Source: Herpetosiphonaceae bacterium (GTDB lineage: Bacteria > Chloroflexota > Chloroflexia > Chloroflexales > Kallotenuaceae). Taken from it: a stretch of 32,726 bases of DNA. The stretch lies in contig DASUTC010000248.1 in the NCBI GenBank assembly GCA_036374795.1, forward strand, positions 1 through 32,726. Reading direction: 5' to 3'. This document shows, one piece after another, positions 1-32,726 of this stretch. The notes under the pieces are model-generated. The model was not told the DNA's origin and did not search any database. It saw only the letters and a list, made by a program, of their open reading frames with translations. Position 1 is the first letter of the stretch. Every line of letters begins with the position of its first letter. The position numbers and the translations under genes are program-made.

Positions 1-101
1 GAGAGCCGCAGTATAGCATAGTGCATCCCGCAGGCATGGCATAGGGACGGTCCTTGCGCGGGAGCATACTTTCAGCACGACCCGCGCGGACCCGGCGCGC
101 G

Positions 102-1340
102 TCACTCCCAGAAGAAGATCTGCTCCTGGGCCATGAAGACCAGATCGAACGGCAGCCGCAGCAGATCCGCGATGTCGAAGACCTGATTCCAGAACGCCTG
201 GGTAAACGGATTATCGCTCCACAGGACCATGAACAGCAGCAGCAGCAGCAGATTGCCGAACGTCAGCAGTTGCGCGCGCATGCCGTCCGGCAGCCACGGC
301 GAGACGATGCCGAAGCCGTCGAGCGGCGGGATCGGGATCAGGTTGAAGAGCACCGCCGTGATCTGCAACAGCGCCAGAAAAGACAGCGCGGCCCAAAAAT
401 ACTGGTTCTCCGACGTCGCCAGCAGCACGTCGAGGTCCAGCAGAAACGGCCAGACGATCAGCGCGCCAAAGATGATCGTGCCGAGCGGCCCCGCAGCCGA
501 GACGATCGTCTCCCAGCGACGAGAGCGCAGCGCCCGCGTGTTGATATAGACCGCGCCGCCGGGCAGGCCCATCCCGCCGAGCAGCAGGAAGATCACCGGC
601 AGCAGCAGGCTCAAGAAGGGATCGGTGTACTTGAGCGGATCGAGCGTCAGATAGCCCTTGTCGCGCACCGACAGATCGCCGCCGAGATACGCCGCCAGCG
701 CGTGGCCGAACTCGTGGACGCAGACCGACGCGATCCAGCCGCTCACCACGAACAGCAGCATCAGCGGCCCGACCAGCGATTGGGCTGGGTTGAAGTAGAG
801 CGCCAGGCCGCTCGCCGCCATCAGGACCAGCAGCCCCAGGAAGGACAGGCTGGGCAGCGGCACGCGCTGTGCCTGCGGCGCGCGCAGCGCCTTGAGCAGC
901 TTCGGATTGTTCAGCACATGCTGGCGCAGATCGTAGAGCGAGAGGCCGACCTGCTCAAGCAGATCGTAGGCCGGGCCGCGACCCTCGTAGAGCAGGCCCA
1001 GCAGCAGATGCAGCGTATCGGCACGCTGATGGCCCAGGTGCAGCGACTCCTTCAGCGCGTAGTTCAGGACGAGCTTACCGTCGCCTTCCCAGCGCGGCGC
1101 GGCCTCAGCGGAGGCTGGCTGCGAGTCAAGCCTGGCCTCCAATGCCTGCTCAAGCTGATCGAGGTCGACGTTGAGCGCGGCCATGGCCCGCAGCGCGCTG
1201 TTGCCCTTGACATCCAGAATGCCCAGCAGCAGATGCTCAGGCTCGACGCGCGCTGCCTGCCGACGAGCGGCCTGCTGATAGGCTCGCTCGACCACCTGGC
1301 GCGCATTATTCGTAAGATCGGCAGCCGGTATCTCTATCAT
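102..1340 (-). CDS. Clp_N-domain M50 (site-2-protease-like) membrane metalloprotease
   Basis: The 412-residue product has two Clp N-terminal repeats at about residues 5-70 and 88-145, each with an 'EHLLLG'-type or 'LHLLLG' signature. A multi-pass membrane domain follows. The zinc-binding HEFGH motif is at 209-213 and the second M50 signature, NLIPIPPLDG, is at 333-342. Site-2-protease-like enzymes cut substrates within or beside the membrane. Clp_N repeats normally sit on Clp ATPases and bind substrates or adaptors, so their fusion to M50 suggests substrate capture (inference). The ATG at 1340 is preceded by an A/G-rich SD-like stretch; an in-frame extension to 1448 has no such site. The AAA+ ATPase gene lies 127 bp upstream on the same strand. 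Confidence 0.88.
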   Translation of the reverse strand: MIEIPAADLTNNARQVVERAYQQAARRQAARVEPEHLLLGILDVKGNSALRAMAALNVDLDQLEQALEARLDSQPASAEAAPRWEGDGKLVLNYALKESLHLGHQRADTLHLLLGLLYEGRGPAYDLLEQVGLSLYDLRQHVLNNPKLLKALRAPQAQRVPLPSLSFLGLLVLMAASGLALYFNPAQSLVGPLMLLFVVSGWIASVCVHEFGHALAAYLGGDLSVRDKGYLTLDPLKYTDPFLSLLLPVIFLLLGGMGLPGGAVYINTRALRSRRWETIVSAAGPLGTIIFGALIVWPFLLDLDVLLATSENQYFWAALSFLALLQITAVLFNLIPIPPLDGFGIVSPWLPDGMRAQLLTFGNLLLLLLFMVLWSDNPFTQAFWNQVFDIADLLRLPFDLVFMAQEQIFFWE

Positions 1341-1467
1341 GTGGCTCTTTCTCAACGGATAGACACGCGATTGCCCCGGTTGGAGCTTCAACCGAGGCAA
1401 CGTCGCAGAATGTAGCGCCAGTGTAGCAGCAGTTCCCGCTGACGACAAGCTGCCGCTTTTAGCCGCG

Positions 1468-2850
1468 CTACAGCTTTACAAAGTAGGCCGAGCAGGCGCG
1501 ATCGAGCAGCTCCTTGGTCATCGTCGGCGGAATCCCTCGGTACTTGGCCTCGTCCAGAATTTGATCGCACAGATCGCGGGGATGGCAGCAGCGCAGGTCG
1601 CGATTGACCTTGATATAGTGCTCTTGCAGCAGATAGCGCAGGCCATCGTCGCTGTACGGAATGCTCTTGCCTTTGCAGACGAGACGGAAGATCTCGCGGT
1701 ACTCGTTGGGCGACGGATTCGGCACCTCGATTTTATGACGAATACGGCGCAGGAAGGCATCGTCCACAAGCTGCTTCGGATCGAGGTTGGTCGAAAAGAC
1801 GATCAGCACGTCGAAGGGCATCTCCAGCTTCTTGCCGGTTTGCAGCGCCAGATAGTCGATCTTCTTTTCCAGCGGCACGATCCAGCGGTTGAGCAGGTCT
1901 TGCGGTCGGCACTGCTGGCGGCCAAAGTCGTCGATCAGGAACAGGCCGCCGTTGGCCTTCATCTGGTAGGGCGCCTCATAGACCTTGGCGATCGGATCGT
2001 AGATCAGCTCAAGCTGCGCCAGAATCAGCTCGCCGCCGACGACGACCACCGGACGTTTGCAGAGCAGCCAGCGCCCATCTTTGCGGGTATTGGTCGTCGG
2101 CAGCATGCCCGGATTCATTGCAAACGTATCTTCTTCCGGCTGCGGCGGCTGCTCGATGATTTCGTGGTTCAGCGGATCATAGACCTTGATCACCTGGCCG
2201 TCGATCTCGATGGCGTAGGGGATGATCACGTTGCCCTGCAAGATCCGCGAGATACCCTCGGCGATCGTGGTCTTGCCGTTGCCGGGCGGGCCGTACAAAA
2301 AGAGCGACCGGGCCGAGTTGGCCGCAGGGCCGATCTGATCCATCAGCTTATCGCCGATCACCAGGCCCTCGAACGCCTTGCGGATCGTCGTCTGGTCGAT
2401 CACCATCGAGCCGACTGACTGGGCTTTGACGGCGTCGAGATACGCCTGGAACGGCACCGGCGCGGGACCGGCATACTGCGAGCGGTCGAGGACCTCGTGG
2501 ACCTTGGCGCGGCCCTTGGTGGTGATCACATACTGAAACGATCGCTCGTAAAAACCACCCTGCGCGCCGGTAATATCGACATACTCTTCTTCTTTCAAGA
2601 AGTTGAGCACCGTATCGACGACGTTCAGGAATGGGAGCTTGAGCGCGTCGGCAAGCTGCTGGCCGGAGAGCATGCCCGCGAAATAGATATGCTTGAGCAC
2701 AAGCTCCGACAAAAAGCCCATGCCGAGGCCGGTTTCAGCCAGCGATGTCGGCTCCGGCGGCAGGGTTGATCCTCCCGAACCGTTGCCGCTCGAACCGGCG
2801 GCGTGAATATTCGCGGATGTCGTAAACTCGCGCAGCGGAAATGCGCTCAT
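1468..2850 (-). CDS. AAA+ ATPase with N-terminal winged-helix-like region
   Basis: The product is 460 residues. Walker A GPPGNGKT is at 187-194, Walker B LFLIDDFG at 303-310, a sensor-1-like FSTN at 352-355, and an arginine-rich FLRRIRHK at 366-373 where an arginine finger could lie. HPRDLCDQ near 423-430 resembles a sensor-2 helix. Residues 1-40 are low-complexity and Gly/Ser-rich. Residues 45-125 look like a small helical or winged-helix domain. A strong SD, GGGAGGA, lies 9 bases before the ATG. The downstream gene on the same strand is the Clp_N-M50 protease, so the ATPase could serve it as an unfoldase (inference). The ATPase fold is certain; the cellular role is unknown. Confidence 0.87.
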   Translation of the reverse strand: MSAFPLREFTTSANIHAAGSSGNGSGGSTLPPEPTSLAETGLGMGFLSELVLKHIYFAGMLSGQQLADALKLPFLNVVDTVLNFLKEEEYVDITGAQGGFYERSFQYVITTKGRAKVHEVLDRSQYAGPAPVPFQAYLDAVKAQSVGSMVIDQTTIRKAFEGLVIGDKLMDQIGPAANSARSLFLYGPPGNGKTTIAEGISRILQGNVIIPYAIEIDGQVIKVYDPLNHEIIEQPPQPEEDTFAMNPGMLPTTNTRKDGRWLLCKRPVVVVGGELILAQLELIYDPIAKVYEAPYQMKANGGLFLIDDFGRQQCRPQDLLNRWIVPLEKKIDYLALQTGKKLEMPFDVLIVFSTNLDPKQLVDDAFLRRIRHKIEVPNPSPNEYREIFRLVCKGKSIPYSDDGLRYLLQEHYIKVNRDLRCCHPRDLCDQILDEAKYRGIPPTMTKELLDRACSAYFVKL

Positions 2851-2894
2851 AATGATCAGTCCTCCCGCTTCTAATCGGACTTACGGGTGTGGCG

Positions 2895-2923
2895 AGTATA
2901 GTTGCAGGTGTCGGCGCTCTCAA
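2895..2923 (-). promoter_or_regulatory. Putative sigma70-type promoter for the AAA+ ATPase gene
   Basis: Read on the minus strand: -35 TTGAGA (2923-2918), a 17-base spacer, and -10 TATACT (2900-2895). It lies about 45 bases upstream of the ATPase ATG at 2850. The match and spacing are good, but there is no experimental support. Confidence 0.5.
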
Positions 2924-3165
2924 TAGGCAGATCGGGCTATTTTGGTCACGCCGATTGTGGGCTATAGCGACCAACGTCGGCGTGCCACAAGGCCGGGTTT
3001 GGGGAAGCTCCCAACGCTTCCCGATCCTGGGACGCCACGATCAGAATCGTTCCTGAAACTGATGGTATTCTACGTCTGCATCTTATAACGGACAATTGGC
3101 GCTTAAGACACTCGTCACTCGACAAATGTGCCGTCTGCGCCCACGAATCGAGATTGGTTTCAGCG
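2924..3165. other. Divergent intergenic region
   Basis: This is the rest of the gap between the divergent ATPase and glycosidase genes. It holds a short inverted repeat, GGGAAGC/GCTTCCC, around 3002-3022, and a TATAAC at 3084-3089 without a convincing -35. No coding sequence is supported here. Confidence 0.4.
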
Positions 3166-4254
3166 ATGCGATCGATCATCACGCTGCTTGCGGCGCTCGT
3201 GCTGCTGGCAACCGGCGCGCAATTCCTCACGCCGCGCACCTATCCGACGCCGCGCCTGGGGCCTCCGCAGCGCGTCCAGACGACGAATCCCAAGATCGGC
3301 GTTCACCTGCGGCTCAACGGCACCGACGACGAGGCGCAGCTAGCCGAGCAACTGTCCCAGGTGCGCGAGATGGGCGCAGCCTGGGTGGTCGATCTTTTTC
3401 CGTGGGCCTATGTGCAGCCGCGCGGCCCGCGCTCCTTCGACTGGCGCGGCGCGGATCTGCTGATCGCCCACGCTCGTCGGCAGGGCTTGCAGGTGGTGGC
3501 GCGGCTTGACATCGTGCCGGGCTGGGCCAGGCCCAGGGACGCCACCGACCGCCGGATCGATCCGGCCTACTACGACGATTTTGCGCGCTATGCCGCCGCC
3601 TTTGCCGCGCGCTACCGCGATCAGGTGCGCTATCTGGTGATCTGGAACGAGCCAAACCTGCATTTCGAGTGGGGCAGCCGCCCGCCCGATCCACGCGCCT
3701 ACGCCGAGCTGCTCAAGGTGGTCTATCCGGCGGTCAAGCAGGCCAATCCCGACATGCAGATCGCGGCGGGCGCGCTCTCGCCCGGCCCGCAGATCCCCGA
3801 TATCCGCATGGACGATCTCGCATTTTTGCGCGAGATGCTCGCCGCCGCCGCGCCCTTCGACGTGCTGGCCGTCCATGCCTACGGCGGTAAAGCGCCCGCC
3901 GACGAGGAGCCGCATCCCGATCGGGTCAACTTCCGGCGCGTCGAGGTCTATCGCGACGTGCTCACAGCGGCGGCGCAGCCGAAGCCGCTCATGGTGACAG
4001 AGGGCGGCTGGAACGATCATCCGCGCTGGAGCGGCGCGGTATCGCCCGCCGAGCGCCTGCGCTGGACCGTCGATGCCTACCGCCTCAGCGCCGCATGGCC
4101 CGATCTGATCGCGGTCTGCTTCTGGCAATTCCGCGCGCCTGTCACGCATGGCTACCAGGACAACTACAGCTTCGTCGCCGCCGACGGCACGCCCAAGGCG
4201 ATCTACTGGGCGATCCGTGAGTACGCGACGGGACGCTCCGCCGAGGAGCGGTAG
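3166..4254 (+). CDS. Secreted clan GH-A-like glycoside hydrolase
   Basis: This 362-residue protein begins with a hydrophobic signal sequence (about residues 1-20). The rest reads as a TIM barrel. WNEPN at 160-164 matches the clan GH-A acid/base motif, with E162 as proposed proton donor. TEGGW at 278-282 gives E279 as the likely nucleophile. The early 'GVHLRLNG' and 'VVARLDIVPGW' segments resemble GH5/GH39/GH42-type barrels, but the exact family and substrate cannot be read from motifs. The ATG at 3166 is preferred over an in-frame TTG at 3154 because it places the hydrophobic segment at the N terminus. It is single-gene and convergent with the TVP38 gene. Confidence 0.8.
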   Translation: MRSIITLLAALVLLATGAQFLTPRTYPTPRLGPPQRVQTTNPKIGVHLRLNGTDDEAQLAEQLSQVREMGAAWVVDLFPWAYVQPRGPRSFDWRGADLLIAHARRQGLQVVARLDIVPGWARPRDATDRRIDPAYYDDFARYAAAFAARYRDQVRYLVIWNEPNLHFEWGSRPPDPRAYAELLKVVYPAVKQANPDMQIAAGALSPGPQIPDIRMDDLAFLREMLAAAAPFDVLAVHAYGGKAPADEEPHPDRVNFRRVEVYRDVLTAAAQPKPLMVTEGGWNDHPRWSGAVSPAERLRWTVDAYRLSAAWPDLIAVCFWQFRAPVTHGYQDNYSFVAADGTPKAIYWAIREYATGRSAEER

Positions 4255-4283
4255 CGCACCTGATCACAACGTGTCCGTGGATG

Positions 4284-4964
4284 CTACTTCGTCGGCCCAT
4301 CTCCGCTGACTGTCCGCGCCACGCGGCCCAGCGCCACCGCCAGCAGCACGATCCCGGCGATGATCCCCACCGCCACCCACGGGTTCGAGCGCGCGACATC
4401 GCCCGCCAGCACCAGCAGCGCGATCCACGGCGCGACGCCGACCACGGAGCCGATCGCGTAGGGCCAGAAGCGCAGCGGCGACACGCCTGCCGCCAGCGAT
4501 ACCAGCGTGTAGGCCGGGCCGGGCAGCAGCCGCAGCACCATCACCGTCCGCCAGGTCATGCGCCCCGCCAGCGCGTGTACCTGCGCGTAAGCGGATGGCG
4601 ACAGCCAGCGGCGCAGCACGCCATCACCCCAGCGCCGCGCGATCCAGAAGCCGAGCGACGCGCCGAGCGCATCGCCGAGCATGGTATAGACGAAGCCCGG
4701 CCCTTTGCCGAAGGCCCAGCCGCCCGCGATCTGAAAGATCGTCGCGGGCACCACCGGCACCGTCAGCACGCCGCCCAGCAGCGCGATCTGCGCCAGCGGA
4801 CCCCACGGCCCCAGCCGCAGCAGGGCATCGCGCACTGCCTCAGGCCGCAGCGCAGCGCCGTAGCGATAGAGCGCCAAGCCGCCGATCGCCAGCAGCGCCA
4901 AGCCGCCGATCAGCAGCGCTCGCGAGCGGGCCGATCCCAGAGGACCATTACGCTCCGCGTTCAT
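4284..4964 (-). CDS. TVP38/TMEM64 (DedA/VTT) family membrane protein
   Basis: The 226-residue product has several membrane segments. It carries the family's central region, with FGKGPGFVYTMLGDALGAS around residues 85-103 and RLLPGPAYTLVSLAAGV around 144-160. DedA/VTT proteins are linked to lipid scrambling, membrane homeostasis and export; the exact role here is unknown. Its ATG overlaps the stop of the upstream glutamate formimidoyltransferase gene by four bases (ATGA, 4961-4964), which implies translational coupling although no functional link is obvious. Confidence 0.85.
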   Translation of the reverse strand: MNAERNGPLGSARSRALLIGGLALLAIGGLALYRYGAALRPEAVRDALLRLGPWGPLAQIALLGGVLTVPVVPATIFQIAGGWAFGKGPGFVYTMLGDALGASLGFWIARRWGDGVLRRWLSPSAYAQVHALAGRMTWRTVMVLRLLPGPAYTLVSLAAGVSPLRFWPYAIGSVVGVAPWIALLVLAGDVARSNPWVAVGIIAGIVLLAVALGRVARTVSGDGPTK

Positions 4965-5893
4965 AGATCGCTCGTCGTCCCCGCCTGCACCGCAGCCTCC
5001 GCCTCGGCCAGACGGCGCTCTAGCACCTGCGAGCGCTTGAAGCGATTGAGCTGGAGATAATGCTCGGCGGCGTCGAGCAGCGCGTCTTCCGGCACCAGCC
5101 CGACGATCTCGCTCTCGGTCGGCAGCACGCCGTAGCGCGCGGCCTCAGCCCGAATCAGCTCGAAGACTCGGTGTAGCGGCGTGGAGCGAAAATCGGTCAT
5201 GTTGATCGAAACCTGCGCGTGCCCTTCGACCAGCAGGCCCAGCGCTTTGACGAAGCGGAGCCCGCCGTTCGAGTGGCGGATCACTTTGGCGATCTTTTTG
5301 GCAATATCCACGTCGCCCGTGCTGAGATAGACGTTGTAGGCGATCAGCGGCGCGCGCGCGCCGATCGCGGTCGCGCCCGCAGGCGTGAGCCTGGCCGGGC
5401 CGAAGTCGGGATCGCGCTGCGGATCAGTGCCCAGCGTTTGCTTCAAGCCCTCGTACTCGCCGCGCCGCACGTCCGCCAGGTTGCGCCGAGCAGGCCGCGT
5501 GGCGGCCTCCTCATAGAGATAGACCGGAATGCCAAGCTCATCGCCCACACGCTGCCCAAGCTGCCGGGCCAGCGCCACACAGTCGGCCATCGTCGCATCG
5601 CGGATCGGAATGAAGGGCACTACGTCGGTCGCTCCGAGCCGTGGATGCTCGCCGCGATGCTCGTCGAGGTTGATCAGCTCCTTGGCCGCGCGCATTCCGG
5701 CGAACGCGCCGTCGACTACCGCCGAGGGCGGCCCGACCAGGGTGACGACCGAGCGATTATGATCGGCGTCGGACTCGACATCCAGCACCAGCACATCGGG
5801 CACGGCACGCATCGCGGCGACGATCTGGTCGATCACATCGGCGCGACGACCCTCGCTAAAGTTGGGCACACATTCGATCAACGGTTGTGGCAT
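4961..5893 (-). CDS. ftcD: Glutamate formimidoyltransferase
   Basis: The enzyme transfers the formimino group from N-formimino-L-glutamate to tetrahydrofolate at the end of histidine degradation. It acts in the cytosol. The 310-residue length fits a stand-alone transferase without the cyclodeaminase domain of the mammalian bifunctional enzyme. The start, MPQPLIECVPNFSEGRR, is the family signature. EHPRLGATDVVPF at about 82-94 contains the His expected to be catalytic (H83, by analogy). AAGGAG-type SD lies 6 bases before the ATG. No other histidine-utilisation (hut) gene is in the window. The downstream VTT gene overlaps by 4 bases. Confidence 0.93.
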   Translation of the reverse strand: MPQPLIECVPNFSEGRRADVIDQIVAAMRAVPDVLVLDVESDADHNRSVVTLVGPPSAVVDGAFAGMRAAKELINLDEHRGEHPRLGATDVVPFIPIRDATMADCVALARQLGQRVGDELGIPVYLYEEAATRPARRNLADVRRGEYEGLKQTLGTDPQRDPDFGPARLTPAGATAIGARAPLIAYNVYLSTGDVDIAKKIAKVIRHSNGGLRFVKALGLLVEGHAQVSINMTDFRSTPLHRVFELIRAEAARYGVLPTESEIVGLVPEDALLDAAEHYLQLNRFKRSQVLERRLAEAEAAVQAGTTSDL

Positions 5894-6085
5894 AGCTGCT
5901 CCTTATCAGAAATCGGCGATTGAGCGCCGCTTGATGGTCTGTCGCGCTCTCCCTGGCTGCTCCTGGCGACGCTGCCACGAGCACGCCGTAGTGTAGCATA
6001 CGCTCGGCGCATGACCAGCAGCCGGTGGGAGAAACGCACCGATCGCTCTGGCTATCCTGGCCCGGCGATTCGTGACGCGCAGGGG

Positions 6086-6113
6086 TTGCGCCGCTGGAAG
6101 AAGCGGTTATACT
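6086..6113 (+). promoter_or_regulatory. Putative promoter for the beta-lactamase-like lipoprotein gene
   Basis: -35 TTGCGC (6086-6091), 16-base spacer, -10 TATACT (6108-6113). The predicted start gives a leader of about 35 bases before the ATG at 6155. The same TTGCGC -35 variant precedes ino1. Confidence 0.45.
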
Positions 6114-6154
6114 ACAGCAGCTTTAAAATCGTCACAAACATCGTAAAGAAACAT

Positions 6155-7684
6155 ATGCCACTAGCTACTCGAATTCCGCGCACGTTCGCCCTGACGCTGA
6201 TCGCCGCCGCGCTTGTCGCCTGCTCCACAGGCACCGTACCGCCGCAGACCAGGCGCACGGAGGCTACAACGCCGCCGGTCGCCACAACCGCCGCCGCTAC
6301 TGAGGTCGCGGCAACCGCAACGACCGCCGCAGACTGGCGCTTTCCGGCAGGCAGCCGCATTGCGGGCGTCGATGTCGGCAACAAAACGCCGGAAACCGCG
6401 ATCAAGCTCGTCTCGCTTGGCCTGAATTCCTGGCAAAAGCCGCTGGCGCTCGTCGCCGACGAGCAGGCCGCCGATCCGCCGACGCTCAAGCCCTACAAAG
6501 TGGGCCTCGACCCCGACATCGCGCAGATGGTGGCGGAGGCCGAGCACCTGGCGCGCGAGGGCAAGCCCGTCGACATCGAGTGGACGCCGCAGGTCGACGA
6601 GGCGAAGCTCCGCGCTGAGCTGGAAGCGCTGGCCCCCTCTTTCGAGCAGACCGCCGCCAGCGATATTGTCACCGACACCGAGGCGCTGACCTCGACCTTT
6701 ACGTTTCGCGCGCAGCCGGGCGTGAAGCTCGACATCGACGCGACCGCCGCGCTGGTCAGCAGGCTGCTCACCGATCGCAGCGAGGCCGTCACGCAGACCG
6801 TGGTGCTGCACACCACGTCGCCGCAGGAGCGCGATCTGGCGACGCTCAAGCACGTGCTGGAGGAGCATCTGGGCTACTGGAAGGGCGTTGGCGCGATCTA
6901 CGTCCACGATCTCGAAACCGGCCAGTCGATCGGCATCAACGAAAACTCGGTCTTCTCCGGCGCGAGCGTGATGAAGGTGCCGATCATGATCTACGTCTAC
7001 GCCAAGCTCGGCAAGCTCGACGAGCAGCAGCGCGAGTGGATGGAGAACGTGGTCATCAACAGCGATAATCTCGACGCAAACGCGCTGCTCGCCGCCGCAG
7101 TTGGCGGCCAGGGCACCGAGGCCGCGCTGGAAGGCGTCAACGAGATGAGCCAGATGCTCGAAGGGCTGGGCCTTGAGCACACCTACCAGCTGATCCCGTA
7201 CGAGTCGGGCGAGTGGCTGATCCAGCAATCGCGGCTGCCGCAGGGCGGGCCGAAGCGCGAGGGCCAGCCGCCCTACACCGCCGCCGATCCCTATGTCCGC
7301 ACCACGCCCCGCGAGATGGGCCAGCTTTTTGTGATGCTGGCCGAGTGCGCCGAGGGCAAGGGTCCGCTGATCGAGAAGTACGGCGATAAGCTCAACGAGA
7401 CGCTGTGCGACGAGATGATCGGCTGGCTGGAGCGCCCCCATGATCAGGAGCGGATGGTCGCAGGTATCCCGGCGGGCGTGCCTGTCGCGCATAAAGGCGG
7501 CTGGATCGACGACATGCAGAGCGATGTCGGCATCGTCAGCAGCCCGAATGGCCGCTATGTCGCCGCGATCTACATCTGGCGGCCCGACGGCTACGTGACG
7601 AACGCGCACGCGACGCCTTCGCCGTACCTGGGCGACTTCTCGCATACGATCTATACGTTCTTCAATCCTGAGAGCGTGGAGTAG
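6155..7684 (+). CDS. Lipoprotein with YoaR-like region and class A beta-lactamase-like domain
   Basis: The 509-residue precursor has a lipobox-type signal ending LVAC, with C23 as the lipidated residue, followed by a Thr/Ala-rich tether to about 60. Residues 68-225 contain GVDVGNKTPE and FRAQPGVKLDIDA, which resemble YoaR/VanW-associated peptidoglycan-binding regions. Residues 235-509 form a serine-hydrolase domain with the class A triad: SVMK at 271-274, SDN at 303-305 and KGG at 447-449. It is probably a cell-envelope acylase or peptidase-like protein rather than a resistance enzyme, because of its size and added domain (inference). The start is set by the signal peptide; an in-frame extension to 6011 would bury it. 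Confidence 0.85.
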   Translation: MPLATRIPRTFALTLIAAALVACSTGTVPPQTRRTEATTPPVATTAAATEVAATATTAADWRFPAGSRIAGVDVGNKTPETAIKLVSLGLNSWQKPLALVADEQAADPPTLKPYKVGLDPDIAQMVAEAEHLAREGKPVDIEWTPQVDEAKLRAELEALAPSFEQTAASDIVTDTEALTSTFTFRAQPGVKLDIDATAALVSRLLTDRSEAVTQTVVLHTTSPQERDLATLKHVLEEHLGYWKGVGAIYVHDLETGQSIGINENSVFSGASVMKVPIMIYVYAKLGKLDEQQREWMENVVINSDNLDANALLAAAVGGQGTEAALEGVNEMSQMLEGLGLEHTYQLIPYESGEWLIQQSRLPQGGPKREGQPPYTAADPYVRTTPREMGQLFVMLAECAEGKGPLIEKYGDKLNETLCDEMIGWLERPHDQERMVAGIPAGVPVAHKGGWIDDMQSDVGIVSSPNGRYVAAIYIWRPDGYVTNAHATPSPYLGDFSHTIYTFFNPESVE

Positions 7685-7689
7685 AGCGA

Positions 7690-7912
7690 AAGAGGTTCAA
7701 AGCTCAAAGCTTAAAGTTCAAGAACCGAGTTCCAGATACTTCATGTGGTTCTCGGTTCTTATTTCTTGGTTCTCGGCTCTCCCCTTGCTCTCTTGTTCTC
7801 CTGTTTCTGGTATCCGGTTCTTGATGCTTGGTTCTCCGTTTATTCCCTTTGTTCGCCGGGTGCCCTTTGGGCGCGGCACCCGGTTCTTTGTTCTTTGTTC
7901 TTCTCCCGCCAC
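7690..7912. repeat. TTTGTTC-heptamer element 1
   Basis: This low-complexity stretch lies between convergent genes and is rich in TTTGTTC/GTTCTTT. It has a perfect 10-bp inverted repeat, AAGAACCGAG (7720-7729) with CTCGGTTCTT (7751-7760). It also has a perfect 9-bp hairpin, CCGGGTGCC (7856-7864) with GGCACCCGG (7875-7883), followed by TTCTTTGTTCTTTG. Its right part overlaps the 3' end of the NUDIX gene. It is likely a member of a dispersed family (see 17392, 21017, 23391, 27793 and 29170) and could also terminate transcription. Confidence 0.75.
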
Positions 7913-8370
7913 AACCCGATCGCCCGGTGCATACTCTCGAAGGCGAGCGGCGGCAGGGAATCGGGCACGAACCATCCGACCATATCGGCATCGTCGGCGG
8001 GCATCGGCTCGGCGTCGTCGACGGCCTGCGCGGTGTAGGTGATCACAATCACGCGGCCATTGAACGACACATCCAGCAGCGCCAGCCGCACGACCGTCAG
8101 CCCCGTCTCCTCGCGGCACTCCCGCGCGGCGGCGACCTCAGGATCTTCGCCAAAATCGACGTAGCCGCCGGGAAAGGACCACAGGCCGCGTCCGGGATCG
8201 ATCGCCCGCCGCGTGAGCAGCAGCATCCCTGCGCGCTCGATCAAGACCGTCGCGGCGACTTTGGGATCGGCAAACACGATATAGCCGCAGTTGGGACAGG
8301 TTGGGCGGGGCTTGCCTTCAAACGGACGCTGTTCGAGTGGCGTTGCACATTCGGGACAAAAACGCATCAT
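7840..8370 (-). CDS. NUDIX hydrolase with N-terminal zinc ribbon
   Basis: The product is 176 residues. Residues 5-31 hold two CxxC pairs (CPEC and CPNC) forming a zinc-ribbon. The NUDIX box GX5EX7REXXEEXGL is complete: GGYVDFGEDP followed by RECREETGL. Such proteins hydrolyse nucleoside diphosphates linked to another moiety; the substrate is not readable, though the zinc ribbon recalls NudC/ADP-ribose-type relatives. The start is the first of two adjacent ATGs (8370 or 8367). No clear SD is seen, and a TATCAT 6 bases upstream suggests a leaderless mRNA. The last ~20 residues and the stop are encoded by the heptamer repeat, so the natural C terminus has probably been replaced. Confidence 0.85.
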   Translation of the reverse strand: MMRFCPECATPLEQRPFEGKPRPTCPNCGYIVFADPKVAATVLIERAGMLLLTRRAIDPGRGLWSFPGGYVDFGEDPEVAAARECREETGLTVVRLALLDVSFNGRVIVITYTAQAVDDAEPMPADDADMVGWFVPDSLPPLAFESMHRAIGLWREKNKEQRTGCRAQRAPGEQRE

Positions 8371-8411
8371 GTCTGCATGATAGCACGCTCTGCGATCGTG
8401 TGGCGGACCAC

Positions 8412-8447
8412 AAAAAGAGCAGGCGGGCACCAACTGTATGCCCGCCT
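8412..8447 (-). terminator. Rho-independent terminator after the cupredoxin gene
   Basis: On the minus strand a stem of AGGCGGGCA/TGCCCGCCT type (8447-8421, 9 bp) is followed by GCTCTTTTTG, with the T tract at 8416-8412. It sits 15 bases past the cupredoxin stop. Confidence 0.85.
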
Positions 8448-8461
8448 ACCCCCGGAAGGAG

Positions 8462-9400
8462 CTAGCGCACGCTTGTGCGGCGGCGTACGCTTCGGATAAT
8501 ACTCAGCCCGGCCAGCAGTGTCAGCACTGCGACCAGACCGAGCGGCGCGCTCGTCGTGCCGGTGTTGCCTGTGTCGGGGAGCCGCGCCGGAGGACGCGCG
8601 CCGCCACCGGCAGCCTCGACCGTAAACTCGCGCACGACAACCTGACCGTTGGCCTGGACCGGAACGTCGGGACCGTTCGGGAACTCGTACTGGCCCTTGG
8701 TGCCAGCGTCGATATGCAGCATCGGCGCGAGCTTATCGCCAGCGTTGAACGTCTCGTCCAGCTTAACCATCAGATTATTGGTTGTGCCAGCCTTGATGGC
8801 GGCCAGCCCGGCCAGCGGCGTCAGCATCATCTTGCCGTCGGGGCCGAACTTGTGGACGGCGACCCAGCCATCTTCCGCCGCGACAACCCGCTCGATCGTG
8901 ATCATGCTGTTGCTGATCGGCTGGTTGCGCACGGTGATGCTCGGTGTCACACCACCTGCCGGAGGCGCTGAGGGCGCGGGTGAGGGCGAAGCTGAGGGCG
9001 CGGGCGAGGGCGATGGAGAAGCCTGAGCCGCCGCGACGACGATCGTGCCCGACATACCGGCGCCGTTCGGACCGCCATGATACTCGCAGTAGTATGCAAA
9101 CGTGCCCGCCGCGCTGAACGTTACCGCGCTGGACGTAGCGCCCGACGCAACATTGCCGGTATCGAAGGAGCCGTTGTCTGCTTTCGCCGTATGCGGACGC
9201 TGCCCGGTATTCCTCCACGTCACGCTAGCGCCCACCGGCACTGTCACCGTTTTCGGCTCGAAGGTGTTGTCGCGCATCTCGATCACCACGCCCGTCTGCG
9301 CGACCGGCGCGGCACGCACAACTGTTGCCGCGAGGCCCAGAGCGACGAGCGCGATCATCGCAACGCCGATCAGCAGCCGACCGACGATTGGTGTACTCAT
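8462..9400 (-). CDS. Plastocyanin-like cupredoxin surface protein with LPDTG tail
   Basis: The 312-residue product has a signal peptide at about 1-31. A type I copper domain spans 38-124 with likely ligands H70, C105, H108 and M116 (RPHTA, then CEYH and a following Met). A Pro/Ser/Ala repeat linker covers 127-150. A second beta domain spans 153-265. The C terminus has LPDTG at 274-278, a hydrophobic stretch and RSVRRR, as in a sortase or archaeosortase-like sorting signal. It probably acts in extracytoplasmic electron transfer or copper binding (inference). AAGGAG precedes the ATG by 7 bases. An upstream dyad lies at 9449-9475. No sortase gene is in the window. Confidence 0.85.
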   Translation of the reverse strand: MSTPIVGRLLIGVAMIALVALGLAATVVRAAPVAQTGVVIEMRDNTFEPKTVTVPVGASVTWRNTGQRPHTAKADNGSFDTGNVASGATSSAVTFSAAGTFAYYCEYHGGPNGAGMSGTIVVAAAQASPSPSPAPSASPSPAPSAPPAGGVTPSITVRNQPISNSMITIERVVAAEDGWVAVHKFGPDGKMMLTPLAGLAAIKAGTTNNLMVKLDETFNAGDKLAPMLHIDAGTKGQYEFPNGPDVPVQANGQVVVREFTVEAAGGGARPPARLPDTGNTGTTSAPLGLVAVLTLLAGLSIIRSVRRRTSVR

Positions 9401-9448
9401 AGCACGCTCCTTAGCTGTTGCGCACCCGCCAGGCGAGTGCGATCTGCT

Positions 9449-9475
9449 CATAGCATCATACGAATGATTGCTATG
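9449..9475. promoter_or_regulatory. Inverted repeat upstream of the cupredoxin gene
   Basis: A near-perfect dyad reads CATAGCATCAT, a 4-base centre, then ATGATTGCTATG, with a single inserted T in the right arm. It lies 49 bases before the cupredoxin ATG. It contains a minus-strand TATGAT that could be a -10, so it may be an operator or a 5' UTR hairpin. The function is unknown. Confidence 0.35.
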
Positions 9476-9552
9476 CGCCATACAACCCGTCACTCAAGTA
9501 TTCGTACCCAATGCGTCGAATGAATCTATACTGCTCAGCACGGTGCGCGCAC

Positions 9553-9581
9553 AAAAAAAGGCGCGCACGAGTGTGCGCGCC
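9553..9581 (-). terminator. Rho-independent terminator after the anti-sigma gene
   Basis: On the minus strand GGCGCGCAC/GTGCGCGCC (9581-9560) forms a 9-bp stem with a 4-base loop, followed directly by seven Ts (9559-9553). It begins 17 bases past the anti-sigma stop and is a textbook intrinsic terminator. Confidence 0.9.
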
Positions 9582-9597
9582 GCGTCCAGATCAGCAT

Positions 9598-10455
9598 CTA
9601 GTCGGTCATTTCGAGGTAGTCCGTGAGGTAGATGCGCTCCGTCCGCGATAGCCGCTGCGCCTGGGCCGAGACTACCAGCGCGCCCCGCAGCACCGCCGGG
9701 CTGGTCGGCTGCTGGCTGCCGCCGCGCGGCTCGATCGTCACGCCCACGCCCTGATACGTCGCCAGCGGCTGGTCTACGGGCAGCAATACCCAGCCGTTGC
9801 CCGACTGTGGCACGAACGTGCCCACGCCGATCGGCGTGCCGCCCTGGTTCAGCCAGACCTGATAGACCTTGCCGGAGCCGGGATCGGGCAAGCCCTGCGC
9901 CACCAGACACGCAACCGACAACTGCGGCGAGGCCCAGAACCGACCGCTCGCGCTCTCGCCCGACAGCTCGTAGTCCTGAAGATCGGGCGTGTTGAGCACC
10001 CTGGTCATCGTCTGCCAGCTCTGGCGGCTGTTGGCAACCTGCGTGGAGAGCCTTTCGATTTGGGCGGCCTGGCTGTTCAGCCGCATTTGCAGCGCGATAT
10101 TCCAGCCGAGCAATGCCAGCAGCATCACAGCCGCGAAGCTCCATCGCGGCGCGAGTCGCACACGCCACCAGGGATGGGCGGCAGGCGCTGGCCGGCGCTG
10201 GGCCGCGCGCGACTCGACGGGAGCGGAGGTTGCCGCATCCAGAATGCGTGCGCGTAGCTCCGGCGGTGGCGTGGCCTGCGGCGCGGTATAGGGCAAGATC
10301 CGCGCGATGTGGGTATAGCCTTGCAGCGCGCGCTGGCAGGCTTCACAGCTCGCGAGGTGCGTCAGCAGATCGGGATCGGCCTCCGACTCGCCAAGGGCAT
10401 AGGCCGCAAGCTGCGGCTGAAGATCGTGACATCTATCGGTTGGATCGCTCGACAT
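9598..10455 (-). CDS. Membrane anti-sigma factor (RskA-like) with zinc-finger ZAS domain
   Basis: The 285-residue product has an N-terminal anti-sigma domain with the ZAS motif H33-x3-C37-x2-C40. A Pro/Ala-rich stretch and one membrane helix follow (about 106-125, around FAAVMLLALLGWNIAL). A short coiled segment comes next, then an extracytoplasmic RskA-type domain with GKVYQVWLNQGGTPIGVGTF near 195-214. Such proteins hold an ECF sigma factor inactive at the membrane until a signal releases it. The ATG at 10455 was chosen because it starts just before the ZAS domain; the SD is weak. The usual partner sigma gene is not adjacent on either side. Confidence 0.85.
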   Translation of the reverse strand: MSSDPTDRCHDLQPQLAAYALGESEADPDLLTHLASCEACQRALQGYTHIARILPYTAPQATPPPELRARILDAATSAPVESRAAQRRPAPAAHPWWRVRLAPRWSFAAVMLLALLGWNIALQMRLNSQAAQIERLSTQVANSRQSWQTMTRVLNTPDLQDYELSGESASGRFWASPQLSVACLVAQGLPDPGSGKVYQVWLNQGGTPIGVGTFVPQSGNGWVLLPVDQPLATYQGVGVTIEPRGGSQQPTSPAVLRGALVVSAQAQRLSRTERIYLTDYLEMTD

Positions 10456-11040
10456 GGATAACTCAACTTTCTGGCGACACATGCTCTGCCACGGCGCGCC
10501 AGCACATACGATCATGGCTCTATGCGATGGGCAACATCGCGCGGCGTTGCTTCTCAACGCTCTACACTCTATTATACTTTACGTAATAGCCCTGAGCCTG
10601 AATCTACGATCCTCCGGCAGCACCGCTGAATGGCAAAGCTCTCTGGAGCGTATCGGGCCTGCGACGAGAGCCTCCACTACGATTCTATCACCTTCCACGC
10701 ACTATACTGCTCGTCGCCCGACTCATGCCGCCAGCGCCGGACGTACCAGATCATCCTGGCCCCAACGATCCGTCGCGATCGGGACTGGAACTTCATGGAG
10801 CGCGCAGCGAGCAATTTCGCGAAAACTGCTACACTACCTCGTAGCGACCTCACCATAGCGCCGCGCTACGGTACAGGGCTTATGCATATCCATCCCATTC
10901 GCCCGGTTTGCCCCCCATCTCGCTCGGATTCGTCGGCTCTGCACCCGCTTGCCTGGCCCACGCCGAGCGGGCAGCGGCAGGCATGATGCCTCCCAATCCT
11001 AGCACGTTTATCGCGCATCACAAAGGAAAGATGAGTTTCT
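10456..11040. other. 585-base intergenic region without a supported gene
   Basis: Open frames here have no family signature or SD and read as chance. It contains a minus-strand TATAAT at 10576-10571, which could drive the anti-sigma gene with a leader of about 110 bases. A small hairpin, GCGTTG/CAACGC, lies around 10545-10560. No sigma-factor gene or RNA gene was recognised. Confidence 0.4.
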
Positions 11041-11640
11041 ATGGCGGTTATCGTTGAGCAATTCGCGCCAGACGTACAGGTGTACACCGCCGACGGCGCG
11101 CGCGTTCCACTCCGCACCTACTGGGGCCATCGCCCGATCGTGCTCACGTTTCTCCGGCACTTTGGCTGCGCCTTCTGCCGCGACTTCATCATCAAGCTGC
11201 GAGCCGCCTACCCCGATTTTGTGGAGCGCGGGGCGGAGATTACCGCTATCGCGCAGGGCAACGCGCCGCAGACGGCCCACTTCGCCAACATCCTGCGGCT
11301 GCCCTTTCCGCTGCTCGCCGATCCGAGCCGCGAGGTGTACCAGGCATTCGAGCTGCTCGAAGTGGGCTACACCACGCTGCTGCATCACTCGGTGATGCGC
11401 GAGGGGATGGCGCTGGCCGGGCGGGGCGAGCTACCCGATGTCGGCTATACGATCCAGACGATGCTGCCGACCAACAATATGTCGTTTCGGCAGATGGGCG
11501 GCACGTTTGTCATCGATGAGCAGGGGCGCGTCCGATATGCGCATGTCGACAAGCAGGTCTACGATCACCCGCAGATCCCGGATCTGCTTGAGATCGTCGG
11601 CAGCCTCACGGCTCAACCTGTAGGCACTGACGCAGACTAA
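11041..11640 (+). CDS. Peroxiredoxin-like (AhpC/TSA family) protein
   Basis: The 199-residue product has a thioredoxin fold. FGCAFCRDF at 42-49 puts a CxxC pair at C43 and C46 after the beta-strand PIVLTFLRH. The later MGGTFVIDEQGRVRYAHVDK is the usual strand-turn-strand of AhpC/TSA proteins. It is close to the AhpC-TSA_2 (PRXL2-like) group rather than classical 2-Cys peroxiredoxins, which have PxxxTxxC. It is probably a thiol-dependent reductase or peroxidase. The start ATG is preceded by an AAAGGAAAG stretch at a longer-than-usual distance. It is single-gene. Confidence 0.83.
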   Translation: MAVIVEQFAPDVQVYTADGARVPLRTYWGHRPIVLTFLRHFGCAFCRDFIIKLRAAYPDFVERGAEITAIAQGNAPQTAHFANILRLPFPLLADPSREVYQAFELLEVGYTTLLHHSVMREGMALAGRGELPDVGYTIQTMLPTNNMSFRQMGGTFVIDEQGRVRYAHVDKQVYDHPQIPDLLEIVGSLTAQPVGTDAD

Positions 11641-11651
11641 ACCAGATTACC

Positions 11652-11688
11652 ATACAAAGAAGTGCCCCTCAGCTTAGCTGAAGGGCAT
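11652..11688 (-). terminator. Terminator hairpin downstream of tRNA-Arg
   Basis: GCCCCTCAGC (11664-11673) pairs with GCTGAAGGGC (11677-11686) with one mismatch and a 3-base loop. On the minus strand it is followed by CACTTCTTTG. It lies just past the tRNA 3' end, between convergent transcripts, so it may serve both directions. Confidence 0.6.
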
Positions 11689-11689
11689 C

Positions 11690-11766
11690 TGGCACGGGCG
11701 ACAGGACTCGAACCTGCGACCTAGGGTTTAGAAGACCCTTGCTCTATCCATCTGAGCTACGCCCGC
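11690..11766 (-). tRNA. tRNA-Arg (anticodon TCT)
   Basis: The minus-strand sequence folds as a cloverleaf. Acceptor GCGGGCG pairs with CGCCCGT (terminal G-U). The D arm has GCTC/GAGC. The anticodon stem AGGGT/ACCCT carries loop CTTCTAA, giving anticodon TCT. The T arm is GCAGG/CCTGT with loop TTCGAGT. Discriminator G and CCA (11692-11690) are encoded. It would decode AGA codons. Confidence 0.96.
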
Positions 11767-11777
11767 ATGCGCCGCAT

Positions 11778-11806
11778 ATTATACCATGCCTCCGCGCACG
11801 CGAAAC
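11778..11806 (-). promoter_or_regulatory. Putative promoter of tRNA-Arg
   Basis: A perfect minus-strand -10, TATAAT (11783-11778), sits 11 bases before the mature tRNA 5' end. A weak -35, TTTCGC, is found 16 bases upstream of it. Confidence 0.5.
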
Positions 11807-11950
11807 GCTTACCGTGCCGCGTCCGCCGCTCTGATGCTCCTGGTACCGGATCAAGCAGGGTTTCGAGCAGGCCCTCACCCTGGCCCGCCCTGCCCCGCGC
11901 TCAGGCGGGCTTCCGCCCTCACGCCGCGCCTAGACCAACGGCTAGTTGTT

Positions 11951-11979
11951 TTGCGCCACTGCATGACCTAGAGTAGAAT
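11951..11979 (+). promoter_or_regulatory. Putative promoter for ino1
   Basis: -35 TTGCGC (11951-11956), a 17-base spacer and -10 TAGAAT (11974-11979). The leader to the GTG at 12053 would be about 67 bases. It shares its -35 with the promoter at 6086. The DNA between the tRNA and this site holds only a GCCCGCC/GGCGGGC hairpin (11883-11910). Confidence 0.45.
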
Positions 11980-12052
11980 GGATGGACAGGTGATGCAGCA
12001 AAATCTGGCATAGGGTCAAGTAAACCTGAGGGTTAAGGAGCGGAAACTAGAC

Positions 12053-13138
12053 GTGAGCGACAAAAAAATTCGGGTTGCCATCATCGGAGTTGGCAACTGC
12101 GCGTCCTCGTTGGTGCAGGGCATAGAGTTCTACAAGCATGCCAGCGAGGGCGATTTTGTGCCCGGCTTAATGCATGTCAACCTGGGCGGCTACCACATTC
12201 GAGACATCGAGTTCTCGGCGGCGTTCGACATTAACGTTACCAAAGTCGGTAAAGACCTCTGCGAGGCGATCTTTGCCGAGCCGAACAACACCTATAAATT
12301 CTCGGATGTGCCCTTTACCGGCGTCAAGGTGCATCGCGGCATGACCCACGACGGCATCGGCAAGTACCTCAGCGCGGTGATCCAGAAGGCTCCCGGCCCC
12401 ACCGACGACATCGTCGGCATCCTCAAAAACACGCACACCGACGTGGTCATCTCGTATCTGCCGGTCGGCTCGGAGATGGCGACGAAGTGGTACGTCGAGC
12501 AGGTGCTTGAGGCCGGCTGCGCGTTCATCAACTGCGTCCCCGTGTTTATCGCCTCGCAGGAGTACTGGCGCCGCCGCTTCGAGGAGCGCAAGCTGCCGAT
12601 CATCGGCGACGACATCAAATCGCAGGTCGGCGCGACGATCACCCACCGCGTGCTGACCAACCTCTTCCGCGAGCGGGGCGTGCGCCTGGATCGGACCTAC
12701 CAGCTCAACTTCGGCGGCAACACCGATTTCATGAACATGCTGGAGCGCGAGCGCCTGGAGTCGAAGAAGATCTCCAAGACCAATGCCGTCACCAGCCAGC
12801 TCGACTATCCGATCGACGCCGACAACGCGCATGTCGGCCCCAGCGACTATGTGCCGTGGCTCTCCGACCGCAAGTGGTGCTATATCCGCATGGAGGGCAC
12901 GACCTTCGGCAACGTGCCGCTCAACTGCGAGGTCAAGCTCGAAGTGTGGGACTCGCCCAACTCGGCGGGTGTGGTGATCGACGCGATCCGCTGCGCGAAG
13001 CTGGCGCTCGATCGGGGCATCGGCGGCGCGCTCTACAGCCCGTCGAGCTACTTCATGAAAACGCCGCCCAAGCAGTTCACCGACCACGAAGCGCGCGCCA
13101 GGACCGAGGCGTTCATTCGCGGTGATGAGCAGGTATAG
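12053..13138 (+). CDS. ino1: Inositol-3-phosphate synthase (myo-inositol-1-phosphate synthase)
   Basis: The enzyme isomerises glucose 6-phosphate to 1D-myo-inositol 3-phosphate with NAD, the first step to inositol lipids and inositol thiols. The 361-residue protein matches the short actinobacterial/archaeal form. An N-terminal Rossmann motif reads [14 protein letters not shown] (about 10-23). The conserved [15 protein letters not shown] is near 189-203, and [11 protein letters not shown] at about 223-233 is also typical. The start is GTG after an AAGGAG SD. The next gene, an acyltransferase of the PatA/HtrB type, follows 81 bases later and may be in the same operon, suggesting use in inositol-lipid synthesis. 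Confidence 0.93.
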
Positions 13139-13219
13139 CCCGGCTTCCGGCACCGATTGGGAGCAGCCGCGCTGCTCCTGCCTGTTGTTCAGACCAGAGA
13201 CTTGCGGGAATCTCGCCTG

Positions 13220-14083
13220 ATGCAGATCGCAGCACTTCTGACATACGCCGCCCGGCTCGTGCCGCACGTGCCGCCTCGTCTCGGCTACGCGCTCTGCGAG
13301 CTGCTCGGCACGACCGTCGGGCCGCGCGTGCCAGCCTGGGCGCATGTCCTCGCCAACCTGAGCGTCGTCATGCCGCACGCCAGCCAGCAGGAGCGCGAGG
13401 CAGCCGCACGCCGCGTGATGATCGGCATGTTCAAAAACTATTTCGATCTCTTCCGCTTCCATACGCTATCGCCCGCCGCCCTCGCCCAGACGACGATCCT
13501 TGAGGGTAGACAGAACATCGAGCAGGCGCTGGCGCGTGGCAAAGGCTTGCTCGTCGTCGCGCCGCACTGCGGCAACTACACGATTAGCTTCACCGCGATC
13601 ATCCGCCACTTTGAAACGCGGGCGCTGCTGGTGGTCGAGCACATGGCCGATCCACGGGTGCATCAGATCATGAACCGGATGCGCAACATGCCGGGGATCG
13701 ATGTCGAGCCGCTGGGGCCGAATGCTGGCCGTGCAATCCTGCGCGCTTTGCGGCATAATCATGTCGTCGCTCTGGGCGGCGACCGGGCGATTGCCGAGAA
13801 TAGCGTGATCGTCGAGTTCTTTGGGCAGCCCACGCCGCTGCCGAGCGGCCCCGCGACGCTGGCGCTGCGCACGGGAGCGCCGCTGCTGACGGGCTTTACC
13901 AATCGGCTGCCCGACAATCGCTCGCAGGCCTGGTTCGATCCGCCGCTGCTGATCGAGCGCTCAGGAGCGCTTCAGGATGATATATGTGACGTAACGCAAA
14001 AAATCGCCTATATTATGCAGGCTTACATTCGCCGCGATCCAGCGCAGTGGCTGGTCGCGGAGCCCATGTGGCCGAGCTTATGA
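13220..14083 (+). CDS. HtrB/PatA-like membrane acyltransferase, variant active-site motif
   Basis: The 287-residue product belongs to the LpxL/HtrB lysophospholipid acyltransferase family, which includes mycobacterial PatA (acylates phosphatidylinositol mannosides). LLVVAPHCGNYTIS at 110-123 is the motif I region, and GGDRAIAENSVIVEFFGQ at 186-203 is the downstream conserved block. The family's HX4(D/E) motif reads H116-CGNY-T121 here, so the acidic residue is missing. An upstream in-frame start at 13157 adds no conserved sequence, so ATG 13220 is preferred; the SD is weak. The stop overlaps the GT2 start by four bases. Proximity to ino1 suggests an inositol-lipid role (inference). Confidence 0.82.
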   Translation: MQIAALLTYAARLVPHVPPRLGYALCELLGTTVGPRVPAWAHVLANLSVVMPHASQQEREAAARRVMIGMFKNYFDLFRFHTLSPAALAQTTILEGRQNIEQALARGKGLLVVAPHCGNYTISFTAIIRHFETRALLVVEHMADPRVHQIMNRMRNMPGIDVEPLGPNAGRAILRALRHNHVVALGGDRAIAENSVIVEFFGQPTPLPSGPATLALRTGAPLLTGFTNRLPDNRSQAWFDPPLLIERSGALQDDICDVTQKIAYIMQAYIRRDPAQWLVAEPMWPSL

Positions 14084-15144
14084 AACTAATCGTACAAATT
14101 CCGGCAAAAGACGAAGAAGAGCACCTGCCCGTGGTCCTGCGCGACATTCCCCGGCAGATACCGGGCGTCGATCGCGTCGAGGTGCTGGTGATCGACGACG
14201 GCTCACGCGATCGAACGGCCGAGGTCGCCATTGCGCACGGCGCGGATCATGTCGTGCGTCATATCAGCAACAAGGGCCTGGCTGCGGCCTTCCAGACGGG
14301 CATCGACGCGGCGCTGCGCCTGGGCGCGGACATTATCGTCAACACCGACGCCGACAACCAGTATCCGGGCGATCAGATCCCGGCGCTGGTCGGGCCGATC
14401 CTGGATCGCAGCGCCGACATCGTGATCGGCGATCGGCAGACGCACACGCTTGAGCATTTCACGCCGCAGAAACGGTTGCTTCAGCGCGTCGGCAGCTGGG
14501 TCGTGCGGCGCGCGTCCAACACCGAAGTGCCCGATAGCGTCAGCGGCTTTCGCGCGCTCTCACGCGAGGCCGCGCTGCGTATCTTCGTCACCACCGATTT
14601 TTCGTACACCGTCGAGAATCTGATCCAGGCAGGCAAGCGGCGGCTGACCGTGGCGCATGTGCCGATTCGCACCAATCAGACCCGACCGTCGCGGCTGCAC
14701 AAGGGCAACTGGAACTTCGTCAAGCGCCAGGCCTCGACGATCGTGCGAACCTACGCGACGTACGAGCCGCTCAAGACGTTCTCGTATATCGCGACGCCGT
14801 TCGTGGTGATGGGCCTGATCTTTTTGCTGCGCGCGGCCTTCGTCTATTTTGCGCGCAAGTTCCTGCCCGACTACAAAGAAGACAATATCCAGGCGCTCAC
14901 GCTCGGCACCGGCTTTCTGGTGCTGGGCTTTATCGTCTTCTTGATCGGGCTGGTCGCGGATCGCATCGGCGGCAACCGGCGCATGCTTGAGGAGCTGCTT
15001 TACCGCGCGCGCAAAGCCGAGCTTGACCATATCGGCTGGCGGCAGGTCGCCGAGGAGCGGCTGGATCGGCTGGAGGCGATGCAGGAGACTGGGCTGGTGG
15101 TCCACCGCGCGCGCGGCGATGCCAAAGATGTGGATAGCTCATGA
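14080..15144 (+). CDS. GT2 family glycosyltransferase (DPM1-like) with C-terminal membrane helices
   Basis: The 354-residue product has a GT-A domain at 1-225. PAKDEEEHL is at 8-16, VIDDGSRDRT at 37-46 and the metal-binding NTDADNQYPGDQ at 88-99. Two membrane helices lie at about 236-256 and 274-295, and a charged helical tail follows. The layout resembles polyprenyl-phosphate hexosyltransferases, which load dolichol- or undecaprenyl-phosphate with mannose or glucose. Substrate is unproved. The ATG lies in an ATGA overlap with the acyltransferase stop (14080-14083), and the stop again overlaps truB (15141-15144). The three genes are therefore translationally coupled. Confidence 0.87.
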   Translation: MKLIVQIPAKDEEEHLPVVLRDIPRQIPGVDRVEVLVIDDGSRDRTAEVAIAHGADHVVRHISNKGLAAAFQTGIDAALRLGADIIVNTDADNQYPGDQIPALVGPILDRSADIVIGDRQTHTLEHFTPQKRLLQRVGSWVVRRASNTEVPDSVSGFRALSREAALRIFVTTDFSYTVENLIQAGKRRLTVAHVPIRTNQTRPSRLHKGNWNFVKRQASTIVRTYATYEPLKTFSYIATPFVVMGLIFLLRAAFVYFARKFLPDYKEDNIQALTLGTGFLVLGFIVFLIGLVADRIGGNRRMLEELLYRARKAELDHIGWRQVAEERLDRLEAMQETGLVVHRARGDAKDVDSS

Positions 15145-16013
15145 CGGTCCACGGCTTTCTCAACATCGACAAGCCCGCCGGGATGACCTCGCACGATGTG
15201 GTCGCGAAGGTGCGGCGGCTGGTCGCGCAGAAGCGCGTCGGGCATGGCGGGACGCTCGATCCGGCGGCGACGGGCGTGCTGCCCGTGGCGCTGGGCGAGG
15301 CAACCCGGCTGGTGGAGTATCTGGTCGAGGGGCGCAAGCGCTACCTGGCCGAGGTGCGGCTGGGCATCACCACCACCACCGACGATGCCGAGGGCGAGAC
15401 GCTGCGGGAGCAGCCGGTCCCGCCTCTCAGCCACGACGATCTGACGCGGGCGGTGCAGCCGTTCATCGGCACGATCCGGCAGGTGCCGCCGATGTACTCG
15501 GCGATTCAGGTCGCGGGACAGCGTATGTACGATCTGGCACGGCAGGGCAAGACCGTCGATCTGGAGCCGCGCACGGTCGAGGTCGATCGGATCGAGGTGC
15601 TGGCCTGGGAGCCGTCGCTGCTGACGCTCGACGTGCTGTGCGGCAAGGGCACCTACATTCGCTCGCTGGCCCGCGACCTCGGCGCGGCGCTGGGCTGCGG
15701 CGCGCATCTCGCGGCGCTGCGGCGCACGCAGGTCGGGCCGCTGGGCATCGAGAGCGCCGTGCCGCTCGGCGTGCTGCTGGACGATCCGAGCCGCGTGTCG
15801 CACCATCTGCTGCCGCCCGCTACCGCCGTCGCCGACTGGCCCCGCGCCGATGTAGACGACGCGACGGTGCGCCGCATCCGTAACGGGCTGGCGGTGCGGC
15901 TGTGGGTCCAGGGCGAGCTAGCCCGCGCCCACGCGCCCGACGGCAGGCTGGTCGCGCTGCTGCGCCTCGACTCGGGCCTGTGGCAGCCGTTCAAGGTGTT
16001 TACGTGGGGTTAG
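15141..16013 (+). CDS. truB: tRNA pseudouridine(55) synthase TruB
   Basis: It isomerises U55 in the T loop of tRNAs. The 290-residue product carries GGTLDPAATGVL with catalytic Asp at D40. GFLNIDKPAGMTSHDVV at 5-21 and the KRYLAEVRLGITTTTDDAEG block (about 70-89) are typical. VLCGKGTYIRSLARDLG near 172-188 is the second family signature. The C-terminal portion is short and PUA-like. It starts with an ATGA overlap with the GT2 gene. In many bacteria truB sits with rbfA/infB/ribF; here it ends an envelope-lipid gene run instead. Confidence 0.95.
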   Translation: MTVHGFLNIDKPAGMTSHDVVAKVRRLVAQKRVGHGGTLDPAATGVLPVALGEATRLVEYLVEGRKRYLAEVRLGITTTTDDAEGETLREQPVPPLSHDDLTRAVQPFIGTIRQVPPMYSAIQVAGQRMYDLARQGKTVDLEPRTVEVDRIEVLAWEPSLLTLDVLCGKGTYIRSLARDLGAALGCGAHLAALRRTQVGPLGIESAVPLGVLLDDPSRVSHHLLPPATAVADWPRADVDDATVRRIRNGLAVRLWVQGELARAHAPDGRLVALLRLDSGLWQPFKVFTWG

Positions 16014-16455
16014 GTTGAGGTTTTCGGCGTGATATAACACGCCCCACGGATCGATCCATTCCACCTACGCTACACCGCTGCCGCCTCCTGCATGATCCTC
16101 GGCTCGTAGTCGATTGACAGCGTGGGCAGCCCTGGCTCGCGTAAGCGTTATGCGCCACGACCGTCGCCTCGACGGCGTTCCAGTAGATATACTCTCGCCA
16201 GGCTATACGCCCGTGTTGACAGACGCGCCGCGACCTTATACCCTACGCTTAACGCCTGATCACTGGCTACGTACAAGCAAAATAATTATGTAAACCGTGC
16301 CGTGTAGCACGCTGATCGCCAGCCTGCCGCACAGCCGAGGTACGCAAGGGTGCTCCAGAGAGCCGAGGATGTCGTCTCTGGGGCATTGCGCGTTTCATTA
16401 GGGATCGCACAGCCGCAGCCCGTAGATCTGCTGACGACACAAGGAGGGGAAGCGT
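16014..16455 (+). promoter_or_regulatory. Intergenic region and leader of argF
   Basis: Just after truB is a GGCGTG/CACGCC hairpin (16026-16043) without a T tract, a weak terminator candidate. A promoter candidate has TTGACA at 16216-16221, a 17-base spacer and TACCCT at 16239-16244. This would give an argF leader of about 200 bases. I see no T-box, ARG box or known riboswitch in it. An AAGGAGG SD lies directly upstream of argF. Confidence 0.45.
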
Positions 16456-17388
16456 ATGGCACCGCGCCATTACACATCGGTCTTAGACTTATCACGCGAC
16501 GAAACGTTGGATGTGCTGCGGCGAGCGGCGAAGCTCAAAGCCCGGTGGAATGAGGATCGCAAGGTGTTGAAGCGGCTGCGGGGCTACACGCTCGCCACGA
16601 TCTACGAAAAACCGTCGCTCCGCACGCGCGTGACCTTCGAGGCGGGCATGACGCAGCTCGGCGGCCACAGCATCTACCTCGGCCCCAACGACATCCAGAT
16701 CGGCAAGCGCGAAACCGCCGCCGACATTGCGCGCAACCTGAGCCGCTGGGTCCAGATCATCATGGCGCGCTCGTTCACGCACAGCACCGTCACCGAGCTA
16801 GCCGAGCACAGCGATGTCCCGGTGATCAACGGGCTGTCGGACGTGGAGCATCCCTGCCAGGCGCTGGCCGACTTTCTGACGCTTCAGGAGCGCTACGGCG
16901 AGCTGGAGGGCAGGAAGCTGGCCTACATCGGCGACGGCAACAACGTCGCGCACTCGCTGATGCTGATGGGCGCGCTCTTAGGCGTCAACATCTCGGTCGC
17001 CACGCCGGAGGGCTACGAGCCGCAGCAGACGATCACCGAGCGGGCGCAGGAGCTTGCGGCCCAGAGCGGCGCGACAATCCGCGTGACCTGGGAGCCGCGC
17101 GAGGCGGTGGAGCGCGCCGACGTGATCTACACCGACGTGTGGGCCTCGATGGGACAGGAAGACGAGGCCGAGGCGCGCAAAAGCAGCTTCGCCTCCTATC
17201 AGGTAACGCCTGAGCTTATGGCGGCGAGCGGCAAGGCCGAGACGATCTTCATGCACTGCCTGCCCGCGCATCGCGGCGAGGAGGTTGCCGCCGATGTGAT
17301 CGACGGGCCACAGTCCGCCGTGATCGACGAGGCCGAGAACCGGCTGCACGCGCAGAAGGCGCTGATCCTGTGGCTGTTGGGGAGATAA
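16456..17388 (+). CDS. argF: Ornithine carbamoyltransferase
   Basis: It condenses ornithine and carbamoyl phosphate to citrulline in arginine synthesis. The 310-residue length is normal. The carbamoyl-phosphate motif reads EKPSLRTRVTFE (about 51-62). HPCQALADF near 133-141 is the HPxQ motif. MHCLPAHRGEEV near 263-274 carries the HCLP motif that binds ornithine. Strong AAGGAGGGG SD. No other arg gene is adjacent, and a heptamer-repeat element begins 4 bases past the stop. Confidence 0.95.
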   Translation: MAPRHYTSVLDLSRDETLDVLRRAAKLKARWNEDRKVLKRLRGYTLATIYEKPSLRTRVTFEAGMTQLGGHSIYLGPNDIQIGKRETAADIARNLSRWVQIIMARSFTHSTVTELAEHSDVPVINGLSDVEHPCQALADFLTLQERYGELEGRKLAYIGDGNNVAHSLMLMGALLGVNISVATPEGYEPQQTITERAQELAAQSGATIRVTWEPREAVERADVIYTDVWASMGQEDEAEARKSSFASYQVTPELMAASGKAETIFMHCLPAHRGEEVAADVIDGPQSAVIDEAENRLHAQKALILWLLGR

Positions 17389-17391
17389 CGC

Positions 17392-17625
17392 AAACAAAGA
17401 ACAAAGAACAGAGAACAAAGAGGCTAGAGCGGTGTGGCTCGCTGCCCTTTGTTCTTTGTTCAACGTTCCGAGTTCGGCATTGTGAGTTTCCAGTTCACAG
17501 TTTCGAGTTCAAAGGGCGAGTTGTTTTCTTGTTCCGCCCTCCGGTTCTCCCATTGTTCTTTGTTCCGTTGTTCTTTGTTCTCCGTCTGTTCTTTGTTCTC
17601 CTTCCCTCCTACCCTGCGTCATACT
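17392..17625. repeat. TTTGTTC-heptamer element 2
   Basis: This begins right after the argF stop. The first half is a long hairpin: an A-rich arm with AACAAAGAACAGAGAAC, a small GAGCG-loop-GCTC core (about 17427-17440), then CCCTTTGTTCTTTGTTC. It continues with GTTCAACGTTCCGAG and several further TTTGTTC copies up to about 17600. The core plus 3' arm recurs in inverted orientation in element 3. No gene lies between here and the TPR start. Confidence 0.8.
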
Positions 17626-17773
17626 TCCAGGTAGCCATCTTTGCTCGTCAGCGCATGACCGGTTGCCCACTACGCCGACGGGCAAGATGCTCTACACTTT
17701 GAGGGATTTTCAACCTTCCGCACGTATTCTGCGTGTTCGGTATCCAGCGAGTGTGGCTTTCGGAGGATTCTGT

Positions 17774-20700
17774 ATGGCTGGCAACCGCGCTATTTTTGAG
17801 CGAGCCATGGAGCAGGGGCGCGCTGCGGCCCAGCGCGAAGACTGGACAACAGCACTCAAAGAAATGCTACGTGCTGTCCAGGAAATACCAAACGATCTGG
17901 ACGCACGTTCTAGCCTGGCCGTTGCGCTCTACCACAACGAAAAGTATCCCCAGGCGATCCAGCTGCTCGAAGAGCTGCGCAAGCGCCGCCGCGACGATCC
18001 CTTCACGCTGGCGTATCTTGCTCGCGCCTACGAGGGCAACCAGGAGCCCGCCAAAGCGGTGCCGCTGCTGGTGCAGCTTGGCGATCAGGCGCTTGAGCAG
18101 CGGATCATCCCCGATGCGCTGGAAGCCTTTGAAGAGGCCGTGCGCCTCATGCCACAGGACCCCGATCTCCGCATCCGGCTGGCCGAGATGTTCGTCGAGG
18201 CTGGCGACATGCGCCGCGCGGCAGAGCAGTGCGTCGAGATTGCGCGCATTCGACACGCGGCAGGCGACATGCCCGGCGCCGAGGAGGCCGTCGACGAAGC
18301 GCTGAGCCTTGACTCGGCCAACCGCACCGCCCAGGCGCTCAAGGCGGAGCTGAGCCAGCGCGCGCTGCAAGCGGAGCCTGAGCCAGCCTATCAGCCGATG
18401 CCGGAGCCTGAGCCAGCCTACGTGCCCGAACCGGAGCCGATGCGCTTCGGCACGGGCGGCCTCTACGAGCGACCGCTCTCGAACGAGCAGCTCCTGGCCC
18501 AGGCTGCCGCGCAGCGCGAGGCCGGGAACGGCACGGGCGCGCTGCGGCTGTATGAGCGCGCGCTTGAGCAGGGCGCTGATCATCCCGATCTTTTTTATAG
18601 CCTGGGCATGCTCTACCAGGAGCACAACCAGCACGCCAAAGCGATCGACCTGCTCCGCAAAGTTACCGGCAACGACGAGTATGCGCTCTCGGCGCACTAC
18701 GCCCTGGGCGACTCGCTCAAGGCCACGGGCGACATCCAGGCCGCCGCCGAAGAGTACGAGACGACGATCCGCCTGGTTGATCTGGAATCGATCGGACGCG
18801 CTGAGGCCGACGATCTGATCGCCATGTACCGCGCCGCAGCCGAGTGCTATGCCGAGCTAAGCGAGCTTTCGCGGGCGGCCTCGCTCTACGGCACACTTGC
18901 GGGCTTTCTCCAGAGCAAGCGCTGGGGCAAGGAGATGGCCGACGAGTTCCACGCGCGCGCGAAAGAGTTTACCGAGCGGGCGATGTTCGCCAAGCTGCGC
19001 ACGATGGGCACCGGCACGCTGCCCGTCGAGCGCGTGATCGCGCCGGAGCCGGAGGAAGCGCCCGCGCAGACCACCTGGGGCTCGCTGCCGTCGTTTACCG
19101 ACTTCCTGCGCGGCGACACGCCCGCAGCCGAGGAGCAGGCGGACGATCCGTTCGCGGTGCTGGACAGCCTGCCCGCAACCGAGCAGCACGTCTTCGCGCC
19201 GGTGACGCCGATCGATACCAGCGGCTGCGACGACACGATCGTTCGGTTCATCGAGGCCAGCGGGCGCTTCATCGAGCAGGGCCTCGTGTGGGCCGCCGTC
19301 GACGCCTGCCACGAGATCATTCGCCACGACAACAACTACCTACCGGTCCATCTGCGCCTGGGCGAGATCTACGAGCGCGAGGGCCGTATCGAGGACGCGC
19401 TGAACAAATACCGCACGCTGATCGATACCTACACCGCGCGCGGCCAGGAGATCGAGGCGATCGATGCCTACCATCGGATGATCGAGCTATCGCCTGAGGC
19501 CACCACCATGCGCGGCCAGCTGGTCGACCTGCTGCGCAAAGCGAAGCGCGGCGAGGAGGCCGTCGAGCAGGCGCTGATCGTCGCCAACACCTATTTCAAG
19601 CAGGGCCAGACCAGCCGCGCGCTCGAAGAGTACCGCCGCATCCAGACCTGGGCACCGCCGTCGGCGAGGCTGCACCAGGAGTACGGCCAGGCGCTGCTCA
19701 AGCTGGAGCGCTGGGAGGCCGCGCAGTTCGAGTTCCGCCGCGCGGTGCAGCTCGACCCGAACGCGCCCGTTGGGCTGGCGCAGTTGAACCTGACGATGGC
19801 GGTCCTGGGCCAGAATGAGCAGGCAATGTGGGACTCGTTCGCGGCGCTGCTTCAGAAGCTCAACGCCGAGCCGCAGCATCATCCAGCCGTCCAGGCCGAG
19901 TATCGGGCGGCGCTGCTGATCGTGGATACGCCGATCTTGCACTACCTGCTGGGCCTGATCCAGCAAGTCGCCGATCAGCATGCGTCGGCGATGATGTCGT
20001 TCGAGCAGGCGCTCAGCCTGCTGGTGATGGAAGAGCGTCCGCAGCTCTCGCCGATCCTGGTGCATCAGGCGATGGCCGAGAGCTACCTGGAGCAGGATCA
20101 GGCGCAGGAGGCGATCGATCAGCTACATACCGTGCAGCGCCTCTTCGTCGAGCAGCCGCTCCACATCGTCAGCATGCATGGGTTTGCCCGTCCGCTCACC
20201 GAGAGCGAGCTTCAGCGCAAGCTGGCGAAGGCGCTCAGCAGCGTTGGGCAGTGGGATGCCGCGATCAAGGCGCTGAAGATCTGCCAGCAGTTCGATCCGG
20301 CAGAGCCGAGCGCCTACATGCAGCTCGCCGACATCTACGCCAGGCAGGGCAACATGGAGGCCGCGCTCGATCAGTACAGCCAGCTTGCCACAGTGCATGA
20401 GAGCCGTCAGCAGCTCGACCGCGCGATCGAGGCGCTGGAGCAGGCCGCCAGGGTCGAGCCCAGCGCGATGGCGATCCGCTCGCGGCTGGCCCAGATGCTG
20501 ATCCGTCGCGGCATTCTCGATCGCGGTCTGAAGGAATTAACCGAAGTAGCCTCGCTCCAGCGCGGCGCCGGGGAGATCAAAGAGGCGGTCGCATCGCTCC
20601 AGCAGGCCGCCGAGATCCAGTGGATGCTCGGCAAGCTCGATCAGGTCTATCATCTGTACGACATGATCGTCGCGTTCGCGCCTGAGGACATCGACGCGCG

Positions 20701-21016
20701 CCAGCAGCTTGTCAACCTGCATATTCTGGCCGGACGCCGCGACGCCGCGATTGCCGAGCAGCGCCGGATCGCGCGCATCTGCAACGATCAAAAGAACTAC
20801 ACCGAGGCCATTAGCTGCTTCCACCAGATCATTGCGCTCGATCCCGCCGACGCCGACGCCTACGAGAGCCTGGGCGATCTGCTGATGCGGCAGCAAGAGT
20901 ACGATCAGGCCGTGCGGCTGTATAAGCGCCTGGGACGTCTACGGCCCAACGACGAGCGCGTCGAGGCGCTGCAAGCGGCGGCGGAGCGCATGCTCGTGCA
21001 GAGCCAGGGAGAGTAG
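17774..21016 (+). CDS. Large tetratricopeptide-repeat protein
   Basis: The 1080-residue product is almost entirely helical TPR-type repeats, for example DALEAFEEAVRLMPQDPDLR around 114-133 and AISCFHQIIALDPADADAY near the C terminus. Two non-repeat linkers interrupt them: a Pro/Glu-rich stretch at about 200-225 and an acidic, Pro-rich stretch at about 416-485. No signal peptide or membrane helix is evident, so it is probably a cytosolic scaffold. A GGAGG SD stands 7 bases before the ATG at 17774; an in-frame extension to 17663 lacks one. It lies between two heptamer-repeat elements. The function is not known. Confidence 0.88.
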   Translation: MAGNRAIFERAMEQGRAAAQREDWTTALKEMLRAVQEIPNDLDARSSLAVALYHNEKYPQAIQLLEELRKRRRDDPFTLAYLARAYEGNQEPAKAVPLLVQLGDQALEQRIIPDALEAFEEAVRLMPQDPDLRIRLAEMFVEAGDMRRAAEQCVEIARIRHAAGDMPGAEEAVDEALSLDSANRTAQALKAELSQRALQAEPEPAYQPMPEPEPAYVPEPEPMRFGTGGLYERPLSNEQLLAQAAAQREAGNGTGALRLYERALEQGADHPDLFYSLGMLYQEHNQHAKAIDLLRKVTGNDEYALSAHYALGDSLKATGDIQAAAEEYETTIRLVDLESIGRAEADDLIAMYRAAAECYAELSELSRAASLYGTLAGFLQSKRWGKEMADEFHARAKEFTERAMFAKLRTMGTGTLPVERVIAPEPEEAPAQTTWGSLPSFTDFLRGDTPAAEEQADDPFAVLDSLPATEQHVFAPVTPIDTSGCDDTIVRFIEASGRFIEQGLVWAAVDACHEIIRHDNNYLPVHLRLGEIYEREGRIEDALNKYRTLIDTYTARGQEIEAIDAYHRMIELSPEATTMRGQLVDLLRKAKRGEEAVEQALIVANTYFKQGQTSRALEEYRRIQTWAPPSARLHQEYGQALLKLERWEAAQFEFRRAVQLDPNAPVGLAQLNLTMAVLGQNEQAMWDSFAALLQKLNAEPQHHPAVQAEYRAALLIVDTPILHYLLGLIQQVADQHASAMMSFEQALSLLVMEERPQLSPILVHQAMAESYLEQDQAQEAIDQLHTVQRLFVEQPLHIVSMHGFARPLTESELQRKLAKALSSVGQWDAAIKALKICQQFDPAEPSAYMQLADIYARQGNMEAALDQYSQLATVHESRQQLDRAIEALEQAARVEPSAMAIRSRLAQMLIRRGILDRGLKELTEVASLQRGAGEIKEAVASLQQAAEIQWMLGKLDQVYHLYDMIVAFAPEDIDARQQLVNLHILAGRRDAAIAEQRRIARICNDQKNYTEAISCFHQIIALDPADADAYESLGDLLMRQQEYDQAVRLYKRLGRLRPNDERVEALQAAAERMLVQSQGE

Positions 21017-21188
21017 AGAACAGAGAACAAAGAACAAACGGATCAGGGGCAACTTGGAACTTGGAACTTCCTGATCCCCTGACTCCCTCAAACTTGAAAC
21101 CCGGAACGTTGAACAAAGAACAAAGGGCAGCGAGCGACACCGCTCTAAGCCCTTTGTTCTTTGTTTGCTTGTTCTTTGTTCTTTTTTC
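21017..21188. repeat. TTTGTTC-heptamer element 3
   Basis: This starts at the TPR stop. It contains GGATCAGG/CCTGATCC (about 21041-21079) around a repeated AACTTGGAACTTGG. A second large hairpin follows: AACAAAGAACAAAGGGC, core AGCGAGCGACACCGCTCT, then AGCCCTTTGTTCTTTGTT (about 21113-21169), ending in CTTTTTTC. It could act as a terminator on the plus strand. The core and GAACGTTGAAC block match element 2 in reverse orientation. Confidence 0.8.
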
Positions 21189-21230
21189 AGCAATTCATCA
21201 GCCGCACGCTGCCGGGCAGTGGAGCAGCTT

Positions 21231-21239
21231 TGCTATAAT
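21231..21239 (+). promoter_or_regulatory. Extended -10 promoter for cdaA
   Basis: TGCTATAAT (TGnTATAAT) has a perfect -10 at 21234-21239; no good -35 is present, as is usual with an extended -10. The predicted start near 21246 lies downstream of the in-frame GTG at 21242, which argues against that longer cdaA start. Confidence 0.6.
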
Positions 21240-21260
21240 GCGTGCCAGGGAGAGAAGGTC

Positions 21261-21290
21261 ATGAGCAGCACGTGTGCTCCACTGCGATAG
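21261..21290 (+). CDS. Possible 9-codon leader peptide upstream of cdaA
   Basis: An ATG with a good SD (AGGGAG, 8 bases upstream) opens a 9-residue frame, MSSTCAPLR, ending in TAG at 21288-21290. The cdaA ATG follows 2 bases later and has no SD of its own. This suggests coupling by re-initiation. There is no evidence that the peptide itself has a function. Confidence 0.35.
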   Translation: MSSTCAPLR

Positions 21291-21292
21291 CC

Positions 21293-22105
21293 ATGCTTGA
21301 TTTATCAGAATTTTGGAGTCGGCTCAATCCATTCCAGTATCCAGGCAACACCGCCGATATTGTGATCGTCGCGGTGATCTTCTGGTGGCTGCTGGGCATC
21401 ATTCGGGGCACGCGAGCCGTGCAACTGCTGCGCGGCGTCACCGTCCTGCTGATCGCAACGTTCGCGATCGGCTCGGTGCTGCAACTGCAAACCGTGGAGT
21501 GGCTGCTCAGCAACGCGATCCGTCCAGCGCTCTTCGTGGCGATCCCGGTGCTGTTTCAGCCTGAGCTACGCCGCGCGCTCGAAGCGCTGGGCCGGACCAG
21601 CGAGGCGTTTACCCGCCGCCCCTTCGGCGCGAACCACAGCGATCTGGCGACGACGATCAATATTCTGGTGCGGGCTGCCGCGCAGCTCTCACAGCAGCAG
21701 ACCGGCGCGCTGATGGTGATCGAGCGCAACACGGGGCTGCAAGAGTACGCCGACCGGGGCGTGATCCTCGATGCGCGGCTGTCTGTACCGCTGCTGCTCA
21801 ACATCTTCTTTGTCAACTCGCCGCTGCACGATCTGGCCGTGATTGTCCGTGGCAGCCGCATCCTGGCCGCCAACGCCGTGCTGCCGCTCAGCGAAAACGT
21901 CGTCGGCATGCCGCGCTACGGCTCGCGGCACCGCGCCGCGCTGGGCGTGAGCGAGCAATCGGACGCGATTGCCGTCGTCGTCTCGGAGGAGACGGGCAGC
22001 ATCTCGGTGGCGACGAACGGGCGCATGGTGCGGCATCTGAGCGAGAACCGTCTGCGCAAGCTACTGGCCGAGCTGCTCAACGTGACGCTTGAGGAGCCTC
22101 AATGA
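21293..22105 (+). CDS. cdaA: Diadenylate cyclase CdaA-like membrane protein with altered DGA motif
   Basis: CdaA makes the second messenger c-di-AMP from two ATP. The 270-residue product has the family layout: three N-terminal membrane helices (about 22-85), a short helix, and the DAC domain from about 115. The RHR motif is intact at 212-214 (GSRHRAALGVSEQSDA), and SEETG is at 231-235. The other catalytic motif, DGA in NxPLHDGAVI, reads D180-L181-A182 here. An in-frame start at 21242 precedes the predicted transcript start, so ATG 21293 is used. The stop overlaps the YbbR gene by 4 bases, as in the cdaA-cdaR pairs of Firmicutes. Confidence 0.88.
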   Translation: MLDLSEFWSRLNPFQYPGNTADIVIVAVIFWWLLGIIRGTRAVQLLRGVTVLLIATFAIGSVLQLQTVEWLLSNAIRPALFVAIPVLFQPELRRALEALGRTSEAFTRRPFGANHSDLATTINILVRAAAQLSQQQTGALMVIERNTGLQEYADRGVILDARLSVPLLLNIFFVNSPLHDLAVIVRGSRILAANAVLPLSENVVGMPRYGSRHRAALGVSEQSDAIAVVVSEETGSISVATNGRMVRHLSENRLRKLLAELLNVTLEEPQ

Positions 22106-23352
22106 GACGACTACGCACATCCGGCCTCCAGTTTTTGCTGGCGCTGATGCTTTCTCTAGCGCTCTGGACCTACGTCTCGTTTACGGAAAATCCGACCGAG
22201 CAGGAAGCGTTCGAGGTGCCAGTCACGCTGATCGATCCCCATGAGGGGCTGGTGCTGGTCGATGCGACTACCGGCGAGCCAGCGGAGCCCAAGATCCTCA
22301 CCACGCTTCAGGTCACGGGGCCGCAGCTTAATCTGGACGAGCTGGATACCGAAAGCTTCACGGCGACCGCCGATCTGAGCACCCTGGAGGCGGGCCTGCA
22401 CTCGGTGCCGATTCGTGTCAGATGGCCGAGCACCGTGCGGGTGCGCAGCCACAATCCGGCCTCCCTACAGGTGCGGCTGGTGCCGGAAGCCACGCGGACC
22501 ATGACGGTGACGCGCGATGTGCAGGGCCAGCTTCCGTTCTTATTCGAGCTGGAAGATATTTCGCTCGCAACCGATCAGGTCGTCGCCAGCGGGCCGCAAG
22601 ACCTGATGGCCCGCATCGAGCGCGTCAGCCTGCCGATCGATTTGCAGGGCCGCACCGCAAACTTCACCAGGGAGATCGAGCCGATCGCCCTCGACGAGAA
22701 TGGCGATCCGGTAAGCGGGATCACGCTCAGGCCCAATCGGATCAAAGTCAACGTGCAGATCGAGTCGCGGGTGGAAGTCCAGCGCGCCTCGGTGCTGCCC
22801 TCCTTTACGGGACAGCCAGCGCCCGGTTATACCACCGAGCGTATCGATTGGGCTCCCAAGTTCGTTGAAATTATTGCGTCGCAGGCGATCACCGTGGCGC
22901 TCGAAACCGAGAAGATCGACCTGGCGGGGCGGACCGAGTCGTTCACCCAGACGGTGAGCGTGATCAAGCCGACGGGCATTCAGACCCAACTGCTGACGGA
23001 GCGTATCACCGTCACGGTGCCGGTGGTGCCCTTCCAGGTTCCATCAAATGTGCCGCTGTTTGTACCGGTGACACCGGTCAATCTCGGATCGGATCTGGCA
23101 GTGACCGCCGATCCGCCGACGCTGACGATCACGGTGTCGGGCACGTTCGATCAGTTGAGCCAGCTTGCGAACGCGACGGTTCAGGCGACCGTCGATCTGA
23201 GCGGGCTGGGACCCGGCACATACCAGCGCCCGGCGGCGATTCCGCTTCCGCAGGGGCTACAAATCGTGGGCGATCAGCCACAGGTGACGGTGACGATCGC
23301 GCCCAGTCCGCCGGGCCAGCCATCGCCCGCGCCAACAACGAACGGAGGTTAA
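22102..23352 (+). CDS. YbbR-domain (CdaR-like) membrane-anchored protein
   Basis: The 416-residue product has an N-terminal signal anchor (about 8-27, LQFLLALMLSLALWTYVSF). It is followed by tandem YbbR-like beta domains with recurring 'V.GP/ASGPQDLMARIERV' and 'ITVTVPV' strand patterns, and a Pro-rich C terminus. CdaR proteins bind CdaA at the membrane and modulate c-di-AMP synthesis. The ATGA overlap with cdaA supports that partnership. In Firmicutes the next gene is usually glmM then glmS; here glmM is absent and glmS follows after a structured leader. Confidence 0.88.
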   Translation: MRRLRTSGLQFLLALMLSLALWTYVSFTENPTEQEAFEVPVTLIDPHEGLVLVDATTGEPAEPKILTTLQVTGPQLNLDELDTESFTATADLSTLEAGLHSVPIRVRWPSTVRVRSHNPASLQVRLVPEATRTMTVTRDVQGQLPFLFELEDISLATDQVVASGPQDLMARIERVSLPIDLQGRTANFTREIEPIALDENGDPVSGITLRPNRIKVNVQIESRVEVQRASVLPSFTGQPAPGYTTERIDWAPKFVEIIASQAITVALETEKIDLAGRTESFTQTVSVIKPTGIQTQLLTERITVTVPVVPFQVPSNVPLFVPVTPVNLGSDLAVTADPPTLTITVSGTFDQLSQLANATVQATVDLSGLGPGTYQRPAAIPLPQGLQIVGDQPQVTVTIAPSPPGQPSPAPTTNGG

Positions 23353-23370
23353 CGCACACCGATAACGTTA

Positions 23371-23525
23371 AGCGCTTGGCCTGTAGGGGAAGGAGAACAA
23401 AGAACAACGGAACAAAGAACAAAGCTGTTAACTTCTGTTCTCTGTTCTTTGTTCTCTATTCTGCTCGTACAGGTGACGAGGTGAAGGTTCCTCGCGAAAG
23501 CGAGTGCTAACGATCCGGCAGAAGC
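23371..23525 (+). ncRNA. Candidate divergent glmS ribozyme (leader of glmS)
   Basis: Seen: AGCGCTTGG at 23371-23379, then CCTGTA (23380-23385), which pairs with TACAGG (23468-23473). This sits directly before TGACGAGG (23474-23481), then GGTT, TCG, GCG, TGC and CCGGC in the order of the glmS ribozyme core. The family starts AGCGCC and pairs it with GGCG. Here CGCTT can pair with AAGCG (23488-23492 region), a compensatory change in P2.2. The P1 loop is filled by a heptamer-repeat hairpin. P2 is weakly formed, P2.1 is shortened and P3/P4 were not identified. The 3' limit is approximate. If active, glucosamine 6-phosphate would trigger cleavage at about 23371/23372 and reduce glmS expression. 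Confidence 0.55.
23391..23460. repeat. TTTGTTC-heptamer element 4 (inside the ribozyme P1 loop)
   Basis: GAGAACAAAGAACA (23393-23406) pairs perfectly over 14 bp with TGTTCTTTGTTCTC (23443-23456). A second GAACAAAGAACA copy (about 23410-23421) lies in the loop. It lies wholly between the two P1 strands of the glmS ribozyme candidate and would extend that helix. Confidence 0.8.
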
Positions 23526-23894
23526 GTCTCGTGGGCGAGGCGGCAGGCAGCGGCGGCGGGACTGGCACTTCCGCGCCCTGGCGGCGGACTCGCTCAGACC
23601 AGCGGACGTGGATACGGATCGGAACAGCGAAGATCAGCGGATGCCTTCAGGATGCGCTGCCATCCTCGAACGCCAGCCAAAGCCGCCGGGCGACCGGCGG
23701 GACAATCAGCGGGCGTAGCAGCACACAAGTCACAGCAGCGGGCAGCACAGTCGCGTCATCGGCTGTGGTGCGGCTGCGCACCCCGGACTTGTCTCAACCC
23801 AATGTTTTTATCAGCGACGATTATTTCCGGTCGGCGGAGTGCGGCGACGTGTGCTCGTCCTGCGTCCCGACCGCTCGATACACGAGGTTTGATT
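23526..23894 (+). other. Remaining glmS leader
   Basis: This G+C-rich stretch has short hairpins, for example CGTCTCG/CGAGGCG near 23523-23540. It would be the 3' part of the transcript between the ribozyme core and glmS. Open frames through it have no recognisable protein features. GAGG before the glmS ATG serves as SD. Confidence 0.35.
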
Positions 23895-25739
23895 ATGTGT
23901 GGCATTGTAGGATATGTCGGATCGCGCGAGGCGACAGAGGTGGTGGTGAGCGGGCTGCAACGGCTGGAGTATCGCGGCTACGACTCGGCGGGCATTGCGA
24001 TCTTGAACGGCGGCGATTTCCAGGTGCGTCGCTCCGTGGGCAAGCTCAGCAATCTTCAGCAGCGGCTACGTGCCGAGCCAACGCACGGACGGCAAGGCAT
24101 CGGGCATACGCGCTGGGCAACGCACGGCGGCGTCACCGAGGCCAACGCGCATCCGCATCGCTCCGACAGCGGCGATATTGTCGTGATCCAGAACGGCATC
24201 TTCGAGAACTACCTTGAGCAAAAGGGCCAGCTCGTCGAGGCCGGCGTGACGTTTCACTCGCAGACGGATACCGAGGTGATCGCGCATCTGATCGAGCGCG
24301 AGACGCAGGCTACGGGCGATTTTGTGAGCGGCTTCCGGCGCGCGATGCAGCAGCTTCGCGGCGGTAACGCGGTGGTGGCGATGCATCGCCAGCAGCCTGG
24401 GCTGATCCTGGCGGCGCGGCTGGGCAACGCTGGCGGCGTGGTGATCGGGCTGGGCGAGGACGAGAACTTTATCGCCTCCGATATTCCGGCGATTCTGGAC
24501 TACACCCAGCAGGTGCTTTTTCTGGAGGACGGCGAGCTGGCGATCATCACGGATCAGACGGTGCGCGTCGAGCGCATCAGCGGCGAGGCGGTAACAAAGC
24601 AGCCGCAGCGGATCAACTGGGACCCTGTGGCGGCGGCCAAGGGCGGCTACAAGCATTTCATGCTCAAAGAGATCTTCGAGCAGACGCGCTCGATTACCGA
24701 TACGCTCCATGACCGGATCGATCTCGAAAACGCGCGCGTAGACCTCGACACGCTCACGCTCAGCGACGAGCAGCTTCGCGCGATCGACAAAATCTATATC
24801 GTCGCCTGCGGCACCGCGTGGCACGCCGGGCTGATCGCCAAGTTCGTGATCGAGGCGCTCGCCCGCGTGCGGGTGGAGGTCGACTACGGCTCCGAGTTCC
24901 GCTACCGCAATCCGATCCTCGACCAGGGCACGCTGATGATCGCTATCACCCAGTCGGGCGAGACGGTGGATACGCTGGTGCCGATGGAGCTGGCGCGCGA
25001 GGCGGGCGTGCCCTGCCTGGGCATCGTCAACGCGGTCGGCTCGCAGGCGGCGCGGCTCAGCGATGCCGGCGTGATCTACCTCAACGCCGGACCGGAGATC
25101 GCCGTAGCCTCGACCAAAGTCTTCACCTGTATGCTGATCGCGGCGTATCTGTTCGCGCTCAAGCTGGGCGAGGTCAAGGGGCAGATCGATCGGGCGATGA
25201 TGCGCGAACATTTGCAGGCGCTGCTGGCACTGCCCAACAAGCTCGGCACGCTGCTCCAGCAGACCGCGCGCTACGAGCAGCTCGCGGAGCGCTACCGCCA
25301 CACGACGGATATGCTCTTCCTGGGACGCGGCATCAGCTACCCGATTGCGCTCGAAGGCGCGCTGAAGCTCAAAGAGATCTCGTACATCCATGCCGAGGGC
25401 TACCCGGCGGGCGAGATGAAGCACGGCCCGATCGCGCTGATCGACGAGCAGATGCCGGTGGTCTGCATCGCCGTGCGCGACAACGTGTACGATAAGATGC
25501 TCTCGAACATCGAGCAGGTCAAGACGCGCGGCGGCGAGGTGATCGCGATCGTCACCGAGGGCGATACTACTGCGCGCGACAAGGCCGACTTCGTGATCGA
25601 GGTGCCGCGCACGCTGCCGCTGCTCTCGCCTGTGCTGACGGTGGTGCCGCTGCAACTGCTGAGCTACTACTGCGCGCTGCGGCGCGGCGCGGATGTCGAT
25701 CAGCCGCGCAATCTGGCGAAGAGCGTCACCGTGGAGTAG
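23895..25739 (+). CDS. glmS: Glutamine-fructose-6-phosphate aminotransferase (isomerising)
   Basis: GlmS makes glucosamine 6-phosphate from fructose 6-phosphate and glutamine, the entry to peptidoglycan precursors. The 614-residue length is typical. The class II glutaminase domain starts MCGIVGYVGS; the Cys next to Met is the nucleophile, which fixes the start at 23895 although the frame is open to 23652. LEYRGYDSAGIA, HTRWATHG and QNGIFENY follow. Two SIS domains come next, with TQSGETVDTL and ASTKVFTCMLIA in the first and GRGISYPIALEGALKLKEIS in the second. The C-terminal PRNLAKSVTVE is diagnostic. CGAGG lies 7 bases upstream of the ATG. Confidence 0.96.
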   Translation: MCGIVGYVGSREATEVVVSGLQRLEYRGYDSAGIAILNGGDFQVRRSVGKLSNLQQRLRAEPTHGRQGIGHTRWATHGGVTEANAHPHRSDSGDIVVIQNGIFENYLEQKGQLVEAGVTFHSQTDTEVIAHLIERETQATGDFVSGFRRAMQQLRGGNAVVAMHRQQPGLILAARLGNAGGVVIGLGEDENFIASDIPAILDYTQQVLFLEDGELAIITDQTVRVERISGEAVTKQPQRINWDPVAAAKGGYKHFMLKEIFEQTRSITDTLHDRIDLENARVDLDTLTLSDEQLRAIDKIYIVACGTAWHAGLIAKFVIEALARVRVEVDYGSEFRYRNPILDQGTLMIAITQSGETVDTLVPMELAREAGVPCLGIVNAVGSQAARLSDAGVIYLNAGPEIAVASTKVFTCMLIAAYLFALKLGEVKGQIDRAMMREHLQALLALPNKLGTLLQQTARYEQLAERYRHTTDMLFLGRGISYPIALEGALKLKEISYIHAEGYPAGEMKHGPIALIDEQMPVVCIAVRDNVYDKMLSNIEQVKTRGGEVIAIVTEGDTTARDKADFVIEVPRTLPLLSPVLTVVPLQLLSYYCALRRGADVDQPRNLAKSVTVE

Positions 25740-25782
25740 TCTGGTAAACTGCCGGTCGATCGCGGGAAACGAGGTTGCCTGG

Positions 25783-26130
25783 ATGCCGCCCATTAAAACC
25801 ATTTCCGAGGCCCTGGCGCAGCGCTGGAAGCTGCCGGAGAGGTTCGACGACCAGACCTGGCGCAGCTTCGCAGCGCAGATCGACGGCTATGCCATCGCTG
25901 AGGAGCTGGGCTTTGACCTGAGGAGCTGGGCCGCCGCGCAGGAGCAAGCTTACCAGCAGCGCGGTCGCTGGGAGCTCAATCCGCTAGAACTGCGGCTGAT
26001 GATCTTCTATCAGTTCCGCGCCGATTATATGAGCGGCTACACCTATCACGAGCGCGATGAGCTGGTGGATAGTCTCATGGCGGCGCTGGGCACAGCGACC
26101 GGACAGCCCTACCAGCGGATGGGCAGCTAG
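25783..26130 (+). CDS. Small conserved-looking protein of unknown function
   Basis: The 115-residue product is soluble, with acidic and aromatic helices and no signal peptide or membrane segment. MIFYQFRADYMSGYTYHERDELVDSLM is the most structured part (about 73-99, helical). I do not recognise a family. The ATG at 25783 follows GAGG at about 10 bases and lies 43 bases past glmS, so it may be co-transcribed with it. The in-frame extension into glmS is unlikely. Confidence 0.6.
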   Translation: MPPIKTISEALAQRWKLPERFDDQTWRSFAAQIDGYAIAEELGFDLRSWAAAQEQAYQQRGRWELNPLELRLMIFYQFRADYMSGYTYHERDELVDSLMAALGTATGQPYQRMGS

Positions 26131-26192
26131 CGCCTGCCAGACCCACAATGCGGCGCGGCCTGGGCTTACAACATAATCGGGATCGGATCGTC

Positions 26193-26214
26193 GGGGCACG
26201 GCATGCCGTGCCCC
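26193..26214. repeat. 22-base perfect palindrome (REP-like)
   Basis: Half-site GGGGCACGGCA is followed directly by its exact reverse complement. From general knowledge, palindromes of this GGGGCACGGCATGCC type recur in intergenic DNA of cyanobacteria and other bacteria as REP/MITE-like units. Only one copy is seen here. Confidence 0.6.
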
Positions 26215-26336
26215 ACATCATGATTCACCCACCATCGTTTAAAGTTCGACGAACTCGAAGCTCGCAACCTGGAACGATGGACCGGAGAGTTGGAGGTGCT
26301 CTCAAAGATTCCTCGCTCTACATTCCCCGCCAGCGC

Positions 26337-26365
26337 TTGACACGTCAGCACGCAGACTTTACGAT
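26337..26365 (+). promoter_or_regulatory. Putative sigma70 promoter of the App1-like gene
   Basis: Consensus -35 TTGACA (26337-26342), a 17-base spacer and -10 TACGAT (26360-26365). It lies about 90 bases before the ATG at 26463. Confidence 0.55.
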
Positions 26366-26462
26366 GCACGGTCCAGACGACCCGCCAGCTCTGGATCGGC
26401 AGGTCCAGGTGTCGGGCGGCGAGTAATCGGCGGCAGCAGAACCGAAAGGAGCGCAGCACAAG

Positions 26463-27791
26463 ATGGCACGCTGGCGACAGATCATCGGCACAATCGCGCA
26501 TAACGCGGACGAGTACTTTGACGAGCTGAGACACCGGCTGTCGCAGCGCTTCGGCGGCGACGATCCGATCACGATCGTCCCATACTACGGCCACGGCACC
26601 GCCGATCAGTTCTTCCTCGGCGGTCGCGTGCTGGAGCAGCCGGGCGTGAGCGCCGCCACCGACAACGACTCGCTGTGGGATAATCTGGTCAATACCTACC
26701 GACGCTTCGAGAGCGACGAGATCCCCGGCGCGCGCATCATGGCGCGCTTCCAGGGCGTCGAGCAGGAGGTTGTCGCCGACAGCGAGGGTTTTTTCCAGGT
26801 CCAGCTCAGGCCAGCGCAGCCGCTGCCCGCCGACCGCCTGCGGCACGAGGTGGCGCTTGAGGTGCGCGAGCCGCAGTGGGCGGCGCATGGACCGGCAAAG
26901 GCTACCGGCTGCGTCTTCGTCCCGCCGCCGCATGCCCAGTTCGGCGTGATCAGCGACATCGACGACACCGTAGTGCGAACCGACGCCGCCAATCTGCTGC
27001 GCATGGCGCGAAGCGTCTTTCTGGGCAACGCGCGCACCCGGCTGCCCTTCAAGGGCGTGGCCGCGCTCTACCGGGCGCTGCAACAGGGCACCGCGTCGTC
27101 CGAAGCGGCGCCCGATGTCAACCCGCTCTTCTATGTGTCGAGCAGCCCGTGGAACCTGTACGACCTGCTGCTTGAGTTCTTCACGCTGCACAACATTCCC
27201 CACGGCCCGATCTTCCTGCGCGACTGGGGCATCTCCGAGCAGGAGATCCTGCCGACACAGCATCGCGGCCATAAGCTGGCGGCGATCCGGCAGGTGCTCG
27301 ATCGCTATCCACATCTGCCGTTCATTCTGATCGGCGACAGCGGCCAGGAAGATCCCGAAATCTATCACGAGGTGGTCCGGCTCTACCCCGGACGAATCCC
27401 GGCGGTCTACATTCGCAACGTCAGCCATACGCCTGAGCGCCCGGCGGCAATCCGCAAGCTGGCCGAGGAGATCATCGCCGTTGGCAGCACGCTGATCCTG
27501 GCCGACGACACGCTGGCCGTTGCCCGTCATGCCGCCGAGCAGGGCTGGATCGCGCCAGAGACGGTCTGGATGATCGAGATGGAGCGTGAGCTGGACGCGG
27601 CACCCGCCGGTCCTGCCGAGCGGCTGCTGGGCGAGACGCAAGCAGCCGCAGCGCCGACGGTGGTCATCGACGAGGAGAGCGCCGACCAGACGCAGGCGGC
27701 GGTCGAGGGCGGGGCGATCGAGCAGGCGTTGCAGAGCGGCGATCGGGACGAGCCGCCGCCGACGGTGATCGTCGAGGGCGAGAAGGAGTAG
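26463..27791 (+). CDS. App1-like phosphatase-domain protein (DUF2183)
   Basis: The product is 442 residues. Residues 1-155 form a family-specific N-terminal region ending in a beta domain. The catalytic part starts with GVISDIDDTVVRTD (DxDDT at 165-169, HAD-like nucleophile Asp). YVSSSPWNLYDLL follows at 224-236, then HRGHKLAAI and ILIGDSGQEDPEIY at 288-301. This matches the App1/DUF2183 phosphatase domain, which in yeast App1 dephosphorylates phosphatidate. The C-terminal ~70 residues are acidic, low-complexity and probably disordered. AAAGGAG lies 12 bases before the ATG. The substrate in bacteria is unproved. Confidence 0.85.
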   Translation: MARWRQIIGTIAHNADEYFDELRHRLSQRFGGDDPITIVPYYGHGTADQFFLGGRVLEQPGVSAATDNDSLWDNLVNTYRRFESDEIPGARIMARFQGVEQEVVADSEGFFQVQLRPAQPLPADRLRHEVALEVREPQWAAHGPAKATGCVFVPPPHAQFGVISDIDDTVVRTDAANLLRMARSVFLGNARTRLPFKGVAALYRALQQGTASSEAAPDVNPLFYVSSSPWNLYDLLLEFFTLHNIPHGPIFLRDWGISEQEILPTQHRGHKLAAIRQVLDRYPHLPFILIGDSGQEDPEIYHEVVRLYPGRIPAVYIRNVSHTPERPAAIRKLAEEIIAVGSTLILADDTLAVARHAAEQGWIAPETVWMIEMERELDAAPAGPAERLLGETQAAAAPTVVIDEESADQTQAAVEGGAIEQALQSGDRDEPPPTVIVEGEKE

Positions 27792-27792
27792 G

Positions 27793-27890
27793 TTGAAGAA
27801 CGAAGAACCAAGAACCAAGGGATGAACAAGCGAACAAGCGAACAAACCGCACAACGTGTTTGTTCCCTTGTTCCTTTATTCCTGTGTTTC
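27793..27890. repeat. TTTGTTC-heptamer element 5
   Basis: This lies between the convergent App1 and propeller genes. AAGAACCAAGAACCAAGG opens it, then GAACAAGCGAACAAGCGAAC (7-8-base tandem units). The A-rich arm GAACAAA pairs with TTTGTTC across a short loop (about 27839-27864), followed by CCTTGTTCCTTTATTCC. It could act as a bidirectional terminator. Confidence 0.75.
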
Positions 27891-27895
27891 CCGAC

Positions 27896-29083
27896 CTATG
27901 GCTCTTCGCTCGGACGCGGCGGCTGCGCGCAGCACCAGTCAAGGCGCTGGTAGCCCTGCGTCCGTGGCCCGAACGGCTGTAGCTCCACCTGCGGCCATTC
28001 AAGCGCGATCGTCGGCAGCCGATAAACGCCGCTAGCCGTCGAAACCAGCAGCGGCTCGCCCGACGGGTGCAGCGCGAAGTAGCGCACATCGCGCTGCTGC
28101 GGCAGCAGCCGCTTGTAAGCGCCGGAGTCGGGATCGATCAGCGCTAGCCCCTGATCGTCGGTAAACAGCAGCCGACCATCGGGCATCCAGCCAAGCTGAT
28201 ACACCGCCGTGTCGTGCCGTAGCGTCCAGTGCCGCAGCGTGCCGTCCAGCGCCGCGACCACGATCGTCCAGTCGAAGGTGATGCCCTCACGCCGCGCAAT
28301 CGCGGCAAACGCCAGCCGCGTCCCATCCGCCGACCACGCCAGCGCCGAGCCGTGAGATTGGGCGATCTCGCCGCGTCTCTCCGCCTGACGCTCCGCGAAC
28401 AGCGCATCAAGCCGCTGCGGGCGGATCAGCACCTCCGGCTCGCCAGCGCCGCGCTGCACCACGAGCGAGCGACCGTCGAGGGCGACCCAGGCTACCAGAT
28501 CGTTGCGCGCGGCGGGCGCTCGTCCACGGCCAAGCAGCTCAAGCTCGCGATTGCGGTAGCTCCATCGGGCGATGGTCGCGGGCGCGGCGTCGTACTCGAC
28601 GGCCAGCACAATCGAGAGCGGATCTTGCCAGATGAGCGTCGTACCTGCCAGGCGCTGCCGCGTCGTCAGGAGCCTCTGGGCGTCTCCACGCTCAGGATGC
28701 GTGATCAGCACATTGCCGTCGCTCGTCGCCGCGACGATATGCCGTCCATCGGGCGACCACGCGGCATTGGTAAAGCGCTGCCGCAGATCGAGCGGCCATA
28801 TCCGCGCGCCATCCTGCGCGATCAGGCTCAGCCTGCCGTCAGGCTGGGTTGCCAGGACCATCCCACGTCGATCGGTGGGCAGATCGATGGCGGCACGGCT
28901 GGTAGGCCTTGGAGGGGCAGGGATCGTAACCTGGGTGGACGCTGTCATCGTGGGCCAGGGTGTAGACGTGGGCGCTGGACGGCGCACCTCAGCAGGAGGC
29001 GGATTCTGCATCCCGATGACCACGGTCGCGCCAAGGATCAGCGCGCCGAGCAGCGCCACAGATGCATTCAACCACTGCTTCAT
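27896..29083 (-). CDS. Membrane-anchored beta-propeller (WD40/PD40-like) protein
   Basis: The 395-residue product has an N-terminal membrane anchor (about 5-25), then a Pro/Thr-rich tether to about 65. Repeated blade motifs follow, such as AAWSPDGRHIVAATSDGNVL (about 107-126), ALAWSADGTRLAFAA (247-261), QLGWMPDGRLLFTDDQGLAL (296-315) and FALHPSGEPLLVS (331-343). These are the PD40/TolB-type 'W-x-P-D-G' turns. It is extracytoplasmic and probably a ligand- or protein-binding propeller; no catalytic motif is seen. GGAGGGGG lies 5 bases before the ATG. Confidence 0.82.
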   Translation of the reverse strand: MKQWLNASVALLGALILGATVVIGMQNPPPAEVRRPAPTSTPWPTMTASTQVTIPAPPRPTSRAAIDLPTDRRGMVLATQPDGRLSLIAQDGARIWPLDLRQRFTNAAWSPDGRHIVAATSDGNVLITHPERGDAQRLLTTRQRLAGTTLIWQDPLSIVLAVEYDAAPATIARWSYRNRELELLGRGRAPAARNDLVAWVALDGRSLVVQRGAGEPEVLIRPQRLDALFAERQAERRGEIAQSHGSALAWSADGTRLAFAAIARREGITFDWTIVVAALDGTLRHWTLRHDTAVYQLGWMPDGRLLFTDDQGLALIDPDSGAYKRLLPQQRDVRYFALHPSGEPLLVSTASGVYRLPTIALEWPQVELQPFGPRTQGYQRLDWCCAQPPRPSEEP

Positions 29084-29169
29084 CGCGTCCCCCTCCGATT
29101 GCGTGCCAGCTCACACTACTGTTGTACCACAGAACATAGCGGAGCAGACGAGCGACATCGGGACGAAAG

Positions 29170-29285
29170 AACAAAGAACCGGGGGCCATGCCCAAGGGGC
29201 GCCCGGCGCACAGAGAGCAAGGGAAACGTTGAGCTCGCCGCTTTGAACGTTGAGCTCGAAACGTTGAACTGCCTGATTCTTGGGA
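29170..29285. repeat. TTTGTTC-heptamer element 6
   Basis: GAGCGACATCGGGACG is followed by AAAGAACAAAGAACCGG and a CCGGGCGCC/GGCCCCCGG-type hairpin on the minus strand (about 29177-29213, one mismatch) that matches the hairpin of element 1. Three AACGTTGA-type blocks follow (about 29225-29270). It lies between two minus-strand genes. Confidence 0.7.
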
Positions 29286-29311
29286 CAGCATCGGCTTCGT
29301 CGGAGCCGAAC

Positions 29312-29355
29312 AAAAACCTGCTGGCAGTGAAGCGTTATGCAACCACTGCCAGCAG
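29312..29355 (-). terminator. Rho-independent terminator after the small gene at 29420
   Basis: On the minus strand CTGCTGGCAGT (29355-29345) pairs perfectly over 11 bp with ACTGCCAGCAG (29328-29318), followed by GTTTTTG. It lies 65 bases past the stop at 29420. Confidence 0.8.
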
Positions 29356-29419
29356 CTTACGGCGATTAGGGCGCGACCGTGTGAACCGATCGCGCAGCTT
29401 TCGGAACATCAGAAGGAGG

Positions 29420-29698
29420 CTACCACTCAGGATCGATCTGCTCGGCATCGCGGAATGCCGCGCGCAGCACGACGTGACGGACCACAATTTCGTCAATGAA
29501 CGCCTGATAGTACAGGCCTTCTTCCTGCCAGACAACCTTGTCGCCTTCCACAATATCAAGGTGCGATGGATGCAAGGGAGAGCCTTCGTACGATACGTGA
29601 AACCCGGTAATATCGACATGATCGACGGGCAGCAACGAGTAACGCTTCCCAACGCCAGGTCGCACTACATCTATAGTACGTAGTTGACTCAACTGCAT
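29420..29698 (-). CDS. Small protein of unknown function
   Basis: The 92-residue product is acidic, with alternating hydrophobic residues suggesting a small beta-rich fold (VDHVDITGFHVSYEG, VVWQEEGLYYQAFIDEIVV). There is no signal peptide, membrane helix or Cys motif. A good GGAGG SD is 5 bases before the ATG, and an intrinsic terminator follows, so it is very likely a real single-gene transcript. I do not recognise the family. Confidence 0.65.
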   Translation of the reverse strand: MQLSQLRTIDVVRPGVGKRYSLLPVDHVDITGFHVSYEGSPLHPSHLDIVEGDKVVWQEEGLYYQAFIDEIVVRHVVLRAAFRDAEQIDPEW

Positions 29699-29884
29699 CG
29701 ATCCTCCATCTCTTGTGCAAATCGATCATCTTGCATCACAGGTGTTTAATACAACGAAGCATCGGTCGAAAGGATCTCACGGCACCATTCACAATCCATC
29801 GATCATCCGGTGCGCCTGTTCAAGCACAATCGTGGTCTGCCCGAATCCGCAGGGCGCTGAGCGACGTTATCACGTTATACAAAC

Positions 29885-29918
29885 AAAGACACCTTCGCCG
29901 TTGAGCGAGGGTGTCTTG
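29885..29918 (-). terminator. Terminator hairpin following the tRNA-like remnant
   Basis: On the minus strand AAGACACCCTCGC pairs with GCGAAGGTGTCTT (about 29916-29886; one G-T pair), loop 6 bases, then TGTTTGT. It lies immediately 3' of the CCA of the tRNA-like sequence. Confidence 0.65.
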
Positions 29919-29919
29919 C

Positions 29920-29999
29920 TGGCGACCCCGCAGGGATTCGGACCCCCGACACATGATTGCATAGATGTGGGGCGCATCGTCCATGATCTTCTACCGGTC
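29920..29999 (-). pseudogene. Degenerate tRNA-like sequence
   Basis: The 3' half is tRNA-like: a T arm of GGGG-TCCGAAT-CCCT type, an acceptor strand CGGGGTC, discriminator G and CCA (29922-29920). An anticodon-like stem CACAT/ATGTG encloses 10 bases instead of 7. At the 5' end only GACC pairs with GGTC; three acceptor pairs are lost and no D arm forms. Total length is 80. A TATAAT stands directly upstream on the minus strand (30006-30001), too close for a mature 5' end at 29999. It is best read as a tRNA pseudogene or tRNA-derived RNA. Confidence 0.5.
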
Positions 30000-30193
30000 T
30001 ATTATAGCATACGGCTTAGCGGGCTAAAGAAACGAGGCGCGCCAGACAGCCTGCTCCACTGAGATCGAGGGCATGACTGGCCCGGTCATCTCCGGCGATC
30101 GTCTGGGCCTTGCGGGATACTCGATGCCGCATAGCCGCGTGGCATACTGCGTGCTAAGCGCCCGTGCGTTATACCATAAAGGAGTCCCGTACC

Positions 30194-30577
30194 ATGTCCT
30201 TCACAAACCAAACACCCTGCCGCGTTCTTGTCGTGGAGGACGATGAATCGATCGTGGAGATGGTTCAGATGCTCTTGGAGATGAGCGGCTACGCGGTTAT
30301 CGCAGCGGAGGATGGCGTAGCAGCCGTCCAACACCTGCACGTAGCCTCGGCGCTACCCCATGTCATTCTGCTCGATCTTCAGATGCCGCGCATGGATGGT
30401 CGCACATTTCTCGCGGCTCAGCGGTCCAACCCGCAGTGGTCTGCTATTCCCGTGATCATCCTGTCGGCCAGCTACGATACTAACGTCGTGCAGCAGGAGC
30501 TAGACGTTCAGGCGTCAATTTGCAAGCCGTTCGACCCGGCGCGGCTGCTCGATCTTGTCGCCCACTTCTGCCCATGA
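30194..30577 (+). CDS. Single-domain response regulator (CheY-like receiver)
   Basis: The 127-residue product is one receiver domain: acidic pocket VEDDE (D16, D17), phospho-acceptor D61 in VILLDLQMPRMDG, the switch Ser at S91 (ILSAS) and K111 in CKPFD. It has no output domain, so it must act by protein contact in a phosphorelay or motility/stress pathway. No histidine kinase is nearby. AAAGGAG lies 9 bases before the ATG at 30194; an in-frame GTG at 30164 lacks an SD. It is flanked by the two tRNA-3'-like modules at 29920 and 30736. Confidence 0.92.
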   Translation: MSFTNQTPCRVLVVEDDESIVEMVQMLLEMSGYAVIAAEDGVAAVQHLHVASALPHVILLDLQMPRMDGRTFLAAQRSNPQWSAIPVIILSASYDTNVVQQELDVQASICKPFDPARLLDLVAHFCP

Positions 30578-30871
30578 TCCAGGTTCGACGAGCGTCGGCT
30601 CAACCGCGACAGCCGGTGCCGCGTCGCAGGAGTCATTGAGCAGCCGCCCGGCAACTACCCGTACCACCCGATTCATGCCCCGATTGCTTGTGCTGACACA
30701 AACAAAAACGCCGCACTCTCATGCGGCGTTTCGCGTGGCGACCCCGGACGGATTGGTTTGTCCTTCAGGTTACAGGATCGGGCTCGTCCCGGCGCAGGAT
30801 GACGCCGTGGACAAGCCTGACGGACCGCAGCAGGGAGCATCGGCTAGATCCGATGCTCCCTGCTTGAATCA
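30578..30871. other. Intergenic region with a tRNA-3'-like fragment and hairpins
   Basis: A terminator-like hairpin AAACGCCGCA/TGCGGCGTTT (30706-30731) has TTTTTGTTTG following on the minus strand. Next to it is the tRNA-3'-end-like sequence at 30736-30764: minus-strand AATCCGTCC, CGGGGTC, G and CCA. A perfect 13-bp hairpin CAGGGAGCATCGG/CCGATGCTCCCTG (30831-30862) lies 10 bases past the stop of the repeat protein; it lacks a T tract but probably ends that transcript. No gene is supported. Confidence 0.5.
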
Positions 30872-32726
30872 TCACTTGTTTTGGTGAATAGTGATGGTAC
30901 CTTTCTTCGTGACAAGCGTTGGGTCCGCGTCGAACGCCGCACCCATTTGGGTATCGTAGACGATCGCATCGCCGTTGTTCTTGTCCCAGATCATGATACG
31001 GATCTTGTCGTCGGTGTTGCCATTACCCGCAGCCCCGCCGTCGATCACCGCTACCATAAAGCCGTAGTTACCCGTACCGTTAATCGTGCCGGTGCCCTGG
31101 TACTGTGCTTTTTCACCAGCCACGATGAGCCACTCATAGGTCGTGCTGAAGAACTCCAGGCTGCCCAGAGAGAACATAAGTGTAGTCTCCCCTCGGGGCG
31201 CGGTCATGTCATTGGTATAGTTGGCTTTGATGCCAACTTCAGCCGCTCCCTGGAGCGATGGATCGGGCACATACGCGCCCGCAGGTGAATTGATGCTGTC
31301 TTTACCAGTAACATGGCCCCTACCTGGATCATACACCACAACATACCGGAAGATTGCCGAGCCAGAGCCTCCGTCGTCGTCGGTGACGCTGATCTTGAGT
31401 GTGTAGATACCAGGAGTGGTGTAGATGCGGCTGCCCTGAACGTTACCGGTACCCGTCGCCGGGTTGTATGTCACGGTACCGGCACTGGTTGTGTTATTGC
31501 CCCAATCGATCGCGGCAGTGTGCGTGTCCGCCGTGCCGGGATCGGTGAATGGAGCGCTCACATTGATCGCTGTGCCGACCGGAACCGCCTGTGTCGGCCC
31601 GGTGATCGCGCCGACCACTGGTGCGACGTTATTGATTGTCACCTGCGCGACGTACTCAGTGAAATCGCCGTCCTTATCGCTGATCTTGGCTCTGACCGTG
31701 CGTAGGCCATTGTCATTGGTCGCGCAGCTTGCCGTGGCCGTGCTGCTGGCGCTGCCGTAGCCGCTGCCACAGTCGAAAGCGTAGCTGAAGCCTGCCGCCG
31801 TGTCCCCACTCGATGGGTCGAACGGGTTGCTCAACACCAGCGCGATCGGGCTGCCCTCGTCCACGGGCGACGTGGCGCTGAAGCTCGCCGTCGGCGCGAC
31901 GTTATTAATCGTGACTTGCGCGACATACTCGGTCGTGCCGCCGTCCTTGTCGGCGATCTTGGCCTTGACCGTGCGCACGCCGCTGTCGGTCGTGGCGCAG
32001 CTTGCGGTGGCCGTGCTGCTGGCGGAGCCGTAGCCGCTACCACAGTCGAAGGCGTAGCTGAAGCCCGCTGCCGTGTCCACACTCGATGGATCGGAGGGGT
32101 CGCTCAGTGCCAGCTCGATCGCCTGCCCTTCGTCGACCTCCGTCGGTGCGCTGAAGGTAGCCAGTGGTGGCACATTGTCGATCGTCGAGGTCGCGGTGTA
32201 CTCCGTGAAATCACCGTCCTTGTCGGTGATCTTGGCTTTGACCGTGCGTAGGCCGTTGTCGTCGGTCGCACAACTGGCCGACGCCGTGCTGCTGGCGCTG
32301 CCATAGCCGCCACCACAGTCGAAGGCGTAGCTAAAGCCCGCCGCCGTGTCCGCGCTCGATGGATCGGAGGGGTCGCTCAGTGCCAACTCGATCGACTCGC
32401 CTTCATTCACCTGGGAGGAGGCCGTGAAGCTCGCCGTTGGCGCAACATTGTTGATCGTCGAGGTCGCGGTGTACTCGGTGGTGCCGCCATCCTTGTCGGT
32501 GATCCGGGCTCTGACCGTGCGTAGGCCGTTGTCGTCGGTCGCACAGCTTGTAGTGGTCGTGCTGCCCGTGCCGCCGTAGCCGCTGCCACAGTCGAAGGCG
32601 TAGCTAAAGCCTGCCGCCATGTCCGCGCTCGATGGGTCGGATGGATTGCTCAAGCTGAGCGTGATCGGGCTGCCCTCGTCCACCGGTGAGGCCGTCGTGA
32701 ACGTGGCGGTCGGCGCGACGTTGGCG
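30872..32726 (-). CDS. Secreted repeat protein with Ig/PKD-like domains, 5' end outside the window
   Basis: The frame is open to the right edge, so the start is missing; at least 618 residues are present. The N-terminal part is four complete tandem units of 91 residues (NxAPTASF...DEG...DPSD...FSYAFDCGSGYG...SCAT...RTVKAKI.DKDG), each with a conserved Cys pair likely to form a disulphide. A fifth unit begins at the edge. A PKD-like domain follows (about 31320-31620), then a C-terminal module (GHVTGKDSINSPAGAY ... YQGTGTINGTGNYGF ... IMIWDKNNGD) seen at the ends of secreted bacterial surface proteins. It is probably an adhesin or exoprotein (inference). Confidence 0.85.
   Translation of the reverse strand, partial: ANVAPTATFTTASPVDEGSPITLSLSNPSDPSSADMAAGFSYAFDCGSGYGGTGSTTTTSCATDDNGLRTVRARITDKDGGTTEYTATSTINNVAPTASFTASSQVNEGESIELALSDPSDPSSADTAAGFSYAFDCGGGYGSASSTASASCATDDNGLRTVKAKITDKDGDFTEYTATSTIDNVPPLATFSAPTEVDEGQAIELALSDPSDPSSVDTAAGFSYAFDCGSGYGSASSTATASCATTDSGVRTVKAKIADKDGGTTEYVAQVTINNVAPTASFSATSPVDEGSPIALVLSNPFDPSSGDTAAGFSYAFDCGSGYGSASSTATASCATNDNGLRTVRAKISDKDGDFTEYVAQVTINNVAPVVGAITGPTQAVPVGTAINVSAPFTDPGTADTHTAAIDWGNNTTSAGTVTYNPATGTGNVQGSRIYTTPGIYTLKISVTDDDGGSGSAIFRYVVVYDPGRGHVTGKDSINSPAGAYVPDPSLQGAAEVGIKANYTNDMTAPRGETTLMFSLGSLEFFSTTYEWLIVAGEKAQYQGTGTINGTGNYGFMVAVIDGGAAGNGNTDDKIRIMIWDKNNGDAIVYDTQMGAAFDADPTLVTKKGTITIHQNK
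31621..32726 (-). repeat. Tandem 273-bp coding repeats
   Basis: The unit boundary sequence (gcgacgtt or gcaacattg type) recurs at about 31621, 31894, 32167, 32440 and 32713, an exact 273-bp period. It encodes the 91-residue units of the repeat protein. The units remain similar at DNA level, so copy number could change by recombination, and assembly across the right edge may be affected. Confidence 0.9.

Follow-up and report, generated by a model that had tools for sequence, protein, structure and literature searches.

The glmS leader in the 32,726-nucleotide stretch of Herpetosiphonaceae DNA analysed here (the window) very probably contains a full-length, cis-acting glmS ribozyme of an insert-bearing Chloroflexota subtype, whose self-cleavage, dependent on glucosamine 6-phosphate (GlcN6P), would lower the level of GlmS. 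The glmS ribozyme is a textbook case of an RNA with a metabolite as its catalytic cofactor. By homology, the window element is a real, full-length and divergent member of this family and, to judge from its sequence, a lineage form with no visible decay. A sequence-only reading of this DNA had recognized a divergent glmS ribozyme at 23371–23525 and had proposed a covariance-model search, which returned a full-length match: cmscan with Rfam 15 places RF00234 at 23360–23725 of the plus strand with a score of 52.4 bits (cut-off 37; E 1.5e-9), and the model is covered from end to end (positions 1–167). The true span of the ribozyme is approximately 23371 to 23722, so that the earlier boundaries hold for the 5′ half of an element that runs on well beyond them. 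When the whole genome of the organism was searched with RF00234, the score reached no more than 34.2 bits, the match being disrupted by long inserts.

Architecture of the catalytic core

Pairs are numbered after PMC7125110, which gives P2.1 as 28–30 with 43–45 together with the pairs C2-G56, C5-G53 and G7-C52, and after PMC11602151, which describes the C38-G55 and G39-C54 pairs in B. subtilis. The features of the element all lie on the plus strand. The cleavage-site block AGCGC occupies 23371–23375, with the predicted cleavage site (A23371/G23372) and the 5′ strand of P2.2 at 23371–23378 (RF00234 alignment, PMC7125110 numbering), and is followed by a 6-bp P1 (23380–23473), in which the RF00234 alignment pairs CCTGTA at 23380–23385 with TACAGG at 23468–23473 around a long inner hairpin. 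Next come TGACGAGG at 23474–23481, which includes the ACGAGG block (23476–23481; RF00234 alignment, relatives) with the 5′ strand of P2.1 (C23477, G23478 and A23479), and a GGTT that ends at 23489. The sequence-only reading had this order of blocks right as far as GGTT, but the TCG, GCG, TGC and CCGGC that it then added (approximately 23492–23519) belong to an inserted domain.

P2, which had been described as weak, consists of 5 bp formed by GAAGG at 23483–23487 and CCTTC at 23644–23648, both strands being identified by the RF00234 alignment and by covariation. Likewise, P2.1 had seemed about 4 bases shorter than usual, but its true 3′ strand lies past the insert at 23627–23629, where relatives and the PMC7125110 numbering place GCG instead of the family UCG; C23477-G23629 and G23478-C23628 are paired and A23479 faces G23627, which leaves two of the three pairs standard. 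The 3′ strand of P2.2 is AGCG at 23636–23639, inside CAGCGGATGCC and within the CAGCGG region at 23635–23640 (RF00234 alignment, conservation in relatives), and the helix therefore reads CGCU:AGCG, with the pairs C23373-G23639, G23374-C23638, C23375-G23637, U23376 or U23377 with A23636, and G23378-C23635. The compensatory change claimed earlier for P2.2 is real, since C5 accompanies G53 in 18 loci and A5 or U5 accompanies A53 in 59, but the CGCTT:AAGCG pairing then assigned to it had the wrong partner: AAGCG at 23522–23526 was rejected because it is not conserved in relatives, whereas the CAGCGGAnGCC at 23635 is.

P3 and P4, which the earlier reading did not recognize, are both present at 23649–23715 according to the RF00234 alignment. 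P3 is an AGGATG/CATCCT hairpin (23649–23666), and P4 (23671–23715) has a CAAAG/GACAAUCA internal loop and a distal helix of 23683–23689 with 23694–23700 closed by a GCGA loop, so that both the internal-loop purines and the GNRA loop of this domain are retained. A candidate P3.1 could form between the loop GCTGC (23656–23660) and GCAGC at 23718–23722; in an automatic loop-tail test across loci, the pairing was not clearly above that in shuffles. All of these misreadings, namely the choice of P2.2 partner, the apparent shortness of P2.1, the apparent weakness of P2 and the failure to recognize P3 and P4, came from a single overlooked insert of approximately 130 nt.

The element shares with the RF00234 ribozymes of Bacillus subtilis and Thermoanaerobacter tengcongensis (PMC11602151, PMC7125110) the AGCGC and ACGAGG blocks, P1, P2, P2.1 with two of its three pairs, P2.2, P3, P4 with its GNRA loop and purine internal loop, and the position before glmS, but it differs from them in its insert, in having G for U at position 43, in a P1 loop filled by a repeat and in the CGCU:AGCG form of P2.2.

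An inserted two-hairpin domain

In 58 loci from Chloroflexales and Anaerolineae, a domain of two hairpins separates the 5′ strand of P2 from the 3′ strand of P2.1; in the window it measures approximately 130 nt, and P3 and P4 begin about that far beyond the region considered previously. Hairpin A (23490–23506; covariation, fold) pairs CTCGC at 23491–23495 with GCGAG at 23500–23504 across a GAAA loop, and adds C23490-G23506 with T23505 bulged. It is joined by the linker CUAA (23507–23510; YUAA in 57 of the 58 loci) to hairpin B (23511–23621; basal-stem covariation, fold), which has a basal stem of 23511–23517 with 23615–23621 and a long, variable interior, and which is followed by the linker GAACA (23622–23626; GAAnA in relatives). 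Both linkers are near-invariant across the insert-bearing loci, and the common plan, ACGAGG - P2 - UU - hairpin A - YUAA - hairpin B - GAA(C/A)A - (U/G)CGA - approximately 3 to 6 nt - C(A/G)GCGG - AnGCC, was seen in every ribozyme-bearing Chloroflexales glmS leader that was read. A literature search for a UAA/GAN reading of the two linkers returned no useful source.

The structure of the domain is borne out by covariation. Across 47 sequences, in which hairpin B was cut back to seven bases per side, standard pairs fill 94.4% of the cells in P2 and the two inserted hairpins, compared with 69.9% in shuffled and at most 52.5% in slid alignments. Two-sided changes in the same helices number 208 cells, against 56.6 in shuffles, and affect all seven pairs of hairpin A and all six of hairpin B, although the sequences are related to one another and these counts do not represent independent events. 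A second, segment-wise pairing count agrees, with one bulge permitted in hairpin A, which slightly favours pairing. Folded by itself, the insert has no unusual predicted stability (z −1.37), and the sequence is GC-rich.

The compact ribozymes of other Chloroflexota (e.g. L084–L092 and L129) have the same core but are devoid of the insert, with just a few nucleotides between P2 and AUCGA; comparison with them locates the insertion between the P2 5′ and P2.1 3′ strands. Placement of P2b at the CCTCG of hairpin A, as in the Rfam alignment, was rejected since in L007, L014, L057 and L123 a UCG is absent from that place while the CGA block beside CAGCGG is kept. For this subtype, the Rfam model therefore gets the alignment of the P2.1 strand wrong, and in genome scans it loses members with long inserts. 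The insert probably steadies or braces the joining strand running into the cofactor pocket.

Distribution among Chloroflexota

The family had been considered to lie outside its usual hosts in this organism, which is true only by comparison with Firmicutes, since RF00234 matches were found in 125 of 400 sampled Chloroflexota genomes. Among the 50 Chloroflexales glmS loci read, 36 carry the ribozyme upstream of glmS with the same conserved blocks, and 11 to 14 are without it. R1, a model built on the insert-bearing core, matched 71 of the 400 genomes, approximately 66 of which have the insert; five (G089, G097, G128, G266 and G343) represent short matches to compact forms. Two families with long hairpins B (f1 and f2) were missed by the R1 scan even though their glmS leaders carry the insert, and R1 sees the window element as two fragments only, owing to the length of its hairpin B. 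Named carriers of the insert include Roseiflexus, Chloroflexus, Herpetosiphonaceae, Thermoflexales and Anaerolineales, and the compact form occurs in other lineages of the phylum. As a candidate for wider occurrence, the GAACA-type insert was sought in 84,980 species, which yielded 30 loci from Chloroflexota and a single match from Verrucomicrobia; the latter has no other part of the element and was taken as chance. Separately, a glmS ribozyme with a different insert, situated between the AUCGA block and CAGCGG, was observed beside cdaA and cdaR homologues in locus L105 (core 1546–1631).

A second class of RNAs linked to glnA

Many genomes of families f13 and f45 contain two R1 matches. One copy precedes glmS and begins with AGCGC; the other begins with AGCGGCUG or AGCGACUG in all 19 cases read, so that AGCG(G/A)CUG replaces AGCGC at the start, and the insert and CAGCGG are kept. 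Second-class RNAs with this insert lie at L148 395–602, L149 830–1047, L155 517–597, L161 541–619, L164 4613–4722 on the minus strand and L168 401–482. The first five of these also share with the window element ACGAGG, CAGCGG, P3 and, in the P4 region, a GNRA-like loop, but differ from it in their start and in the glnA gene or operon downstream. From the sequence, their P2.2 could consist of C2-G56, G3-C55, C5-G54, U6-A53 and G7-C52, with the bulge moved to position 4; according to PMC7125110, bulges shifted within P2.2 give partial rescue.

The second class precedes glnA in f45 and in one f13 locus (L148, L149, L155, L161 and L179, and L168 of f13), and in L148 the series is second class, glnA, first class and glmS. 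The remaining f13 loci have it before an Ada-like methyltransferase gene, and where the locus is long enough glnA is the third gene (ada-like, EamA transporter and glnA in L164); glnA is also present in the f13 loci L177 and L186. No report of glmS-type ribozymes before glnA was found in the titles and abstracts of seven papers. We tentatively propose, with slightly less than even confidence, that Chloroflexota possess a distinct subtype in which the pocket-side strand has been rebuilt by the two-hairpin domain, and that part of the phylum also has a duplicated, moved-bulge class that controls glutamine synthetase. If so, the second class would tie amino-sugar supply to nitrogen assimilation or would sense a different compound.

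Two further observations were made at such loci. A 6S RNA lies approximately 30–150 nt upstream of the second-class RNA in L158 (152–327) and L161 (298–473), which belong to different families. In L154 (4492–4570, minus strand), a copy of the AGCGC class with the insert stands before a gene other than glmS that reads like an FMN-type glutamate synthase; the part of this gene that was tested had no Pfam match, and the next gene matched an amidotransferase below threshold only.

Peculiarities of the window copy and alternative explanations

The P1 loop of the window copy (23390–23465) is taken up by one copy of a palindromic repeat that is dispersed through the same genome, where this copy has 60 matches; in the window, 21 hits of the repeat motif were counted, for an expectation of 0.03. 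The repeat is built on AACAAAGAACAAAG, is mostly intergenic and is found in the window at 7886–7899, 17393–17460, 17551–17597, 21019–21187 and 23396–23460. In a Thermoflexales copy (L034, minus strand), the P1 loop is also swollen, by a different repeat-like sequence, which suggests that this loop is tolerant of such inserts. The second peculiarity is G23627 at position 43, a residue that is U in all 22 compact loci counted and belongs, with 44 and 45, to the cofactor pocket according to PMC7125110. As a result, the third P2.1 pair is A-G and not A-U in the window and in 11 other loci. In the predicted fold, G43 also allows GCU at 23506–23508 to pair with AGC at 23626–23628, and this alternative pairing, if formed, could compete with P2.1. 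Moreover, either the long hairpin B or the P1-loop repeat could slow folding of the RNA.

These features, and the loss of the ribozyme from some Chloroflexales glmS loci, might be taken to indicate that activity has been abolished by the repeat, the length of hairpin B and the replacement of U by G in the pocket, and that the element is now a mere long leader, the second of the two possibilities, new subtype or decayed form, raised by the sequence-only reading. We consider decay improbable, however, because all other core helices and blocks are intact, the P2 and P2.2 pairs are compensated, relatives whose cores are intact commonly have long hairpins B, and G43 occurs in 12 of the 58 insert-bearing loci, drawn from several families in which the core is otherwise preserved; the sequence does not support decay. 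It is more improbable still that the glmS fold was kept and its cofactor preference moved, through G43 and the insert, to another amine or amino acid. The base change affects the 3′ strand of P2.1, which PMC7125110 assigns to the cofactor pocket, and the moved-bulge paralogues linked to glnA indicate that the fold has been redeployed in Chloroflexota; both would agree with such a shift, but the cleavage dinucleotide, C2, G56 and G57 are all unchanged and the window copy still stands before glmS, which makes GlcN6P the simplest cofactor. Chance resemblance or an unrelated structured leader, to which the GC-rich sequence and the unremarkable stability of the insert might point, is negligible given a full-length covariance match at E 1.5e-9 directly before glmS and covarying conservation in relatives. 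The insert beside the pocket strand, the natural G43 and the glnA-linked paralogues constitute natural variants that probe the tolerance of the core, and they allow one to ask whether ribozyme specificity can change.

Gene context and proposed mode of action

As previously noted, glmS is the next gene (coding sequence 23895–25739; SIS and GATase_6 domains). Domain searches identified, on the same plus strand, cdaA (21299–22105; DAC domain, diadenylate cyclase, start codon uncertain) and cdaR (22102–23352; YbbR family), whose stop codon ends 18 nt upstream of the predicted cleavage site. The order is therefore cdaA-cdaR-glmS, with the element between cdaR and glmS in the glmS leader, and the spacing of the genes suggests a single transcript. 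A consensus scan of 21000–24000 for promoters and terminators gave nothing above chance.

If the insert-bearing ribozyme acts as its family membership suggests, accumulating GlcN6P would bind as a cofactor to the preformed double-pseudoknot core (P2, P2.1 and P2.2), and the RNA would undergo self-cleavage at A23371/G23372. This would detach cdaA-cdaR from the glmS portion of the transcript, which would then be lost, leading to less GlmS. A cut at this position would leave cdaA and cdaR joined to their own 5′ end. Elsewhere in the window, a tRNA gene was found at 11693–11766 on the minus strand (RF00005, 68 bits).

Follow-up and report, generated by a model that had tools for sequence, protein, structure and literature searches.

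The window analysed here is a stretch of 32,726 nucleotides from a Herpetosiphonaceae bacterium (contig DASUTC010000248.1, forward strand; genome G000 in what follows). Its plus strand carries three consecutive genes: a DAC-domain gene for a CdaA-like diadenylate cyclase (21242-22105; Pfam PF02457), a gene with a YbbR domain, CdaR-like (22102-23352; Pfam PF07949), and glmS, which encodes glutamine--fructose-6-phosphate aminotransferase with its SIS and GATase domains (23895-25739). Between the YbbR-domain gene and glmS lies a glmS ribozyme of Rfam family RF00234 (23360-23725, plus strand). The first-pass annotation had listed it as a candidate, and cmscan bears this out, scoring 52.4 bits where the gathering threshold is 37 (E = 1.5e-9), with all 167 of the 167 model positions aligned; this score, together with the position upstream of glmS, places the sequence in the family. 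The core motifs AAGCGC, GACGAGG and AGCGGATG follow each other in the expected order. Self-cleavage is predicted by the family alignment at what we take to be the bond between A23371 and G23372 of AAGCGC (23371-23372, plus strand). Sequence and RNA folding define the two strands of helix P1, CCTGTA (23380-23385) and TACAGG (23468-23473), both on the plus strand. The ribozyme contains two long inserts, a repeat within P1 and an expansion of about 120 nt in the P2 region. Leader comparison sets the latter at 122 nt (23511-23632, plus strand); it measures 120-126 nt in all four complete leaders of the bacterial family and 55 nt in G048, a genome from another family of the order. In the window and in leaders L032, L033 and L034, the P2-region expansion sits between GCTAA and ATCAGCGGATG.

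Could the two inserts mean that the ribozyme is misidentified, or is decaying through them? A stricter whole-genome search with RF00234 did misplace the match, to 23561-23725, with 34.2 bits, below the cut-off. Against this stand the score of the full scan and the ordered core motifs, as well as the same architecture upstream of glmS in three related genomes, G002, G004 (45.7 bits) and G005. We regard misidentification or decay as highly improbable. The ribozyme of G005 was missed by Rfam even at E 0.01, and those of G000 and G002 were misplaced in filtered searches. When RF00234 was searched across the class, 103 of 158 genomes gave a match, but the filter again put the matches of G000 and G002 in the wrong place and missed those of G004 and G005, where the ribozyme is present by inspection, so this class-wide count is no proof that long P1 helices are absent elsewhere.

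The aligned leaders also revealed covariation of the fifth base of GCGCN with the base preceding GCGG, C/G in 10 leaders and A/A in 20 (L001-L030), and T together with A in G000, G002, G005 and G048. Two of the relatives have repeat arrays of their own between the ribozyme and the glmS start, both in inverted order: CAACAGG/CCTGNNN heptads in G002 (L032) and ATGACAAG/GTCACCTT octads in G048 (L178, about 1950-2080).

The insert in P1 is a hairpin of about 70 nt built of heptads (23393-23462, plus strand; 89.1 bits with R1, a model made from 17 aligned copies of the repeat). As the first-pass annotation had it, the heptamer hairpin lies wholly between CCTGTA and TACAGG, and its perfect 14-bp stem is exact, with a 5' arm GAGAACAAAGAACA at 23393-23406 and a 3' arm TGTTCTTTGTTCTC at 23443-23456, both on the plus strand. 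RNA folding of 23370-23490 gives -46.3 kcal/mol (z = -5.1; none of 200 shuffled sequences was equally stable). In the predicted fold the heptad hairpin is an independent stem stacked on P1, so that the insertion merely lengthens the helix, again as had been proposed. In glmS ribozyme structures the tip of P1 points away from the catalytic core. The element would thus fold on itself and extend P1 away from the core, which may be why it is tolerated, and glucosamine-6-phosphate-dependent cleavage would putatively be left intact.

The same element is found in many other places of the genome, and its description as a dispersed family holds. The pattern GAACAAAGAACAAAG, allowing one mismatch at most, occurs 244 + 221 = 465 times in the 7.75-Mb genome, while a reversed-pattern control gave 0; these are tandem, degenerate 7-nt units dispersed over the genome, as in short tandemly repeated repetitive (STRR) sequences. 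Copies of the P1 insert lie on unlinked contigs, full-length with 93% identity on C109 and 90% on C58 (positions 8-77 of the 82-nt query), and near-full-length with 79-86% identity elsewhere (C67, 86%; C156, C70 and C168, 85% each; others near 80%). An alignment of 17 copies resolves two arms of about 30 nt and a variable loop, and most of these copies have a phase shift, AACAACGGAAC, inside the 5' heptad arm. Independent slippage would not be expected to produce this shift again and again, which argues for copying between loci. Three further counts come from a 418-kb sample, a non-random one made of large contigs holding matches. A 30-nt stretch recurs at 8 places, P1 included, with at most 3 mismatches; opposite-facing AACAAAG units within 100 nt are convergent in 14 cases and divergent in 0, so the arrays are hairpins rather than mere tandem repeats; and model R1 has 44 matches at E <= 0.01, collapsed by hand to 26 distinct places. 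In searches of whole genomes that scored 150 candidates in each, the element model gave 149 match lines in G000, 70 in G068, and 1, 0 and 0 in G002, G004 and G005, respectively; the 149 lines are not a copy number, since no more than 150 candidates were scored per genome and both strands of a palindrome may count. Full-length copies are present in G048 and G068, which represent two other families of the order, and 67 of the 100 genomes searched had no 15-mer match.

Two further copies in the window are intergenic and were identified with model R1 and by syntenic comparison, one at locus A (17390-17470, plus strand, 49.4 bits) and one at locus B (21103-21183, minus strand, 54 bits). They have in common a longer inner stem-loop, AGAGCGGTGT...CTCGCTGCCC, at 17426-17447 and, in the opposite orientation, at 21125-21146, and loop and arms may therefore have travelled together. 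Other repeats of the window are a second palindrome, CGGGTGCC...GGCACCCG, which is frequent in the spacers of G000 (L134-L138; window 7850-7882), and a 273-bp tandem repeat of 3.8 copies with 79% matches inside a large minus-strand ORF (31619-32652).

Where do copies of the hairpin persist? The 418-kb sample contains 30 repeat clusters. Twenty of them are outside crude ORFs, where only 14% of the bases lie, and the other 10 include some in ORFs that look spurious or over-long. Genuine coding copies occur in frame in the linkers of NRPS adenylation domains, between the AYVV motif and the LPxYM motif, six in G000 and two in G001, a member of the same genus (L201 and L203). Both arms are translated in the G000 linkers L264, L268, L270 and L281, for example as NKEQRNKEQ...SCSLFSVLCSP, and L138 of the same genome has two shorter in-frame remnants. 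Pfam domains AMP-binding, AMP-binding_C and PP-binding were found in 7 of the 7 proteins submitted from the eight NRPS proteins, and the in-frame hairpin linker is placed inside the AMP-binding_C domains. All 8 of 8 NRPS linkers found by pattern carry heptads, most of the loci having been chosen as repeat-bearing. The presence of copies both between genes and in NRPS linkers suggests survival at permissive sites rather than targeting of RNA.

The proposal that the repeat family is selected for neutral sites within RNAs fares differently. Eighty further loci centred on the repeat (189,008 bases in all) were drawn from the listed places of GAACAAAGAACAAAG and of P1-insert matches, a subset of the 465 occurrences and in part without a full-length element; not one contained an Rfam family at its gathering score. 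Targeting of structured RNAs is rejected on this sample, and selection specific to RNA is unsupported, with copies found also in spacers and NRPS genes. The ribozyme is the single case of a structured RNA, which is probably about what chance would give from the rarity of RNA genes; it is permissive sites in general that seem to tolerate the element.

The history of P1 can be followed in relatives by measuring its span from GCGC to ACGAGG. Compared with typical RF00234 members, the ribozyme of the window has the same core, helix order and position upstream of glmS, but a P1 of 104 nt, against 25-51 nt (median 33) in 30 other leaders from the class and order, in addition to the P2-region expansion of 122 nt. 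G000, G001, G002 and G003 belong to one genus, and G004 and G005 to sister genera. The P1 spans 30 nt in G004 (hand count) and 37 nt in G005, both free of heptads, and 26 nt in G048 (hand count). In G002 it spans 100 nt of unrelated sequence. The upstream genes of G001 are in the same order as in G000 and 77-84% identical at the DNA level; its P1 begins with CCTGGACGAGTAAGAACCCAGAACCTAGAACCCA and is cut off by the end of the contig within AAGAACCCAGAACCTAGAACCCA, which consists of heptads of another unit. A pattern search of G001 for a contig that continues the ribozyme into its 3' half recognised none, the control giving about as many matches, and no glmS leader was recovered from G003. The leaders inspected outside the genus all have a short P1, which is likely to be the older state, and the long P1 is confined to the genus as far as inspected. 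The empty P1 loop anticipated in close relatives is therefore seen in part, as a short, heptad-free P1 in both sister genera, but not within the genus: the only other complete leader there, that of G002, has a long P1 of its own, so that no strict empty-site allele was found. The G002 helix is equally long and different in sequence, and lengthening of P1 may accordingly predate the element in the genus.

An extended P1 in G000, in G002 and apparently, up to the contig end, in G001, despite different sequences, is what one would expect if the long helix were itself functional, e.g., kept as an RNase III site, for stabilisation of the mRNA after cleavage, or for pairing with heptad-bearing transcripts, and the high predicted stability (z = -5.1) fits this as well. 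The sequence is nevertheless not conserved between species, and the same element is found between genes and in protein linkers; we judge a function of this kind quite improbable.

The means by which copies spread was sought in the known routes of small mobile elements. The repeat had been called mobile-looking, and for mobility by transposition this could not be upheld. Twenty-five copies gave a mean target-site duplication of 1.48, compared to 1.32 after shuffling, and 124 of 500 shuffles scored as high; the ragged heptad ends limit the power of this comparison. Of the hallmarks of MITEs, the family has unlinked full-length copies and lacks target-site duplications. In G000, the search for an intact Y1 (RAYT-type) transposase yielded only a fragment with a stop (profile positions 87-121, 24.6 bits), and none was found in G068, with its 70 element match lines. 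Y1 matches are present in G002, G004 and G005, genomes with 1, 0 and 0 element match lines. RAYT-type mobilisation is unsupported. GCTA and CTAC in the 3' flanks, considered as a possible tag of the element, look by eye like stop codons of neighbouring genes.

The heptads themselves change between sister species. The counts of GAACAAAGAACAAAG are 465 in G000, 255 in G001, 15 in G003, 2 in G002, 1 in G004 and 0 in G005, whereas GAACCTAGAACCTAG, with one mismatch at most, occurs 750 times in G001, twice in G000, and in none of six other genomes searched. At loci A (17388-17663) and B (21016-21242), G000 has GAACAAA arrays, G001 has mostly GAACCTA/GAACCAA at the corresponding positions, and the spacers of G002 are compact and free of these arrays. 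Each of G000 and G001 has a dominant heptad, and the array in P1 follows the heptad of its genome. With GAACCTA 750 times in the one genome and twice in the other, arrays evidently turn over. One might tentatively see here a form of concerted evolution, in which the species' own heptad replaces, throughout the genome, what stands at occupied sites (the ribozyme loop among them) with the hairpin form kept; the agent would be a hairpin that replicates or acts by gene conversion, with no recognised transposase. The species-private heptad is seen at three syntenic loci, too few to prove such evolution.

The difference in heptads at these same three loci would also be consistent with growth in situ, by which a P1 hairpin is lengthened through polymerase slippage and hairpin-templated (quasi-palindrome) copying, nothing having moved in. 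Such processes yield one arm of tandem heptads and a second arm complementary to it, and tandem heptads are seen; the long P1 of G002, with its unrelated sequence, can be read in the same way. What they do not explain is a sequence of about 70 nt, common phase shift included, at unlinked loci with up to 93% identity, for which copying between loci is needed, or the 30-nt stretch at its 8 places in the 418 kb. Growth in situ is, in our opinion, unlikely as the origin of the insert, and slippage may still add or change units after arrival in P1.

The reading that we consider well favoured is that a non-coding palindromic element of about 70 nt, with GAACAAA-type heptad arms and a variable loop, was copied into the P1 loop of a glmS ribozyme that is ordinary in other respects, and is tolerated there, as an instance of survival at permissive sites. 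Its arrival, by copying from another locus, would have taken place in an ancestor of G000 and G001, and turnover of heptad units would have remodelled it later.

The closest precedents are the Rickettsia palindromic elements (RPEs) and the STRR sequences that cyanobacteria carry in their RNase P RNA. STRR units are heptamers, and STRR sequences are reportedly present inside the RNase P RNA of heterocyst-forming cyanobacteria (Vioque, 1997, as cited in PMC2858038). The likeness lies in short scattered tandem units inside a ribozyme gene; the difference is that here the heptads form a hairpin with a common phase shift. RPEs, as presented in PMC2229807, are 105-146 bp long; they occur in protein genes, where they keep the frame, as well as within tmRNA and M1 RNA, and their presence is interpreted as neutral. 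Likened by description, the two families have in common a palindrome in frame in protein genes, with both arms translated, and a palindrome inside structured RNA, here P1 of one ribozyme; the present element differs in its length of about 70 nt, its heptad-tandem arms, its host outside Rickettsia, and the glmS ribozyme as host RNA. A pneumococcal BOX element is similarly a small dispersed repeat in a regulatory leader RNA, one with two T-box riboswitches that, on the account in PMC3049150, apparently still works; it lies between the two riboswitches, in contrast to the location within one helix seen here. The TAACTGA heptamers of Beggiatoaceae are abundant intergenic repeats of distant lineages (PMC4679880), but they are direct repeats upstream of start codons, and that source, as far as it describes them, mentions no hairpins and no insertion into a ribozyme. 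Our literature search, in which few subscription papers were covered, recognised no description of a repeat in the P1 loop of glmS or of such repeats in Chloroflexi relatives.

A practical warning is that family models may misplace or miss ribozymes with such inserts. The species-private heptads at shared loci make the spread and homogenisation of the repeat testable by comparison of two closely related genomes. The glmS P1 loop is added to the known host sites of such palindromes, and the family provides an independent example, from neither Rickettsia nor cyanobacteria, of a palindrome that looks selfish and resides in tolerant loops of both a ribozyme and proteins.
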